From Rhodopirellula baltica SH 1 (GTDB lineage Bacteria > Planctomycetota > Planctomycetia > Pirellulales > Pirellulaceae), in NCBI RefSeq assembly GCF_000196115.1, contig NC_005027.1, positions 4,526,001 through 4,590,000 of the forward strand: 64,000 nt of DNA, given 5' to 3'. The notes beneath the pieces were generated by a model. It saw nothing but the letters and a program-made list of their open reading frames with translations, was not told the origin of the DNA and made no database searches. Positions 1 to 64,000 of the stretch are shown piece after piece (position 1 is the first letter of the stretch; each line of letters begins with the position of its first letter). The position numbers and the translations under genes are program-made.

Positions 1-150
1 CTGGACTATGCCGGCGGAAGCCAAGACGAACACTTTTTCTTGAAGAACTGTGGCTTCTTCTCGGAGACCGTTGATCTGGATCAAACTTTCGAACGAAAGT
101 CCACCGCAGGCCAGCAGCCTGAAATCAACTGGGATCAGTTGCCACGCTGA
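1..150 (+). CDS. C-terminal end of an unknown protein (cut by window start)
   Basis: Frame 1 is open from the first base to a TGA at 148-150 and gives 49 residues (begins LDYAGGSQDEHFFLKN, ends NWDQLPR). I do not recognise the family; the fragment has no transmembrane stretch or known motif. It reads in the same direction as the phosphatidylserine decarboxylase that starts 106 bases later, so the two could be co-transcribed. That it is coding rests only on the open frame and a plausible protein-like composition. Confidence 0.5.
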   Translation: MDYAGGSQDEHFFLKNCGFFSETVDLDQTFERKSTAGQQPEINWDQLPR

Positions 151-256
151 TCCATCGCAACGCCACTCTCGTAGAGGACGACGCAAAGAATCCCACGCAT
201 GGGTCGTGCGACCGGACTCGCGGCCTCGTCCACTACCATTCAAACAAGAATCACTC

Positions 257-1162
257 ATGGATGAAATCGTCTATCACGACCGATACACCGGCGAAGACCG
301 CATCGAAAAAGTGTATGGCGACAAGGCATTGCGATGGACGTACGGCACCATTGCCGGACGTCTTTCGCTTTCGCTGGTCGTGAAACGAACGTTGTTCTCG
401 CACTGGTACGGTTGGCGAATGGACCAACCGAAAACACGCGAGAAGATCGCTCCGTTCATCAAGGAGTATGAACTGGACTCGGATGAGTTTGTCCGCGACG
501 TGGACGAGTTTGCCAATTTCAACGAGTTCTTTTTTCGAAAGCTGAAACCGGAAGCTCGTCCGATTGATGCGGCTGCCGACTCGGTGGTCTTCCCCGCCGA
601 CGGCCGTCACCTTTGCATTCCCGACCTATCAAAATGCGAAGGGCTGTTTGTCAAAGGCGAGATGTTTGATCTGCCAACGCTCCTGCAAGATTCCGCCCTC
701 GCCGACCGCTATGCGAGCGGCAGCCTGCTGCTTTCGCGGTTGTGCCCGGTCGACTATCACCGCTTTCACTTTCCCGCCGCCGGTGTCCCCGGTGAGAGCC
801 GTCTGATCAACGGTCCACTCTATTCCGTTAATCCAATTGCCTTGCGTCAGAACATTCACATTCTGACCAGCAACAAACGCTGCCTCACGCAGCTCGAAAC
901 GGAATCTTTCGGAACAGTGCTATTGCTTGAAATCGGCGCCACCTGCGTGGGCAGCATCCAACAGAGTTACTCGCCCGGTGAAACCATCTCCAAGGGCGAC
1001 GAAAAAGGCTACTTCCGATTCGGTGGTTCCTCGACCATGGTTTTGTTCGAACCCGGCCGCATCCAATTCGACGCGGACCTCATTGAAAACTCTCGCCAAC
1101 ATCGCGAACTCTACGCTCGCATGGGCGACCATTTGGGGAATCGACCTGCCAATTCCATCTGA
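257..1162 (+). CDS. psd: phosphatidylserine decarboxylase
   Basis: Converts phosphatidylserine to phosphatidylethanolamine at the membrane. The 301-residue product has the family features: a central LCPVDYHRFHFP segment and, near the C terminus, FRFGGSSTMVLFEPG. The GGSS at residues 256-259 corresponds to the LGST/GSS self-cleavage site, where the serine after the glycine becomes the pyruvoyl group. An in-frame ATG exists at 50, but it adds 69 residues of low-quality Arg/Ser-rich sequence overlapping the end of the preceding gene, so I chose the ATG at 257 (MDEIVYHDRYTG). The substrate would come from a phosphatidylserine synthase encoded elsewhere. Confidence 0.93.
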   Translation: MDEIVYHDRYTGEDRIEKVYGDKALRWTYGTIAGRLSLSLVVKRTLFSHWYGWRMDQPKTREKIAPFIKEYELDSDEFVRDVDEFANFNEFFFRKLKPEARPIDAAADSVVFPADGRHLCIPDLSKCEGLFVKGEMFDLPTLLQDSALADRYASGSLLLSRLCPVDYHRFHFPAAGVPGESRLINGPLYSVNPIALRQNIHILTSNKRCLTQLETESFGTVLLLEIGATCVGSIQQSYSPGETISKGDEKGYFRFGGSSTMVLFEPGRIQFDADLIENSRQHRELYARMGDHLGNRPANSI

Positions 1163-1274
1163 GCCAAATTTTCAATTTTGATGTCCCGATTCGTGTTCTC
1201 GGTTCGTCACCCTCACAAATGACGTGGCTATGTTGCCACTGTCGAACCCGAAACCTTCGTTTGAAAGAACACCG

Positions 1275-1634
1275 ATGCCAAAATTCATGTTTGTTTATCG
1301 CGGCGGCTGCGACGAGATGGAAAACGCCTCTCCGGACGAGATGCAAAAAGTCATGCAACGGTGGATGGACTGGATCCAAGACGGGATGAAAGCCGGTTGG
1401 TTGCTTGATGGTGGCGACGGACTGAAACCCGAAGGCGCAACCGTCAATCCGGATCTGTCCGTCACGGATGGGCCGTTCACCGAGTCGAAAGAATTGGTTG
1501 GTGGCTACTCGATGGTTCAAGCCGAGAATCTCGCCGCCGCAGTGGAACTGGCCAAGACGTCACCGATCATCCATCACAAAGGTGCCATCGAAGTTCGCGA
1601 ATTGGCGAATGTGGGCCAGCCCGAAGAAGCATGA
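1275..1634 (+). CDS. YCII-related (DGPF) domain protein
   Basis: A 119-residue YCII-like alpha/beta protein. It begins MPKFMFVYRGG and carries the DGPF signature as VTDGPFTESKELVGGYSMV, both typical of the YCII/DGPF family. The biochemical role is not established; members are often encoded beside ECF sigma factors, as here. The stop overlaps the ATG of the sigma gene (ATGA at 1631-1634), indicating translational coupling. An in-frame ATG at 1224 lies in poorly conserved sequence, so the start at 1275 is preferred. Confidence 0.9.
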   Translation: MPKFMFVYRGGCDEMENASPDEMQKVMQRWMDWIQDGMKAGWLLDGGDGLKPEGATVNPDLSVTDGPFTESKELVGGYSMVQAENLAAAVELAKTSPIIHHKGAIEVRELANVGQPEEA

Positions 1635-2884
1635 CCGATTCAAGCGGCCATTTGGTCGAGCACTTTTTTCGGCACGAGTCCGCCCATTTGATTGCGGTGC
1701 TGACTCGTGCCTTTGGGATCCGTCGAATCAACTTGATCGAAGACATGGTTCAGGTCGCCATGCTAGAGGCGATGAACGCGTGGAAGCAAGGCGGAGTGCC
1801 TGACAATCCAACTGCGTGGATCCATCGCGCCACCAAGAACCGAATCCTGGATGCATTGCGCCGCGAAAAGACGTTGGCACAAGCGATCTCTTTGGCGGGA
1901 CCATCGCTGGACGTCCAAGAGGACACCGTGGATCACTGGCTAAGCGAAGAACAATTGCCCGACAGCTTGCTGCGGATGATGTTTGTTTGCTGTCACCCAA
2001 CTCTGAACCGTGAGACGCAGATCGCGCTGACGCTGAAAACACTTTGTGGCTTTGGGTACGCCGAAATCGCTGCCGGATTGTTGCTGCCACTCGAGACGAT
2101 CAAAAAACGAATCGCTCGTGCCAAACGTTCACTCTGCGAAGCCAATGTCGCGGTGGAATTGCCCAGCCCTGACGAGATTGCACAGCGCCGCGGCGTCGTT
2201 CACGATGTGCTGTATCTGATGTTCAATGAGGGACACAACACCTCACACGGATCCCAGCCCATCCGAGATGACATTTGCGAAGAAGCAGCAAGACTGTGTC
2301 ATCTGCTGAGCGAAAGCGAACATGGCTCGCGCGCCACGAAAGCTCTGCTGGCACTGATGCTGTTTCAAGCAGCCCGCTTGGAATCACGAACCGACGAACA
2401 AGGCAACGTGATTCTCCTGGAGGACCAAGACCGTTCGAAATGGGATCGGCGACTGATCACCATCGCGCAACATGAGCTGGCTGGCTCGAAGATTGATTCG
2501 CCGACTACGTACCACTGGGAAGCAGCCATCGCGATGCAGCACTGCATCGCCCCAAGCGTAGAAGCCACCGACTGGTCAACGATCGTTCGTTTTTACAATC
2601 GCCTGCTTGAGATCCACCGGTCGCCGATTTACGAACTCAACCGAGCCATCGCGAGGGCTCAAGCAGGCCAGATCAACGAGGCACTGAAAGAGCTGCAAAC
2701 GCTCCAGCAATCCGGTGCAATGCAGACCTATTTGTTGCTGGATTGTGCAATCGCCAGAGTGCATGAACTGGGCAACCACACCTCACAGGCAATTGACGCC
2801 TATCTGATCGCGCTGTCCAAAGCCAAAGCTGATCACGAGAAACAACTGGTCGAAACGAAACTGCGAAAGCTACAACAGGCGTAG
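1631..2884 (+). CDS. ECF RNA polymerase sigma factor with C-terminal extension (ECF42/SigJ-like, DUF6596)
   Basis: A 417-residue sigma factor. Region 2 lies around residues 10-75 (NLIEDMVQVAMLEAMNAW, then an HRATKNRILDALRRE segment) and region 4 around 110-165 (CGFGYAEIAAGLLLPLET and IKKRIARAKRSL). The remaining about 240 residues are helical and repeat-like (YELNRAIARAQAG, ALKELQTL), as in the ECF42 type, which usually has no classical anti-sigma factor. The ATGA overlap with the upstream YCII gene is the standard pairing for this group. The extension probably acts in regulation; the inducing signal is unknown. The frame ends before a strong hairpin at 2893-2920. Confidence 0.92.
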   Translation: MTDSSGHLVEHFFRHESAHLIAVLTRAFGIRRINLIEDMVQVAMLEAMNAWKQGGVPDNPTAWIHRATKNRILDALRREKTLAQAISLAGPSLDVQEDTVDHWLSEEQLPDSLLRMMFVCCHPTLNRETQIALTLKTLCGFGYAEIAAGLLLPLETIKKRIARAKRSLCEANVAVELPSPDEIAQRRGVVHDVLYLMFNEGHNTSHGSQPIRDDICEEAARLCHLLSESEHGSRATKALLALMLFQAARLESRTDEQGNVILLEDQDRSKWDRRLITIAQHELAGSKIDSPTTYHWEAAIAMQHCIAPSVEATDWSTIVRFYNRLLEIHRSPIYELNRAIARAQAGQINEALKELQTLQQSGAMQTYLLLDCAIARVHELGNHTSQAIDAYLIALSKAKADHEKQLVETKLRKLQQA

Positions 2885-2892
2885 AACGAAAA

Positions 2893-2920
2893 AGCCCTCG
2901 CAAGAGAACTTGCGAGGGCT
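2893..2920. terminator. bidirectional terminator hairpin
   Basis: A perfect 12-bp inverted repeat, arms AGCCCTCGCAAG and CTTGCGAGGGCT, with an AGAA loop. Upstream bases are A-rich and a short T-containing stretch follows. It lies just after the sigma gene stop at 2884 and before the convergent BON gene ending at 2983, so it could end both transcripts. Confidence 0.85.
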
Positions 2921-2982
2921 ATTCGTTGATTCGTTTGGATCAAGTGACCCGCTGGATCAATTGGCTGGACGACTTGACTGAA

Positions 2983-4158
2983 CTACTTGTCAGTGAAGTC
3001 CAAGAACCACCAACCATCGTCCCATTCGAGCGAGACTTTACGCCATCCCAAAGGAACTTGTGGGTAGGGGTAGAAAGGTCCGATGTATGGGAAAGCCGAT
3101 GGGCTGTACTGTTGTGGGTACGTCAGTGCAGCGTAGTTTGGATACGCTGCGTAGCCTGGCCATGCGTAGTTCGGCAGGTTTGGCGAATCGTAGCGAGGTG
3201 CTCCGACGGGTGCGGCAGGAGCCATTGGAACGGGTTGTCCCATGACAGGTGCGTGAGCCATTGGTGCAGGTGCTGCTGGCACGCCGGCTCCATGAGTCAC
3301 CATGCTACCGGGCACGACCATTTCGCCGTTGATCATTTGTCCGCCAGCTTGTCCGTACGAAACGGGACGAGCTTGGACTTGACCACGGTTAGCTGGTGGC
3401 AAAGGCTGCAATCCACCGGTGCGGTGAGAAGCAGGTGTTGCAACCAAACCGGTGTTCGAACCAGCCTTCACGCTCATCAGATCGCGAACGCCGCGTGCTC
3501 CAGGAGCGTGACGAGCGATTTCGGCGATCAGTTCACGTTGCGATGCCGAAGCAGCTTCGCCGGTGATTTCGACGATGCCGTCGTATGCGTTGACGTCGAC
3601 GCCGAAGTCTTTCAAGTGACCGACCGATTGGGCTTTGCCCAAAGCAGCGGCGACCGATTGCGTGATTGCTTCGTCGCTGTTGGCTTCGCCGCCAGCGTTT
3701 TCCCAAGCAGCCACGGTGCGAGTTTGCGAGTCAGCGGCTGCTTCGCCGGCGACTGGTGAAACCGTACCAGGAACAACTTCTTGAGCTTCGGTTTCCAAAG
3801 CACCTTTGAAGTCAAACGCTTCAGCTGGCTCAACAGCTGCGATTGCAGCGGCTTTGGGTTTGTAAATCTTTGCTTCGAGAACTTCGAGTTCGTTAACAAC
3901 ATTGACAACGCCGTCGACGTCTTTCAAAGCGGCCAAGACCAAGTCTTGTTGCTCCGAGCCATCGACGGTGCCGCGGAACAATACCACGCCGTCGTTGACT
4001 TTCATGTCGAGGTTGAAGTTCTTCAGCTGGCCTGCATCACGGCTGACTTTGAGCCGTTGCATGACTTGTTGTGCGATCTCGCGATCACCGCCAAAGGCCT
4101 GAGCAGGCCCCAGCGTGGCAATCGCGGCCATCGCCAGTCCAAAATATTTGCGTCGCAT
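2983..4158 (-). CDS. secreted protein with two BON domains
   Basis: A 391-residue protein with an N-terminal signal peptide (MRRKYFGLAMAAIATLGPAQ, likely cleaved near AFGG). Two BON domains follow. The first spans about residues 25-95 (DREIAQQVMQRLKVS to VVNVVNELEV) and the second about 155-220 (SDEAITQSVAAALGKA to ARGVRDLMSV). BON domains in this family bind membranes or other envelope parts. The last 170 residues are rich in Ala, Pro, Gly and then Tyr/Pro (PNYAWPGYAAYPNYAAL), ending in a Trp-rich tail (WDDGWWFLDF). The linker and tail look unstructured. It is probably an envelope protein; no enzyme motif is visible. Confidence 0.85.
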   Translation of the reverse strand: MRRKYFGLAMAAIATLGPAQAFGGDREIAQQVMQRLKVSRDAGQLKNFNLDMKVNDGVVLFRGTVDGSEQQDLVLAALKDVDGVVNVVNELEVLEAKIYKPKAAAIAAVEPAEAFDFKGALETEAQEVVPGTVSPVAGEAAADSQTRTVAAWENAGGEANSDEAITQSVAAALGKAQSVGHLKDFGVDVNAYDGIVEITGEAASASQRELIAEIARHAPGARGVRDLMSVKAGSNTGLVATPASHRTGGLQPLPPANRGQVQARPVSYGQAGGQMINGEMVVPGSMVTHGAGVPAAPAPMAHAPVMGQPVPMAPAAPVGAPRYDSPNLPNYAWPGYAAYPNYAALTYPQQYSPSAFPYIGPFYPYPQVPLGWRKVSLEWDDGWWFLDFTDK

Positions 4159-4377
4159 GGAAATGCCTCCCTACAGTCCTTTGTGAGGTGTCATTCACCG
4201 ACCGCCGTGCTCGTGGCAAAAAAGGAACGGCCGACAGCCGGTCCGATCGGTGCTATGGACTGTTTCGGTTGTAACGAGGCCTGAACGGCAGTTTTTTTCC
4301 GATTTTGTGGATAAATCGACGCGCACCACGATCGACGGCGAAAGAGAAACCGCGGCGCAAACGGGCTCAATTCAAAT

Positions 4378-4662
4378 TCAACCGGCCGAGAAAAATCGCT
4401 TGTTCGTCCCGCCACTGCCAATCGGAATCTCCATCCTCGCGCCGCACTTGGGGCATCCGCCGCGATACGCGGTTCGCTGGTCGTTGCGGTAAATGCGACC
4501 ATAGGTTTGGCAACATCGGAACTGAATGCCTAAGAACGGCCGTGGGTTTCCCGGCGTTCCGTCACGTCCCGAAGCCGAATCGGACGCGTTGGACTGATCG
4601 CGTACGTCGTGCACAACATCGAGATGTTTGCCAACGTTTGGGTGCGGAGTGGGATCGACCAT
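4378..4662 (-). CDS. small conserved zinc-ribbon-like protein
   Basis: A 94-residue protein starting MVDPTPHPNVGKH; an in-frame start at 4686 would add 8 residues. The C-terminal half has a four-cysteine pattern, FRCCQTYGRIYR then GGCPKCGARMEIPIG, which resembles a zinc ribbon, followed by GSGGTNKRFFSAG. The N-terminal half looks disordered. No function is known to me. It lies between the BON gene and the ECF sigma factor, all on the minus strand but separated by about 150-220 bases. The Cys pattern supports a real gene despite its size. Confidence 0.65.
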   Translation of the reverse strand: MVDPTPHPNVGKHLDVVHDVRDQSNASDSASGRDGTPGNPRPFLGIQFRCCQTYGRIYRNDQRTAYRGGCPKCGARMEIPIGSGGTNKRFFSAG

Positions 4663-4811
4663 GGTTGTCCCCCCAAGACCGAGCAAGGAACGGTCGGGAA
4701 AGAGGTGTCAGTTGTCTTTTGCCAGAACAAGCTGAAATATTGGCCTCGTGTTGGGTCGAAAAACCCGCTCGGAATCGCCTGGTCCACAAACCACTTCGTC
4801 AACCAACCGGC

Positions 4812-5447
4812 TCAGGAGCTCGGTTCGCCCGAGGATTCTGACTCAGGTTCTCGCAACTGTTCGATCGCCAATCGCAATTGCTTGCGAGCCCGATTCAATC
4901 GGCTGCGAACGGTACCGATGGACAGTTCCAAAATCTCAGCCATTTCCTCATAGGAAGATTCGTTCATCTCTCGCAAGACAAGAATGCTGCGGTGCTCATC
5001 GCTGAGTTGCCGCAGAGCCAATTGCACCAACGAAACGTCATCCTGGCGAATCATGTTCGCATCGACGGCCTCGCCGCCACAAACGACTTCTTCGCCGATT
5101 TCCTCGCGCTGCTGGTCCAGCGAGAGGCGAACCTTCTGGCGGCGCTTTCGCGACAAAGCGATGTTGAACGCGACTCGATACAACCAAGTGAAGAACTGGC
5201 TATTTTGCTGGAACGTGTCCAGTTTAACGAATGCCCGAATGAAGGCCTCTTGAGTCACTTCTTCGGCATCATGGACCGAACCGGTGACGTGAATCATGGC
5301 GTGATGCAGCCGGTCTTGGTGACGGATCACCAAGCCTTCAAAGGCGGACGCGTCACCTGACAGCGCCGCTTCGATCAACGCCCCTTCGTCAGTCGGCGCG
5401 AGATTCGCCGCGGTGCGTTCGTTTCGGTTCGAGCTGGCTTCGTCCAC
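4812..5447 (-). CDS. ECF-type RNA polymerase sigma factor (SigE/RpoE-like)
   Basis: A 211-residue ECF sigma factor. Region 2 is at about residues 40-110 (FEGLVIRHQDRLHHAM, DAEEVTQEAFIRAF, FFTWLYRVAFNIALSRKRR) and region 4 at about 145-195 (LRQLSDEHRSILVLREMN, YEEMAEILELSIGTVRSRLN). It starts at GTG (MDEASSNRNERTAA). Unlike the sigma factor at 1631, it has no long C-terminal extension, only an acidic Ser/Glu-rich tail (PESESSGEPSS). No anti-sigma factor is adjacent, so its control is not visible here. Confidence 0.92.
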   Translation of the reverse strand: MDEASSNRNERTAANLAPTDEGALIEAALSGDASAFEGLVIRHQDRLHHAMIHVTGSVHDAEEVTQEAFIRAFVKLDTFQQNSQFFTWLYRVAFNIALSRKRRQKVRLSLDQQREEIGEEVVCGGEAVDANMIRQDDVSLVQLALRQLSDEHRSILVLREMNESSYEEMAEILELSIGTVRSRLNRARKQLRLAIEQLREPESESSGEPSS

Positions 5448-5480
5448 TTCCCCTCAACTTGATGATCGTTCGCTGGGTAG

Positions 5481-6887
5481 TCAGTTTAACTCAAACGAGT
5501 CGCCCTGTTGCAAAGCATCTGGGTCTTTCCTGGATGCCTGAGCCTCTCGAACGTCCTCATCGAAATGATCCGAGACTCCGCCGTTGCCACTTTCATCGCC
5601 CATCGGAGGAAACGATTCCCCGTTTTCATCCAACCACAACGGAATCGTTAGAACTCCGAAAAACGAAACAATCAACCCAACCTGAGATGCTTGCTCGCTG
5701 GGCCACACTTGAGACGCCACCAAACCCCGCCACAGCAACAATTGCACGCTCGTGGCAACCGGCAAACTGACAGCAAAACGTCCCAGTGAATCTCGTGATT
5801 GGGCGAATTCACACATACCAAGAATCTTCGCGAAAACCGCCGCGAGCAATATCACGCCCATCACCGCTTGCCAGCCCACCACGATCGCGGGCACCGCGAT
5901 CAGAATCATCAAATCAATCAACCTCTTCGTTGATGATCCAAGGGGATCCATTTTCATGTCCGCCGATGGACAAAAACTTTTTGCCAACACACGAGCGAAA
6001 AAGCCCGCCGCCACGAGCGATGTTAGCAAACGCAATCCGATTTGAACCAAAGTCACCGACCATTCCGCACCAGTCGTCATCCACCCGCTCGGCGGCCAAG
6101 TGCCAATGCCCGCCGGCATCGATTCACCAACGAGTTGCCACGGAACGACCATCGCTTGCGGAAACGCAAACATCCCGCCAATCAGCGTCACTGCCGCGAA
6201 TAATGTCAATCGTGAGGGCAACGCTTTTCCATCAAAGCGTATCAGGCCCATCGCCCAAGCGGTTGCCAACGCCACCACGTGATACAGGATCAACGTCAAC
6301 AAATCAGCGTCAACAATCGGTGTCCACATCCAATTCGGCCGCACCGAATCACCGAAATATGGCAAGCTCCAACGCGTCAACTCAGTCGCACCAACCAAAG
6401 CGAATGTGATCCCGACCAACGTTTCGACGATCGGGTAGCGTGACGAAATCGGAAGCCGGCAATCTCGGCATCGCCCGCTCAACCACAACCAACCAAAGAT
6501 CGGCACATTGTCACGAGCCCGAAGCCGATTGCGACACCTCGGACAGAACGAATGGCCGTTCACGTTCAAACGTTGAGGCAATCGCCAAACGACCACATTA
6601 AGAAAGCTGCCGACGCTCGCCCCAACCACCAAGAAAAACGTAAAAATAACCACGTCATTGGCTCGCGGCATCAACAAATCGACCACGCGAAAATGCGGGT
6701 GTGCCCCCGAGATCCACAGCGCAGACAACCACACATAAGCCGCCGATGCGAGCAGATACCCGATCAGCAAGCAAACGGCGAGAATTCGATACGGTGAGCG
6801 TCGTCGCGACAAAATTGCATGGCCCTTGGCGTGTCCGCACACTCTACTAGCCAAGCCCCGAACTGACGACTCCCATCCAATCCCCAT
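5481..6887 (-). CDS. prepilin peptidase-like A24 membrane protein with divergent active-site motifs
   Basis: A 468-residue polytopic membrane protein. About residues 75-170 form the N-terminal domain of type IV prepilin peptidases: VGSFLNVVVWRLPQ, then two CxxC pairs (FCPRCRNRLRARDNVPIFGW and RCRDCRLPISSRYPIVE) that bind zinc. The catalytic half is divergent. The first Asp motif reads LIRFDGKALPSRLT and the usual GxGDxK motif is replaced by RLIDLMILI. It may process prepilin-type leaders such as that of the DUF1559 protein at 23097, but activity is uncertain. Its ATG is only 5 bases from the divergent photolyase ATG; a downstream GTG (6842) is an alternative start. Confidence 0.8.
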   Translation of the reverse strand: MGIGWESSVRGLASRVCGHAKGHAILSRRRSPYRILAVCLLIGYLLASAAYVWLSALWISGAHPHFRVVDLLMPRANDVVIFTFFLVVGASVGSFLNVVVWRLPQRLNVNGHSFCPRCRNRLRARDNVPIFGWLWLSGRCRDCRLPISSRYPIVETLVGITFALVGATELTRWSLPYFGDSVRPNWMWTPIVDADLLTLILYHVVALATAWAMGLIRFDGKALPSRLTLFAAVTLIGGMFAFPQAMVVPWQLVGESMPAGIGTWPPSGWMTTGAEWSVTLVQIGLRLLTSLVAAGFFARVLAKSFCPSADMKMDPLGSSTKRLIDLMILIAVPAIVVGWQAVMGVILLAAVFAKILGMCEFAQSRDSLGRFAVSLPVATSVQLLLWRGLVASQVWPSEQASQVGLIVSFFGVLTIPLWLDENGESFPPMGDESGNGGVSDHFDEDVREAQASRKDPDALQQGDSFELN

Positions 6888-6892
6888 CGCTC

Positions 6893-8416
6893 ATGACTTC
6901 CACGCTCCCTCCCCAGCGTCATCAATTCGCCAACGACCACCCGCCCCGGCATGAGGGGGATTACGTCGTTTATTGGCTGATCGCCCAACGGCGGCTGCAC
7001 TGGAATTTCGCGTTGCAACATGCGATTGACCGGGCACTCGAATTTGAAAAACCGCTGCTGATCTTCGAACCCCTGCGAGTTCGCTACCAATGGGCCAGCG
7101 ACCGGATCCACCGGTTCATCATCGAAGGCATGCGAGACAACGCTGCGGAGGCGGAATCATTGCCGGTGGTGTACTACCCGTACGTTGAACCCAAACCGGG
7201 TGTCGGCTCGCCACTGCTTCACCGACTCGCCAAACACGCTTGCACGGTCGTCACTGATGAATACCCGTGTTTCTTTCTGCCGCACATGATCGACGCGGTG
7301 AAGGACAAACTGCCCGCCCGTTTGGAATTGATCGATTCCAATGGAGTTCTCCCACTGCGAGCGGCTGAGAAGACTTACACGGTCGCACACAGTTACCGGC
7401 GATTCATGCAGAAAAACATTCTGCCCGCGCTCGAGCAGTTGCCACTCGCCAACCCACTGGATCGAAACAGCAACCGCCCTGCCCTGCCCTGCCCCGATGG
7501 CGAATCGATGGCAGAACGCCGAAAGAAATTGCTCCCGTCCAAGATCCTGTCCAAATGGCCTGCCGCTGATTTAGAAAAGCTGCTCGGCCAAGATGGCTTG
7601 TCGGAAATTCCAATCGATCATTCGGTTCGTCCGTCCCAAGCGACGCCCGGCGGAACGGTGGAAGCCACCCGTCGCTGGCAAGAATTTTTGAACAAGAAAC
7701 TGTCTCGCTACAACGACGACCGCAACCATCCCGATGAACACGCCACGACGGGCCTGAGCCCTCATCTGCACTTCGGTCACATTTCGGCGCACGAAATGGT
7801 TTCTTCGATTTTGGAACACGAGGGTTGGTCCGCAGACCAAACGTCCAAACCCAACGGCAAGAACCATAGCTTTTGGAACGTCGGCGAAAACGCGGAAGCC
7901 TTGCTCGATCAACTGCTGACCTGGCGAGAGATCGGATTCAATTGGTCGTTCCAAAATCCAGACACGTATGACTCGCTGGAATCGTTGCCGGATTGGGCGC
8001 AGAAGACTCTGAATGAAACGCGTGATGACGAGCGTCCCCATCTTTACACGCTGGCGGAGTTTGAGAATGCCGAGACGCACGACGAAATTTGGAACGCGGC
8101 GCAGCGTGAGTTGGTGGAAACCGGCGAGATGCACAACTACATGCGAATGCTATGGGGCAAGAAGATTTTGCATTGGACCCAAACGCCCGAAGAAGCTCTT
8201 GAGTTCATGATTCACCTGAACAACAAGTATGGGCTGGATGGTCGCGATCCCAACTCATACTGCGGCATCCTTTGGGTGCTCGGCCGCACCGACCGAGCCT
8301 GGGGTCCCAAGCGTCCCGTCTTCGGCAGCGTCCGCTACATGACCAGCGACAGCACCCGCAAAAAGCTCAAGCTCACCAAGTACCTCCAGCGGTTCGCCGG
8401 ATCGAACAAGAAGTAG
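6893..8416 (+). CDS. phr: class II deoxyribodipyrimidine (CPD) photolyase
   Basis: A 507-residue light-driven DNA repair enzyme that splits cyclobutane pyrimidine dimers using FAD. The N-terminal alpha/beta domain begins DYVVYWLIAQRRLHWNFAL. The C-terminal FAD-binding domain has class II hallmarks: HATTGLSPHLHFGHIS, MHNYMRMLWGKKILHWT, LNNKYGLDGRDPNSYCGI and RPVFGSVRYM. Length fits class II enzymes. The ATG is 5 bases from the start of the divergent prepilin peptidase-like gene, so its promoter would lie inside that gene if both starts are right. It is followed by a repeat island. Confidence 0.95.
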   Translation: MTSTLPPQRHQFANDHPPRHEGDYVVYWLIAQRRLHWNFALQHAIDRALEFEKPLLIFEPLRVRYQWASDRIHRFIIEGMRDNAAEAESLPVVYYPYVEPKPGVGSPLLHRLAKHACTVVTDEYPCFFLPHMIDAVKDKLPARLELIDSNGVLPLRAAEKTYTVAHSYRRFMQKNILPALEQLPLANPLDRNSNRPALPCPDGESMAERRKKLLPSKILSKWPAADLEKLLGQDGLSEIPIDHSVRPSQATPGGTVEATRRWQEFLNKKLSRYNDDRNHPDEHATTGLSPHLHFGHISAHEMVSSILEHEGWSADQTSKPNGKNHSFWNVGENAEALLDQLLTWREIGFNWSFQNPDTYDSLESLPDWAQKTLNETRDDERPHLYTLAEFENAETHDEIWNAAQRELVETGEMHNYMRMLWGKKILHWTQTPEEALEFMIHLNNKYGLDGRDPNSYCGILWVLGRTDRAWGPKRPVFGSVRYMTSDSTRKKLKLTKYLQRFAGSNKK

Positions 8417-8433
8417 GGACAGAGCGAAAATCA

Positions 8434-8490
8434 AGTGGCAGAGGCTTTCAGCCTGTGATTGCGCGGAACTCAGGTTGGAAGCCTGAGTCA
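8434..8490. repeat. short paired-hairpin repeat (ggcttYcagcct family), copy 1
   Basis: It contains a small palindrome AGGCT-TTC-AGCCT, followed by arms ACTCAGG (8468-8474) and CCTGAGT (8482-8488) around TTGGAAG. The layout matches the element at 37340-37397: a GTGGCA start, an AGGCT/AGCCT hairpin, a spacer, then a GGAAGCCT arm. It lies just after the photolyase stop, where it could form a hairpin in the 3' end of the transcript. Confidence 0.6.
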
Positions 8491-8552
8491 AATTTTCACC
8501 GCTCAAAGGGATCGGACCGAATGAAGTGAATTCCGGCAGAAGAAACGATCCG

Positions 8553-8708
8553 CCCGTAACCGACTGAGGTCCTCAGTCGGCGTATCCACCACCATCGCTG
8601 CAAGCGATGGCCCCTCAGCAAGCACGTGGCAACGAGTGAGCCAACGGCTCTGGCGTCGCTGAGATTCGTTTGCCGACGGAGGGCCTCCGTCGGCGACATG
8701 GAAAGGAA
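8553..8708. repeat. 156-bp palindrome-rich repeat, copy 1
   Basis: It matches 9125-9280 at all but 3 of 156 positions by direct comparison. Internal palindromes are CGACTGAGG/CCTCAGTCG near the left end, ATCGCTG-CAAGCGAT in the middle, and GCCGACGGAGG/CCTCCGTCGGC near the right end. Very high identity at the same length suggests recent copying or recombination. Confidence 0.9.
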
Positions 8709-8773
8709 GCCGATAAACGGCTGACACCTTACGAGCACGCGAAACGGGTATCGCCTGGCGACGGGCGGCAAAC

Positions 8774-9011
8774 AACTGACGTCGCTCCGCGACTGGTCGC
8801 GGAGGCACAACCGCGGAGCGGTGAAATCTGTCAGCCTCGGGTTTCAACCCGAGGTTTAAATCGTTCCGCCCATTTGAGAAGCCGCGGAGTGGCGACAGGT
8901 GGTTGAGACACACGACCAACTGACGTCGCTCCGCGACTGGTGAGATGGTTATGCGCTGATGGTCCTTGGGTTGAAACCCAAGGCTGGCCGGATGCCGTCG
9001 CTCCGCGACTG
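8774..9011. repeat. cluster of short palindromes and 24-mer repeats between the two 156-bp copies
   Basis: The same 24-base unit (containing GACGTCGCTCCGCGACTGGT) occurs at 8774-8797 and 8918-8941, with a 15-base partial copy at 8997-9011. Two perfect palindromes of one design also lie here: CCTCGGGTT/AACCCGAGG (8835-8854) and CCTTGGGTT/AACCCAAGG (8964-8983). The compensated base change (C:G to T:A) keeps pairing, which points to selection for, or spread of, hairpin-forming DNA or RNA. Confidence 0.8.
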
Positions 9012-9124
9012 AAGACGAGGAGGCACAACCGCGACGCTGGTTTTCATCGGCTGACGCCAATGCCGACAACCTGCCGGCACTTCATGGCCTTGACCTCCTT
9101 TGCGAGGTCGTTCGTTGCCAGCCC

Positions 9125-9280
9125 CCCGTAGCCGACTGAGGCCCTCAGTCGGCGTATCCACCACCATCGCTGCAAGCGATGGCCCCTCAGCAAGCACGTG
9201 ACAACGAGTGAGCCAACGGCTCTGGCGTCGCTGAGATTCGTTTGCCGACGGAGGGCCTCCGTCGGCGACATGGAAAGGAA
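9125..9280. repeat. 156-bp palindrome-rich repeat, copy 2
   Basis: Near-identical direct copy of 8553-8708 (three base differences, no gaps). One difference (T to C in the GAGGYCCTC core) makes the left palindrome perfect here. It ends about 110 bases before the sialidase-like gene start. The minus-strand reading frames inside both copies are repeat-encoded and not counted as genes. Confidence 0.9.
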
Positions 9281-9390
9281 AACACCCCAAATTGGCCTCC
9301 TCGTTTCGGTTAGATTAGGTTCGCTCTTCCAGGGCAATCTCTTTGAATTCTCCATCATGTCGCGCATCCACCCGAGACTCCTGAAGCATC

Positions 9391-10536
9391 ATGAAAGTAT
9401 CCCTTGCGGTCTTCTTGGCACTCACCCTGACCATCTCCATCCAAGCAGAAGAACTTCCTGACGTCGCCGTCGCGGGGGAAGACGCGTTGGTGTCGTCGCA
9501 ACAAATCTTTGATCTTGCTGACAAGCCCACCAAAGAGAGTCATGCGTCCACCATTGTCGAGACACCAACCGGGCTGGTCGCGGCTTGGTTCGCGGGCACT
9601 CGCGAGCGTGACCCTGACGTCGGCATTCGTGTTTCTCGCCATGAGAACGGCCAGTGGACTGAGTCGGTCGAGGTCGTCAGCGGTGTCCAGTCATCGACGC
9701 TCCGCTATCCCACCTGGAATCCGGTGCTGTTTCAGCCCAGCGAAGGCCCGTTGATGCTGTTCTACAAAGTCGGTCCGAACCCACGGGAATGGTGGGGCAT
9801 GCTCACGACTTCCCAGGACGGTGGCAAAACGTGGTCCTGGCCAACCAAACTTGGCGAAGCCCACACGATCGGACACCTCCTTGGACCAGTCAAGAACAAA
9901 CCGGTTGAGCTCGCCGATGGAACGATCTTGTGCCCTTCCAGCACCGAGATCGAGTACGCGGATGGATCCTCCCACTGGCGAGTTCACTTCGAGGTCACCA
10001 AGGATCTCGGCAAGACTTGGGAGGTCATCGGGCCAATCCAGACCGGCGAAACGTTCCATGCGATTCAGCCAAGCATCTTGACCTACCCCGACGACCGTCT
10101 GCAGATCCTCTGCCGCAGCAAAGAGAAACGCATTGTTGAAAGCTGGTCCAAAGACGGCGGAAAAACCTGGAGCACGCTCACCGCGACCGACTTGCCCAAT
10201 CCCAATTCCGGCACCGATGCGGTGACACTTCAAGACGGACGGCAAGTCTTGATCTACAACCACTCCGAAGGCCTTGTGAGACGGAAAGACGCTCCCGACC
10301 TGAAGCCTCGCCGGATTCTCAACTTGGCGATTTCTTCCGACGGCAAAACTTGGAAACCTGTGCTGACGCTGGAACATGAGACGGGCCCCCATCCGAAAGA
10401 TTCAGATCGCCGCCGTCACTTCGGTGAGTACAGCTACCCGGCCATCATCCAAACCTCCGACGGGATGCTCAACATGGTCTACACGTACAACCGCGAAGGC
10501 GTCAAACACGCGGTCGTCGACCCAAGCAAGCTCTGA
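9391..10536 (+). CDS. secreted sialidase-family (BNR/Asp-box) glycoside hydrolase-like protein
   Basis: A 381-residue protein with a signal peptide (MKVSLAVFLALTLTISIQA, cleavage near AEELP). Asp-box motifs recur: TSQDGGKTWSWP, VTKDLGKTWEV, SKDGGKTWSTL and SSDGKTWKPV. These mark the six-bladed propeller of exo-alpha-sialidases. ESHASTIVETP near the N terminus and FGEYSYPAIIQTSDGML near the C terminus are typical of planctomycete members. It probably acts outside the cytoplasm on sialic acid or a related sugar; the exact substrate cannot be read from the sequence. Repeat copies flank it on both sides. Confidence 0.88.
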   Translation: MKVSLAVFLALTLTISIQAEELPDVAVAGEDALVSSQQIFDLADKPTKESHASTIVETPTGLVAAWFAGTRERDPDVGIRVSRHENGQWTESVEVVSGVQSSTLRYPTWNPVLFQPSEGPLMLFYKVGPNPREWWGMLTTSQDGGKTWSWPTKLGEAHTIGHLLGPVKNKPVELADGTILCPSSTEIEYADGSSHWRVHFEVTKDLGKTWEVIGPIQTGETFHAIQPSILTYPDDRLQILCRSKEKRIVESWSKDGGKTWSTLTATDLPNPNSGTDAVTLQDGRQVLIYNHSEGLVRRKDAPDLKPRRILNLAISSDGKTWKPVLTLEHETGPHPKDSDRRRHFGEYSYPAIIQTSDGMLNMVYTYNREGVKHAVVDPSKL

Positions 10537-10641
10537 GCACACCCGTCTTTCGATCTCGCGAATGATTCACCAAGTGACGTGCGCCAGATGAGGAAGAACT
10601 GCTGCGCAGCGACAATCTCGCAACAATCGCCTGCCAACCAA

Positions 10642-10819
10642 CCGTAGCCGACTGAGGCCCTCAGTCGGCAAAACCACTATCAATCGCTGCAAGCGATTGG
10701 CCCCCAGCAAGCACGTGATAGCAAGTGAGCAGACGTTTGGGGCGTCGCAAATGCTCGTTTGCCGACGGAGGGCCTCCGTCGGCTACTTGAAGCCTCCGTC
10801 GGTTACTTGGTCGCTCACG
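10642..10819. repeat. diverged third copy of the 156-bp repeat plus a tandem tail
   Basis: 10642-10789 repeats the layout of 8553-8708 (same left GCCGACTGAGG/CCTCAGTCGGC palindrome, ATCGCTGCAAGCGAT centre, GCCGACGGAGG right palindrome) but with more substitutions. After it a GCCTCCGTCGG-TACTTG unit is repeated in tandem (about 10773 and 10793). The rest of the gap 10537-11126 shows no gene I can support. Confidence 0.8.
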
Positions 10820-11126
10820 AGATCTCGCTCTCGTGGCCTGCGGCGGCCAAGGTTTTGAATTAAGTTTTGGCTCTTCCTCCGAAGTACCCTCACGCTTTCC
10901 TTCCCAGTTCGCCACCGTGCTTCTCCCGAAGTACTCTCGCATCGCCTTGATCGCGTTCGCATTGTTCGCAAGCGTCAGCGGCGAGGCCGTACGCACGCAG
11001 TCAACTGCACCGTCAGGTCAAACGGGACTGCCGTCGTCGCTGCAATTCGCATCGGAGGGCACACGTTTTACGACGCGTTGCTGAACAACGCTGCTTGGCG
11101 ATTCCATTGACCAAGATCGCAGCCCC

Positions 11127-12383
11127 TCACCAGTTCCAACGAAGGAGGTGCTCGCGATCTTTGATCAACAAATAATTCGCCCCCAACACGGGAGCCGCCC
11201 AGGTCGGTGAATCCGACACAGTGTAAGTCGCTTTGGCTTGGTATTCTTCGGCGGCCGCGTCGATGACACGCAGTTCACCGCTGTCCGTCAGCGTGATAAT
11301 GTGGCCGGGAATCGCCAAGAACGTGGCGTGGTCGCCCAAGCGGGGACGGCCTTGCCAAGGGACGCTGCCATCGTCAGCGTTGATGCAGAACAATCGCCCA
11401 CTGTCGTAGTGAGACAAACCGAACAGACGACCGTCATTCATCACCGCGGTCGACATGTTCATTGCCAAGTCTTCCAGCACCCAGGCTTCTTCTACGATCC
11501 AGCCATCGTCTGTCTTCGTTGGACGCAAGGAACGGATTCCGCGGTTCTCGGCACCGATGATGATCGTGTCGCGATGCTGGACCGGCGTCGGGGAATTCTG
11601 GTCCGGGTCAACATGCTTCAACGCATACGACCACAGCCATTTTCCGGTCTCAACATCGACACCGGCAACGTCGTCACGATTCCAATCGATGACCTGGCGA
11701 ACCCCGTGCAACTCCACCACCACGGGTGAAGAGTACGAGATCGGCTTGTCGCCCTGCGACCAAATCGTTTCGCCCGAGGCAACATCGAAGGCGTACAGAG
11801 CACCGGTTTCATCGTTGCCCAAATGGATCAGCAGACGATTCCCATCCACGACGGGTGAGCAACTGGCGCCCCACTTTGGATGATTGATCGAAAATCGCTT
11901 TCGCTCATCACGCTGCCAGAGTTGATCGCCCGATTCCGCGTCCCAGGCCGTCACGACGCCGTTGATGCTGGCCGTGAAGAGGCGTCCGTCCGCCATCACC
12001 GGATTGGCTTTGGGCCCTGCCCCGTGCCGCTCCCCGCCGCCACCGATTTCAAAGGGCACCGGCCAGGATCGCTTCCAAATCTCGCCTCCCGACGCGAGGT
12101 CAAAGCATGTGATCACTTCGTCCTCGCCTTGACGAGCATGTTGGTACACACGGTCGCCGCTGACCAAAGGCGTCCCATAGCCTTCGCCAACATTGATCTT
12201 CCAAGCCAATGACAGTTGCTCGGGCCACGACTCAGGTGGCGAAAAATCGGCCACCCAACCGTTGCGATGCGGGCCCAACCAACCGGTCCAGGCATCCCCC
12301 GCAGTCGCCGAAGGAATGGAGTTCGCAACAGGCAAGAGCGTGCAGGCCAGCCACACGAAAACGCATCGGGGACCGTTGATCAT
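11127..12383 (-). CDS. secreted PQQ-like beta-propeller repeat protein
   Basis: A 418-residue protein with a signal peptide (MINGPRCVFVWLACTLLPVA, cleavage near ATAG). The mature part is a WD/PQQ-like propeller: repeated blades such as VTAWDAESGDQLWQRD, LYAFDVASGETIWSQG and VAGVDVETGKWLWSY carry the AxDxxtGxxxW pattern of BamB-like and PQQ_2 domains. In planctomycetes such proteins are common and mostly uncharacterised. There is no PQQ-dehydrogenase active site, so a binding or scaffold role outside the cytoplasm is more likely than catalysis. The in-frame start at 12479 would put 32 residues before the signal peptide, so I chose 12383. Confidence 0.85.
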   Translation of the reverse strand: MINGPRCVFVWLACTLLPVANSIPSATAGDAWTGWLGPHRNGWVADFSPPESWPEQLSLAWKINVGEGYGTPLVSGDRVYQHARQGEDEVITCFDLASGGEIWKRSWPVPFEIGGGGERHGAGPKANPVMADGRLFTASINGVVTAWDAESGDQLWQRDERKRFSINHPKWGASCSPVVDGNRLLIHLGNDETGALYAFDVASGETIWSQGDKPISYSSPVVVELHGVRQVIDWNRDDVAGVDVETGKWLWSYALKHVDPDQNSPTPVQHRDTIIIGAENRGIRSLRPTKTDDGWIVEEAWVLEDLAMNMSTAVMNDGRLFGLSHYDSGRLFCINADDGSVPWQGRPRLGDHATFLAIPGHIITLTDSGELRVIDAAAEEYQAKATYTVSDSPTWAAPVLGANYLLIKDREHLLRWNW

Positions 12384-13095
12384 GGAATCACCAAAATTCG
12401 AAAGCGAGCCAGGACAGGCTGATGCTCTCTCGAGGGTCAGAAACAAATTGTCATCACATTGAAAGGGATGAACATTCAAACGACCAAGCCGCCCTGTCTA
12501 CAAGCCACCCTGTCTTTGGGAGCCAAACTCTCGACCTGGATGATCCTGAAACTTCAGGACGTCCAAGTTCTGTCCAGGGCGTTTGAAAACGCGGGTTGGG
12601 TGGAGAGTGAACGACCGGGGCGTGATGGATTGAAAAAGTGAAATTGACAATTGCAAAATGCAAAATTGATTCGCTGGGCAGTCGCGTTTTCGGGGAAGGA
12701 CGGACGTCCGATTCCGGCAAAAGTCATTGGCCCCGGTGGACTTAGAAGTCATGCCGTTTTTGGGTGCCGTATTGCCAAGCGTCTCTCAAGGTGCAATCCA
12801 GGAATAAAATTGGCACCCGCAATCAGAGCGTCAATGGCGACGGCTTGTCGACTCAACAGTCTCTCGGGGCTTCCGCCCCGAGCTAAGCACGACGGCCCCA
12901 TCCGGGGCGAAACCCAGACGCTAGCCGCCATTTATTTTTCGAACGTCCGAAGGGAGGATGAAGCTAACCTGCACGACCTCTTTCAACGGGCAAGGTTTAC
13001 CAGAGGTTGCGAGACCCGCATTTCAAAATGCCGTCCGAACTCCTGAAATGGTTTCTTGCGGATGCTCTCGCCAGACGCCCGGCAACGCCGGCGAA
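12384..13095. other. 712-base gap with one GC-rich hairpin, no supported gene
   Basis: Open frames here are short and overlap on both strands without recognisable protein features. One clear structure is CTCGGGGC/GCCCCGAG (12863-12870 and 12875-12882) with a TTCC loop, followed by a second GC-rich palindromic stretch near 12893. It resembles the short hairpin repeats found elsewhere in the window. Promoters for the beta-propeller gene should lie in the left part. Confidence 0.5.
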
Positions 13096-14442
13096 TCACT
13101 CGCGAACGGGCATTCGGACGACTTGGCCGCTGATGGCGGGCAAAGCTTCGATGTCGGTGGTCGCTCGTGACGCGGCACCTTCGCTGGCTTCGTGAGTCAT
13201 GATCACCAACGGCACGGTGTTCTCCGCCGCGTTGGCTTCGTCTTTCGACTTCGGTTCGTGCTGGATGACCGACGCGATGGAAATCGAATGGCTTGAGAGC
13301 ACACCCGCGATCGCTGCCAATGTTCCTGGGTCGTTGGCCACTCGCAATCGCAAGTAGTACCGACCTCGCAGCCGATCGACATCTCGCTGGGCCGTCCGTG
13401 GAGGACGCTCCGCCGAAAAGTACTCCAGCGTTTCAAACGTGATTGGCGTGCGTCCCACGGCGGTGTCGATGACATCGGCGACGACGGCAGACGCAGTTGG
13501 CATCTGGCCCGCACCCAACCCGTGATAGAAAACCGGTCCGACCGCATCGCCCACCACACGAATGGCGTTGAAGGCGTCACGGACTTCGGCCATGGGCGTG
13601 CCGATGGCGACCAAGGTCGGTGCAACGGACAATTCCAGTTCGCCATCGACCAAGCGAGCGGTGGCGAGCAATTTGATTCGATATCCAAGCTGGCGAGCGT
13701 AAACCAGATCGGCTGGATCCAGCCCATCGATGCCTTGGCGAGGAATGTCTCGCCAATCCACGGTGGCTCCGAAAGCCAAGTGTGAAAGGATTGCCAATTT
13801 TTGAGCCGCGTCGGTTCCATCGACATCCATCGCAGGATCGGCTTCGGCGTACCCCAATTCCTGAGCCCGTTTGACGGTCTCTTCGTAGCCGGCGCCCTTT
13901 TCGTCCATTTGCGAGACGATGAAATTGCTGGTTCCGTTGAGGATGCCCTCCAACGATTCAATTTGATTGGCCGACAAACACTGGCTGATGTTGGCAATGA
14001 TCGGGATGCCACCGGCCACGGCCGCTTCGAACGCGATGCTGCGTCCGAGTTCGCGGGCTCGGGTGAACAATTCGGCACCGTGTTCGGCCAACAATGCTTT
14101 GTTCGCGGTGACAATGTCTTTGCCAGCTTCCATCGCCCGCAGCATGACTTCGCGAGCCGGTGACAACCCGCCCATCAATTGGATGACAACGTCGATTTCG
14201 GGGTCATTCAGGACGTCATCGATCGAATCGGTCAGGACTCCTTCGGGCAGATCAATTCCGCGAGGTTTGCTGAGATCGCGGACGACAGCCTTGGACAACC
14301 AAATGGTTTTGCCCGCGTGACGAGCGGTTCGATCGCCGTGATCGATCAACAAACGAGCCACACCGGCACCGACGGTCCCCATTCCGATGATGGCAACGTT
14401 GGTCCGGTCCGATGATTTTTGCTTGGTGGATGTAGCGTTCAT
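13096..14442 (-). CDS. hom: homoserine dehydrogenase
   Basis: A 448-residue enzyme reducing aspartate semialdehyde to homoserine, the branch point to threonine and methionine. The NAD(P)-binding motif is VAIIGMGTVGAGVARLL near residue 17. The catalytic domain includes KDIVTANKALLAEHG, AVAGGIPIIANI, GILNGTSNFI and DPAMDVDGTDAAQKLAIL, all family signatures. The C-terminal part (about 350-445) is an ACT domain (LRVANDPGTLAAIAGVLSSH) that in relatives binds threonine as feedback inhibitor. No aspartokinase is adjacent. The upstream leader contains two terminator-like hairpins, so attenuation is possible. Confidence 0.95.
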   Translation of the reverse strand: MNATSTKQKSSDRTNVAIIGMGTVGAGVARLLIDHGDRTARHAGKTIWLSKAVVRDLSKPRGIDLPEGVLTDSIDDVLNDPEIDVVIQLMGGLSPAREVMLRAMEAGKDIVTANKALLAEHGAELFTRARELGRSIAFEAAVAGGIPIIANISQCLSANQIESLEGILNGTSNFIVSQMDEKGAGYEETVKRAQELGYAEADPAMDVDGTDAAQKLAILSHLAFGATVDWRDIPRQGIDGLDPADLVYARQLGYRIKLLATARLVDGELELSVAPTLVAIGTPMAEVRDAFNAIRVVGDAVGPVFYHGLGAGQMPTASAVVADVIDTAVGRTPITFETLEYFSAERPPRTAQRDVDRLRGRYYLRLRVANDPGTLAAIAGVLSSHSISIASVIQHEPKSKDEANAAENTVPLVIMTHEASEGAASRATTDIEALPAISGQVVRMPVRE

Positions 14443-14556
14443 GTGGGGGATGGTAATCAGAGCCCACGATCATTGAACACGGGGGTCATCCAGATTCCTC
14501 GACGAAGTCCACGGTACCGGACGGAGATTCCGGTCGGTCGGGTTCGTTCGGCCCCC

Positions 14557-14588
14557 AAAAAAGCATCCGCCATCAGAATGAGGCGGAT
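14557..14588 (-). terminator. intrinsic terminator upstream of hom (T1)
   Basis: Read on the minus strand: ATCCGCC, a short loop, GGCGGAT, then GC and six T residues (plus-strand A run 14557-14562). This is a standard Rho-independent form. It lies 115 bases before the hom start codon and only 12 bases after a second terminator-like hairpin, so it ends an upstream RNA or attenuates hom. Confidence 0.75.
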
Positions 14589-14600
14589 TTGCTGGCAATC

Positions 14601-14645
14601 AAAAGAAAACGGCGGTGCAACGTGCCCAAACGCTGCCCCGCCGTT
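14601..14645 (-). terminator. second intrinsic terminator in tandem (T2)
   Basis: Minus strand: AACGGCGG pairs with CCGCCGTT, extended inward by a GCAGCG/CGTTGC stem with one mismatch, followed by a TTTCTTTT tract. It precedes T1. The pyrimidine tract is present only on the minus strand, which sets the direction. Confidence 0.7.
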
Positions 14646-14815
14646 CTCATTTTCAATCGCAAGAAACATGCAGCCGGGTCTCGGTGTCGCAATCCCACAC
14701 CACGACACGTGCCCCCGTCTGTCCGTTTCGGCCATAGCGTCGGGTCCTCCACTTGGTTGACCACGCCGGCTAGTCGTAATGTTCGGCATAACCGAGCCCC
14801 GAGCGAATGCAAATT
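14646..14815 (-). ncRNA. candidate structured small RNA or hom leader
   Basis: No convincing protein is encoded between the T2 terminator and the start of the 15011 gene. On the minus strand the region has several possible stems: ATGCCG/CGGCGT near 14780, GTGTCG/CGACAC near 14690, and a long-range AGCCGG/CCGGCT pair. A TTGCAT-16-TATGCC promoter-like pair occurs near 14810-14783. Tandem terminators then end the transcript. I checked for hallmarks of tmRNA, SRP RNA, RNase P RNA and SAM or cobalamin riboswitches and saw none. The boundaries are estimates. Confidence 0.4.
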
Positions 14816-15010
14816 CCTCTAGAAAGACGACTTCATCGGTCCACCGTGGTCGACCTTGCCGGTTAAGGCAATTCGGCTCGCCACATTCCAGATTTATTCA
14901 CTTTCGATCTTGTGACCGATCCGATTGCTTTGAGAAACTTGAGCAAGATTCGAAACTTTCCGTCTCGAATATTCCCGACCAATCGCTTCCGCCGCTGCAA
15001 GGATGCTCCG

Positions 15011-15316
15011 ATGGCAATCGGCCCCCTGACCGACACCACCACGTTGTCGATCGATCGCCTGTACGACCTCTATCACGCCATTGCTGAACGGGACCATGCG
15101 TTTCGTCTGCAAGCTCAATACGGCAGCACGCCGCCTCCCAAGGGGCATTGCGAATTCCGTCCGTTGGGACGCCAAACTTTCGTGCAACGCGTGCTGCACT
15201 ACGACTCGCTTCCTGCCGAGGTGGGCGCCGCGTTCCGCGCCCGGTTGTCACGCCAAGCGGAAGCTTACGGCGTGGATCCTTTGAGCAAGACACTCAACAA
15301 AACTAACGCTGCCTGA
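15011..15316 (+). CDS. small hypothetical protein
   Basis: A 101-residue protein (MAIGPLTDTTTLSIDRLYDL). It is mostly helical and charged, with RLYDLYHAIAERDHAFRLQA and GRQTFVQRVLHYDSLP. I do not recognise a family. Its TGA overlaps the ATG of the phospholipase C-like/DUF4332 gene (TGATG at 15314-15318), so the two are translated together. An upstream in-frame start at 14912 would add 33 Arg-rich residues that look like non-coding sequence. Confidence 0.7.
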   Translation: MAIGPLTDTTTLSIDRLYDLYHAIAERDHAFRLQAQYGSTPPPKGHCEFRPLGRQTFVQRVLHYDSLPAEVGAAFRARLSRQAEAYGVDPLSKTLNKTNAA

Positions 15317-16917
15317 TGAGCGACAGAGGCCAAACGCTTCGGCAAATTTTGCGTGCCGCGCACTGTCGCAGCACGCATCATCACTTCGCCTTGGACGCAA
15401 CTGAATTGGTGCAAACCGATTCGGGACAGCGTTTGGTTTCGCAATTGCTACGGCACCACACTCGCTATTTGGCGGGTGCAAAAGATCCCGACGTGCGTTT
15501 TCGCGATTTCCAGAATCACGTGGTGCATGTCGACGACGGCTACTGGGGCGGCGCACCACGCGTCGCTCACCAGTGGTACGACCGCTTGCAGCGTTACCTG
15601 CACCAATCACGTTTTGACGATGCGGCACATGCTGCCGGCGTACTCAGCCATTACGTGACCGATCCCATCCAGCCGCTGCACACGGCCCAGACGCCGATGG
15701 AAAAGGTTTTGCACCGACCGATTGAATGGTGCATCACTCAAAATTACTTGGATCTGCTCGCTCAGTGGCGACAGGATCCCACTCGAATCGTTTTCCAACT
15801 TTCCGACCAACCGGGATGGCTCGGCGAAGCGATCTTGCAATCCGCTCGTTTGGCGCACAGTCACTACCAAACACTGTTGGACAACTTTGATTTGGCGGCG
15901 TCGGAACATGATCCCAAACAAGGTCTCAACGAAGTTTCCCGTCGCATCGTTTCACAATTGGTCGGACTGTCTGTGACCGGCTGGGCTCGCATCCTCGAGC
16001 GTGCTGCTGCGGACGCTGAGCAGCGAAGCGGCCGCCCCATTCCCACGGCCGGCCTCTCGCTACCGATGGTATTTTCCGCGATCCGCGTGCCCGATCGCAT
16101 GTGGCTGAAACGGATTACCTACAAAATCGAACGAGAAAAGGTGCAGCGGTTGGTCGATGAATTTCGACGAACCGGCGATGTGGAGCAAAACTTGCCCAGC
16201 GAAGTTCGCGTCTTGCAACGCGTGCGAACCATTTACCATCGCGAAAAAGAATACCGTCAGGCAAAGGCCAAACTGGCCGCCGCCCGCGAAGCGTTGGTGG
16301 CGTCCGAAGCAGCCGAACGCCAATCCGAATCGCACGATGCAAACGTGCTGCCGTTTGTCAGCACCGAAGACAACGTTCGATTGCATGTGGCTGACCCGTT
16401 GGTCGACGCACCATCAATCGGCAAAAAGACCGCTGCTCGATTCGCAGGCATCGGCATCCATACTGTGGGTGACTTTTTGAAAGCCGACGAGAAAACCATG
16501 ACGCGGCGATTGGCCACCCGCTGGATCACGGTCGACACGATTCATGCTTGGCGTTGCCAAACGATGTTGATGTGTCAACTGCCATCGATGCTGGCCCGCG
16601 AAGTTCAACTGTTGGTCGGGGCGGGTTACACGACGACCGATGCGCTCGCGAAAACCGATGTGACGACGTTGCAATCCGCGATCGAGACTTATTCGGCGAC
16701 CTACTCGGGTCGTCGATACTTACGCGGGGCGAACCCACCGACATTGGACCGATTGGAAATCATCATCGGCGACGCTGCTCACGCAATGATCAAACTCAAA
16801 CGCGATAACGCGATGCACCACAGCGACTCGGAATCAACCGAATCGTCCAGTGCAGCTCAATCCCAACTTCAATCAGCCGGCCAGCCGCAGCAGTCGCCTC
16901 AGCGACGTGCTGCCTGA
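15316..16917 (+). CDS. zinc-dependent phospholipase C-like protein fused to DUF4332
   Basis: A 533-residue two-part protein. The N-terminal part (to about residue 260) has the metal-site pattern of the phospholipase C / S1-P1 nuclease fold: HxxxDxxxxxH in SHYVTDPIQPLHTAQ (H112, D116, H122), plus His-rich segments at residues 20-23 and 47-48. A coiled linker with Lys/Glu/Ala-rich helices follows (about 290-335). The C-terminal part (about 357-470) is DUF4332, a helix-hairpin-helix-like domain: PSIGKKTAARFAGIGIHTVG and LLVGAGYTTTDALAKTD. There is no signal peptide, so it is probably cytoplasmic. The combination suggests nucleic-acid or lipid processing; the substrate is unknown. Confidence 0.8.
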   Translation: MSDRGQTLRQILRAAHCRSTHHHFALDATELVQTDSGQRLVSQLLRHHTRYLAGAKDPDVRFRDFQNHVVHVDDGYWGGAPRVAHQWYDRLQRYLHQSRFDDAAHAAGVLSHYVTDPIQPLHTAQTPMEKVLHRPIEWCITQNYLDLLAQWRQDPTRIVFQLSDQPGWLGEAILQSARLAHSHYQTLLDNFDLAASEHDPKQGLNEVSRRIVSQLVGLSVTGWARILERAAADAEQRSGRPIPTAGLSLPMVFSAIRVPDRMWLKRITYKIEREKVQRLVDEFRRTGDVEQNLPSEVRVLQRVRTIYHREKEYRQAKAKLAAAREALVASEAAERQSESHDANVLPFVSTEDNVRLHVADPLVDAPSIGKKTAARFAGIGIHTVGDFLKADEKTMTRRLATRWITVDTIHAWRCQTMLMCQLPSMLAREVQLLVGAGYTTTDALAKTDVTTLQSAIETYSATYSGRRYLRGANPPTLDRLEIIIGDAAHAMIKLKRDNAMHHSDSESTESSSAAQSQLQSAGQPQQSPQRRAA

Positions 16918-16939
16918 GCGACCCGACCGATACGCCAAC

Positions 16940-19015
16940 TCATTCGGCGGGTGTGACGTCCACTTCGATCATGCCATCATCGGTCATCGGGACCGGCTGA
17001 GCGATCGCTGACGTCGCCGGTGCTGGTTGCACAACGTCGTAGGACGCGGCTCCCATCGTTGACTGAACCGCCGCAGGATCAAACTGCCCCGATGTCAACG
17101 GACGCGGTGCGGAAACCTTCTCGGGATGACGACGCGGCTCAAGGAATCGTCCTAGCTCATACGCATCGCGTTCGGCTCCTGGGCACCAAGCTCCCTCGGT
17201 CAGGTCGACTTGGTTGTACGCCAGCAACGATCCCTTTTCTCGATGGAAATCGCGAATCGCGAGGTTGTAGTTGCTGATCGATTGATAGAACTCCGATTCG
17301 CTGGTGACCACTTGCCGTTGTGCTTGCAACAGGAAGTTGATGTTGTCGGTCCCGTCACGATAGCGGCGACGCAAAACCTCAACCTGACGCAAATCGGCCA
17401 GGTAACGGTTGTAGTTGGTTTCAACCAATTCGAATGTCAAGTCGATGGCACGTGCCGCGTCGGACAAATCGTGGCTGATCCGCAATTCGGTTTCCGCCAA
17501 AACGGCTCGTTCACGTTGCAAGTTCAGTTTGGCGTGAGCGACTGCGGAACTCGCGGCACGCAATCCAATTGGTGCCAAAAACTCGACGCCAGCGGTCCAT
17601 TCTTGATAGTTTCCGCCGGTGATCGAATCGACCAAGTTGTCGTTGAGACCTTGATCGCCGGGTCCGATCAAATTGTCACCCAAACCTCGCCAACGATACT
17701 GGCCAACAAAGTCCACCTGCGGACGACGATTCAAACGTGACGCCAGCAATTCCATTTCACGGCGTTTGACCGTGAACTTTTGGCGACGCACTTCGACGCG
17801 GCGGTCGAGAGCTTGCCCCAAAGCACTTTGCCAATCGAACACCACTTTCGCGTTGAGTGGATCGCTGGTCGGACGCAACAGTGATCCATCCGTCGCTGGC
17901 AAACCGATCAGGTATCGCAACGCTTGTTCGCGAGCGTACAAACCGGTTTCGCCGGCCAGAGCCGATTTGACTTGAGCTTCGAATTGGTAGTACTGCGAAC
18001 GTGCTTGAGCTTCTTCGTCGCGCCGGCCTGTACCGACTTCCAATCGCACCTGTTGGTACTGGAACGTTTGCAACGCCGACTCACGACCTTTCGCATTCGC
18101 TTCCAGCAAACGATAAGAGGTCGTCAGGTCCCAGTAGGCTTGCTCGACATCGGAAACCAACTGGATCACAGCGGCTTCGAAATCAGCCAAGGCAACGTCT
18201 TCGTTGACTCGAGCAATCAGAACACCGTTGTACTGGCCGATGGCTCCGCTGGCCCCAGCCGATCCGGCGATCCGGTTGTATGTCGTTCCGGCACCTCGCA
18301 TCAAAGGCTGACGATACTCGGCTTCGAGGAAACCGATGAAATCGCTTTGAAATTGGCGGAATGGACGGTTGTTGCGGTCGTATCCGACATTGCTACGCAA
18401 AGCGAACTGGGCACCGGTCGCGGTGCGTTTGGACAGTTCGTTGGCGAACGTTGCTTGGGTGGCTTGAAATGTGGTCGGTGTGAAAGCCGCACCAAGCCCA
18501 CCGGTTGCGATGTTCTGAGGTTGATCGAGCTTGTTCCAGAACAACGATTGGCTGTACTGAGCGTCGAAGTTGGCCAGAGCTGCTTCGACACCCCCCAACG
18601 GATCCGCGTGAGCCAAGCCTGGCGTGAAGACCGTCGTCGCGGATTGAGGAGCGCTCACCACCGCGCCACCAATCGTTCGCAGCACGGGACTGGATCGCAA
18701 TGCTTGCTGGACCGCTTGCTCCAGCGTCAACTCGACGCTGGGCAGATTGGCCGGGTCTTCCAGCGTATTGGGCTGAACCGCAGACACGGCAGCCGAGATG
18801 ACTGGCGTGGCACATTGGTTGACCTCGGGGTACTCGATCCGCATTGCCGAATGGTCATGATACGACGTTTTGGTGTCGTGAGGACCGTCCGGGATTTTCT
18901 GCGCCCAATGGCATCCGCTGGTCAGCGTGGATGCCGCCACCGCGACACCCAGCCAAGAGGCCAAGCGACGACGACGGGTTTGTTTGCGCGAAGAGAGAGA
19001 CGTTTGCCGATCCAT
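16940..19015 (-). CDS. TolC-family outer membrane efflux-like lipoprotein
   Basis: A 691-residue protein. The N-terminal hydrophobic stretch ends in a lipobox, LTSGC, at about residues 31-35, so it is probably a lipoprotein. Two long helical outer-membrane-efflux repeats follow, for example VELTLEQAVQQALRSSPVLR at the start and ISNYNLAIRDFHREKGSLL at the end of the second, separated by strands such as QPLMRGAGTTYNRIAG. Length is above the usual 450-500 because of extra N- and C-terminal segments. It would form an outer-membrane channel for an export pump; no inner-membrane partner is adjacent. Confidence 0.9.
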   Translation of the reverse strand: MDRQTSLSSRKQTRRRRLASWLGVAVAASTLTSGCHWAQKIPDGPHDTKTSYHDHSAMRIEYPEVNQCATPVISAAVSAVQPNTLEDPANLPSVELTLEQAVQQALRSSPVLRTIGGAVVSAPQSATTVFTPGLAHADPLGGVEAALANFDAQYSQSLFWNKLDQPQNIATGGLGAAFTPTTFQATQATFANELSKRTATGAQFALRSNVGYDRNNRPFRQFQSDFIGFLEAEYRQPLMRGAGTTYNRIAGSAGASGAIGQYNGVLIARVNEDVALADFEAAVIQLVSDVEQAYWDLTTSYRLLEANAKGRESALQTFQYQQVRLEVGTGRRDEEAQARSQYYQFEAQVKSALAGETGLYAREQALRYLIGLPATDGSLLRPTSDPLNAKVVFDWQSALGQALDRRVEVRRQKFTVKRREMELLASRLNRRPQVDFVGQYRWRGLGDNLIGPGDQGLNDNLVDSITGGNYQEWTAGVEFLAPIGLRAASSAVAHAKLNLQRERAVLAETELRISHDLSDAARAIDLTFELVETNYNRYLADLRQVEVLRRRYRDGTDNINFLLQAQRQVVTSESEFYQSISNYNLAIRDFHREKGSLLAYNQVDLTEGAWCPGAERDAYELGRFLEPRRHPEKVSAPRPLTSGQFDPAAVQSTMGAASYDVVQPAPATSAIAQPVPMTDDGMIEVDVTPAE

Positions 19016-19119
19016 GGCAATCTCGATTCCATATCAGGATGGTTCCCTCTGCTCACACCAACATCCTTGTCGGTGCCCAGTCGCAGAGGCGGATAGTTTC
19101 GTTGTCAAATCACTCAGCA

Positions 19120-20163
19120 CTAAGGCAGAGCGATGATTCCGCCCGCAATTGCGGCGGCTTCTACAACAACAGCACGCCGTTCAAGCGGCGGACGCTGCAT
19201 CACGCAAGGAGCCGATGAGCCGGCCCGGTAGTAACCCTTGCTATAAACGATGTCGCACGGTTCCTGAATCGTTGCCAAGTAAGGCAACATTGGAATCGTT
19301 GTGAAGAACCGAGCACCAGCGGCGATCGGTTGCATGCATCCCCATCGTTCGTGACCGTGTCGTTCCAACATTCGGTCTTCGAAGTACAACGGATGCGAAT
19401 AGGTGTTTGGTGCAGCCCAAGGCAGTACCGCCCCCGCTGCCACCATTCCGCGAGCGAATGGTTCTTCCGGCAAAGCGATCGCAGCAACGTCTTCGGTGGA
19501 ATCAAAATCATCCGGCAGACGACCGTTGCCAATCGTCGATGTATCCAAAGAAACCGCTCGGAGCGAAGGCAACACAATGCGGCCACCGGTCACATTGGGC
19601 AGTCGTTCGCTGATGAACGGCTGCGAGAACAACCCGTCTTCATCCTTTTCTTCTTCCTTGGCGTCCGCGATAATTTCATCCCGCAGCGACATTCGGTCTT
19701 TGCCGTTGACGGCTTCCGCACGATCGCTTTCCGCACCGGTGCGTAGCAAATCTCGCAAACGCTGACGACGAGCCTCATCGGCATTCGCTGGTGCAGTATC
19801 GCTTGGCACGTCGCTCGCTGCGGCTGAATCGGCGACCACATCGTCGTCAATCATCGCAAAACCGGCAGCGGCGAAGAAGCCACTGGGTAGCGACGCCACG
19901 TGTGCATCTGGAGTGGTCAACGCCATCGGTTCGTCAGCGGTGCCAACAGCCACGGTCGAGGCCAAGCATCCTGACAATACCCACGCGAACGTTCGCCGAC
20001 TTGGCCGGATCCCCCGGACCCAACGCACCATTTCGTAAAATCGTTTGACCGAGAACTCTGCGAACATTCTCGATGTGTTACGACGACGGACGGGGCCATC
20101 ACCGAACCACCAATCCCATGTAGATTCCAGCATTGCGATCGTCTTCCTTGACGGGTCATGCAA
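19120..20163 (-). CDS. uncharacterised planctomycete-type envelope protein
   Basis: A 347-residue protein; MLEST at 20133 is an alternative start. After a basic N-terminal region a hydrophobic segment (TFAWVLSGCLASTVAVG) could be a signal or lipoprotein leader. An acidic mid-part (DAKEEEKDEDGLFSQ) precedes a C-terminal half rich in Tyr, Pro and Cys (HERWGCMQPIAAGARFF, TIQEPCDIVYSKGYYR). It ends in a hydrophobic, alanine-rich stretch. I do not recognise a domain. It is just upstream of the TolC-like gene on the same strand (104 bases apart), so a shared envelope role is possible. Confidence 0.65.
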   Translation of the reverse strand: MHDPSRKTIAMLESTWDWWFGDGPVRRRNTSRMFAEFSVKRFYEMVRWVRGIRPSRRTFAWVLSGCLASTVAVGTADEPMALTTPDAHVASLPSGFFAAAGFAMIDDDVVADSAAASDVPSDTAPANADEARRQRLRDLLRTGAESDRAEAVNGKDRMSLRDEIIADAKEEEKDEDGLFSQPFISERLPNVTGGRIVLPSLRAVSLDTSTIGNGRLPDDFDSTEDVAAIALPEEPFARGMVAAGAVLPWAAPNTYSHPLYFEDRMLERHGHERWGCMQPIAAGARFFTTIPMLPYLATIQEPCDIVYSKGYYRAGSSAPCVMQRPPLERRAVVVEAAAIAGGIIALP

Positions 20164-20212
20164 AAAGTGAAAGCTCGTTCAAACAACGACCTTCCCGTGC
20201 ATCCTTCGGGTC

Positions 20213-21121
20213 GTGATAAACAATCACTCCAAAACAGTTGATCCACCTTGCGCGTTTGTTACGCCGGATCGACACACATCCAGCACAACCCGCACAAACG
20301 GACCCGAACGATTGCCAGAGACAATTAGGGACCTCGACGACCCCCGGCTCTCGCCCTACCGAAACCTTCGACACCGTGAAACTGACGACGGCTTCATCGC
20401 CGAAGGCAGTTTGGTGGTTGGACGACTGCTGCAAAGTGACCTCGGCGTTCAATCCGTGCTGATCCACACCGGTCGCGAATCGAAGTATTTGCCACTGATT
20501 CCTGACAGCGTTCCCGTGTACTTGATCGATCGAGAACTCGGCAAAGAGTTGGCCGGTTACGATTTCCATCGCGGTGTGCTGGCACATGGCTTCAGTCCCG
20601 CCATCGAACCACTGGAGAAATTTCGCGACTCACCCCAGTCCTCGCTCGCATTGGCACTGGTGGGGCTGAGTGATCCCGAAAACGTGGGCAGTCTGCTTCG
20701 CTCCGCCGCGGCATTGGGTGTTCGCGACATCCTTCTGGGTCCGCACACGATTTCACCCATGACCCGTCGCGTCATTCGAGTCAGCATGGCATCGGTGTTT
20801 CGTCATCGCTTTTATCGTTTCGACAATCCAGTGGGACAACTGCGAGATTTGGCAAACGCGGGCATCGCATCGATCGCGACGCTTTTGGATGATACCGCGA
20901 TTCCATTGATCGATCTTTCTAACGCTATCCAGTCCAAACGACGAATTCTGATGGTTGGCAACGAGGCCAATGGCTTGCCCCGCGAGATTGCCGAAGCCGC
21001 CACCCACCGCAGCACATTGCCAATGCGAAACGACACCGACAGTCTCAATGTGGGGGTCGCATCAGCCATCTTCCTCTACGAGCTGACTCGATTGCAGGAC
21101 GCTGATCATGGAAACGGCTGA
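20213..21121 (+). CDS. SpoU/TrmH-family RNA 2'-O-methyltransferase
   Basis: A 302-residue methyltransferase that would methylate ribose 2'-OH in rRNA or tRNA using S-adenosylmethionine. The SPOUT knot motifs are clear: LVGLSDPENVGSLLRSAAAL (motif 1), ILMVGNEANGLPREI (motif 2) and LPMRNDTDSLNVGVASAI (motif 3). The N-terminal part (YRNLRHRETDDGFIAEGSL) is a substrate-binding domain. The first 40 residues are weakly typical, so the true start may be further in. It overlaps the next gene by 14 bases. Confidence 0.88.
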   Translation: MINNHSKTVDPPCAFVTPDRHTSSTTRTNGPERLPETIRDLDDPRLSPYRNLRHRETDDGFIAEGSLVVGRLLQSDLGVQSVLIHTGRESKYLPLIPDSVPVYLIDRELGKELAGYDFHRGVLAHGFSPAIEPLEKFRDSPQSSLALALVGLSDPENVGSLLRSAAALGVRDILLGPHTISPMTRRVIRVSMASVFRHRFYRFDNPVGQLRDLANAGIASIATLLDDTAIPLIDLSNAIQSKRRILMVGNEANGLPREIAEAATHRSTLPMRNDTDSLNVGVASAIFLYELTRLQDADHGNG

Positions 21122-22595
21122 TGTGCATGACTTGCTGTCGGCGCTGATTCATCATGCAAAACAGCGGCCCGACGAAATTGCCTTGATCGATTCCCAAACG
21201 GGCGCCGCCGCTTTCACTTGGAGCGAACTGACTTGCCGCGTCGATGCGACCGCGATCATGTTGCGGTCGAAATTCTCAGAAGCGACCACGACGAAACGCT
21301 TGACCTATCGATGCACCAACCGCCCCGAGGATGTGGTGCTGTCTCTGGCCTGCGTTGCTGCTGGATTCACAGAGATCCCGATCGACGCGTTCTTGCCCGC
21401 CCCACAACAAGACGTCTTGATCAAACGATCCAAAGCGTTGCACTGGGCTCACGAAATCCATGCGAATTCGATTCACTCGAGCAAGGTGGCGGATGCGATC
21501 TCGAACTTAGAAACGGCAGCTCGCGACGTTGACATTCACTCGCCATCGTTGGTTCTTTGGACGAGCGGCACGACCTCCGAACCCCGAGGCGTGATGCTGT
21601 CCCAGCACAATCTGACCACCAATGCGAAGGCCAAACTGCTGGCGGTCCCTCAACACACCTCGGACCTGCGACTGTCGTTGCTGTCCATCGCTCACGCTTA
21701 CGCGCGAACCAGCGACATGGGAACGTGGTTGCTCTCGGGGTGTCGCTGGAGTCTCGGCCGAGGCCGGTCCACGTTGCGTTCGCTCCCCGAAAACCTCTGC
21801 CCGACTTTGATCAACGCTGTGCCGGTATTGATCAATGACATCTTGAATCGAATTGAATCCGGGCAATCCAGTTTGCAATCGCTGCGTTTGCTCGGATGCG
21901 GCGGCGTCGCAATGTCTCTCGGGCAATTCGAGCGATGCAAGCAAAACGGTATCGGTGTCATTCAGGGCTACGGCTGCACCGAAACGTCACCGGTGATCTG
22001 CAGTGCATCACCTGACAACGCGACTCCCAATCGAGTCGGTCCCTTGGTCGCAGGCTGGGAATCCAAGGTCGAACACGGGCGTCTGTTCGTCCGAGGCCCT
22101 GGCGTGATGATCGGCTACCTCGACGAGGAAGCCGCGACGCAGCAGAAGGTCTCGCCGGGCGGTTGGCTTGATACAGGCGACTTGGTTGAGATTCACGACG
22201 ACGGTCAATTTCAAATCCTCGGTCGCGCCGACGATGTGATCGTGATGGACAACGGCTTCAAAGTCTTCCCCGCCACCATCGAACGGCAACTACTGCAGCT
22301 AGAGGGAATCGAACAAGCCGTCCTGCTCCATCACCAAGGCCAGCTTTGTCTGCTGCTCTCACACAGCCAACCCCAAGTTACCGCCGACGCTCCAACCGGC
22401 CGCGATCCAATTGAATCATGCTTGGCCGATAGCCTTCCGCCGGGAACAAGCGTGAAGCGACTCAAACTGTCCGAACCATTGTCCATCAAGTCAGGAGAAC
22501 TCACCGCCAAGGGAACCCCTCGCCGACCAATCATCCGTCAGCGCCGACTCTCTAGCCCCCCGGATAGTCGCCCAAACCACTCTCGCGATCCATAA
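21108..22595 (+). CDS. AMP-binding acyl-CoA synthetase/ligase-like enzyme
   Basis: A 495-residue adenylate-forming enzyme of the ANL superfamily. The ATP-binding motif is LWTSGTTSEPRGVMLSQHN; others are VIQGYGCTETSPVI, GWLDTGDLVEIHDDGQF and RADDVIVMDNGFKVFPATIE. The C-terminal SGELTAKGTPRRP carries the catalytic lysine of the small domain. It activates a carboxylic acid, but the acid (fatty, aryl or amino) cannot be told from sequence. The 14-base overlap with the methyltransferase suggests coupled translation. Confidence 0.85.
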   Translation: METADVHDLLSALIHHAKQRPDEIALIDSQTGAAAFTWSELTCRVDATAIMLRSKFSEATTTKRLTYRCTNRPEDVVLSLACVAAGFTEIPIDAFLPAPQQDVLIKRSKALHWAHEIHANSIHSSKVADAISNLETAARDVDIHSPSLVLWTSGTTSEPRGVMLSQHNLTTNAKAKLLAVPQHTSDLRLSLLSIAHAYARTSDMGTWLLSGCRWSLGRGRSTLRSLPENLCPTLINAVPVLINDILNRIESGQSSLQSLRLLGCGGVAMSLGQFERCKQNGIGVIQGYGCTETSPVICSASPDNATPNRVGPLVAGWESKVEHGRLFVRGPGVMIGYLDEEAATQQKVSPGGWLDTGDLVEIHDDGQFQILGRADDVIVMDNGFKVFPATIERQLLQLEGIEQAVLLHHQGQLCLLLSHSQPQVTADAPTGRDPIESCLADSLPPGTSVKRLKLSEPLSIKSGELTAKGTPRRPIIRQRRLSSPPDSRPNHSRDP

Positions 22596-23096
22596 CGGCC
22601 TGTTATCCGGAAACAATTCGTAGCAAGACCGTTCGCCATCTGTCGACGGGAAGCATCTACCGACATTGGTCCTCAAACCGAAGCCTGAAGAAGCTCGTTC
22701 AAATTCGGGATGCACGGACAACAAGCAAGTGCTGCTGGTTTCCTAGGCACGTTCGCGACTCTCGATACGGCATCCTCCCTGAACAAACGAACTCGGCTCG
22801 ATCGTTTGTATCAAGCCTCAAAAAAACCGCTCTCGTCTGCGGGGGACCGCAACTCCCATAGACCCAGCAACGGGACTCTGTCCCCCGTTACCCGCGATTC
22901 TTGAGCTGAGAAGGCAAATACGACGCGCGGTTCAAAGTTGATTTGGCTTTCGAGTTGCGAGAGGGATGAAATGAGAATCAGGCCGTCGAGATTCGCTCGA
23001 TCTTGAAGCATTTGCACGAACCTGTGGACGCCAGATTCCAAAGACTGTTCATAGCAAATTCTTGACTCATTCAATGAAACCAACTGAAGGACTCTC
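22596..23096. other. 501-base gap, no supported gene
   Basis: No convincing coding region. A hairpin-like AACGGGACTCTGTCCCCCGTT lies near 22872. A minus-strand frame (22811-23104) gives a plausible-looking 97-residue peptide but has no homology cue and overlaps the start of the DUF1559 gene. Promoter elements for the DUF1559 gene are probably here; I cannot identify them. Confidence 0.4.
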
Positions 23097-24089
23097 ATGC
23101 CCAACTACTGTCGCGATGTTAACAAGAATCGGAAAGCATTCACGCTTGTTGAACTCCTCGTGGTAATCGCAATAATTGGCGTATTGGTGGGATTATTGCT
23201 GCCAGCCGTGCAATCCGCTCGCGAAGCAGCACGACGCATGAGTTGCTCCAACAACATGAAGCAGCTTGGTCTTGCAATGCACAACTATCACGACGCCTTT
23301 CGAAGCTTTCCCTATGGTCACCTCAATACTGGACTTTCCGTGACCCACAAACGGGATTCCTGGTACCAAAACATCCTCCCTTTTGTTGAACAACAGGCAT
23401 ACGCCGAAAAATATCGAAACGCTGCCACGATCTACAGTGTCTACGAAGCGGAATGGATTCATCGCATGCCCCTGGAACTCGCAGGGGTCGCCGTCCCCAC
23501 GTTCATGTGTCCGTCCGAACCCTCCGGCCCAGCTCTCGGTGGCGGCGGGTCCGACAATGGTTTCCAAGGTAGTTACGGTGTTTCCGCTGGTGGAGGCACT
23601 TTGCCTCAAGATCTTCTAGGAGGGATCACTCCGGATGAGATCAACATCATTAAAACGGATCCGGGAGGGATGTTCGGTGAGACGAGGACCTATAAGTTCA
23701 GAGATTGTCTCGATGGAACGTCTAACACCCTACTCGCCAGCGAGACGATCATTCGCGGCGCGAGCGGCGGAAGTTGGGGAGGCATGGGAGGCTATTGGGG
23801 TGGTTCTCCTCACGGATCCTTCGGTTTCTCTTCAGCAGAGCCCCCAAACACATCCGTTCCCGATCGTGTGTATTCCTGCAAAAGCACAAATTTCCCGAAA
23901 TCACCTTGCGAAAACGGGAACGCTGACGGTCTCACGGGCCGATGGAACTTCGCCCGCAGCCATCACACCGGTGGTGTATTAACGGCTTTCTGTGATGGAT
24001 CCGTTCGGTTTGTTACCGATTCGATCGAACGTCAGATCTGGAGAGACTTAGGCAACCGTGCCGACGGTCACGTCCTGGGTGAGTTTTAG
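23097..24089 (+). CDS. DUF1559 protein with prepilin-type N-terminal methylation motif
   Basis: A 330-residue planctomycete-type pseudopilin. The leader and signal are NRKAFTLVELLVVIAIIGVL: cleavage would fall before the Phe of FTLVEL, followed by a hydrophobic helix. RREAARRMSCSNNMKQLGLA-like sequence (SAREAARRMSCSNNMKQLGL) and HNYHDAFRSFPYG are standard for DUF1559. The C-terminal part ends in HTGGVLTAFCDGSVRFV, also typical. Such proteins are exported and processed by a prepilin peptidase; a candidate with divergent motifs is at 5481-6887. Function is unknown. Confidence 0.92.
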   Translation: MPNYCRDVNKNRKAFTLVELLVVIAIIGVLVGLLLPAVQSAREAARRMSCSNNMKQLGLAMHNYHDAFRSFPYGHLNTGLSVTHKRDSWYQNILPFVEQQAYAEKYRNAATIYSVYEAEWIHRMPLELAGVAVPTFMCPSEPSGPALGGGGSDNGFQGSYGVSAGGGTLPQDLLGGITPDEINIIKTDPGGMFGETRTYKFRDCLDGTSNTLLASETIIRGASGGSWGGMGGYWGGSPHGSFGFSSAEPPNTSVPDRVYSCKSTNFPKSPCENGNADGLTGRWNFARSHHTGGVLTAFCDGSVRFVTDSIERQIWRDLGNRADGHVLGEF

Positions 24090-24287
24090 GCGGGCATAAG
24101 GGAGTCTTCAGATATGTGAGCCGCCTAGCGTTCGCCAAGGTCTCTACACGAAAACGGGGCTAACGCCCAAACGGCTCGCATTCTTGCCCCCAATCATTCC
24201 AGCCAAACGGTTTGAGATACGTCTACCTGACGAACAGGAGCTTCGTTCTCAAATCGTGAAACCTTCCCACGCCGTACACATCAAATT

Positions 24288-24716
24288 TTGTTGAGATTCA
24301 CGTCAATGTACAAGAATGCAGTTTGTTCTATCGGGCTCTTTATCACGCCGTTGATACTAACTGGTTGCCCAGCGCCGAGCGGTCTCGAGTTGTATCCGGT
24401 GACTGGTACTGTGACATTCGAGGGCAAGCCGATCGATACCGGCCGAATTCAATTCCGCACTGCCTCGGAAGAGAGGCGAAGTTTCAGTGCTGCAATCGAG
24501 AATGGCAATTACGAGATGGAAACCCTCACCGGTCCGATGACAGTTGAAGTCCGGGCCTCCCGGTTGATTGAAGGCAAGTTTGACAAGTCCAACCCCGACG
24601 AACTCACCCCAGCGGGCGAAATGTACATTCCTCAAAAATACAATTCTCGCACTGAACTAACCGCGGACGTGCCAGCGGGCGGCGACACAATCGACTTCAA
24701 CTTGCTTGGTTCCTAA
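24288..24716 (+). CDS. small lipoprotein with Ig-like/carboxypeptidase-regulatory-like fold
   Basis: A 142-residue lipoprotein (start 24306 would shorten it by 6). The leader NAVCSIGLFITPLILTGC ends in the lipobox LTGC. The mature part reads VTGTVTFEGKPIDTGRIQFR, the usual opening of planctomycete carboxypeptidase-regulatory-like domains, and ends in strand-rich sequence. These small proteins often follow DUF1559 genes, as here (about 200 bases apart), and probably act at the envelope. No catalytic residues are visible. Confidence 0.82.
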   Translation: MLRFTSMYKNAVCSIGLFITPLILTGCPAPSGLELYPVTGTVTFEGKPIDTGRIQFRTASEERRSFSAAIENGNYEMETLTGPMTVEVRASRLIEGKFDKSNPDELTPAGEMYIPQKYNSRTELTADVPAGGDTIDFNLLGS

Positions 24717-24776
24717 ACAGCCCGCTAATTCAGTTGTGCTCTGCCAATCACGGCAGCAGAACCATACCCAACAAAT

Positions 24777-24810
24777 GCAAGCAAGTTCCGCCTTGAGATC
24801 ACTTGCTTGC
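24777..24810. terminator. hairpin between convergent genes
   Basis: Inverted repeat GCAAGCAAGT (24777-24786) and ACTTGCTTGC (24801-24810), 10 of 10 paired, with a 14-base loop. It lies between the lipoprotein gene (ends 24716) and the convergent tatC gene (ends 24911). A T-rich tract is weak, so terminator function is likely but not certain. Confidence 0.55.
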
Positions 24811-24910
24811 GTATGTTGAAATTACGTTGTTTGTCATTCGGGGGTGACGACAGCGTAAATCCAGTAGGGATTGTGTTACTGAGCAACGGCCCAAGCCAGG
24901 CCCGGGAATA

Positions 24911-26125
24911 TCAAGCCGGATCGTAAGCTTCGCTGCCTAGTCCCCTGCCCCGTGGCATGTACGCGCACATCACGATGCCGAGGAAGTACAGGAATAACAG
25001 CGGAACTGCCAGAGCCACCATGCTAGTCACGTCGGCCGGTGTGACAATCATCGATATGACGAAGATTACCAACACCGCGACTCGCCAACTGTTGATGTAG
25101 TCCTGCGTTTGAATCAAATCAATGCGTTGCAGGAACAGCATCACCAATGGCAATTGGAAGGCGACGCCGAATCCCAATGGCAACATCAACACAAAGTTGA
25201 CGTAATAGGTCAGCCGAGGCTCCACCGCGACGTCCATCGATCCATTGAATTGCAACAAGAACGTCAGCACGTAGTGCAGCACCAACCCAAACGCGAGCAC
25301 GACGCCCGAGACAAACAGCACCACGCTGAACGGTAGGTAAACGTAGACATAACGTCGTTCGTGACTATGCAAACCAGCGGCCACAAACGACCACAGGTGA
25401 TAGAAGATCATGGGGGAGGCAAGCACCGCGCCAACAATCAAACCCGCTTTCACCCAAATCATGAACGGCTCTTCGATCTTCAATGAACTCAGCCCGCGTT
25501 CACTGCGACGGAGCTGAATCATGGGCACCAATTCATCGGGGTTGGGGATCGTCCCCATCGATTTCATCAATTCCGCGGTGGTGATCCTCTCTGGAATGTC
25601 CAGCGCAGCCGACTCGCCTGCTTCGGCTTCGACATCGGGACTGTTCTTTTCATCCGGTTCAGATTCGACGGCCGTGCCAGTGGCCTCCGGCGGTTCCACC
25701 ATGTCTCCGGTCGCCACTGGGACGCTCCCCGATGGCAGCGTGTACACCACGTCCGCGACCAGAGAATTGGACGTCAAGAATTCGTAGAACCGACTGACCT
25801 GCGGATCTTCCTTGCGGTCGGGTAGCCCCATCTCTTTCAGGTCGCGATCGGCGTTGTATTCGATGATCGCCTGTTTGAGCGGCTCCTGGATGAATCGCAC
25901 CACTCGGTTGGCGAACATCAATCCAACCGCCAATCCGATCAACAACCAAATGATTGCTTTGACCAGAGAGCCACGGAGTTCTTCGAGATGCTCCCCGAAC
26001 GTCATCGTCGAATTGTCGAACAAATCGTCTTTGGGTCGCGTCAGTGCTTCCACGAGTTTCAATCCACCAGGGGAGGGAGGGTACCATTGTGCTGAACTAC
26101 TCTGCACCGAACTACTCGATGCCAA
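24911..26125 (-). CDS. tatC: twin-arginine translocase subunit TatC with enlarged first periplasmic loop
   Basis: The receptor subunit of the Tat pathway, exporting folded proteins with RR signal peptides. The 404-residue protein is about 150 longer than usual. The conserved N-terminal GEHLEELRGSLVKAIIW leads into the first membrane helix (about 55-75), then a hydrophilic stretch of about 120 residues rich in Glu, Pro, Ser and Ala (about 93-215). The standard core resumes with EEPFMIWVKAGLIVGAVLAS, HERRYVYVYLPFS and the later helices. The essential first-loop Glu region and HERR are kept, so it should function. Confidence 0.9.
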   Translation of the reverse strand: MASSSSVQSSSAQWYPPSPGGLKLVEALTRPKDDLFDNSTMTFGEHLEELRGSLVKAIIWLLIGLAVGLMFANRVVRFIQEPLKQAIIEYNADRDLKEMGLPDRKEDPQVSRFYEFLTSNSLVADVVYTLPSGSVPVATGDMVEPPEATGTAVESEPDEKNSPDVEAEAGESAALDIPERITTAELMKSMGTIPNPDELVPMIQLRRSERGLSSLKIEEPFMIWVKAGLIVGAVLASPMIFYHLWSFVAAGLHSHERRYVYVYLPFSVVLFVSGVVLAFGLVLHYVLTFLLQFNGSMDVAVEPRLTYYVNFVLMLPLGFGVAFQLPLVMLFLQRIDLIQTQDYINSWRVAVLVIFVISMIVTPADVTSMVALAVPLLFLYFLGIVMCAYMPRGRGLGSEAYDPA

Positions 26126-26171
26126 CTACTCGGCGTCGAGCCATTCTAACTGACCATTCCAATCTCGCACG

Positions 26172-26762
26172 GTGCCATTCATGACCGATCCAACTTCCTC
26201 TTCCAATCCCGCGACCGCCGTTTCCGTCGATTCGGTTTCGCCTCAGACACTCGTGGGAAAACGAGTTCTGTCGTTTGTGGGCGAAATTTACGAGGACTTG
26301 GAGCTTTGGTACCCCAAACTACGCCTGATCGAGGCGGGAGCAGAATTTTTTGTCGCGGGCCCAAAAGCGGGCGAAAAATACGACGGCAAACTGGGCTACC
26401 CCTGTGTAAGCGACCTTGCCATCGACGCTTGTGAGGCTGATTCCTTTGACGGGTTGCTGGTTCCCGGCGGGTTCATGCCGGACAAACTGAGGCGAGACCC
26501 GAAGGTATTGCAACTCGTCCGTGACTTTGACGCGGCTAAAAAGCCGATCGCCGCGATTTGTCACGGCGGCTGGATTCCCATCTCAGCAGGCGTCTACCGC
26601 GGCGTTCGCGTGACCGGATCCCCGGGCATCAAGGACGACCTCGTGAACGCGGGAGCAATCTTCGAAGACGCTTCGGTCGTGGTCGACGGGCACCACGTCA
26701 GCAGTCGCCGCCCTGACGACCTGCCCGATTTCTGCCGCCACTTCATCGCCCTGCTCGCGTAA
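26172..26762 (+). CDS. DJ-1/PfpI family protein
   Basis: A 196-residue class I glutamine amidotransferase-like fold. The nucleophile elbow is IAAICHGGWIPIS with Cys130, preceded by DGLLVPGGFMPDKLR and followed by RGVRVTGSPGIKDD. In the family these proteins act as chaperones, deglycases or peptidases; which applies here is unclear. MTDPTSS at 26181 is an alternative start. It is divergent from tatC, whose start is 46 bases away. Confidence 0.9.
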   Translation: MPFMTDPTSSSNPATAVSVDSVSPQTLVGKRVLSFVGEIYEDLELWYPKLRLIEAGAEFFVAGPKAGEKYDGKLGYPCVSDLAIDACEADSFDGLLVPGGFMPDKLRRDPKVLQLVRDFDAAKKPIAAICHGGWIPISAGVYRGVRVTGSPGIKDDLVNAGAIFEDASVVVDGHHVSSRRPDDLPDFCRHFIALLA

Positions 26763-26768
26763 TCCCAA

Positions 26769-26795
26769 CCTGTAGCTCGGTGCTCCCCCACTGAG
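26769..26795. repeat. palindromic repeat with gctacagg end, copy 1 (inverted)
   Basis: Begins CCTGTAGCTCGGTG and ends CACTGAG; its reverse complement has the same plan as the copy at 26974 (CTC, hairpin, GCTACAGG). It lies 6 bases after the DJ-1 gene stop. Together the two copies form a widely spaced inverted pair across the gap. Between them I see no gene. Confidence 0.7.
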
Positions 26796-26973
26796 ACGAG
26801 CATGGACCAGCCGTCTTCAACCGTTTGCGTGCGAGGGGGGACTTGCCTCAAACGGTCGCACGAACGACGCGAGCCTGTGAGACGATGGATCGCTGCTTGG
26901 CGGCTGAGCGCGGCGAGACGGAACAATTAGGGACAATGGTTCTACTCTGGTGCAATCACCGAACCCCAACATC

Positions 26974-27001
26974 TCACGGCGGGGACCGCCGTGCTACAGG
27001 T
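26974..27001. repeat. palindromic repeat with gctacagg end, copy 2
   Basis: CTCACGGCGG-GGA-CCGCCGTGCTACAGG: an ACGGCGG/CCGCCGT hairpin followed by GCTACAGG. The same element occurs at 29894-29921 with one base changed. It is followed by TTTTT, so the unit could also act as a terminator. Confidence 0.75.
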
Positions 27002-27169
27002 TTTTGGTGGCTGTGACATTTTGTGAAACTGAAGCGTCGTGATTCCTTGGCGGAGTTGACTTGACATCGATTGTCGCGGATTCGTAGGGTCGGCTCGATG
27101 GATGATTCCAAGGTTCTTTCCGATTTGGTTGGACGGCGTTCCCGCGTGTATTTTCGTTCCCACGAACGA

Positions 27170-28066
27170 ATGACTCTCTCGGCACCGATGCGGTGTTGGT
27201 GGGCAACCTGCGCGCTGGCAATTGTGATGCTTGGTTCAGGATGCTCGCTGTTTCGAAACGGTGTTTGGTCCGATGGATCGTCCGGCGAATTGAATTCGGG
27301 GTCGAATCACACACAAGTTTCAAAGCTCACCCACAAGAGCCGAAAGACGATTTCGTTGCAGGCGGATTTTCGTCACGTCGGCACCCAAGACCTGGACGAA
27401 TCGCTGTGGCAGCACGTTGATGAAACCGCTTTTCCGCCAAAGGTCCGCGAAGCCTGGCTGGCCAACGGGTTTCGCATCGGCTTGATCGCTACCCCAGACG
27501 CCTTGCCCGAAACGGCAGAAGAGAATGTTGCCTCGGGCGATGACCCAATCAATCGCTTGCTTTCAACCGCCGGGGTGTTGGGACGCAGTCCATCGGGTAT
27601 CGAAACCATTCCGTTGCGTCCATCGCAGCGACACGAACTTCCGATCTCCACGGTGCTGGATGGGTCTCATGTCGTACTGGCTCAAGAGAACGGCAAGCTC
27701 ACCGGCCGCTCATTGGATTCGCCCCAGATGTCGCTGTCGTTGACACCAACGTTGGGCCCCGGACCTGGGCAAGTCACCTTGGAGATCCGTCCCGAAATCC
27801 AGCATGGTTCGGTCCAGCAACGTTTCATCAGCAGCGAAGCGGCGACACGTTTGGCGACCGGACGCTCCACTTGGGAACTGCCGGAAATGAATCTTTCGTG
27901 GGCCGCCAATCCGCATCTGACGTTGCTGATCGCTCCGGTGCATCAACCAGACGAAAACGAACCAACGTTTGGATTGGCCAGGCAAATGCTTCGCGACGCC
28001 GATCACATGCAAGACGACCAACATGTGATGTTGCTGCTGCGAATCAACGATTTGCCGTCTTCCTGA
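27170..28066 (+). CDS. uncharacterised lipoprotein
   Basis: A 298-residue lipoprotein starting MTLSAPMRCWWATCALAIVM with lipobox GSGC. An in-frame ATG at 27071 adds 33 residues before the signal sequence, so it is unlikely to be the start. The mature region includes TISLQADFRHVGTQDLDES, TLGPGPGQVTLEIRPEIQHG and LSWAANPHLTLLIAPV, strand-rich stretches in a plan I do not recognise. It may be a planctomycete-specific envelope protein. It is followed by a 195-base gap and then the acetyltransferase gene. Confidence 0.7.
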   Translation: MTLSAPMRCWWATCALAIVMLGSGCSLFRNGVWSDGSSGELNSGSNHTQVSKLTHKSRKTISLQADFRHVGTQDLDESLWQHVDETAFPPKVREAWLANGFRIGLIATPDALPETAEENVASGDDPINRLLSTAGVLGRSPSGIETIPLRPSQRHELPISTVLDGSHVVLAQENGKLTGRSLDSPQMSLSLTPTLGPGPGQVTLEIRPEIQHGSVQQRFISSEAATRLATGRSTWELPEMNLSWAANPHLTLLIAPVHQPDENEPTFGLARQMLRDADHMQDDQHVMLLLRINDLPSS

Positions 28067-28261
28067 TCTCCGGAAAAATTCTGCTGGGTGGATTCGCTGC
28101 CGTGCAAACGAGGCGGCTAGCTCATGTCTTTCACACGAGCGAGATTTTCGCGATCCACGCATGCCCCCGCGAAGGTTTGCCACCATTTGCTAAACTTCTT
28201 TTTTCGATGACTGCTGATCGCATCTGTACCGGTGGAACTTCGTTCATGAAAGACGCTCACT

Positions 28262-28768
28262 TTGGCTGACACTCCCTCTCCCGATCCCGCGCCGACCGTC
28301 AACGCACCACCGGTCTCGCCACCCGGCCAAGCGCTGTCGATGGACGAAGTGACCGTGCGGCAATCCACCCCGCTAGACGCCCAGGCCATTCACGCTTTGA
28401 TGCGTCCGTTTGTTTCGCAGCATCTGCTGCTGTCGCGGACCGAAGCCGAAATCATCGAGTTGACCCGCCACGGGTTCGTCGCGATGGTCGGTCCACGCTG
28501 CATCGGCTTTTCCGCCATCGAGGTCTACAGTCCCAAGCTGGCCGAACTGCAATGCTTGGCCGTGCACCCCGAAGCCCAACGTTTGGGACTGGGACGCAAA
28601 TTGGTCGGGCACTGCATCGAAAGAGCCCGCACGCTCGGTGTGATGGAAATCCTCGCGATCAGCTCCTCCGAAGACTTCCTCAAATCATGCGGCTTCGATT
28701 ACTCGTTGCCCGACCAGAAGAAAGCCTTGTTCTGCCAACTCCGTCCTCGCAACTTCGATGACCACTGA
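28262..28768 (+). CDS. GNAT-family N-acetyltransferase
   Basis: A 168-residue acetyltransferase. The acetyl-CoA site is LQCLAVHPEAQRLGLGRKLV (R/Q-x-x-G-x-G/A type), followed by GHCIERARTLGVMEILAIS. The overall plan, with SEDFLKSCGFDYS near the end, resembles the acetylating domain of N-acetylglutamate synthase, so a role in arginine synthesis is possible but not shown. The frame starts at TTG (28262); an ATG at 28340 would remove a Pro-rich N-terminal 26 residues. It overlaps the M42 gene by 11 bases. Confidence 0.85.
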   Translation: MADTPSPDPAPTVNAPPVSPPGQALSMDEVTVRQSTPLDAQAIHALMRPFVSQHLLLSRTEAEIIELTRHGFVAMVGPRCIGFSAIEVYSPKLAELQCLAVHPEAQRLGLGRKLVGHCIERARTLGVMEILAISSSEDFLKSCGFDYSLPDQKKALFCQLRPRNFDDH

Positions 28769-29831
28769 AATGCAACCGCTCGAATTTTTCAAGCAATCCA
28801 TTCTGACGCCCAGCCCTTCGGGTTACGAAGAACCGATCCAAAAACTGATCGGCGAATACCTGAAACCGCACAGCGACGAAGTCTCGATCGACGTGCACGG
28901 AAACCTGACCGCTCGGGTCGGCGAAGCGGGTGGCCCCAAGCTGATGTTGGCTGGTCACTGTGACCAAATCGGCATGCTGATTTCACACATCGACGATCAA
29001 GGATTCTTGTACGCCCAAACGATCGGGGGTTGGGACCCACAGCAACTGATCGGTCAATCCATGACGGTGTGGACCGACGACGGTCCCGTCTCCGCGGTCA
29101 TCAGTCGCAAGCCAATTCACTTGTTGTCTCAACAGGAACGCGGCGAGGTCGTCAAGCTGGAACAAATGTGGCTGGACATCGGAGCCAAAGATGGTGACGA
29201 AGCCAAATCAAAAGTCCGCATCGGCGACTGCGTGACGTTGAACCTTGCCTACCGAGAACTGCTGGGCGACATGGTCAGCGGTCCGGGCATGGATAACAAA
29301 ACGGGCATGTGGACGGTCATTGAAACCGCCCGTCGCTGTGCCTCGTCCGATCAAGCGTTGCAGTGCGAACTGCACAGCGTCGCGACTGTCCAAGAGGAGA
29401 TCGGTCTGCGTGGAGCCAAGACCGCTGCCGGTCGCATCAACCCAGATGTGGCCATCGCGGTGGATGTCACGCATGCATCAGACTGCCCGACGATCGACAA
29501 ACAACAACAAGGCGATATCAAGATCGGTGGCGGCCCGGTGATCTTCCGCGGCCCCAACATCAACGCCAAAGTCGCAAAGCGACTGATGCAATTGGCGGAC
29601 GACAACGACATCGCGTATCAACCTGCGGCGCTCGGCCGCGCCGCGCCGAATGATTCCAACGTGTTGCAGGTTTCTGGTTCAGGCGTTGCCACAGGACTTG
29701 TCGCGATTCCCAACCGCTACATGCACTCAGCCGTCGAAACGATCAGCCTCGGTGACATCGAAGCGATTGCGAAACTGCTGACGCTGTTCGCTCAATCGCT
29801 GACACCAGAATGCGATTTCATCCCCGGTTGA
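28758..29831 (+). CDS. M42-family metallo-aminopeptidase
   Basis: A 357-residue zinc aminopeptidase of the M42 (glutamyl aminopeptidase/cellulase M) family. Metal and catalytic motifs are LAGHCDQIGMLISHIDD, GPGMDNKTGMWTVIE, and VQEEIGLRGAKTAAG, with RYMHSAVETISLGDIEAIA near the end supplying the last ligand. Family members form dodecameric tetrahedral particles that trim peptides in the cytoplasm. Start MTTEMQPLEFF overlaps the end of the GNAT gene by 11 bases, so the two are likely co-translated. Confidence 0.93.
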   Translation: MTTEMQPLEFFKQSILTPSPSGYEEPIQKLIGEYLKPHSDEVSIDVHGNLTARVGEAGGPKLMLAGHCDQIGMLISHIDDQGFLYAQTIGGWDPQQLIGQSMTVWTDDGPVSAVISRKPIHLLSQQERGEVVKLEQMWLDIGAKDGDEAKSKVRIGDCVTLNLAYRELLGDMVSGPGMDNKTGMWTVIETARRCASSDQALQCELHSVATVQEEIGLRGAKTAAGRINPDVAIAVDVTHASDCPTIDKQQQGDIKIGGGPVIFRGPNINAKVAKRLMQLADDNDIAYQPAALGRAAPNDSNVLQVSGSGVATGLVAIPNRYMHSAVETISLGDIEAIAKLLTLFAQSLTPECDFIPG

Positions 29832-29893
29832 TCGAGCTCGGCTGAGGAAGCTGTGACGATTCGGGTTGGTGGATTGCAGTGAGAGAGAGAGAT

Positions 29894-29921
29894 CTCACGG
29901 CGGAGACCGCCGTGCTACAGG
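29894..29921. repeat. palindromic repeat with gctacagg end, copy 3
   Basis: Same 28-base element as 26974-27001 with one substitution (GGAGA for GGGGA in the loop). It is followed 16 bases later by an inverted relative at 29938. Confidence 0.75.
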
Positions 29922-29937
29922 TTGACGATCATCCCAG

Positions 29938-29964
29938 CCTGTAGCTCGGTGGTCCCCCACCGAG
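29938..29964. repeat. palindromic repeat with gctacagg end, copy 4 (inverted)
   Basis: CCTGTAGCTCGGTGG-TCC-CCCACCGAG: reverse complement of the common plan, and the stem differs from copy 3 by compensated bases (CTCGGTGG/CCACCGAG). It closes the M42/kinase convergent gap. Confidence 0.75.
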
Positions 29965-30000
29965 TCGAGTGTCAAACGCTTCAACTTTTGTGCCACCGTT

Positions 30001-31038
30001 CTAATTCGGGAACGGCCTCAATCCAAGAAGCATCTCGGCTCTCTCGGACAGCGGTTTGTTTGCCAGCTCACAATCGGTGTGCTCAGAAAGTTGTTCACAA
30101 ACAAGCCTGTAGACCGCTTGCCGATCCTGGCTGGTGTCCAGTTCAACGCACCGATTCTGGCTTTTGAAGAACTCGACGGTCGGCAACGTTTCCTTTTTGA
30201 AGGTATCAAACCGCGACTTCAAGCTCACCAAGTTGTCGTCTTGTCGTCCGGTGTACTTGGCTCGAGCCAGAACGCGTTTCTCCAGAACGTCATACGGACA
30301 TTCAAAGAACAGCATCTTGGGCAACTCGGTGTCTTTGCCAAACACGTCGTACCACGCTTCCAAGTTTGACTCCGACCGTGGGAACCCATCGAGCAAGAAA
30401 TTCCGGTTGCCGGTTTCGCGAGTGATCTTCTCCATCGCATCCCGAAGCAACTTCACCACGATCGTACTGGGAACTAAATTTCCTGCCGCAATGATCTCTT
30501 CAATGGCCGCCGCGTGCGGTCCATTGGCTTCGCGTTCAGCTCGCAATAAATCGCCGGTCGACAAATGGACCCAGCCCAGTTGGGATTCGGCCAACTCGCA
30601 CATCGTTCCCTTCCCCGCACCGGGACCGCCAAGCACAAACACCACGTTGGGTTCGGGGCATGGCAATCGTGGATCGGAGTGATGAATCACAACCTTGGGT
30701 GAAGGAGCCACGCCTTTCTTGTAGACATGCCAACGTCGATCCGTGGGAGGAAGCTCGTCTTCGCAGGTGATGTCATAAGCGAGATGGCCATCCAGCCGAC
30801 AAATCCTCCATGAGCGATACGTATTGGAATACGACAGCGCAGGACTTCTCGCTGATTTCCCATCCGCACGATCCCAAGCCATCTTGCCGTTCCAATAACC
30901 TGGACTGGAAACGGTGCCCGATTCCGACTCCGCAGGCGGCGCAGTAGAGGGAACAAAGAGCCCATCCACTTCGGGAAGTCCCGCACCGATCACCTCGATG
31001 TAGAAGGTATTGGGAGTCAGCTCGTTCGATTCAGTCAT
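30001..31038 (-). CDS. eukaryote-type UMP-CMP/adenylate kinase with extra N-terminal domain
   Basis: A 345-residue two-domain protein. The C-terminal part (about 128-320) is a nucleoside monophosphate kinase: VVFVLGGPGAGKGTMCELA (P-loop 137-145), HLSTGDLLRAERE, IVPST-like NLVPSTIVVKLLRDAM, FLLDGFPRSESNLEAW and GRQDDNLVSLKSRFDTF. The short lid and the NLEAW motif resemble eukaryotic UMP-CMP kinases more than bacterial Adk or Cmk. Residues about 11-115 form an extra domain (TFYIEVIGAGLPEVDGLFVP, SRRW-type Trp motifs SWRICRLDGHLAYDI and RRWHVYKKGV) that I cannot assign. It probably phosphorylates UMP or CMP; the extra domain may bind a partner. Confidence 0.85.
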   Translation of the reverse strand: MTESNELTPNTFYIEVIGAGLPEVDGLFVPSTAPPAESESGTVSSPGYWNGKMAWDRADGKSARSPALSYSNTYRSWRICRLDGHLAYDITCEDELPPTDRRWHVYKKGVAPSPKVVIHHSDPRLPCPEPNVVFVLGGPGAGKGTMCELAESQLGWVHLSTGDLLRAEREANGPHAAAIEEIIAAGNLVPSTIVVKLLRDAMEKITRETGNRNFLLDGFPRSESNLEAWYDVFGKDTELPKMLFFECPYDVLEKRVLARAKYTGRQDDNLVSLKSRFDTFKKETLPTVEFFKSQNRCVELDTSQDRQAVYRLVCEQLSEHTDCELANKPLSERAEMLLGLRPFPN

Positions 31039-31104
31039 CAGGAGGAGAACCTTCTACATTCGTTGGGCGACGCGGTCAGTTTCAGGCGAGCAAAAGGAAT
31101 GCTC

Positions 31105-33942
31105 TCAGCCCAGCTTTTCGGTCATCGTTTCGCGAGCTTGCTGGAGTGCTTCAGGCAACTTGCTGGCGTCTTTGCCGCCGGCTTGAGCCATATCCGGCCG
31201 GCCACCGCCGCTGCCACCGACCACCTTGGCCGCCGCACCGACCCAGTCACCGGCTTTCAAACCACGATCAACCAGATCTCGGCTCAGTCCACCGACCAAC
31301 ATGACTTTGTCGTTCATCGACGAAGCCAACAGCACTGCGGTTGGCGTGTCGCTCTTCTTGCGAATTTGATCGATCCAACCTCGCATGATGTTGGGGTTGG
31401 CACCGGGCGTTTCAGCAACGATCAGCAACGTGTCGCCGACCTTGGTTCCATCTGCGATCAAGTCATCCGCGGAAATCTTACCGCCCGCGGTCACCTGTTT
31501 GAGTTGCTCGACCAGCTTCGATCGATCGGCCAACAGCGAATCCAAGCGACTGAGCACATCGGTGATCGCAACGTTCAAACGGCGAGTCAAACCGCGAACC
31601 GCCGCACGCACGGCGTTGTAATCGCTGATGTCGGTCGTTTCCGCTTTCGCAGCCTTGGCATCAAAGACAAATTCAGCGGGATAGTCCGCAGCTTTGCCTG
31701 ACGACAATTCTTTCTTCAGCCGGCGAACTTCTTCGATCAACGCCACCGTGGCCGCAGCAGCCACCGAAGCATCGCAATTCAGTTTGCCTGCCACCTCGTT
31801 CAGCAACGCTTGCGTTTGCTCGCGGTGTTCTTTGGCACGCTCGCCCGTCAATGCTTCGATCCGGCGAGTTCCCGTGGAAACGCTTTCTTCGACCACGACC
31901 TCAAACGAACCGACTTGTTTGGTGTTGGTCAGGTGAGTTCCACCGCACAGTTCACGACTGAACGTTCCCATCGAAACCATGCGACATGGGTCGGGATACT
32001 TTTCACCAAACAACATCATCGCGCCGGCTTCACGAGCATCGGCGAGCGACACGGTGTCCCAGCGAATTTCATCGCCTTTGCCGACCATGCCAAGCACGTC
32101 TTGTTCGATCTTGACCAACGTCTCGTCGTCGATGGCTTTGGGGTTGGTGAAATCAAACCGCAAGCGATCCGGTTCAACCTTGCTGCCTTGTTGTTCGGCG
32201 TGCCGTCCAACATGAGTGTGTAATGCGTGGTGCAAAATGTGAGTCGCACTATGGGCTCGTGCCAACGCCGTGCGGTTTTCGACATCAACCTTTGCCGTGC
32301 ATGTTTCGCCTTCGTTGATCTTCCCACGAATCAATCGACCGTGATGAACGATCATCGACGCGTGCCGCTGAGTGTCGATGACCTCGAACTCAAAGTTGTC
32401 GTTGGAAATCACACCGATGTCGCCAACTTGGCCACCGGATTCACCGTAGAACGGCGAATGATCCAGAACCAATCGCAGGACAGCATCTTCGGGGCGATCA
32501 AGATGACTGAGCAGTTGCCCGTCGTCGCCTTTGCCTTTGCCATCGCCGGTGATGATGCCTTTGACGACCGCGGTGGCTTCCGTTTGTTCGTAACCAACAA
32601 ATGGGGTTTCTCGCAGAGCCTCTTTCAACGTTTCCAGTGGTCCAGTTTGGAACAGCACACGTTGTCCGCCGTCGCTTTCGTCAGCGTGTTTGTCCATCGC
32701 TTCCCGAAAACCAGACCAATCGAAGGTGAAGTTCTGTTCGGCGGCGAGGGTTTGAACCAACTCGGGCGGCACGCCATAGGTGGTCAGCAAATCAGCGGCT
32801 TCTGCACCGGGCACCATCACGGATGCTTCGTCGTTCATCTCTTCGAACAAACGATGGATGCGTTTCATCCCACCGTCGATCGTTGAGAAGAAAGCCTTCT
32901 CTTCCGATTCAATCGCTTCGCTGACACGCTGAGTCGTTTGGCCGAGCTCTGGATAAGCGGCCTTGGAGGCGTCCGCAACTGCTTCGACCAACTTGTACAG
33001 GAAGGGCTCACGCAGATTCATTTGATAGCCGTCCAGCACCGCGCGACGAATCAAACGGCGGATGACCGACCGAGCGTCTTTGGGGCCGGGATACACATTT
33101 TCATGAACCGCGAAAACGCTGGCTCGCGCGTGGTCGGTGATCCGGCGCAAGCGTCGGCCATTGTCACTTTCGTATTCGTACTTCACGCCGCAGACTTCCG
33201 ACGCGGCTTCGACGATCGGGAACAGACTGTCGATGTGGAAGTTCGTTGGCACTCCCTGCAGGACGCTGGCGGTTCGTTCCAGTCCCATGCCGGTGTCGAT
33301 GTTCTTGCTGGGCAACGGATGCAAGTTGTCCGGGGGCGTGCCGACGCGATTGAACTGGGTGAACACCAAGTTCCAAATTTCGACGTCGCTGCCGTCTTCC
33401 AGTTGGTAATAGATCTCGCTGCAGGGACCGCAGACTCCGTCCGGGCCTTCGCTGGGTGCCGACGCGGGCCAGAAGTTTTCGTCCTCGTCCATTCGCGAAA
33501 TGCGTTGGGTCGGCAATCCGATCTTGTCGTGCCAAATGCCAAACGCTTCGTCGTCATCTTTGTAGACCGTGACCGTCAGACGCTCGCCGGGGATGCCCAG
33601 CCACTTTTTGTCGGTCAGGAATTCCCACGCCCAGTGGATGGCTTCTTCTTTGAAATAATCGCCGAACGAAAAGTTGCCCAGCATTTCGAAGAACGTGTGG
33701 TGGAACGCGGTCCGGCCCACATTGTCGATGTCACCGGTTCGCAAGCATTTCTGGCACGTGGTCGCGCGAGTGAAATCCAGTTTGACCTTTCCAAGGAAGT
33801 GGTCTTTGAACTGGTTCATCCCCGCGGGAGTGAACAAAACCGATGGATCCCAAGCCGGAACGAGCACGTCGCTGGGTTGGCGGACGCAACCTTTGGTCTC
33901 AAAGAACGCCAAGTATTTTTCGCGCAGTTCGTCAGTTTTCAT
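31105..33942 (-). CDS. alaS: alanyl-tRNA synthetase
   Basis: A 945-residue enzyme charging tRNA-Ala. The class II catalytic core begins MKTDELREKYLAFFETKG and includes TFFEMLGNFSFGDYFKEEAI and GMGLERTASVLQGV. The editing domain has HSATHILHHALHTHVG and CGGTHLTNTKQVGSFEV, the zinc-binding residues that hydrolyse Ser/Gly mischarging. The C-Ala domain ends GGGRPDMAQAGGKDASKLP. At 945 residues it is longer than the typical 875. The start ATG at 33942 has no competing upstream in-frame start that fits the family. Confidence 0.97.
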   Translation of the reverse strand: MKTDELREKYLAFFETKGCVRQPSDVLVPAWDPSVLFTPAGMNQFKDHFLGKVKLDFTRATTCQKCLRTGDIDNVGRTAFHHTFFEMLGNFSFGDYFKEEAIHWAWEFLTDKKWLGIPGERLTVTVYKDDDEAFGIWHDKIGLPTQRISRMDEDENFWPASAPSEGPDGVCGPCSEIYYQLEDGSDVEIWNLVFTQFNRVGTPPDNLHPLPSKNIDTGMGLERTASVLQGVPTNFHIDSLFPIVEAASEVCGVKYEYESDNGRRLRRITDHARASVFAVHENVYPGPKDARSVIRRLIRRAVLDGYQMNLREPFLYKLVEAVADASKAAYPELGQTTQRVSEAIESEEKAFFSTIDGGMKRIHRLFEEMNDEASVMVPGAEAADLLTTYGVPPELVQTLAAEQNFTFDWSGFREAMDKHADESDGGQRVLFQTGPLETLKEALRETPFVGYEQTEATAVVKGIITGDGKGKGDDGQLLSHLDRPEDAVLRLVLDHSPFYGESGGQVGDIGVISNDNFEFEVIDTQRHASMIVHHGRLIRGKINEGETCTAKVDVENRTALARAHSATHILHHALHTHVGRHAEQQGSKVEPDRLRFDFTNPKAIDDETLVKIEQDVLGMVGKGDEIRWDTVSLADAREAGAMMLFGEKYPDPCRMVSMGTFSRELCGGTHLTNTKQVGSFEVVVEESVSTGTRRIEALTGERAKEHREQTQALLNEVAGKLNCDASVAAAATVALIEEVRRLKKELSSGKAADYPAEFVFDAKAAKAETTDISDYNAVRAAVRGLTRRLNVAITDVLSRLDSLLADRSKLVEQLKQVTAGGKISADDLIADGTKVGDTLLIVAETPGANPNIMRGWIDQIRKKSDTPTAVLLASSMNDKVMLVGGLSRDLVDRGLKAGDWVGAAAKVVGGSGGGRPDMAQAGGKDASKLPEALQQARETMTEKLG

Positions 33943-34164
33943 CAGGATGTGCGGGTGGATTCAACAAGGAAAAGATCGGGGATTGAGCCACGGGGGCTCG
34001 CGTTCCATCGTCGGCATGATATCAGTCGATGCCCAACGGGTGACAGGTGCCGAATTTCGGCCCACAATGCCGGCCGCCAGACGGCTGCTGCGATGCTTTT
34101 CTGGCCAGTCGAAACGCTCCGCCGCGAAACTACCAACTCAACTTCACCACTGGATATCGACTTC

Positions 34165-35271
34165 ATGACTCAGCGTATTGAACGACTTGTGCAATCCATC
34201 GCCGATTCGGACCAACCGATGGACGCGATTTTGATCTGCAGCGAAGTCAACGTGCGATATCTCAGCGGATTCACCGGCGACAGCACTTGGTTGCTGGTCC
34301 GTCCCGACGGCAAAGCCACCTTGCTGTCCGATCGTCGCTACGAAACACAAATTGCCGAAGAATGCCCGGCTCTAGAAAGTGCCATTCGGCCACCCAGCCA
34401 AACTTTGGTGGCGCTGCTGGCCGAGTATTTGGCTGATTCGTCGTTGAAAACGATCGGATTCGAAGCCGACCACGTGCAAGTTTCCACGATGCATCAGTGG
34501 AAAGAACAAATCGAATCCGTGGAATGGACACAGACGTCCGGTTTGGTCGAAACGCTGCGTTCCATCAAAGACGCCGACGAATTGGCGACCATTCGGCGAG
34601 CGATTTCGATTGCCGAGCGAAGTTTTCTCAGCGTCACCAACAAACTGACCCCGCGGATGACCGAACTGCAAATCGCTCACGAATTGGAAGCGACCATGCG
34701 AAGCCTGGGGGCGTCCGGCGTTGCTTTTGATGTGATCGCAGGTGCCGAGCCCAGCGGTGCCCTGCCCCACTACCACCCTCGCAACATTGCCTTGGCGGAT
34801 TGCCGGACTCTGCTCATCGATTGGGGGGCCCGTGTCGACGGGTATTGCAGCGATTTGACTCGAACGCTGCACAAAGCGGACGTGCGTTCAGCGACCGCCG
34901 ATCGATTTGAAGCCGCCTACCAGGCGGTTCTGGAATCTCAAGAAGCCGCGATTTCAGCCATTCGAGATGGCGTGGAAGCCATCGAAGTCGACCGAGCCGC
35001 TCGCCAAGTCCTTCAGAATGCCGGCCTGGGCGACGCCTTCAAACACGGGCTTGGACACAGTTTTGGCTTGGAAATTCACGAGGATCCACGCATGGGACCG
35101 ATGTCCACCGATGTGCTCCGCGAAGGGATGGTCCTCACCGTGGAACCCGGGGTGTATTTCGAGGGGGAATTTGGAATTCGCATCGAAGATGACATCCTCG
35201 TGACAGCTGATGGATTTGAACGACTGAGCACCCTTCCGAAGGGTCTCGATGATTGTCGCCTTGTTGTGTAA
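34165..35271 (+). CDS. M24-family Xaa-Pro peptidase (aminopeptidase P/prolidase-like)
   Basis: A 368-residue metallopeptidase. The N-terminal creatinase-like domain starts MTQRIERLVQSI and contains NVRYLSGFTGDSTW. The pita-bread catalytic domain has the metal ligands in LIDWGARVDGYCSDLTRTLH (two Asp), GLGHSFGLEIHEDPRM (His), TVEPGVYFEGEFGIRIED (two Glu). An open frame extends upstream to 32938 but runs antisense to alaS, so I start at 34165. It lies 91 bases before accB, in the neighbourhood often seen for this peptidase. Confidence 0.93.
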   Translation: MTQRIERLVQSIADSDQPMDAILICSEVNVRYLSGFTGDSTWLLVRPDGKATLLSDRRYETQIAEECPALESAIRPPSQTLVALLAEYLADSSLKTIGFEADHVQVSTMHQWKEQIESVEWTQTSGLVETLRSIKDADELATIRRAISIAERSFLSVTNKLTPRMTELQIAHELEATMRSLGASGVAFDVIAGAEPSGALPHYHPRNIALADCRTLLIDWGARVDGYCSDLTRTLHKADVRSATADRFEAAYQAVLESQEAAISAIRDGVEAIEVDRAARQVLQNAGLGDAFKHGLGHSFGLEIHEDPRMGPMSTDVLREGMVLTVEPGVYFEGEFGIRIEDDILVTADGFERLSTLPKGLDDCRLVV

Positions 35272-35362
35272 AACGTTGCGAACTTACTCTTCAATCAGAA
35301 AAGGTTGATCGGGTCCGTTCTGGATTCGAAAAACATTGGACTTTGCAGGTATCGGACTTCGT

Positions 35363-35863
35363 ATGAAATCGGAAACACCCGACGGCGGGGATGTGTTTGA
35401 CATCGATCGGATTCGCCAGATCGTCGAGTTGATGGAACAACACGAACTGAACGAAGTGGACCTGCAGCAGGGCGAAGATCGCATCAAACTGACGCGTGGT
35501 GGAACGGCTCCGGCCATGATTCCCGCTCCCGTTGCGGCACCTCCTGTCGCGGCCGCTCCCGCTGCACCTTCCGCCGCTCCGGCGGCGTCCGGCGGCGATG
35601 CTCCCGCTGACACGGCGGGTACCATCACAATCAATTCGCCGATGGTGGGCACGTTCTATTCCAAGGCCAACCCAGAATCACCGCCGTTTGTTCAGGTTGG
35701 TGATGTCGTTGGCGAAGACACCGTGGTGTGCATTGTCGAAGCCATGAAAGTCTTCAACGAGATTCCCGCCGAGTGCCGTGGAAAGATCGTTGAAGTGCTC
35801 GTTGGCGATCAACAAGCCGTCGATTTCGGCAAACCTTTGTTCCGCGTCCAGGTGGACGGCTGA
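35363..35863 (+). CDS. accB: biotin carboxyl carrier protein of acetyl-CoA carboxylase
   Basis: A 166-residue carrier. The N-terminal MKSETPDGGDVFDIDRIRQI region and an Ala/Pro-rich linker (about 55-90) precede the biotinyl domain. Biotin attaches to Lys129 in the EAMK motif (CIVEAMKVFNEIPAE). Another in-frame TTG at 35336 would add nine residues; the ATG at 35363 is preferred. It shuttles carboxybiotin between AccC and the carboxyltransferase. accC starts 3 bases after its stop. Confidence 0.95.
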   Translation: MKSETPDGGDVFDIDRIRQIVELMEQHELNEVDLQQGEDRIKLTRGGTAPAMIPAPVAAPPVAAAPAAPSAAPAASGGDAPADTAGTITINSPMVGTFYSKANPESPPFVQVGDVVGEDTVVCIVEAMKVFNEIPAECRGKIVEVLVGDQQAVDFGKPLFRVQVDG

Positions 35864-35866
35864 TCC

Positions 35867-37219
35867 ATGTTCGAACGTATTTTGATCGCCAACCGAGGCG
35901 AGATTGCGCTGCGTGTGATTCGCGCCTGCCGTGAAATGGGCATCGAGTCGGTCGCCGTCTACAGCGAAGCCGACAAAGATTCCATGCACGTCAAACTGGC
36001 GGACCATGCCTACTGCGTCGGAACCAATCGCAGTGCGGACAGCTATCTGAAAATCGATCGCATCATCGCCACGGCAGAAGTTGCCGGCGTCGATGCCATC
36101 CACCCCGGATACGGCTTCCTGGCGGAAAACGCTCAATTCAACGAGCAATGCCGAAGCAGCGGGTTTGAGTTCATCGGGCCGTCGCCAACAGCGATGGACA
36201 AATTGGGCGACAAAAACACCGCTCGTTCCATGGCCATCGCTCAAAACGTCCCGGTCGTTCCCGGCAGTGACGGATTGATTGCGGACTTCGATCGAGCCAT
36301 CGACACAGCCAAAGAAATTGGCTTTCCCGTTTTGATCAAAGCCACCGCCGGTGGTGGCGGCAAAGGCATGCGGGTCGCCGAGACCGAGGATGTCCTCAAG
36401 AGCCAACTCGAAGCAGCTCGCAACGAAGCCATCGCGGCCTTCGGCAACGGCGGCGTGTACCTGGAAAAATTCATCCAGCAACCTCGTCACATCGAAGTGC
36501 AAGTCATTGCGGACACGCACGGCAATGTCTGCCACCTTTTTGAACGCGATTGCAGCGTCCAACGACGTCACCAAAAACTCGTCGAAGAAGCCCCCAGCCC
36601 GGACTTGCCCGCCGATCGTCGTGAAGCAATCTGCGACGCCGCCGTGCGAATGATCGCCGGTGCCGACTACTCCGGTGCGGGCACGGTCGAGTTCATCGTC
36701 GACAAGGACTACAACTTCTACTTCATCGAAGTCAACGCTCGGATCCAAGTCGAACATCCAGTCTCCGAAATGGTGGCCGGAGTCGACTTGATCCAAGAAC
36801 AAATTCGAGTTGCCGCGGGATTGCCACTGTCGTTCCGTCAAGACGAATTGACATGCACCGGTCACGCGATCGAATGTCGACTCAACGCCGAAGATCCCAC
36901 CAAGAACTTCCAACCGTGTCCCGGCAAAATTGAATCGATGTTTGTGCCCGGCGGCATGGGCGTTCGCTTTGATTCACACGTGAAGTCCGGCTACGTGGTT
37001 CCTCCGTACTACGATTCGATGATCGGCAAACTGATCGTCCATCGTCCCACGCGAGAACAAGCCATCGCGACGATGCTACGAGCCTTGAAAGAACTGCAGA
37101 TCGAAGGGATCACCACAACGGTCGGATTCCATAACTGGATCCTGCAGAACGAAGCGTTTGTGAACGGCACCGTCGACACCAAGTTCGTCGACCGGAACTA
37201 CAAAGGCCAAACGTCTTAG
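35867..37219 (+). CDS. accC: acetyl-CoA carboxylase biotin carboxylase subunit
   Basis: A 450-residue ATP-grasp enzyme that carboxylates biotin on AccB in the first step of fatty-acid synthesis. It starts [20 protein letters not shown] and shows [14 protein letters not shown], the Gly-rich loop [30 protein letters not shown] and [16 protein letters not shown]. Length is normal for AccC. It follows accB by 3 bases, a standard accBC operon. The carboxyltransferase genes are not in this window. Confidence 0.97.
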
Positions 37220-37339
37220 TGTTGCGTCACTGCTAGGAAATGTGGTCCTGGCCGTAGCGGAAGTCGCCAAGACTTTCGGCAATTTAAGATGCAGATCGAA
37301 ACTCTTGACGAGTTCCGCTACCCAAAACGTCGATTCATG

Positions 37340-37397
37340 TGGCATAGGCTTCCAGCCTGTGTTTCCCTGCATCACAACAGACTGGAAGCCTATGTCA
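37340..37397. repeat. paired-hairpin repeat with 16-base arms, copy 2 (in epimerase leader)
   Basis: Arms 37340-37355 (TGGCATAGGCTTCCAG) and 37382-37397 (CTGGAAGCCTATGTCA) pair at 15 of 16 positions; each half also holds a small AGGCT/AGCCT-type palindrome. It is related to 8434-8490 and lies 33 bases before the epimerase start, so a transcript would carry a large hairpin in its leader. Confidence 0.8.
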
Positions 37398-37429
37398 CTC
37401 TGTATTCCGTTGGTCCCCAAGGAATAACC

Positions 37430-38425
37430 ATGCGAGTCTTTGTGACTGGCGGCACAGGCTTGCTGGGCAACACGATCCTTCGCCAACTGTCGGACGCCGG
37501 TCATGACCTGATCGCGCTCGTCAGAGGCGAACCGGATCCCCAAGTTTTCGAAGGGATCAACACCCAATTCGCCCACGGCGATTTGCTCGATCAAACAGCG
37601 ATCGAAAACGCCATGTCCGATTGCGATGCCGTCATTCATTCCGCCGGCATGATCCACCTTGGTTGGAAACGGCTCGACGACAGCATGGCGGTCAATCGCG
37701 ACGGCACCCAAACCATTGTCGATGCATGCCTGCATCACGATTGCAAACTCGTTCACGTTGGCACCGTCAACACACTGGGTATTGCCGACCGCAACGGCGT
37801 CGCGAACGAAGACACCCCGCTGGATCACGCGGGCGGCCAAGTCCCATGCAGCTACGTTCTTAGCAAACGGGCCGGAAACGAAGCCGTCATGCAAGGTGTG
37901 AAAGATGGCTTGAAAGCCGTCTTGGTTCACCCAGGATTCATGCTCGGACCGTGGGACTGGAAACCGAGTAGCGGTCGGATGCTTCTCGAAGTCAGCAAGG
38001 CCTGGCGCCCTCTTTCTCCCTCAGGAGGCAACAGCACCTGCGATTCCCGAGACGTGGCCGCCGCCACCATCCGCGCCGCGGAAAAGTTGCTCGCCAATGA
38101 AATCCCGTCCGGCCGGCAATACATTTTGGCCGGCCACAACATGCGGTACCTCGAACTTTGGAAGGCGATGACCGAGGCGATGGGAGCCCGCCAGCCAATC
38201 ATGCGTGCCGGACCAGCTCAGCGATGGATCGCGGGCGTTGCAGGCGACATCGTCGGCAAATTGCTGCCCCATGAAGTCGACTTCAACAGCGCAGCGGTCG
38301 GCATGTCGAGCCAATACCACTACTACGACAGCTCGCGAGCCCAAAGCGAACTCGACTACAAGATCCGCCCCTTCGAAGAAAGCCTCACCGACGCGGCCAA
38401 CTGGATCCGCCAGCATCACCGATGA
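37430..38425 (+). CDS. NAD-dependent epimerase/dehydratase (SDR family)
   Basis: A 331-residue extended short-chain dehydrogenase. The Rossmann motif MRVFVTGGTGLLGNTILRQL starts at the chosen ATG, which has an AAGGAA-like sequence just upstream. The catalytic YxxxK is CSYVLSKRAGNEA, and the substrate half contains LVHPGFMLGPWDWKPS. An in-frame start at 37289 would read through the palindromic repeat, so it is unlikely. It resembles dihydroflavonol-4-reductase or nucleoside-sugar epimerases; the substrate is not clear. Confidence 0.9.
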   Translation: MRVFVTGGTGLLGNTILRQLSDAGHDLIALVRGEPDPQVFEGINTQFAHGDLLDQTAIENAMSDCDAVIHSAGMIHLGWKRLDDSMAVNRDGTQTIVDACLHHDCKLVHVGTVNTLGIADRNGVANEDTPLDHAGGQVPCSYVLSKRAGNEAVMQGVKDGLKAVLVHPGFMLGPWDWKPSSGRMLLEVSKAWRPLSPSGGNSTCDSRDVAAATIRAAEKLLANEIPSGRQYILAGHNMRYLELWKAMTEAMGARQPIMRAGPAQRWIAGVAGDIVGKLLPHEVDFNSAAVGMSSQYHYYDSSRAQSELDYKIRPFEESLTDAANWIRQHHR

Positions 38426-38555
38426 GGCCCGGCAAAAACACACTCTCCACTGCAAACACCAGGATTTTCGCCATCTTCTGAAATTAGGCGTAATATTTGG
38501 CTCGGACATCCGTGAGACTCTTTGAACAGTCGGTCCACCTACCTGGAACTGCGTT

Positions 38556-39191
38556 TTGGATTTTGATTCCACCGCCGCCGAACCAACCACTCGCGAAAGC
38601 TTACTTTTGCGACTGCGTGATTCCAAGGACGAATTCGCCTGGGCCGAGTTCTCCGCAATCTATGAGCCGGTGATCTACCGCTTGGTCAAGCGGCGTGGCG
38701 TGCAGGACGCGGATGCTCGTGAAATTGTGCAAGAGATCCTGATGTCGGTCGCTGGTGCGATCGAGCGGTTTGACGTGACCGGCCAAGGATCCTTTCGCGG
38801 TTGGCTCAGCCGAATCACGCGGAACGCAACCATCGACCGACTGAGATCCGTTCAATCTCGCCGCGAACTGACCGGCGGCAGCAGCATCGTCCGAATCATC
38901 GACGCCGCTGCGTCCAACGAACGAGGCCTCGACGGCTTCCAACAGGATGCGGAATTGTCCCACGAGTTCGATCGGGATCATCGGCAACAGCTGTTTCGCT
39001 GGGCCGCCAGCAAAGTGCGATCGCGAACGGGCGAAAAGAACTGGATCGCGTTCTGGAGAACTGCCGTGGAGGACCAATCCATCGCGGCCGTCGCCTCCGA
39101 ACTGGGCATTACCGAGGGATCGGTCTATGTCGCCAGGTGCCGAATCCTCAAACGGATTCGTGAACTTGTCCACCAACGTTTGAGTGATTGA
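38556..39191 (+). CDS. ECF-type sigma factor of a sigma-kinase cassette
   Basis: A 211-residue sigma factor starting at TTG (MDFDSTAAEPTTRESLLLRL). Region 2 has FAWAEFSAIYEPVIYRLVKR, ADAREIVQEILMSVAGAIER, SFRGWLSRITRNATIDRLR; region 4 has DQSIAAVASELGITEGSVYV and ARCRILKRIRELVH. It overlaps or abuts the kinase gene, a planctomycete arrangement in which the kinase probably regulates the sigma factor instead of a classical anti-sigma. The signal is unknown. Confidence 0.9.
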   Translation: MDFDSTAAEPTTRESLLLRLRDSKDEFAWAEFSAIYEPVIYRLVKRRGVQDADAREIVQEILMSVAGAIERFDVTGQGSFRGWLSRITRNATIDRLRSVQSRRELTGGSSIVRIIDAAASNERGLDGFQQDAELSHEFDRDHRQQLFRWAASKVRSRTGEKNWIAFWRTAVEDQSIAAVASELGITEGSVYVARCRILKRIRELVHQRLSD

Positions 39192-39198
39192 TCGCATC

Positions 39199-40725
39199 AT
39201 GATTGCCAAGCAAGACCCACACTTTGAAATGGACAAGTTGCGTGAATTGCTCGATGAGCGATTACCGGTTCCCGAAGCGGATCGCATCGAGTATCACCTC
39301 AGCAATTGCGAACGCTGCCGATCGCAATTGCGAGCAATCGCCGGCGAGCCGATGTGGTGGGACGAAACCGTCGAAGTCCTCAGCAAGAGCACATTCATCG
39401 ACCAAAGCAGCCGGCCTACTAGCCAACCGCCAAGCGATCCAGCCCAGCCCCAGCGATCCTTCGACGCGTCGTTGGACTGGATCCGTCCGCTGCTGCAACC
39501 ACTGCGGGATCAACACTCAGACGCCGTCGACGACACGCGTGCAATTGGCACCTTGGATCAATACTCGATTCACAGTGTGATCGGACAAGGCGGTATGGGC
39601 GTCGTGCTACGAGGCATGGATCCGGAACTGAATCGACCGGTTGCAATCAAAGTTCTCTCCCCACACCTTGCTGGCGTTGGTGCGGCGCGGACACGCTTCA
39701 TGCGAGAGGCCCAAGCTGCCGCGGCGATTGTGCACCCTGCGATTGTGCCGATTTACAGCGTCGTCCCGAGCGCTCGATTGCCCTACCTGGTGATGCCCTG
39801 CATCGACGGCGGAAACCTGCAACAACGCCTGGATCGCGAAGGCCCGCTGGAACTGACCGAGGTCGTCAGAATCGGCTTGCAAATCGCCGAAGGATTGTCC
39901 GCCGCTCATAAAAACAGCGTGCTCCACCGAGACATCAAACCCGCAAATATTTTGATCGAAGAGGGCAACGGTCGTGTCTTGATCAGCGACTTTGGACTCG
40001 CCCGGGCACTCGATGACGCCACGCTGACCAACAGCGGAATGATCGCCGGCACACCCCAGTACATGAGCCCAGAACAAGCTCGGGGCGAATCCCTGGACGC
40101 CCGCAGCGACCTGTTCAGCTTGGGCAGTCTGCTCTACGCCTTGGCGTCGGGACGCGCACCCTTCCGCGCCGAGTCACCGCTGGGAATCCTGCGAAAGATC
40201 ACCGAGACACGAGCCAAACCCATTCAAGAGATCAACGAACGGATGCCCCGTTGGTTCGACAATTTGGTCGCTCGCTTCATGGAACCTGACCTCACGCTCA
40301 GGATTGAATCCGCAGACGAGGCGGTCTCGCTGCTTCGTGAAGTCAACGCCCATGTCCGAAACCCAACTGGCAATCGACTCCCGAACTCGCTTGAAGAACG
40401 TCGTCCGCGACGTTCCCTTCGATGGACGCTCGCAGCCGCCGGAGTGCTGACGGCGGTGGCCAGCGCTGCAACTTGGAATCACCGCAAGCAGGAAAACTCT
40501 CACACGGAACGGTCGCTGCCAACGGTCATCGAACAATCGCGACGGTTGACGACGATGGCACCAAGCGTCCCTGCGCCCCCCGCCCCAACCACCGACGACT
40601 GGGACGCAGTTCACTTCAACGCAGAACTGCATTCGATTCAGTTCATGTTGGAGCAACTGGCAAACCAACTCGAAGGCACCGACCCAACAGTCAATCCCGA
40701 CCTCACCGATGGAGATCAAAAATGA
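39199..40725 (+). CDS. Ser/Thr protein kinase with N-terminal zinc-finger and C-terminal membrane helix
   Basis: A 508-residue kinase; a GTG at 39184 would overlap the sigma gene by 8 bases. Residues about 30-45 (EYHLSNCERCRSQLRA) have the HxxxCxxC zinc-finger pattern of anti-sigma factors. The kinase domain (about 115-375) has IGQGGMGVVLRG, the Lys in PVAIKVLSPHL, HRDIKPANILIEEG, ISDFGLARAL and TPQYMSPEQARG. A membrane helix follows at about 405-425 (WTLAAAGVLTAVASAATW). The outside tail is short and Pro/Thr-rich. The zinc finger suggests it holds the neighbouring sigma factor. Confidence 0.94.
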   Translation: MIAKQDPHFEMDKLRELLDERLPVPEADRIEYHLSNCERCRSQLRAIAGEPMWWDETVEVLSKSTFIDQSSRPTSQPPSDPAQPQRSFDASLDWIRPLLQPLRDQHSDAVDDTRAIGTLDQYSIHSVIGQGGMGVVLRGMDPELNRPVAIKVLSPHLAGVGAARTRFMREAQAAAAIVHPAIVPIYSVVPSARLPYLVMPCIDGGNLQQRLDREGPLELTEVVRIGLQIAEGLSAAHKNSVLHRDIKPANILIEEGNGRVLISDFGLARALDDATLTNSGMIAGTPQYMSPEQARGESLDARSDLFSLGSLLYALASGRAPFRAESPLGILRKITETRAKPIQEINERMPRWFDNLVARFMEPDLTLRIESADEAVSLLREVNAHVRNPTGNRLPNSLEERRPRRSLRWTLAAAGVLTAVASAATWNHRKQENSHTERSLPTVIEQSRRLTTMAPSVPAPPAPTTDDWDAVHFNAELHSIQFMLEQLANQLEGTDPTVNPDLTDGDQK

Positions 40726-42275
40726 AGGATGTAGCTCAAATGAATTCGGTTCCCACTCCGGCATTGCCCAAGCGACGAAGCCGCGTTTGGAAGTCTGCAT
40801 TCATCGCAACATTGACGATCCCCACGGCCGCCGTCTTGGTCTGGTCGTGGACCTCCCTGCCCTCAACATGGGCCCAAACCCGGGATCCGCGATCCATCGA
40901 CCAACCGCGACGCTTGAACTCTTATCCCCAACCTAACAATCTACCGTACCAGGAGTCGCGCGCGCAAATTGCAAGCGAACTGAGCCTCTCACATCAGGCA
41001 TATCCCAACAGCGATCACCAATCGCAACCAGGATTCAACAACCAATCCAAGACGACGCTGCGAATCGACAAACAAGCACAACCCGCCCAAGAAGTCGATG
41101 TACCAGTCACGCGTCGAACCATGGACAAAGACGGAAACATCTCAATCACGACAGAATATATTCGACAAAGAATCCCCCTCCAACTGACCGGCCGCCTGAT
41201 GACCACAGAGGATTCCAAACACAACGAAAGAATCAAGCAACTGGTCAACCAACTGCGGGGATCAACAAGTAGCAACGAGATGGACGCCAAGCTGGCTGAA
41301 TTTCGCAGCGAACTGGAACAGGAGTTCAAGCGGATGCACGAGCAGCAAGGCTCGGAGATCGCAGCGATTGAGAAACGCCTCCAATCGCTCAAAGAGATCC
41401 ATCAGCAACGTGCTGAAAACCAAGACAAAATCATTCAGCGACGAATCGACCAATTGCTCGGCCGCAGCGATCCGCTGGACTGGAACTACACACCACCCAA
41501 CACTCCATTTGCCCCGCTGTCGCCGTATTCCTCAAATCAATACGGCAGCAGCCCGATCAGCGATAACTTCCACCCAAAGTCGCCTTACGCATACCCAGAA
41601 AGCAACTCCCCTCGTTCAACCCGTTCATGGCAACCAAGCCCCAACCGGCCCCCGAGTCCTTCGCCGCAAAAACCAGCGTCCAGACCAATCCCTCCATCTT
41701 ACCCCGGCAAACTCATGGAAGCCTACGAGTCTGCATTGAAAGCAAGCGACGCAGCAGTGCTTGAGCAGTCAAACAAGGAACGACTCAACGAATACACTCG
41801 ACTGCATGAAGAAGGCGCGCTCACTGCCTCCGAATTGCGAAGAGCAACACTGGACTACGCATCCGCCCAAAAGCAAACCGCCCTGCTGAAGCTGCAACTT
41901 CAATCAATCCAGCGTGACTTGGCTCGCTATTTAAATGCAGCCGAACTGGAGCTAGCTGCCCTGAACGAGCAGCAAAAAACAAATCCTTCAGCCAACTCCA
42001 AGTCTGCACAACTTGAACGCCAACGCGCCGAAGCCGCGATCACAGATGCAAAGACCACACTCGAACAGTTCGAGGCTGCGATGAAATTGATCCCCGTCGA
42101 CACGGATTCGGCGGAACCATCCGATGCACCAAAGAATCCAAACGAAAGTGCAGATCAGCCAGAATCTGAACTGGACCCGACAACCAACGCCCCCAAAGCA
42201 AGCGAAGACACAACTCTGAACCTAGAAACAGAAGAAGTCGAAACGACGCCAAATGAGCCCGTTCCGAGCTTTTGA
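40722..42275 (+). CDS. membrane-anchored coiled-coil protein of the sigma-kinase cassette
   Basis: A 517-residue protein starting at the ATG that overlaps the kinase stop (ATGA at 40722-40725). An N-terminal membrane or signal segment (AFIATLTIPTAAVLVWSWTS) is followed by a long polar region rich in Gln, Pro and Ser, a coiled coil (about 155-240: NERIKQLVNQLRG, LQSLKEIHQQRAE), a Pro-rich spacer, then a second coiled coil (about 330-460, such as EYTRLHEEGALTASELRRAT). The Glu/Asp-rich C terminus looks disordered. I recognise no known family. It may act as a sensor or substrate for the kinase. Confidence 0.8.
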   Translation: MKDVAQMNSVPTPALPKRRSRVWKSAFIATLTIPTAAVLVWSWTSLPSTWAQTRDPRSIDQPRRLNSYPQPNNLPYQESRAQIASELSLSHQAYPNSDHQSQPGFNNQSKTTLRIDKQAQPAQEVDVPVTRRTMDKDGNISITTEYIRQRIPLQLTGRLMTTEDSKHNERIKQLVNQLRGSTSSNEMDAKLAEFRSELEQEFKRMHEQQGSEIAAIEKRLQSLKEIHQQRAENQDKIIQRRIDQLLGRSDPLDWNYTPPNTPFAPLSPYSSNQYGSSPISDNFHPKSPYAYPESNSPRSTRSWQPSPNRPPSPSPQKPASRPIPPSYPGKLMEAYESALKASDAAVLEQSNKERLNEYTRLHEEGALTASELRRATLDYASAQKQTALLKLQLQSIQRDLARYLNAAELELAALNEQQKTNPSANSKSAQLERQRAEAAITDAKTTLEQFEAAMKLIPVDTDSAEPSDAPKNPNESADQPESELDPTTNAPKASEDTTLNLETEEVETTPNEPVPSF

Positions 42276-42304
42276 ACGTCGCTTGGTTCAGGTTGAAAAA
42301 CAGG

Positions 42305-42877
42305 CTACTCCAGGGTGATCACATCCTTGGTCACTTTCATGATCATCACCGCTCGCTTGCCATCATCCGCGTGAGTGGGCAATCCAGTTCGTGAGTCAGC
42401 GGCCCCGACCAGGAACCACTTTCCAACGGGTGCCCTGACGGTGGTCGCGATGGTCATTCCCAATTCTGGCTTTGTTCGGAACTCAACCTGAGCCTGAACT
42501 TCACCCGACTCCGTCGTGTTCAGAAACCGAACCTGGCACTGCAATTGACCGTATCGCGAGCCTCCATCCACACGAGCGTCCATTCCGACCGTGACAGATG
42601 CCATGGCACTGCCCGCGGGAACCAATCGGCCAAATCCGACTGTTGACAAGGCCTCGCGCGCGGGCCCCGCATATTCAATCCGGTTCGCATCGTCGGATTC
42701 GATCAACCACAAAGCCTGAAAAGAAACATCCTTGATCGGACCAGCTGGGACAGCCGAAACCGGCTGCTGCGCAACCACTTCTTGAGCTTCAATCGCGGAA
42801 AACATTGCCACCGGAATGGCGGCAAGTACAAGCGGAGCAAAACGCGAGCGGACGCATGAGAAGAATCGATCGAGCAT
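42305..42877 (-). CDS. secreted protein of unknown function
   Basis: A 190-residue protein with a signal peptide (MLDRFFSCVRSRFAPLVLAA, cleavage near IEAQE). The mature region is beta-rich: IKDVSFQALWLIESDDANRI, ASVTVGMDARVDGGSRYGQL, VQAQVEFRTKPELGMTIATT and GKWFLVGAADSRTG. It resembles the N0/secretin-type or BMC-type small envelope proteins only in general character; I do not assign a family. An in-frame start at 42955 precedes the signal peptide and is less likely. The gene is convergent with the coiled-coil gene (29 bases apart). Confidence 0.65.
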   Translation of the reverse strand: MLDRFFSCVRSRFAPLVLAAIPVAMFSAIEAQEVVAQQPVSAVPAGPIKDVSFQALWLIESDDANRIEYAGPAREALSTVGFGRLVPAGSAMASVTVGMDARVDGGSRYGQLQCQVRFLNTTESGEVQAQVEFRTKPELGMTIATTVRAPVGKWFLVGAADSRTGLPTHADDGKRAVMIMKVTKDVITLE

Positions 42878-42961
42878 TTGAGCGAACCTAAGCAATGGGG
42901 GGATGTTCCATGAACAAACTTTGGACGGATGCATTCCCCCAAAGTTCCATCCCAATCTAGC

Positions 42962-44281
42962 TCACTGGGCGTTTCCGCTGACCTGGTTTTCCTGATCGGC
43001 TCGCTTTCGAAACGCGATCCAGCACAGGATCACCAACGAGATCGCCAAGCAGATCCCATTGAGGCTGGTGAAAACTCTCACCACAACCTCCGGCAAATCA
43101 AACCGCAACAAGAACGTTCGCGTCGATAAGTAGTTCAATGCTGGAAACGCCATCAACGCACACAACAACCACCGCAGTTTGGGCGAAACATTTGACCAGC
43201 CATCCAGTCTCGCCATCCAAGCCCCGGCAACCGGAGCAATCATGAGCAGCGAATCGTACGACTGATGATACAAACTGACCAACAACGCGGTCAGCAAAAC
43301 GCCACCGGTCACGCCAGCAATCCCGTCGTCCTCGCCACGCCGGGCTCGCACAAACAGAACCCACATCGGGACAACCAACAGCGCCGCCATCGCCAAAATG
43401 TGTGGCAGATCTCCTGGGTCTTCTCCCCGCCATTTCGCGATGATGGCGAAGAGATCAAGTCGCGTCCATGAATACACGGGCGACTCATCGTCCATCGAAC
43501 GGTGAACTTCCTGCGTGTCGACGATTTGCTGCTGCAGGATCGAAACTCCTGCAACGATGTCGCCGTCACCTTCGTGGTGTGCGATCCAAGCCAGCAGCAA
43601 CGCGGCGCCGGCAATGCTGAGCACGGCACCGATGATCAACGCTCGCCAATTCCCGCGAGCCAACATCAGGAACCCAAGCGGCAGAATATAGGTTGGCTTT
43701 GCCGAGACCACCAACAACGCAAACGCCGCTCGAACCGGTCGGCGATCCGCCCAAACGACGGATAAAAACGTTGCCAACACCAACTGAAAGGTGAAGTAGC
43801 CGTTGAACAATGTGATGTGCCCACCCCGGCTGTAGACCATCGCCATGGCAATGCAAAGAACCGCGTCGTATCGTTTTGGATACCCAGCTTCACGAGCCAC
43901 CAACACAGCGATCGCAGCCAGCAGAAACAACTGCAGGATCACGTTCAACACTTCGCCAACATGCAATGGCAACAACGCCAGCGGCGCGTGCATCAACAGA
44001 ATCACCGGCGAGAAGAATGGAATCTGTCTCGCGACTGGATACTTCGCCGCATAAGCATCGCTGTACGGACTTTCCCCCGCCAACACCGCTCGCGTGGGAA
44101 AGTAGATTCCGTTGTGAAAATCACACAAACCCTGATTCTCGGGATCAAACGGACCAGGCGTTTGATAGTCCACGACAATGCGCGAGAACGTCGCCACCAA
44201 ACCCGCCAGCAACAGCATGGCAGCAATGATCGCGACGGTTCGATTCCCGACGGTCCAACCTTCCCGCGGGGCAGCCGACAT
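42962..44281 (-). CDS. polytopic membrane protein, GT87/DUF2029-like glycosyltransferase
   Basis: A 439-residue membrane protein with about ten hydrophobic helices (VAIIAAMLLLAGLVATFSRI, VLNVILQLFLLAAIAVLVA and others). The early loop FPTRAVLAGESPYSDAYAAK, with an acidic residue after the first helix, and later WADRRPVRAAFALLV fit DUF2029/GT87, which includes mannosyltransferases using polyprenyl-phosphate sugars. The donor and product cannot be told. The start ATG overlaps the gpmI stop (TGATG at 44279-44283), so the two are co-translated. Confidence 0.8.
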   Translation of the reverse strand: MSAAPREGWTVGNRTVAIIAAMLLLAGLVATFSRIVVDYQTPGPFDPENQGLCDFHNGIYFPTRAVLAGESPYSDAYAAKYPVARQIPFFSPVILLMHAPLALLPLHVGEVLNVILQLFLLAAIAVLVAREAGYPKRYDAVLCIAMAMVYSRGGHITLFNGYFTFQLVLATFLSVVWADRRPVRAAFALLVVSAKPTYILPLGFLMLARGNWRALIIGAVLSIAGAALLLAWIAHHEGDGDIVAGVSILQQQIVDTQEVHRSMDDESPVYSWTRLDLFAIIAKWRGEDPGDLPHILAMAALLVVPMWVLFVRARRGEDDGIAGVTGGVLLTALLVSLYHQSYDSLLMIAPVAGAWMARLDGWSNVSPKLRWLLCALMAFPALNYLSTRTFLLRFDLPEVVVRVFTSLNGICLAISLVILCWIAFRKRADQENQVSGNAQ

Positions 44282-45897
44282 CAGGCGGTCTGTGTTTCCA
44301 TCAGAGGACGGCCAGTCATTTCAGGTGGAACTTCCAAACCCATCAAAGCCAAAACGGTCGGTGCGATGTCAGCCAAACGCCCGCCTTCGCGAAGCGGTTT
44401 ACCAACGAACTCCGGATCCACCACAATCAACGGAACCTGATAAGTCGTGTGCGCCGTATGAGGTCCGCCGGTTTCGGGATCGATCATTTGTTCGCAGTTG
44501 CCGTGATCAGCAGTCACAACCAGTGATCCGCCTGCCGCCAACGTCGCGTCCACGACTCGGCCAACACAAGCATCCACTTTTTCAACCGCTTTGATCGCAG
44601 CTTCCAAAACCCCTGTGTGCCCAACCATGTCACCGTTGGCATAGTTGACGATGATCATGTCACACTTGCCCGACTTGATTTGCTTGAGCACCTTTTCCGT
44701 GATGTCCTCCGCCGACATTTCAGGCTTTTGATCGTAAGTGGAAACGTCACGCGGCGATGGTGCCATTCCCCATTCTTCTTCCTCGAATGGATTGTCGCGA
44801 TAGTCGTTGAAGAAGAACGTCACGTGTGGGTACTTTTCAGTTTCCGCACAACGGAATTGGTGCAGCCCCTTGGAAGCGACGTACTCGCCAAGAATGTTTG
44901 GCATCTTGGCAGGTTTCTCAAAGATCACTTTGACCGGCAAACCAGTCTCGTATCCCGTCATCGTTGCGAAATACAGATTGTCGATCTTCTTACCGCGATC
45001 AAACCCACCGCCAGGGATGTCCTTCCAAGCCGCATCATCGAATGTGAACGCCTTGGTAATTTCGCGAGTCCGGTCGCCTCGGTAATTCATGAACAACACT
45101 GCATCGCCGGGCTGAACAGTGATGGGTGATCCACCTTCAGGAACGATGGACGATGCCGTGATGAACTCGTCTCCATCGCGACTGCTTTCAGTCGGATTGG
45201 CGTAGTAGCTTTCGATTGCAGCACTGGCACTCGGGAAGGTTTGCCCCGTGCCCTGAGTCATCAAGTTGTAAGCCGCCTCGACTCGTTCCCAGCGAAGGTC
45301 TCGGTCCATCGCGTAAAAGCGTCCGATGACGGACGCGACCACGCCGACGCCGGAAGCTTCGCAGTGGTCCGTCAATTGTGAAACAAACTTCAGTCCGCCA
45401 CGAGGCGAAGTGTCACGGCCATCGGTGATCGCATGAATCGCTAATTGATCGCCAGTCAAACCGTTTCGTTTCGCCAGATCGATCACCGCGATCCCATGCT
45501 GCAAATCACTGTGCACTCGGCCGTCGGACATCAACCCCAACAAATGCAACCGCCCGCCACTCTTTTTGACGTGATCGATCGCGCCGGTGACGACTGGATT
45601 GCTAAAGAATGAATCGTCCCGAATCGCTCGAGTGATTCGCATGACCTCTTGGTCAACGATCCGTCCAGCACCAATGTTTTGGTGCCCGACTTCGCTGTTC
45701 CCCATCACACCGGCTGGCAATCCAACGTCTTCGCCAGACGTATGAATCAGCACACTGGGATACTCCTGAGTCAGCTTGTCATCCACGGGCGTGTTGGCCA
45801 GGTGAACAGCATTGGACTCGTTCCATTTTGGATCAGGGTTTTGGCCCCAACCATCACGAACGATCAAAACAACGGGACGACGACGGGTGGCAGTCAT
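44281..45897 (-). CDS. gpmI: 2,3-bisphosphoglycerate-independent phosphoglycerate mutase
   Basis: A 538-residue manganese enzyme interconverting 3- and 2-phosphoglycerate in glycolysis. Motifs include VVLIVRDGWGQNPDP, the catalytic Ser in MGNSEVGHQNIGAGRIV, AITDGRDTSPRGG, VIGRFYAMDRDLRWER and LVVTADHGNCEQMIDP near the C terminus, which provides metal ligands. An in-frame start at 45912 adds five residues; MTATRRRP at 45897 is preferred. It shares a TGATG overlap with the following membrane protein gene. Confidence 0.96.
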   Translation of the reverse strand: MTATRRRPVVLIVRDGWGQNPDPKWNESNAVHLANTPVDDKLTQEYPSVLIHTSGEDVGLPAGVMGNSEVGHQNIGAGRIVDQEVMRITRAIRDDSFFSNPVVTGAIDHVKKSGGRLHLLGLMSDGRVHSDLQHGIAVIDLAKRNGLTGDQLAIHAITDGRDTSPRGGLKFVSQLTDHCEASGVGVVASVIGRFYAMDRDLRWERVEAAYNLMTQGTGQTFPSASAAIESYYANPTESSRDGDEFITASSIVPEGGSPITVQPGDAVLFMNYRGDRTREITKAFTFDDAAWKDIPGGGFDRGKKIDNLYFATMTGYETGLPVKVIFEKPAKMPNILGEYVASKGLHQFRCAETEKYPHVTFFFNDYRDNPFEEEEWGMAPSPRDVSTYDQKPEMSAEDITEKVLKQIKSGKCDMIIVNYANGDMVGHTGVLEAAIKAVEKVDACVGRVVDATLAAGGSLVVTADHGNCEQMIDPETGGPHTAHTTYQVPLIVVDPEFVGKPLREGGRLADIAPTVLALMGLEVPPEMTGRPLMETQTA

Positions 45898-46042
45898 GAA
45901 AGTCAAAACCAAAGAATGTGCGTAACAGGAACGATCCCAGTCGAGTGTTCACACCAGGGATCGGAGCCCGTCCGGCAGGAACCGACACGGGCAGGATCAA
46001 CCAATCGCAAAAGATGAATGCATCAAGCTTGGCGACGGCAAA

Positions 46043-46426
46043 TTAGCCGTCGACGTTGGACGAACCAGTGACTTTGTCACTGTACATCGCCAGTTTGCCG
46101 AGCACTTGATCGATGGCATGTGACGAGACGTTGTTTGCTTCCAACGCATCGGTCAAATGGCCACAGAATTTGGAGAAATGAACTCCGGTGATTCCACGTC
46201 CGGCATGAACCTTCGTCAGGTCCGCACCGGTGTACTGGATATCTCCGGAAGTGATCGAAGCGATGAACTCGGTTTGCATCCGAGCCAGCTTTTCGATCGG
46301 GACTCCATCAAAGAAGTGAGTCAACTCTGGATCCGCAAGAACCCGAACGTACATCTCGTCGACAACACGACGGACGCCATCCATTCCTCCGAGCTGGTCC
46401 AGTAAGTCGGATTCAGATTGACTCAT
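46043..46426 (-). CDS. group 1 truncated haemoglobin
   Basis: A 127-residue truncated haemoglobin. The proximal His is His74 in LTKVHAGRGITGVHFSKF, and Tyr26 in EMYVRVLADPEL matches B10, as in the trHbN group that detoxifies nitric oxide by converting it to nitrate. Gln51 lies in the E helix (LARMQTEFI). The start has a strong GGAG ten bases upstream. It follows the sugar isomerase-like gene by 21 bases on the same strand. Confidence 0.93.
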   Translation of the reverse strand: MSQSESDLLDQLGGMDGVRRVVDEMYVRVLADPELTHFFDGVPIEKLARMQTEFIASITSGDIQYTGADLTKVHAGRGITGVHFSKFCGHLTDALEANNVSSHAIDQVLGKLAMYSDKVTGSSNVDG

Positions 46427-46447
46427 GATGGAATATCTCCAGTCAGA

Positions 46448-47365
46448 TTACATAGGGGTCGGTTCGTAAGGAATGTCTTCGATCAAATCCATGGGCAATG
46501 GAGCCACGGTCATGCCGGCTTCCTTGCAGATTCCATCGATCGCTTCCTGGGACTTCTGCACCAAGAATTCTCGAGTCTGTCCCTTGTACTGAGACGTCGA
46601 TGCCGTTGGGCTCATCGGGCCGCTGAAATTGGTTTCGTTCAGGTGGCTGACGACCTTCACGTGATCCAACGTCATGCCATTCATTTCAGGAAGCAGACGA
46701 TCGGTCGACTTCACAGTTGCCAAGTCAGCCTCTTCAGGAACAGAGCCAAGGCGAAGAGCAACAATCTTTTCGCCCGAGATTTCGCTGAGCTGATCCATTG
46801 CACCGTCGCCGACAACCCAATCCCAGGTATCGATGACATAGCCGACGTTGTCGTTCGGCACCGCATCGACCAACGCACGGAAGGTTTCGACGTTGTTGAC
46901 GAAGGTGAATTCCTTGCCTTCCAAAAGCTCAGCACCGGCACGGAAACCAATCCCAAGTTTGATGTCGCGTTGCCCCAACACGTCTGCGATTTGTCCCAAA
47001 CGGTTGCGTTGGACATCGAAGAACTCGTTGAATGGCAAGCGATTCGTTGCAGCAGGAACACGAATCAACGCACGCTCGGCACCCAATTGCTGAGCGATTT
47101 CGCCGAGCGGGTGCAGTTGAGCAACCGCTGCGGTGAAAGTGTCGTCATCCGAGTCCAGATCGATTGCCAATTGGAACGAACCAATCTTGATTTCCGACGC
47201 CTTCAGATATTTCGAAGCGTCTTCAAACGAAGTCCGTTGCGAACGACGAAGCATGTCGTGCATGTCGACGTCCATGCCACGGAAGGCATAAGTCAGTGCC
47301 AGTTCGATCAGCTCGCTTTGACGACCGTTGATGCCGAGCGCGGAAGGACAGAAGTTTTTAAACAT
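46448..47365 (-). CDS. sugar phosphate isomerase/epimerase-like TIM-barrel protein
   Basis: A 305-residue TIM-barrel protein of the xylose isomerase-like/AP endonuclease 2 superfamily. Strands and loops such as LTYAFRGMDVDMHDMLRRS, ERALIRVPAATNRLPFN, NVGYVIDTWDWVVGDG and EKIVALRLGSVPEE follow the family plan, with Asp and Glu positions that could bind a metal. Substrate is unknown. It lies 21 bases upstream of the haemoglobin gene, so the two are probably in one operon, although no shared function is obvious. Confidence 0.8.
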   Translation of the reverse strand: MFKNFCPSALGINGRQSELIELALTYAFRGMDVDMHDMLRRSQRTSFEDASKYLKASEIKIGSFQLAIDLDSDDDTFTAAVAQLHPLGEIAQQLGAERALIRVPAATNRLPFNEFFDVQRNRLGQIADVLGQRDIKLGIGFRAGAELLEGKEFTFVNNVETFRALVDAVPNDNVGYVIDTWDWVVGDGAMDQLSEISGEKIVALRLGSVPEEADLATVKSTDRLLPEMNGMTLDHVKVVSHLNETNFSGPMSPTASTSQYKGQTREFLVQKSQEAIDGICKEAGMTVAPLPMDLIEDIPYEPTPM

Positions 47366-47426
47366 GGTGATTCCTTGATTGATTTGCTTGGATTGTTTTG
47401 GATGGTTTTACGGTTGGGACAGCGAA

Positions 47427-47445
47427 TGCGGCGACCAACGCCGCA
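47427..47445 (-). terminator. hairpin after the disordered-protein gene
   Basis: A TGCGGCG/CGCCGCA stem of 7 pairs with a 5-base loop, 7 bases beyond the stop of the minus-strand gene at 47453. There is no strong T run after it. Confidence 0.5.
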
Positions 47446-47452
47446 ATCAATA

Positions 47453-49204
47453 TCAACGACGACGGCCGCGAGAATTTCCACCGCCTGATTGACCGCGACC
47501 TCCGCGTGGAGGCTGAGTCTTACGGCCCTTCAAATTGCTGTCGACAATCTGATTCACGATTTCGTCCCAAGTCGGAACATCTGGATCTTTCTTGCGAGAA
47601 TCCTTGCGTTCGCCGCGACGTCCACGCGACGAAGATCGCTCGCCATCGCGGGCTGAGCCGCCGGAACGCTCTGAACTACTCGAACGCTCTGAACCGCCAT
47701 CTCGTGTGGAACCGCCCGAGCGTTCTCGGTCATTGTCCCGATCACGATTGCGACCACCGCGAGACCGCGAACGACCTCGGGCTCGAGTTTCTTTCTCTCC
47801 GTCGGTTTCTTCGCGTTCGGTATCCACCGAATCGTCATCATCGGCAAACGCGAATCGTGGCAACTCGTCATCAAACGAGTCGTCATCTTTTTCGGATTCC
47901 GAACCGCGACCACCGCGAGCCTTCACCTCGGAAGAATCACGCTCTTCGCGTCCGCGCCCACCGCGTCGACGACCACCACGACGCGAACGTCGACGGCCGG
48001 CGCGAGGTTCGCCATCATCTGAATCTTCTTGTGATCGCTTGGAGTCTCGATCAGCAACGGGCTCATCGACCGAGCCATCGTCGACGAACAAGTCCGCCGC
48101 GAAGGAATCGTCGCTGGATTCCAGATCGGAATCGTCCCAAGCCTTTGTACGAGTTTCTTCACGTCCGCCGGAGCGACTTCGATCACCACGTCCAGACTTT
48201 GATCGATCTGAACCAGATCGATCTGAATCCGTTCGATCTGCCTTGGGGCGTTCTTCAGTGCCGCGATCGGAATCCGAACGTTCGCCACGTCGTCCACCGC
48301 GACGTCGACGACGGCCGCGAGTTTCGGATGAATCGGAATCAGATTCTTCGCGGTCACCGCGAGGCGATTCCGAGCGAGCTTCTACGACGACGTCCGAATC
48401 GGACATTTTTTGTCGTTGACCACGACGGCCACCACGACCTCCGCGAGACGACGATGATTCCGCTGGCTTCGATTCGCCGGACTCGTCCTGTGAATCGTCG
48501 GCATCACGGCCACGTCGGCTGCGTCCGCCACGTCCTCGGCCACCCGCGTTCCGATCTCGATCGGACTTTGCGGCGGGAGCTGAATCGCCTTCGTCGACGG
48601 AATCGGCATCCCAACCGGTGATTTCCACCGTGTCTGATGCGATGAGATCGGACTCATCATCGAAGGCTTCTACATCGGAAGCATCCTCGTCGTCGAAATC
48701 ATCATTGCCGAGCAAACCGCTAGCGAATCCGCCACCGCCACCGTTACCCTTTTTACGTGGAGGCTCGCCCAAATCGGGACCGCCACGGTGCTTGCGATCA
48801 CGCTTGGAAGCGGGAGACTCATCTCCACCAGTCTTCAGCTGCGATTCTCGCTTGGAGATTTTGTTTTCAGCCACGCCGAATCCAGATGGGACGTCATCTG
48901 AGTCATCGTCATCGGCAACGCCAAAACCAGGCAACTTCGGCGGTGGTTTGACGGCGGCGAGTGCCTGCAACACGTCATCGGCACCTTCGTCATCGCTCGA
49001 GAAAGCGGAGGCTTTCGCGGGTGCGGTTTCCGACGTCTCTTTTGGCTTGGGCGCTGCGTCAGATTCCTTTTCTTTGGATTCGCAGGATTCCGCGGAGGGC
49101 TCAGGTTCAGCAGCAGGTTTTTCAGGTTCGACTTTGGCAGCGGGGCGATCCGGCGGCTTGGGTGTCCCCAACAAACTCGCGAGGATATTCCAATTGTCTG
49201 GCAT
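47453..49204 (-). CDS. large disordered Arg/Ser/Asp/Gly-rich protein (SR/RG-like)
   Basis: A 583-residue protein starting MPDNWNILASLLGTPKPPDR. A Glu/Ala/Ser-rich acidic region and Asp-rich stretches (DDDDSDDVPSGFGVA) lead into long Arg-Ser, Arg-Asp and Arg-Gly repeats (SRRGRDADD, DRSGSDRSKSGRGDRSRSGG, RRRRRGGRRG). The end is a folded-looking PTWDEIVNQIVDSNLKGRK followed by PPRGGRGQSGGGNSRGRRR, an RGG-like tail typical of RNA binding. No enzyme domain is visible. The in-frame start at 49297 adds 31 residues of Arg/Trp-rich sequence and is less likely. It probably binds nucleic acid. Confidence 0.75.
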   Translation of the reverse strand: MPDNWNILASLLGTPKPPDRPAAKVEPEKPAAEPEPSAESCESKEKESDAAPKPKETSETAPAKASAFSSDDEGADDVLQALAAVKPPPKLPGFGVADDDDSDDVPSGFGVAENKISKRESQLKTGGDESPASKRDRKHRGGPDLGEPPRKKGNGGGGGFASGLLGNDDFDDEDASDVEAFDDESDLIASDTVEITGWDADSVDEGDSAPAAKSDRDRNAGGRGRGGRSRRGRDADDSQDESGESKPAESSSSRGGRGGRRGQRQKMSDSDVVVEARSESPRGDREESDSDSSETRGRRRRRGGRRGERSDSDRGTEERPKADRTDSDRSGSDRSKSGRGDRSRSGGREETRTKAWDDSDLESSDDSFAADLFVDDGSVDEPVADRDSKRSQEDSDDGEPRAGRRRSRRGGRRRGGRGREERDSSEVKARGGRGSESEKDDDSFDDELPRFAFADDDDSVDTEREETDGEKETRARGRSRSRGGRNRDRDNDRERSGGSTRDGGSERSSSSERSGGSARDGERSSSRGRRGERKDSRKKDPDVPTWDEIVNQIVDSNLKGRKTQPPRGGRGQSGGGNSRGRRR

Positions 49205-49726
49205 GTGGTTTCCAATGCGACGCCAACCAGCGAATCGATGGAGCCAATCAAAAATGGCTCGGAATGCGTTAGCTAGGCGTCGACAAAAAGTGTGCAATGA
49301 TCTGAACTGGCTTCAATCGCGGCGTGGACTCTGCCTGCGTGCAGGAAACCGGTTCGTGGGCCGACCGACATCGATTGATCGGGCTTCGCTCCCCATCTCT
49401 GACACCCTTTTCTCTACAAGAGTGTCCCTGTGGTACCCGAATTTTCTCGAGCAATTTTGCAATGGGGCGGCGAGGCATCGCGGCGTGCGCGGCATCAATG
49501 GACGATCCGTCGGATTGTCAAGCCGCTAGGTATAACGTTCGGACGATTTTCGCCCAAGGGTGAATCAACGTCCCCAGCCCGATTTCGAAGGTTTCGAACC
49601 GAAATCTAAGCCCCGCCGAACTGAAAACAGCCATCCGCAGCGCCCTGGATCGCCAACCAGCCCATTCCGCGGATTGCTCAACCATTTCGCGAACTGCTAA
49701 TTCGCGCACCCGCGAACCTCGCCAAA
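49205..49726. other. 522-base gap, no supported gene
   Basis: Short frames on both strands have no homology cue. I see no terminator with a T run and no repeat of the families above. It contains the promoter region of the disordered-protein gene and the downstream end of the agmatine deiminase gene. Confidence 0.4.
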
Positions 49727-50830
49727 CTAGCCGCCGGATGACTCCGCCGCGGGCGACCTCGCGATAGCCGGCTCGTGGCAACTGGCACAGTGCAACGCTC
49801 CCAACCCCCAAGCAATATCGAAACAATCCACTCCGACAACCTCGACGCCGGGGCACAATTCGCGAAGCAACGCCAAGGCATGCTGGTCACTGGCCGTCGA
49901 TCGAAATGTTGGCACCAACATCCGATCCATCCCCAACCGCAGAAAATTGCAGTAGCTCTGCGGCACCGCGGCACCATCCACTTCCCTGGGTGGCGGAGTC
50001 GGCAAGCGGTGGATCGTCACCGCCGGTTCCGTCTGCCGAGACCACAGTCGCAACTTCCGGTAATTGGCTTCCAAACCGGGATAATTCTCGTCGACCTCGG
50101 AACTGGCAACCGCACAAACAACGTTTTCGCGGTTCAAAAACCGTGCGATTTGATCAATGTGGCCGTCGGTGTCGTCGCCCGCGGGTGCACCGCCGTCGAC
50201 CCATACAATCTCCTCGACGCCAAGACATTGGTTCAGTCGCTGAGAAACCTGCTCTTTCGAAACGCCAGGGTTACGAGCTGGGTCGACCAAACACCCGGGA
50301 TTGACGAGCAACCGCCCTGCCCCGTCGGTTTCCAACGCCCCGCCTTCCATCGTCAAACCACCGTCCAAACGCTTCAAACCGGCAATTTTCGCGATTTCGG
50401 CACCGGCAGCAGCATCCGAATCAAAGGGTTCGTACTTTCCACCCCAGGCATTAAAACGCCAGTCGACGGCGATTTTTTCTGAATCAGGGCCGAAAACAAA
50501 CGTCGGACCGTAATCGCGGATCCAACAGTCATTGGTCGGGACGTCAACGATTCGCAAGGAATCGCTCTCAACCAACCCAATTTGCTGCAGATGCTTGCGG
50601 CAATCCTCAGCGACCAAACCGGTCGCCAGAATTCGCACGGGAGTTGACTCGTGGATCGCACGGACAAACTGAGCGAACGCTGCCGGCACGGGCTCAAAAT
50701 GGCCCGGCCAGGTGTCTCGATTGTGCGGCCAAGCCAGCCAAACAGCCTCGCAAGGCTCCCATTCGGCGGGAAAGCGGTAGCTGCGAAAGGACGACGCGCC
50801 CGCAGAAGACAAAGAATCAGGCACGTTCAA
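49727..50830 (-). CDS. agmatine deiminase family protein
   Basis: A 367-residue enzyme of the peptidyl-arginine/agmatine deiminase family. It begins with the typical RFPAEWEPCEAVWLAWPHN, continues with NDCWIRDYGPTFVFG and EGGALETDGAGRLLVNPGCL, and has GDDTDGHIDQIARFLN with the catalytic His, ending GLGALHCASCHEP with the catalytic Cys. It most likely hydrolyses agmatine to N-carbamoylputrescine in polyamine synthesis. The start codon is TTG. It lies downstream of the small basic protein gene (11 bases) on the same strand. Confidence 0.92.
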   Translation of the reverse strand: MNVPDSLSSAGASSFRSYRFPAEWEPCEAVWLAWPHNRDTWPGHFEPVPAAFAQFVRAIHESTPVRILATGLVAEDCRKHLQQIGLVESDSLRIVDVPTNDCWIRDYGPTFVFGPDSEKIAVDWRFNAWGGKYEPFDSDAAAGAEIAKIAGLKRLDGGLTMEGGALETDGAGRLLVNPGCLVDPARNPGVSKEQVSQRLNQCLGVEEIVWVDGGAPAGDDTDGHIDQIARFLNRENVVCAVASSEVDENYPGLEANYRKLRLWSRQTEPAVTIHRLPTPPPREVDGAAVPQSYCNFLRLGMDRMLVPTFRSTASDQHALALLRELCPGVEVVGVDCFDIAWGLGALHCASCHEPAIARSPAAESSGG

Positions 50831-50841
50831 ACGCCACTGCC

Positions 50842-51132
50842 TTACTCGACTTTGATCTCTTCTTTGACCTTCTGAACGAAGTGAGGCGCCTTGCCTCCCT
50901 TGCTCAGTTCTTCCGAACGTTTGAGCGCCTCGTCTTTCTGGTCAAACTCGAAAACGGCAACCCGTTTCAAGTTTTGACTAAAGACACCCCAATAAAGACG
51001 CAAGCGAACATCGGCGGCCGCCTTCTTGGTTTTCCGGCTGGACGCTTTTTTTCGCTTGGCCTCAGCGGCCAACTTTTCAGCGGCTTCTGCTTCGGCAGCT
51101 TTTTCCTGACGGCTGATGACCTTTCGAGCCAT
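50842..51132 (-). CDS. small basic hypothetical protein
   Basis: A 96-residue protein starting MARKVISRQEKAAEAEA. An Ala/Lys/Glu-rich helix (about 8-45) is followed by a compact region with LRLYWGVFSQNLKRVAVFEF and PHFVQKVKEEIKVE. I do not recognise the family, but the Lys/Ala helix with a small beta domain suggests RNA or ribosome association. It is 11 bases upstream of the agmatine deiminase-like gene and probably shares its transcript. Confidence 0.7.
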   Translation of the reverse strand: MARKVISRQEKAAEAEAAEKLAAEAKRKKASSRKTKKAAADVRLRLYWGVFSQNLKRVAVFEFDQKDEALKRSEELSKGGKAPHFVQKVKEEIKVE

Positions 51133-51392
51133 AAATCAGAGCTGTGGGGGTTGGAGGGTGAACAATCAAAAACCAATGGACGAACTGCGAAGCGTATCCA
51201 TTCACCAGCGTTTTGTCACGGGGCTAGCGTCTAAAGCGGCAAGCAATGTGAAAAATTGCCCAAAAGGATCGCTGTTCGCGTGCGACAAAGTCGGCTACGC
51301 TTGGATTTGTGGACGACGGGCCCGACACGGCTAACATTGGCCTTCCGGTTCGGTCGCACGAATCTCAAATAGTAAACAGCAAGAGGTTGAGC

Positions 51393-51734
51393 ATGCAGGT
51401 GAACGTTTCCGCCCGTCACGGGGCATTGCAACCCGGCGACCAAGCATTGGTCGAAGAAAAGGCCCTCAAACTGCGACGTCTTTATGATCGAGTGAATGCG
51501 ATCGACGTCACAATCGACCTCGAAAATCTCGACAAACCCCACGTCGAATTTCGCATTTCCGTCGAGCATTCTGATGATTTGATCGCGCACGCCGAAGCGA
51601 CCACCGTCATCGCTGCTTTGGACTCCGCCATCCCCAAAGCTGAACAACAGTTGCGGAAGCTGAAAGAGAAAAAGACAGAACATCGCGCCACCGCCCACAA
51701 ACACATCGAAAGCGTCGACACCAACGACGAATGA
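51393..51734 (+). CDS. hpf: ribosome hibernation promoting factor/RaiA-like
   Basis: A 113-residue ribosome-associated protein. MQVNVSARHGALQPGDQALV begins the S30AE domain, and the second half IDVTIDLENLDKPHVEFRIS, HAEATTVIAALDSAIPKAEQ follows the family plan. It binds the 30S decoding centre in stationary phase. The ATG at 51393 has AAGAGG about 8 bases upstream; the in-frame ATG at 51309 is less likely. It heads a set with ptsN, ptsH and ptsI, as hpf and ptsN are neighbours near rpoN in many proteobacteria. Confidence 0.93.
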   Translation: MQVNVSARHGALQPGDQALVEEKALKLRRLYDRVNAIDVTIDLENLDKPHVEFRISVEHSDDLIAHAEATTVIAALDSAIPKAEQQLRKLKEKKTEHRATAHKHIESVDTNDE

Positions 51735-51818
51735 GCCCTCGGCCCGTCCTCGTTGCGAATCCGTGCCGGCATTTCAACTAAACGCTTCCATTCATTCGCA
51801 TTTCAGACAATTTGTTCC

Positions 51819-52298
51819 ATGAAGTTCTCCGACTTTGTAAAAACCGGCGCAATCCGCGCCGAATTGACCGCCACAACCAAAGAAGCGGTGATCGACGAAC
51901 TGGTCCAGTCGCTTCTTGATGCTGGCGAAATTTCCGCTGACCAGCGTGACGATATCGTCGCTGCGATCATGAAGCGGGAAGAACTCGGCAGCACCGGCAT
52001 CGGCCGTGGTGTCGCCGTCCCTCACACCAAACACCCCAGCGTTCAACAACTTGTTGGCACCGTGGGTGTCAGCGAGCAAGGAGTCGATTTCGATTCGCTC
52101 GACGGTGAACGCGTTCAACTTTTCTTCCTCTTGATCAGCCCGCCCGAACGCCCCGGCGATCACTTGCGTGCTCTCGAGAACATTTCTCGCCAACTGCGTG
52201 ACGAATCGTTCTGCCGCTTCCTCAAACAGAGCAAGACTGCCGACGATATCCAACAACTGCTGCAAGAAGCCGACGACAACCAATTTGCCGCCGGTTGA
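51819..52298 (+). CDS. ptsN: PTS IIA-like nitrogen-regulatory protein
   Basis: A 159-residue EIIA of the fructose/nitrogen type. The phospho-accepting His69 lies in TGIGRGVAVPHTKHPSV. MKREELGSTGIG and LISPPERPGDHLRALENISR are also typical. There is no membrane domain, so it is a regulatory subunit in the phosphorelay with HPr and EI encoded downstream. The in-frame start at 51753 is less likely than the ATG at 51819. Confidence 0.94.
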   Translation: MKFSDFVKTGAIRAELTATTKEAVIDELVQSLLDAGEISADQRDDIVAAIMKREELGSTGIGRGVAVPHTKHPSVQQLVGTVGVSEQGVDFDSLDGERVQLFFLLISPPERPGDHLRALENISRQLRDESFCRFLKQSKTADDIQQLLQEADDNQFAAG

Positions 52299-52437
52299 AC
52301 GCTTTCCTGCTGAAACAATTCTTCAACATGAACAAACAACCAGGCAGTACCAAGCCAACACCGATGCTTGTCGGCCCTGCGCTACCAACTGCCGTTTGCA
52401 ATGTTGATTCCACTGTCACCCGCACCGCGGTGATCGC

Positions 52438-52785
52438 ATGAGTGCCCCAATACACGAGCGTTCTGTTCGTGTCGTCAATCGCCAAGGTTTGCACGCCCGG
52501 CCAGCCGATTTGCTGGTTCGCTGTGCGTCGGAATTCCAATGCCAGATCTTCCTGCAAAAGGGATCTGAAAAGGTGGATTGCCGTAGCATCCTGTCTCTGT
52601 TGACGCTCGGTGCCACCGAAGGAACCGACCTGACGGTTTCCGCGCAAGGACAAGACGCCGAACAAGCCCTCGAAGCCGTCGGTCGTTTGTTTGACCTCGG
52701 TTTTCACGAACTTGACGAGAACTCTGGTTCGCCTGCCTGTTCGGCCGGCGGCACCAGCGATTCTCCCGACCAATCACCCTCGTAG
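52438..52785 (+). CDS. ptsH: HPr-family phosphocarrier protein
   Basis: A 115-residue HPr. His19 in VVNRQGLHARPADLLVR is the phospho-carrier site, and Ser50 in VDCRSILSLLTLGATEG aligns with Ser46, the regulatory site of HPr kinase in Gram-positives, although no HPr kinase gene is in the window. The C-terminal 25 residues (ENSGSPACSAGGTSDSPDQS) are an extra disordered tail. The start lies 140 bases after the ptsN stop. Confidence 0.95.
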   Translation: MSAPIHERSVRVVNRQGLHARPADLLVRCASEFQCQIFLQKGSEKVDCRSILSLLTLGATEGTDLTVSAQGQDAEQALEAVGRLFDLGFHELDENSGSPACSAGGTSDSPDQSPS

Positions 52786-53201
52786 AGAGATCCAAATGTC
52801 GTTTTTCCCGATCCTTGTTTCCCATTGCCCGGTGGTGCCGGTTCGCGTTTAGACAGCCTTTCCCACAACCAACAACGAAGCTTCGTCACGAAGCCACTCG
52901 CCGAAATCACCCGACACTCGCCCGAACCTGGCGACATCGTTGATCGTTTTTGGCGTCGCCTCATCCAGTCGTTTTGCAACGGCGGGCTGCTTGAATTTGG
53001 CGTTGTGGAATCGATCGCTACCAAGCGACTTCCACGCCCCGGTGATTCACACGGCCTGACGATTCATGCGGGTGGTGAAGAAACCGCCTCTCGGCGAACG
53101 AAGAATCAGTTGGTTGGAAAACTTGGTTTGTGCCTAGCACATTCCTGACCTCTGAACGCACAAGAAGAAACCAATCGGATCGAGTCATTCGGCATCGAAG
53201 C
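52786..53201. other. 416-base gap between ptsH and ptsI, no supported gene
   Basis: Short frames occur on both strands, but none has family features, and one (53018-53539 minus) overlaps ptsI. An internal promoter or processing site for ptsI could lie here; I see no clear element. Confidence 0.4.
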
Positions 53202-54950
53202 ATGATGCTTGAATTGCAAGGCATTCCCGTGTCACCGGGTGTCGCCATCGGCCCAGCCCTCGTGTTGGACGCTGATGGATACCGCATCCCGCGTTGCATC
53301 GTCCCGGCGTCTGACGTCGAGGATGAGTTCGCGCGTCTGCACACAGCGGTCGACTTGGTCAGCGCCCATCTGGAACACAGCCGGCTGGAAACCACTGCTA
53401 CCGCCGGTCGTTCTACCGGTGACATCTTCGCAGCCCAATTGCAGATGCTGCATGACCCGCGATTGCACTCGGAATTGCAACGCAGGATCGGCGAAGACCG
53501 CCAATCAGCCGCGTTTGCCGTCAGCGGAGTGCTGCACAATTACGCATCGGCTCTTCGCCGACTCGACAACCCGTTGCTGGCCGATCGAGCTCAGGACGTG
53601 CTGGACATCGAGCGACAACTGCTGATGCAACTCGGCGCTGTCACTCGCCAACCCCTGTCTGATCTCAGCGAACCTGTCATCGTGCTTTCGCACATGCTAA
53701 CGCCCAGCGAAACGGCCAACCTCGACCGCCGATTCGTCAAAGGATTCTGCACCGAAACCGGTGGTCCCGGCGGCCACACCGCGATCGTTGCAAAAGGCCT
53801 TGAAATCCCAGCCGTGGTTGGCATCGGTGACTTCCTGCATCAAATCGCTGGCTCCAACTGTGTGATCGTCGATGGCGACCGCGGGAAGCTGATTGTCGAT
53901 CCAGATGACGATGTTCTGGAAAACTACCGCGAAAGAGCGGAGTACCGGCGTTCCTTGGCGGTGCGGTTGGCGGAACTCAGCCAACTACCGGCCGAAACGA
54001 CTGACGGCGTTCGCATTCAACTCAACGCGAATATTGAATTTCCACACGAGACCGTGGCCTGCATCGATCGCGGTGCGGACGGAATCGGTCTTTATCGAAC
54101 TGAATTCTTGTACTTGTCTTCCGATGACGAACCATCTGAAGAAGACCATTACCAGGCGTACTCCGAAGTCGTTCAAAAGATGGACGGCCGCCCGGTTGTC
54201 ATCCGGACGCTCGACTTGGGTGCCGACAAAATGGGCCGTGGCAACATGGCTCATCGCGAAAACAATCCGTTTCTAGGATTGCGAAGCATCCGCTTGTCCC
54301 TTCGCAATCTCGACGTGTTCCGGCCACAGCTACGTGCTGTTCTACGAGCTGCGGTGCATGGCGACGTTCGCGTGATGTTCCCGCTGATCACCACGATCAA
54401 CGAGCTTCGACAGGCCCGCATGCTGCTGAACGTCGTCGCCGAAGACTTGCAGGAATCAGGCCTGCCGTACCGCAGCGACTTGCCCGTCGGAATGATGGTC
54501 GAAGTCCCGGCTGCGGTGATGATGTTGGAACACTTCGCCAGCGAAGTCGATTTCTTCAGCATCGGCACCAACGATTTAGCTCAGTACACATTGGCCGTCG
54601 ATCGAAGCAACGAATACGTCGCGGACCTCTATCAATCGAGCGACCCCGCAGTACTTCGATTGATTCAACACAGCATCGATGTGGCGGCAAAAAGCCAAAC
54701 GCCCGTGAGCGTTTGTGGCGAGATGAGCAGCAACCCTGGCCGCGCTCTGTTGTTGCTCGGCATGGGTGTTCGCAATCTCAGTGTGCCGCCGTCGGCGCTG
54801 CCTCGAGTGAAAAAAGTCATACGCAATGTTTCGATCGATCAATGCAAAGCGATTGCCGAACGCGTGATGAAACTGGAAGCCGCTCGCGACGTCGACCTGT
54901 ATCTGCTGGATCGCCTGTCCGACTTGGCTCCTGAATTGGTGATGCAATGA
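53202..54950 (+). CDS. ptsI: phosphoenolpyruvate-protein phosphotransferase (enzyme I)
   Basis: A 582-residue enzyme I that takes phosphate from PEP and passes it to HPr. The active-site His192 lies in TETGGPGGHTAIVAKGLEIP. Later motifs are GIGLYRTEFLYLSSDDEPSE, RTLDLGADKM, NPFLGLRSIRLSL, FFSIGTNDLAQYTLAVDR and the catalytic Cys in VSVCGEMSSNPGRALL. The in-frame start at 53130 adds 24 residues and is less likely than MMLELQ at 53202. The next gene overlaps its stop by 4 bases. Confidence 0.96.
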   Translation: MMLELQGIPVSPGVAIGPALVLDADGYRIPRCIVPASDVEDEFARLHTAVDLVSAHLEHSRLETTATAGRSTGDIFAAQLQMLHDPRLHSELQRRIGEDRQSAAFAVSGVLHNYASALRRLDNPLLADRAQDVLDIERQLLMQLGAVTRQPLSDLSEPVIVLSHMLTPSETANLDRRFVKGFCTETGGPGGHTAIVAKGLEIPAVVGIGDFLHQIAGSNCVIVDGDRGKLIVDPDDDVLENYRERAEYRRSLAVRLAELSQLPAETTDGVRIQLNANIEFPHETVACIDRGADGIGLYRTEFLYLSSDDEPSEEDHYQAYSEVVQKMDGRPVVIRTLDLGADKMGRGNMAHRENNPFLGLRSIRLSLRNLDVFRPQLRAVLRAAVHGDVRVMFPLITTINELRQARMLLNVVAEDLQESGLPYRSDLPVGMMVEVPAAVMMLEHFASEVDFFSIGTNDLAQYTLAVDRSNEYVADLYQSSDPAVLRLIQHSIDVAAKSQTPVSVCGEMSSNPGRALLLLGMGVRNLSVPPSALPRVKKVIRNVSIDQCKAIAERVMKLEAARDVDLYLLDRLSDLAPELVMQ

Positions 54951-55648
54951 GAACCCGGCCTTCTCGGCAATCACCCAATTTGCACCCCGCCGATCAACTG
55001 CGGGTCCGCTATCGCGTTCGTTTCGCGAAAACAGGGTTGCTGCGTTGGATCAGCCACCGCGACTTGGCTTTGTTGTTCGAACGCGTTGCACGACGAGTCG
55101 CCCTGCCCTTGTCGATGACCGAAGGCTTTCACCCGACACCACGAATTGCATTCCCATCGGCATTGCCACTCGGGATTGAAAGTCTCGATGAAGTGGCTGA
55201 AATCGACTTGTGCGAAGACATAGAAGCCGACGAACTGTTGCAGCGTCTCCGTGGCGATGAGCAACCCGGCCTCACGATTCATTCGGTTGAAAAGATTCCC
55301 GACGGCGTGAAGAAGGCTCGCATCGCGGCGACCCAATACACCGTTTCGCTGCCTGACGACTGGGACGAATCCAAACGCGAACAAGTCAACCAAAACATCG
55401 AAGCGTTGAAACAAAAAGAATCGGTCTCCGTCGAGCGGAAAGGCAAGACGGTCACCGCAATCGTGAAAGAACATTTGCCCACGATTGAACTCCAAGACAA
55501 CCAACTTTTTGCTCGTATGGTCCTAGCCGATGGAGCGTCGCTGAAAATGCAGGATCTCCTCGATCTGCTGGACCTGAGCGACTGGCCCGAACGCGGCGCG
55601 ACGATTGTTCGCACCGGCGTTGAACTCAAAGGGCCGAACCCGAATTGA
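54947..55648 (+). CDS. TIGR03936-like protein (DUF2344)
   Basis: A 233-residue protein. LRVRYRVRFAKTGLLRWISH, LALLFERVARRVALPLSMTE and GFHPTPRIAFPSALPLGIES are the family signature. In many bacteria this protein is paired with a radical SAM protein (TIGR03960) and sits before RNase E/G and ribosomal protein L21; here the radical SAM partner is missing next door, while RNase E/G follows. Function is unknown, perhaps tRNA or rRNA related. The start overlaps the ptsI stop (ATGA at 54947-54950). Confidence 0.9.
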   Translation: MRTRPSRQSPNLHPADQLRVRYRVRFAKTGLLRWISHRDLALLFERVARRVALPLSMTEGFHPTPRIAFPSALPLGIESLDEVAEIDLCEDIEADELLQRLRGDEQPGLTIHSVEKIPDGVKKARIAATQYTVSLPDDWDESKREQVNQNIEALKQKESVSVERKGKTVTAIVKEHLPTIELQDNQLFARMVLADGASLKMQDLLDLLDLSDWPERGATIVRTGVELKGPNPN

Positions 55649-55651
55649 ACG

Positions 55652-55666
55652 CTCCTGATTCAGGAG
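55652..55666. other. small palindrome in the rne leader
   Basis: CTCCTGAT/TCAGGAG, a perfect short palindrome just after the TIGR03936-like stop and about 95 bases before the rne start. It may be a processing or regulatory site. Confidence 0.3.
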
Positions 55667-55759
55667 CACCCACATACTTTCGTAACGTCGGCGTCCATTT
55701 GAATGTCCTTGTTGGCAATCACATCAAGCCGATTTCACACCGAAGAAAAGGTGACTTAG

Positions 55760-57364
55760 ATGAAACGTGAAATGCTGATCAACGTGCTTCAGCCCGAAGA
55801 AAGCCGTATCGCTGTGGTCGAGAACAATCGACTTGAAGAGCTATACGTCGAACGGAAGAGCGTTGAGAATTATTCAGGCAACATTTATCGCGGCAAGATC
55901 GTCAATCTCGAACCCAGCATCCAAGCGGCGTTTGTCGACTTTGGTGTAGGCCGAAATGGATTTTTGCACATCAGCGACATTGAACCGCAGTACTTCCGCC
56001 AAGGCGGTTACGATCCCGAAGAAATCATGCGGGAATCGGACGAGATGGCCGAGGCGGCAGCTCAACGAAATCGCGAATCCGGTCGTGGCAGCACACGCGT
56101 GTTCAAAGGCGGACGCCCTCGCAACAAACCACCTATCCAAGAGATCTTCAAACGCGGCGACGAAGTCTTGGTGCAAGTCATCAAGGAAGGCATCGGTAAC
56201 AAAGGGCCCACACTCAGCACTTACATCTCGATCCCGGGTCGTTACCTGGTGCTCATGCCCGCACTGTCGCGTGTTGGCGTCAGCCGAAAGATCGAGGACG
56301 AAGACGATCGCAAGCGTCTGAAAAAATGTTTGCTATCGCTGAGCCCACCAAAGGGCCTCGGTTTCATCGTCCGCACGGCAGGTGCCGGTCGCAGCGAAGA
56401 CGAACTGCAACGCGACATGGATTACTTGTTGCGACTATGGAAAGCGATCGTTCGCCGCGTTGAAAACACCACCGAACCCGGCGAGATCTATGAAGAAAGC
56501 GATCTCATCATTCGCACCATTCGCGATATCTACAGCGATGACATCGACCACATCTTGATCGATCAAAAAGAGTCCTACGAAAAGGCTCGTGACTTTTTAA
56601 AGATGGTCATGCCTCGCGTCGTTGATCGTTTGAAGTACTACGACGGGCCCGGACCACTGTTCCACAAATACAACTTGGAAGAGGAGATCGTGAAGATCAA
56701 CCAACGCCAGGTTGCTCTGCCCGACGGTGGATCCATTGTGATCGATCCGACGGAAGCCTTGGTGGCGATCGACGTCAACAGCGGCAACTTCCGTGGCAAC
56801 GCGTCGGCGGAAGAAAACGCATTCCGACTGAACATTGCCGCGGCCAAAGAAATTGCACGTCAGCTTCGCCTGCGTGACCTGGGCGGCGTGATCGTCAATG
56901 ACTTCATCGACATGCGAAAAGAGAGCTATCGGCGCAAGGTTGAGCGAGTCCTCCGTGATGCGATGGCCAATGACCGCGCCCGAACGAAGATTCTTCGAAC
57001 CAGCCCGTTTGGCTTGATCGAAATGACTCGCCAACGAATTCGCCCCAGCCTGAAACGAAGCATCTACAAAGACTGCCCATGTTGCGAAGGCCGCGGACTG
57101 GTCAAGACTCCCGAAAGCATGTCGATCGAAGTCGTCCGCATGCTGGCATTGGCGGTGAAGAACAAACACATCGTTCGAGTCACCGTTCGTGTCAACGATG
57201 AGGTTTCCGCTTTCTTGAACAACAAGAAACGCCGAACAGTCAGCGAGATGGAAGAATGCGGTAACATGACCGTTCAAATTCTCGGCAGCGAAGGATTGTT
57301 CCCGGAACACCTGGAAGTGGATTGCCGTGATGAGCACGGTGAACGCGTCGAAATCGACTCTTGA
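55760..57364 (+). CDS. rng: ribonuclease E/G
   Basis: A 534-residue endoribonuclease. The S1 domain is at about 35-130 (YSGNIYRGKIVNLEPSIQAA, FVDFGVGRNGFLHIS), with an insert of Arg/Gly-rich sequence. The catalytic Asp pair is Asp338 (ALVAIDVNSGNFRG) and Asp381 (VNDFIDMRKESYRRKVE), 43 residues apart as in E. coli RNase E. The zinc link is CPCC (439-442, in DCPCCEGRGLVKTPE). It lacks the long C-terminal scaffold of RNase E, so RNase G type is possible. It overlaps the next gene start by 4 bases if TTG is used. Confidence 0.95.
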   Translation: MKREMLINVLQPEESRIAVVENNRLEELYVERKSVENYSGNIYRGKIVNLEPSIQAAFVDFGVGRNGFLHISDIEPQYFRQGGYDPEEIMRESDEMAEAAAQRNRESGRGSTRVFKGGRPRNKPPIQEIFKRGDEVLVQVIKEGIGNKGPTLSTYISIPGRYLVLMPALSRVGVSRKIEDEDDRKRLKKCLLSLSPPKGLGFIVRTAGAGRSEDELQRDMDYLLRLWKAIVRRVENTTEPGEIYEESDLIIRTIRDIYSDDIDHILIDQKESYEKARDFLKMVMPRVVDRLKYYDGPGPLFHKYNLEEEIVKINQRQVALPDGGSIVIDPTEALVAIDVNSGNFRGNASAEENAFRLNIAAAKEIARQLRLRDLGGVIVNDFIDMRKESYRRKVERVLRDAMANDRARTKILRTSPFGLIEMTRQRIRPSLKRSIYKDCPCCEGRGLVKTPESMSIEVVRMLALAVKNKHIVRVTVRVNDEVSAFLNNKKRRTVSEMEECGNMTVQILGSEGLFPEHLEVDCRDEHGERVEIDS

Positions 57365-58935
57365 ACCCAATGCAAATTGATGTCAACGAAGCCCAATCGC
57401 GAATTCGTTTCGTGGTTGGGCTCTTTTCGCTACTGGTCGCTGCTTGGGGCATCCCAACCGATGCAGCAGCAGCAAACGATTCCCCGCCCAACATCCTGTT
57501 CATCCTCTGTGATGACCATCGATTTGATTGTCTAGGCGTTGCGGGGCATCCGTTTTTAGAAACGCCTCACATCGACACAATGGCTCGCGACGGCGCGATG
57601 CTCCGCCGAGCCTACGTGACGACGTCGCTTTGCTCACCCAGTCGTGCATCCATTTTGACCGGGCAGTACGCACACAATCATCGCGTGGTCGACAACTACC
57701 ATGCCGTCGACCCAAACCTGGTTTTCTTCCCCGAGTCATTGCAGGACGCCGGCTACCAAACCGCCTTCATTGGCAAGTGGCACATGGGTGGCGACATCGA
57801 CGACCCGCAACGTGGCTTTGACCACTGGGTCTCGTTCCGCGGTCAAGGAACTTATTGGCCCGACGGTCATGGCACGACTCGCGAAGTCCCACAAACCACC
57901 TACGACGGCTTCAACGTCAATGGAAAACGAGTTCCACAACGCGGCTACATCACGGATGAACTGACCGAATACTCGCTGGACTGGCTGAAGGGCCGTGATC
58001 CTAACAAACCGTTCTTTTTATACGTCAGCCACAAAGCGGTGCATGCAGATTTCGTTCCCGCCGATCGGCATCGCGGCCGATATGACAACGAAGCGTTGCC
58101 GATCGAGATCCCGACCGTCGAAGCGATGGATGCCGGCAACAAACCGATGTGGGTGCGCAACCAACGCAACAGTCGTCACGGGGTTGATTTTGGTTACAAC
58201 CTGCCTGGTTTCAGTCCAGAAGTTTACTACCGTCGCTACTGCGAATCCTTGTTGGCAGTGGACGATTCGGTTGGTCAGCTTCGCGAATTTCTGAAGCAGC
58301 AAGAACTCGATCAGAACACGATCGTCGTCTACATGGGCGACAATGGTTTTCAATTTGGCGATCACGGTCTGATCGACAAACGCACCGCTTACGAAGCCAG
58401 TGCCAAGGTACCTTTGCTGGTCGTCGCACCAGGCAAGATTCCTGCGGGCGTTCCATTTGACGGCTTAGTAGGCAACATCGACATCGCTCCCACACTGCTC
58501 GAAGCCGCCAATGCATCAGCGCCGAAGAACATCAATGGACAAAGCGTTTGGCAAGCTCTCTGTTCGTCGGACGCCTCGTCCCTGAACGATCGCACGCTGC
58601 TTTACGAGTATTACTGGGAACGAAACTACCCCCACACGCCGACGTTGCATGCCGTCATCGGCGGTCGATTCAAATACATCCGATGCCATGGATTGTGGGA
58701 TCGAGATGAACTTTATGACCTCGAATCAGACCCGGGCGAAATGCAAAACCTGATTGATGATTCCAGGTATGCTGATCGCGTCGAATCGTTGAACCAGCGA
58801 CTGTGGCAGCTACTGAAAAACAGCGCCGGCATGGAGATGCCTTTGTTGGAAGATCATGGCCCACGTTTTCCCCTTCGCGATAAAAACCAAGCTCCACAAG
58901 CCGCTTTCCCGAAAGAATACTTCTCGGAAAAGTGA
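57361..58935 (+). CDS. secreted Cys-type sulfatase
   Basis: A 524-residue sulfatase with a hydrophobic N-terminal segment (FVVGLFSLLVAAWGIPTDA, cleavage after AAAA). The catalytic Cys91, to be changed to formylglycine, lies in the canonical CxPxR motif TSLCSPSRASILTGQYA. Metal ligands are in NILFILCDDHRFDCLG and VYMGDNGFQFGDHG. The starts are TTG (57361, 4-base overlap with rng) or ATG (57370). It probably removes sulfate from an extracellular sulfated polysaccharide; the substrate is not known. Confidence 0.93.
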   Translation: MNPMQIDVNEAQSRIRFVVGLFSLLVAAWGIPTDAAAANDSPPNILFILCDDHRFDCLGVAGHPFLETPHIDTMARDGAMLRRAYVTTSLCSPSRASILTGQYAHNHRVVDNYHAVDPNLVFFPESLQDAGYQTAFIGKWHMGGDIDDPQRGFDHWVSFRGQGTYWPDGHGTTREVPQTTYDGFNVNGKRVPQRGYITDELTEYSLDWLKGRDPNKPFFLYVSHKAVHADFVPADRHRGRYDNEALPIEIPTVEAMDAGNKPMWVRNQRNSRHGVDFGYNLPGFSPEVYYRRYCESLLAVDDSVGQLREFLKQQELDQNTIVVYMGDNGFQFGDHGLIDKRTAYEASAKVPLLVVAPGKIPAGVPFDGLVGNIDIAPTLLEAANASAPKNINGQSVWQALCSSDASSLNDRTLLYEYYWERNYPHTPTLHAVIGGRFKYIRCHGLWDRDELYDLESDPGEMQNLIDDSRYADRVESLNQRLWQLLKNSAGMEMPLLEDHGPRFPLRDKNQAPQAAFPKEYFSEK

Positions 58936-58969
58936 CTCCCGCCTCCATCATGTCCCACCCCCACCAATC

Positions 58970-60307
58970 ATGAACGCTCCCCACCGCTTGCTGCTGGCGT
59001 TGCCAGTAATCTGTTTCACCCTGTTGTTTTGCGAACAAGCATTCGCCCAAGATGATCCGCTCAACGTTGTTGTCATTCTCAGCGATGACCAAGCGTGGAC
59101 GGATTACTCCTTCATGGGCCACCCTCACATCCAGACGCCCAACTTGGATCGGCTGGCAAAAGAGAGTCTGACTTTCACTCGAGGCTATTCGCCGGTCAGC
59201 CTTTGCCGTCCGTCGCTTGCCACGATCATCAGTGGACTCTACCCCCATCAACATGGAATTGTCGGAAATGATCCTCCATGGCCGGGCATGCAAAATGGCG
59301 ATCGCCGGCCAGCACACAACCAACCCGCGTACGTCCAAAACCGGATGGACTACCTGCAGCACGTGGACAAACTGGATTGCCATCCCGAGCTACTCGCTCC
59401 CCATGGCTACCGCAGTTTGCAAACCGGAAAATGGTGGGAAGGCAAACCGTCGCGTGCTGGCTTCACCGACGCGATGACCCATGGTGACTTCACCCGCGAC
59501 GGTCGCCATGGCGATGACGGCTTGAAGATCGGCCGAGAGGGATTGAAAGTCATCGACGACTTCCTGGCTGACACGCAATCCAAGAAACAACCTTTCTATT
59601 TGTGGTACGCACCGTTCTTGCCCCACACGCCACACAATCCGCCAGAACGTTTGCTAGCAAAATACCTAGACAAAACGGACTCGTTGCCGATGGCCAAGTA
59701 CTGGGCGATGTGCGAATGGTTCGACGAAACCTGTGGCGAGCTACTAGGTCTACTCGATAAACATTCGCTCGCCGAAAACACGCTCGTCGTTTACGTCACC
59801 GACAACGGTTGGATCAACCAAACCAACGCGAGTCGATATGCACCCCGCAGCAAACGCAGCCCCAACGAAGGCGGCACCCGCACGCCAATCATGTACCGTT
59901 TGCCTGGCGTGATCGAACCGCGGATGGATACAACGAATTTGGCATCCACCATCGATGTTGTTCCGACCACTCAAAAACTGCTTGGGTTCGAAGTCCCCGA
60001 AGGTTTGCCAGGAATTGACGTCTTGGATTCCGATGAGCTGGAACTGCGGGACGCAATCTATGGAGAGATCTTTGAACACGACATTCAGTCCATGAACGAT
60101 CCGTCTCCCAGTTTGCAGTACCGCTGGGTCATCCAAGGCGATTACAAGCTGATTGATCCATCAAAACGCATGTCAGATGAGTCACCCGAGCTCTACAATA
60201 TCGTGAACGATCCGCACGAGAATCAGAACCTGGCGGATCAACAGCCCGAGAAGGTCGAAACACTGCAATCCTTGTTGGATGAATGGTATTCACCGGACTC
60301 GGCGTGA
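58970..60307 (+). CDS. secreted sulfatase-like protein with noncanonical CRPSL motif
   Basis: A 445-residue protein with a signal peptide (MNAPHRLLLALPVICFTLLF, cleavage near AFAQ). The sulfatase plan is present: NVVVILSDDQAWTDYSFMGH, VSLCRPSLATIISGLYPHQH and VVYVTDNGWINQTNASRY. The catalytic-site motif is CRPSL (Cys79 to Leu83) instead of CxPxR, so recognition by a formylglycine-generating enzyme may differ. In-frame starts upstream (58856) lie inside the preceding sulfatase. It is 35 bases after it. Confidence 0.9.
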   Translation: MNAPHRLLLALPVICFTLLFCEQAFAQDDPLNVVVILSDDQAWTDYSFMGHPHIQTPNLDRLAKESLTFTRGYSPVSLCRPSLATIISGLYPHQHGIVGNDPPWPGMQNGDRRPAHNQPAYVQNRMDYLQHVDKLDCHPELLAPHGYRSLQTGKWWEGKPSRAGFTDAMTHGDFTRDGRHGDDGLKIGREGLKVIDDFLADTQSKKQPFYLWYAPFLPHTPHNPPERLLAKYLDKTDSLPMAKYWAMCEWFDETCGELLGLLDKHSLAENTLVVYVTDNGWINQTNASRYAPRSKRSPNEGGTRTPIMYRLPGVIEPRMDTTNLASTIDVVPTTQKLLGFEVPEGLPGIDVLDSDELELRDAIYGEIFEHDIQSMNDPSPSLQYRWVIQGDYKLIDPSKRMSDESPELYNIVNDPHENQNLADQQPEKVETLQSLLDEWYSPDSA

Positions 60308-60343
60308 TTCCTTGCATCACCCTCGGTCTTGAAAGATGATTTG

Positions 60344-62524
60344 ATGAAAGTTGGCAGTGGCGGTGGCTTTCGAGCAATTTGGTACACGTTCAAAAAAGGG
60401 CGTGAGACCGGCAGTGTTTGGAAGCTCTACAAAGCCATGCGGACTCGAAACTCTTGCAAGACCTGTGCGGTCGGCATGGGTGGTCAAAAAGGCGGCATGG
60501 TCAATGAAACGGGCTCGTTCCCCGAGGTCTGCAAGAAAAGCTTGCAGGCAATGGTCGCGGACATGCAGCCCGGGATCGAACCGCCATTTTGGAAAAAGAC
60601 TTCGATCGAACAACTCGCGGCGATGACACCCCGCGAATTGGAACACCTGGGCCGCCTCATTCACCCGGTTCGCTACCGGCAAGGTGACTCACACTACGAA
60701 ACGATCACCTGGGAAGAAGCCTTCGACACCATCGCTGGCAAACTAGCATCGCTGTCGCCTGAAGAAACGTTTTGGTACTTCAGCGGTCGCAGCAGCAATG
60801 AAGCCGGTTTCTTGCTGCAACTGCTCGCTCGCGTGTACGGCACCAACAACGTCAACAACTGCAGCTTCTATTGCCACCAAGCCAGTGGCGTCGGGTTGCA
60901 AAGCAGTGTTGGCAGTGGCACGGCAACCATTCAGCTCGAGGACCTCGAAAAGTCTGACTGCGTCTTTCTGATCGGCGGCAACCCCGCCAGCAATCACCCG
61001 AGATTGATGACCAGTTTGATGCATGTCCGCCGCCGTGGTGGAAAGGTCATTGTTATCAACCCGGTCGAAGAGACGGGATTGGTGACGTTCCGAATTCCAA
61101 GCGATCCGATCTCGTTGCTCAAAGGCACCAAGGTCGCGACGCACTACATCAAGCCGCACATTGGTGGCGACTTGGCGTTGTTGTGGGGCATTGCGAAATC
61201 GCTGCATGAGACCAACCAAATCGACCTGCCATTTCTGCAAACTCATTGCAATGGTCACGAAGACTACCTCGCCGCGTTGGACGCGTTTGAGTGGGAAGAA
61301 CTCGAACGCAAATCCGGCATCGACCGCTCTGAAATGGAATCCATCGCGGCTCTGTACGCCAAGAGCGAACGAGCGGTGTTCTCCTGGACGATGGGGATCA
61401 CCCATCATGCACACGGTGTTGAAAACGTTCAAGCAATCGCCAACCTCGCCATGTGCCGCGGGATGGTCGGACGCCCGGGCAGCGGGCTGATGCCAATTCG
61501 CGGGCACAGCAATGTGCAGGGCATCGGCAGTGTCGGCGTCACACCCAAATTGAAACAACAAATCTTCGATGCGTTGCAGGAACACTTTGGCGTGGAACTT
61601 CCCACAACCGAAGGTCTCGACACGCTCGCCTGCATGGAGGACGCCGCGTCAGGAAAGATCAAAGCCGGGTTCTGCTTGGGCGGCAACCTGTTTGGGTCCA
61701 ACCCGGATGCAACCTTCGCCGGCGAAGCTCTTTCGAATCTCGACCTCAACGTGATGATGAACACCACGATGAACACGGGACATGCTCACGGGCTCGCCAA
61801 AGAAACAATCATCTTGCCCGTCCTCGCTCGGGATGAAGAACCCGAACCGACCACGCAAGAATCCATGTTCAACTTTGTGCGTCTGAGCGACGGTGGTCCT
61901 CGACGATTGCCTGGACCTCGCAGCGAAGTCGAAATCATCGCGACACTGGGCGAACGTTTGCTACCAGATGCGAAGGGCATCGATTGGAAGCAAATGCATC
62001 ACACATCCACGATCCGAGATTGGATCGGAAGGGTTGTGCCTGGCTACGGAAAGATCGCCGCCATCGACAAGACCAAAGAAGAGTTCCAGATCGATGGGCG
62101 TACTTTCTACGAACCTCAATTTGGCACCAAAGATGGCCGAGCGGTTTTGCATTGCCACTCGATTCCGGATCTGAAAGGCACCGGCGAGAACGAACTGCGA
62201 TTGATGACGGTTCGCAGTGAGGGCCAGTTCAACACGGTCGTTTATGAAGAAGAGGATCTGTACCGCAACCAAGATCGCCGGGACATCATCCTAATGAACC
62301 CCGACGACCTGCAACGACTCGGGCTGACTCACGACCAACGCGTGACGGTGGAAAACGAAATCGGATCGATGCCCGGAATTCTGGCTCGTGGTTATGAGAA
62401 AATCCGTCCGGGCAATGCTTTGATGTATTACCCCGAGTCAAACGTTTTGGTCGCCCGTTATGCCGACCCGCAGAGCAAGACACCTGCTTTCAAAGGCGTT
62501 GTCGTCCGCGTCGTGGCTGGATGA
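60344..62524 (+). CDS. FdhF/YdeP-family molybdopterin oxidoreductase
   Basis: A 726-residue (731 if TTG at 60329 is used) molybdopterin oxidoreductase alpha subunit. The N-terminal FRAIWYTFKKGRETGSVWK and NSCKTCAVGMGGQKGGMVNE have the CxxC of the FdhF/YdeP group. Molybdopterin motifs include SNEAGFLLQLLARVYGTNNV, FLIGGNPASNHPRLMTSL and NTTMNTGHAHGLAKETIILP. No iron-sulfur ferredoxin domain precedes it. Substrate is unknown; formate dehydrogenase activity is not assured. It follows two sulfatases on the same strand. Confidence 0.9.
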   Translation: MKVGSGGGFRAIWYTFKKGRETGSVWKLYKAMRTRNSCKTCAVGMGGQKGGMVNETGSFPEVCKKSLQAMVADMQPGIEPPFWKKTSIEQLAAMTPRELEHLGRLIHPVRYRQGDSHYETITWEEAFDTIAGKLASLSPEETFWYFSGRSSNEAGFLLQLLARVYGTNNVNNCSFYCHQASGVGLQSSVGSGTATIQLEDLEKSDCVFLIGGNPASNHPRLMTSLMHVRRRGGKVIVINPVEETGLVTFRIPSDPISLLKGTKVATHYIKPHIGGDLALLWGIAKSLHETNQIDLPFLQTHCNGHEDYLAALDAFEWEELERKSGIDRSEMESIAALYAKSERAVFSWTMGITHHAHGVENVQAIANLAMCRGMVGRPGSGLMPIRGHSNVQGIGSVGVTPKLKQQIFDALQEHFGVELPTTEGLDTLACMEDAASGKIKAGFCLGGNLFGSNPDATFAGEALSNLDLNVMMNTTMNTGHAHGLAKETIILPVLARDEEPEPTTQESMFNFVRLSDGGPRRLPGPRSEVEIIATLGERLLPDAKGIDWKQMHHTSTIRDWIGRVVPGYGKIAAIDKTKEEFQIDGRTFYEPQFGTKDGRAVLHCHSIPDLKGTGENELRLMTVRSEGQFNTVVYEEEDLYRNQDRRDIILMNPDDLQRLGLTHDQRVTVENEIGSMPGILARGYEKIRPGNALMYYPESNVLVARYADPQSKTPAFKGVVVRVVAG

Positions 62525-62541
62525 AAACACCTTGAATTGAT

Positions 62542-62563
62542 GGCGGATCCGGCGATATCCGCC
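62542..62563 (+). terminator. hairpin after the FdhF/YdeP gene
   Basis: GGCGGAT (62542-62548) pairs with ATCCGCC (62557-62563) just after the stop at 62524, with no strong T run. A second palindrome GGAATT/AATTCC lies at 62587-62604. The rest of the gap to 62911 holds no gene I can support. Confidence 0.55.
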
Positions 62564-62911
62564 AACTTGCCGCTTGCTCTCGTAGCGGAATTTCACTGAA
62601 TTCCGGCTCCCCAATCGAAACCGCCCCAAAACGGCGTCCAATCCCACCCCCGCGACGCTTTGTCGCTTCTGCCGGTCGAAATCGGTTCCCCCAAGCGGTC
62701 CATCGACTTCGCGGTGAGAACAAATCGGGCTGCAGCAGCGTTTGAATAGTGATAGCAGCTAATCTGATCTTGGATTTGCGGGAAAATCGGTCACCATGAT
62801 GGATGCCGGATTTCAAAATGCATTCCTGTTGAAACGCCCCACTTCTGGCAGTTTCACGGCGTCCAATCACGGCTGCTCCCCGCCTCCCCCACTCTCTTCG
62901 TCATCCCACCT

Positions 62912-64000
62912 ATGCCGTCCCCTATTTGTCGCATGCCTGATTCCCGCTGGACGTCATGCGTCCCGATCCTCGCCAGCCTCTGGTGCATCGGATTGCTGAG
63001 CGTCTTGGCCGGTTGCTCGCAAGAAGCACCGATCATCACGTACCAGGTTCCAACGAAGATGCCCGCGGTTTTGGCCGCCGAAGACACTCGCACGATCGCT
63101 GCGATTTTGCCGCAAAAGGACCAAGCTTGGTTCTTCAAAATCATGGGTCGCAAATCAGCGGTCGATTCGATCGATGACACCTTCCATGAGTTTGTTGAAA
63201 ACATCGAATTCGAAGACGGCAAACCCAATTTGGATTCAGTTCCTTCGGACTGGCGAAAAGGTGCGGACCGAACGATGCGGTTCGCCTCCTACGACATCAA
63301 CACGCCTGTTCAGCAACTCGACCTCAGCGTTTCACAACTTTCCCGAATGGACGACTGGTCCGAATTCGTCGTCATGAACGTCAACCGATGGCGTAAACAG
63401 GTCGGACTTTCTGACAGCAAAGAAGAATGGGCCTCCGCCGAGACCATGACTTGGTCGGGATCGGACGAGTTCGCCGACGCTCCCGCGATTTGGGTGGATG
63501 TCACGGGTCGTCCCACCGATTCAGGGCCACCAATGATGGCAGGCGGAGCACCATTTGCCTCGATGGCTGGCGGTCCCAAGACGAGTAGTACCGCCCCTGC
63601 GGCGTCTGACCCTCACGCCGGCTTGCCACGCGATGCACAGGAGGCGATTGAACAAGCCAAGGCCAGTGGCAAATCGATGCCAGCGCCAAAAGAGAGGGCC
63701 TTCCCAAAGGCATCCGACAGCGACGACGCCCCCAAGTCGGACCCCGCCCTCGACTTCGATCGTCCTGAAGGATGGCGTGACGGACGAATGAGCATGATGC
63801 GGATGGCGGCGTTCAATGCAGGCCCCGAAGAATCCTCCGCCGAGATCACAGTCATCACCGCCGGTGGCGATTTGCGAGGCAACGTGGCTCGTTGGATGGG
63901 ACAAGTCGAGGGCGGCCAACCCGACGACGCCGATGTCGACGAAGCTCTCGAATCCGCCGAAAAACTGACCGTTGCCGGACGCGAAGCCCAACGGTTTATT
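62912..64000 (+). CDS. lipoprotein of unknown function, cut by window end
   Basis: An open frame runs from the ATG at 62912 (MPSPICRMPDSRW; 62933 is an alternative) to the end of the window without a stop, 363 residues so far. A hydrophobic leader (ILASLWCIGLLSVLAGC) ends in a lipobox. The mature part contains TRTIAAILPQKDQAWFFKIM, a Gly/Pro/Ala-rich spacer, then LDFDRPEGWRDGRMSMMRMA and AEITVITAGGDLRGNVARWM. This pattern (lipoprotein with a tail of predicted strands) is common in planctomycetes. Function is unknown. Confidence 0.75.
   Translation, partial: MPSPICRMPDSRWTSCVPILASLWCIGLLSVLAGCSQEAPIITYQVPTKMPAVLAAEDTRTIAAILPQKDQAWFFKIMGRKSAVDSIDDTFHEFVENIEFEDGKPNLDSVPSDWRKGADRTMRFASYDINTPVQQLDLSVSQLSRMDDWSEFVVMNVNRWRKQVGLSDSKEEWASAETMTWSGSDEFADAPAIWVDVTGRPTDSGPPMMAGGAPFASMAGGPKTSSTAPAASDPHAGLPRDAQEAIEQAKASGKSMPAPKERAFPKASDSDDAPKSDPALDFDRPEGWRDGRMSMMRMAAFNAGPEESSAEITVITAGGDLRGNVARWMGQVEGGQPDDADVDEALESAEKLTVAGREAQRFI

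Follow-up and report, generated by a model that had tools for sequence, protein, structure and literature searches.

The window, a stretch of 64,000 nucleotides from Rhodopirellula baltica SH 1 (contig NC_005027.1, positions 4,526,001 to 4,590,000), carries a gene in which a nucleoside monophosphate (NMP) kinase is preceded by an N-terminal module (Table 1). The original prediction, made from the sequence, had described an open reading frame (ORF) with a P-loop at residues 137-145 together with FLLDGFPRSESNLEAW, GRQDDNLVSLKSRF, SWRICRLDGHLAYDI and RRWHVYKKGV, all of which we confirmed in the 345-residue protein. Pfam ADK covers residues 135-295 (E 2e-36), residues 1-125 gave zero matches to Pfam models up to E 10, and a linker reaching to about residue 130 joins the N-terminal domain (about residues 10-118) to the kinase. 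Retrieval by exact peptide patterns from both parts of the protein yielded 133 relatives; given such patterns, very divergent members were missed. The best 80 of the 133 are 70-93% identical and nearly all full-length, the nearest among them being that of R. europaea (93%). Comparison of the R. europaea gene with the window gene gave a dN of 0.042 and a dS of 0.805; these values, together with the 133 relatives, indicate that the ORF did not arise by chance.

Table 1. Features of the kinase gene and its neighbours, in window coordinates
Feature	Coordinates	Strand	Remarks and basis
Whole gene, NMP kinase with N-terminal module	30001..31038	-	ATG start, 345 aa
N-terminal module, residues 10-118	30685..31011	-	Conservation, kinship to IMG/VR module, AF2 model
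Kinase domain, eukaryotic UMP-CMP type, residues 130-318	30085..30651	-	Pfam, NCBIfam, PDB, Foldseek, tree
P-loop GGPGAGKGT, residues 137-145	30604..30630	-	Sequence, conservation
Asn225, NMP-base specificity position	30364..30366	-	Residue comparison; role as in the enzyme family
C-terminal tail, residues 319-345, with segment PL(S/T)E(R/K)xExLLGLRP	30004..30084	-	Conservation
alaS (alanyl-tRNA synthetase), upstream neighbour, 66-base gap	31105..33942	-	Named by sequence recognition
M42-type aminopeptidase gene, convergent neighbour	28758..29831	+	Named by sequence recognition

The position of the gene between alaS and the M42-type peptidase gene is shared by R. europaea, and neither neighbour was found at the other 79 loci, of which up to 4,000 bases on each side were inspected. 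The M42 gene has a match in 35 of 41 family genomes, and among 20 loci around it, that of the window genome included, alaS is seen, within the DNA examined, only at the window's own locus. Across 81 loci (window included) the largest clusters of neighbours join 12, 8 and 7 loci at varying distances and orientations; by eye, the recurring clusters resemble large planctomycete and verrucomicrobial families. Within Pseudomonadota, Usp and Cfa genes lie upstream of the kinase gene in a Marinobacter bin (L066), a NUDIX gene lies downstream of it in M. zhanjiangensis (L054), and a UvrD-type helicase gene adjoins it at L062, L073 and L078 (Pfam scan for L073 only). A copy borne by a Comamonas plasmid shares its replicon with Usp, a TraR/DksA-type protein, Cfa, RF3, a diguanylate cyclase and NUDIX. 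These loosely recurring neighbours of stress type in Pseudomonadota hint at a part in stress survival. Upstream of the M. zhanjiangensis kinase gene we also observed a gene resembling a recombination directionality factor (L054:2615-3526, plus strand; PF18897), a hint of a mobile element at that locus. Elsewhere in the window, a TatC-like ORF (24911-26125, minus strand) has, by eye, a long acidic insert between its first membrane segments.

To place the kinase we compared it with NCBIfam models, structures and reference sequences. Among the NCBIfam models listed, UMP_CMP_kin_fam (TIGR01359) ranked first with 187.3 bits, followed by the eukaryotic AK1 model (145.3 bits), with any other adk model at 127.7 bits or below; every model listed, adk models included, scored the kinase below its cut-off. 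Since the curated cut-off of TIGR01359 is 207.6 bits, the kinase is not filed under that family; despite this, its sequence predicts that the protein works like a UMP-CMP kinase. The best PDB sequence matches were the UMP-CMP kinases of Dictyostelium, yeast and human, and the best Foldseek matches of the predicted model were the UMP kinases of yeast and Dictyostelium. Fold searches of PDB and BFVD with the full model returned kinases and other P-loop proteins (best 50 each). With the eukaryotic UMP-CMP kinases (TIGR01359; PDB 1qf9, 1uky, 1tev) the protein shares the fold, the GGPG P-loop, a Cys following the (D/E) in the FF(D/E)C strand, GRxDDN without a long LID insert and the Asn/Trp NMP site of the human and Dictyostelium enzymes. 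Unlike them, it has conserved additions at both ends, a 125-residue module at the N-terminus and a tail at the C-terminus.

The residues at the NMP site are uniform within the family. An Asn at R+4 and a Trp at R+8 of DGFPR were read in 79 of 80 members, the remaining one being unread by the pattern. The same pair is present in the human and Dictyostelium enzymes, Gln and Phe take these places in the yeast enzyme, pig AK1 and Schistosoma AK, and Gln stands at R+4 in 29 of 29 bacterial rows. We take an Asn at this position (Asn225 here) to select pyrimidines in UMP-CMP kinases. In 44 aligned members the P-loop Lys, Arg166, Asp217, Arg221, Arg259, Arg265, Asp267, Asp268 and Arg276 are invariant.

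We built a 49-row tree from 15 family members, chosen from the 80 rows, and from eukaryotic and bacterial references (three eukaryotic UMP-CMP kinases, two eukaryotic AKs, 28 planctomycete Adk-like proteins and one short E. coli Adk). It unites the family with the three eukaryotic UMP-CMP kinases (support 99/95), seats it with human and Dictyostelium beyond yeast (89/82) and keeps the 29 bacterial rows, 28 of them planctomycete, separate (98/92). On average the 15 members shared 0.42-0.43 of their residues with the three eukaryotic UMP-CMP kinases, 0.36-0.38 with the AKs and 0.29 with the bacterial rows. The kinase had been described as closer to the eukaryotic UMP-CMP kinases than to the Adk or Cmk of bacteria, and the NCBIfam ranking, the PDB matches, the tree and the diagnostic residues bear this out; in the free tree it does not group within bacterial Adk, with the reservation that the AU test rejects none of three rival placements. 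In the first, the eukaryotic UMP-CMP kinases group with the eukaryotic AKs to the exclusion of the family (p 0.334); in the second, they form a clade of their own (p 0.405); in the third, the family joins the AKs of eukaryotes instead (p 0.313). Two bacterial identities were considered and rejected. Bacterial adenylate kinase (TIGR01351 and the NF adk models) has the P-loop NMP kinase fold in common with our protein, which differs from it in its separate clade, its low identity, an Asn rather than a Gln at the base-specificity position, and scores under every adk cut-off listed. Bacterial Cmk (PF02224, TIGR00017) would be expected to share the reaction from CMP to CDP, but TIGR00017 gives the kinase 14.5 bits against a cut-off of 135.55, and a genuine cmk lies elsewhere in the genome.

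The R. baltica genome in fact encodes cmk (229.5 bits), pyrH (302.9 bits) and an adk of bacterial type, indicating that the UMP-CMP kinase gene is an extra one, which again sets it apart from its eukaryotic counterparts. A cmk above cut-off was found in 23 of 23 carrier genomes searched, 20 of them reached through 20 of the 80 related loci and three being among the eight carriers in a planctomycete sample described below. Also encoded in the R. baltica genome is a 441-residue protein (L003:1231-2556, plus strand) that matches ADK weakly (36.5 bits) and has a long, unassigned C-terminal part. The presence of both cmk and pyrH, which the original prediction had suggested looking for, fits horizontal acquisition of an extra enzyme and to that extent agrees with the proposed transfer from or to a eukaryote; on a tree that contains three eukaryotic UMP-CMP kinases and in which the AU test rejects no alternative, any direction and donor of such a transfer are tentative. 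Gene flow from eukaryotes to bacteria is seldom documented. The kinase could instead be an old bacterial side lineage, kin to the ancestor or donor of the eukaryotic UMP-CMP/AK1 group, its sparse spread being due to later transfer among bacteria. Such an origin draws on the placements outside the eukaryotic UMP-CMP kinases that the AU tests leave unrejected, on the long stem of the family (1.39 changes per column) and on the fact that we know of no eukaryotic carrier of the kinase-module fusion. We nevertheless regard it as rather doubtful, in view of the two supported groupings with eukaryotic enzymes, of the Asn and Trp common to the family, human and Dictyostelium, and of the distribution of TIGR01359 scores in 59 planctomycete genomes, where the family reached at least 188 bits (3 genomes) and no score fell between those and 144 bits. 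Among 14 control genomes none scored above the TIGR01359 cut-off, which the kinase family itself misses.

The N-terminal module is the most conserved part of the protein. Over the 80 rows mean pairwise identity is 0.825 in residues 10-118 versus 0.752 in residues 130-318, and columns conserved to at least 99% number 42 of 125 in residues 1-125 and 47 of 193 in residues 126-318. The module gave no Pfam or NCBIfam match above cut-off, its counterparts in other members touched an unrelated Pfam model in 4 of 26 cases (best E 0.13), and a PDB profile search returned zero matches. The structure prediction suggested earlier for this part was done in two forms. AF2 modelled the whole protein with confidence (pLDDT 87.3, pTM 0.83) and showed the domain as short strands with no helix; modelled alone, the domain reached a pLDDT of 54.3 (26 sequences versus 44 for the whole protein). 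The poor stand-alone model may mean that the domain leans on the kinase.

In the window genome the N-terminal domain occurs once; two other genomes carry it as a separate ORF as well. At L079 (4001-4381, plus strand) a 126-residue ORF consists of the domain alone, and a full-length copy of the gene starts 4 bases past its stop codon. Identity of this stand-alone domain reaches 89% with domains from other members and is 80% with that of the neighbouring copy; between these two, dN is 0.16 and dS is saturated, and on these grounds the stand-alone domain looks maintained. The pseudomonadotal genome G549 has a full copy and, separately, a 128-residue ORF of the module (L099:1501-1887, minus strand) ending within two residues of the same domain boundary; no kinase lies behind it in the DNA examined at that locus. 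Given that otherwise invariant sites are changed in it, this ORF may be decaying.

The pattern V.GAG.PE.NG.Y...PP..W...PAP of the N-terminal module may resemble a module of protist and algal proteins. Two patterns of a motif resembling the N-terminal domain, applied to the viral_contigs collection, retrieved 3 and 73 contigs, 74 in all. The motif was borne by 72 ORF hits, of which 50 ended recognisably; discarding near-copies and any sequence that bore the signature of another family left 39 for a profile. By eye, the contig module is apparently present in more than one copy in some of these IMG/VR contigs (L203, L237, L252 and L266 among L198-L271). The 39-sequence profile found the N-terminal domain in 80 of 80 family rows, in 59 of them at E <1e-3 (database size 25,000), and among controls it matched none of the 80 reversed proteins and a single one of 2,146 neighbouring ORFs, which proved to be a stand-alone copy of the domain. 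Because the contig sequences had been found by motifs resembling the N-terminal domain, we repeated the test with the motif stretch cut. With the motif removed on both sides, the 80 N-terminal domains took the 80 best scores (median 20.0, top 29.1 bits), the maxima of the controls being 8.9 bits (400 shuffles), 7.1 bits (2,145 other ORFs) and 3.5 bits (80 reversed domains); no score was reported for any of the 80 kinase parts. With 3 sequences hhalign gave a probability of 88.9%, which rose to 95.9% when 12 were used; once the motif had been removed it was 38.7% (E 3e-4). On the strength of these profile comparisons the N-terminal part can be placed as a divergent member of a nameless module in proteins of IMG/VR contigs. 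The earlier view that it cannot be placed holds insofar as it matches no named Pfam or NCBIfam domain, and gives way where the contig module is concerned.

The two versions of the module differ. The one linked to the kinase shows an additional conserved SESG...GYWN stretch and much less variation, and the contig version, unlike it, occurs in proteins that PHROGs leaves nameless: six host proteins gave no PHROGs name at E 0.1, and of two further ones, one gave a weak match that was itself nameless. Examples of the contig module had no match above cut-off in Pfam (6 tested) or NCBIfam (3 tested), and two single queries against phage records returned zero matches. A PDB profile search with the contig module returned 4 sequences, headed by SAKe6BE-L2, which we take to be a designed kelch-like protein, at E 2.7e-9 for the whole chain, the other three having E 2 or worse; the match is made up of six weak repeats, each of E 11 or worse alone, and may be a hint of a propeller-blade-like fold or a product of chance. 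Carriage of the gene by known viruses was considered and rejected, as viral_contigs held no relative of the whole protein, with the N-terminal domain alignment also finding no match there, and nine matches at E 1e-10 in 50,697 phage records were confined to the kinase part (residue 119 or later) at <60% identity.

Kinship to the contig module makes a binding or docking role of the N-terminal domain plausible. A further proposal is a regulatory or defence protein, in which a phage-type module would sense some ligand, such as a component of a virion or of a surface, and the kinase would shift nucleotide pools; this kinship, the sparse and solitary occurrence of the kinase gene and the separate module ORFs in two genomes are what it can call on. 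We consider it improbable, since PADLOC contains no match to the kinase protein up to E 1, by which a PADLOC defence protein was rejected, and since the module is conserved in a manner unlike that of an arms-race domain.

The family is widely and thinly distributed. The 80 rows comprise 79 loci and the window, partial locus L068 having been dropped. By NCBI rank they fall under Planctomycetota (38), Verrucomicrobiota (17), Pseudomonadota (13), Myxococcota (3) and six other phyla with one each, besides two rows without a phylum and the window, giving about ten phylum labels among these best 80 of the 133 relatives. Some labels may be wrong, given that 65 of 80 loci are metagenome bins by title; the other 15 all belong to Planctomycetota or Pseudomonadota. 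Doubtful cases are L082 and L084, near-copies under two phyla, and bin L085, whose kinase is 90% identical to a Halomonas protein and whose RpoB is 58% identical. In even samples the gene was carried by 8 of 392 genomes of Planctomycetota (window genome included, one match partial; whole-protein profile, E 1e-40) and, with an N-terminal domain profile at E 0.001, by 2 of 398 of Pseudomonadota, one being the seed, and 2 of 387 of Verrucomicrobiota, one being the seed and the other a broken copy. A frameshifted and truncated copy lies at L101:683-1878 (minus strand) of a verrucomicrobial genome. Within one Halomonas genus, 3 of 90 genomes carry the gene, two of them already among the known carriers. 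Of 72,556 plasmid records one carries it, the Comamonas plasmid mentioned above, which is typed non-mobilizable; its copy is 73% identical and lies about 1 kb from a site-specific integrase and about 3.5 kb from an IS3 transposase.

To relate the spread of the gene to that of core genes, we compared protein identities in 21 carriers (the window genome and 20 others), with Cmk available in all and RpoB in 19, one genome lacking a match and one having a split gene. Between phyla, identity was 0.75 for the kinase protein, 0.50 for RpoB and 0.38 for Cmk (158 pairs; RpoB 126), and 0.74, 0.49 and 0.37 without the doubtful bin (138 pairs). The corresponding values were 0.79, 0.89 and 0.68 within Planctomycetota (21 pairs), 0.88, 0.77 and 0.65 within Pseudomonadota (28 pairs; RpoB 21) and 0.81, 0.77 and 0.59 within Verrucomicrobiota (3 pairs). 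Between R. baltica and R. rubra, identity is 92% in RpoB and 76% in the kinase protein. The excess of the kinase protein over RpoB and Cmk between phyla argues for horizontal spread. The family tree mixes phyla, Planctomycetota requiring 10 label changes, 2 of them forced by starred branches, and the phylum labels are clustered relative to shuffles. The GC content of the gene tracks that of the flanking DNA (r 0.886, 77 loci), indicating that the transfers were not all recent. Together, the fusion gene appears to have moved between bacterial phyla as a single gene. Purely vertical descent from an ancestor common to these bacteria, which would call for massive loss in independent lines and for an unusually slow rate of change, agrees with the match in GC, the clustered labels with only two forced changes and the kinase value above RpoB within Pseudomonadota, but is strongly disfavoured, as identities below RpoB within Planctomycetota and above it between phyla are hard to reconcile with one steady rate and as the R. 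rubra comparison, the few carriers within one genus and the plasmid copy all stand against it.

We therefore favour, at a probability of about 0.6, a pyrimidine NMP kinase of the eukaryotic UMP-CMP lineage, probably derived from a eukaryote, fused to a binding or docking module and encoded by a dispensable single gene that has moved between phyla. The substrate, the eukaryotic donor, the binding role of the module, the dispensability and the benefit to the host are what we infer in the following scheme. A kinase gene would have been acquired, probably from a eukaryote or from a source derived from one, and would then have passed between bacterial phyla, single and dispensable, atop the resident Cmk, PyrH and Adk. 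The invariance of its catalytic residues leads us to propose a catalytically intact enzyme that would phosphorylate UMP and CMP, perhaps also dCMP, with ATP by the canonical mechanism. The small beta-rich module most likely serves in ligand binding or in docking onto the kinase, which it would thereby localise or regulate, and the host might gain a backup or a pyrimidine salvage for times of stress. A bolder version, which we offer tentatively and consider less probable, is that a eukaryotic kinase was captured and joined to a phage-type binding module, that the fusion is a solitary mobile gene across about ten phyla and that the module senses or docks a ligand and gates phosphorylation; to our knowledge no ligand-controlled nucleotide kinase of this kind has been described. 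In a limited collection of literature, available in part, we found no work on the gene, none pairing UMP-CMP kinase with Rhodopirellula or Marinobacter and none pairing nucleoside monophosphate kinase with planctomycet-. The family is unusual in that a core metabolic enzyme is spread by one gene, apparently a dispensable one, together with a nameless module that is better conserved than the enzyme, and this module, present in dozens of IMG/VR contigs and unmatched in Pfam and NCBIfam, merits a family entry.
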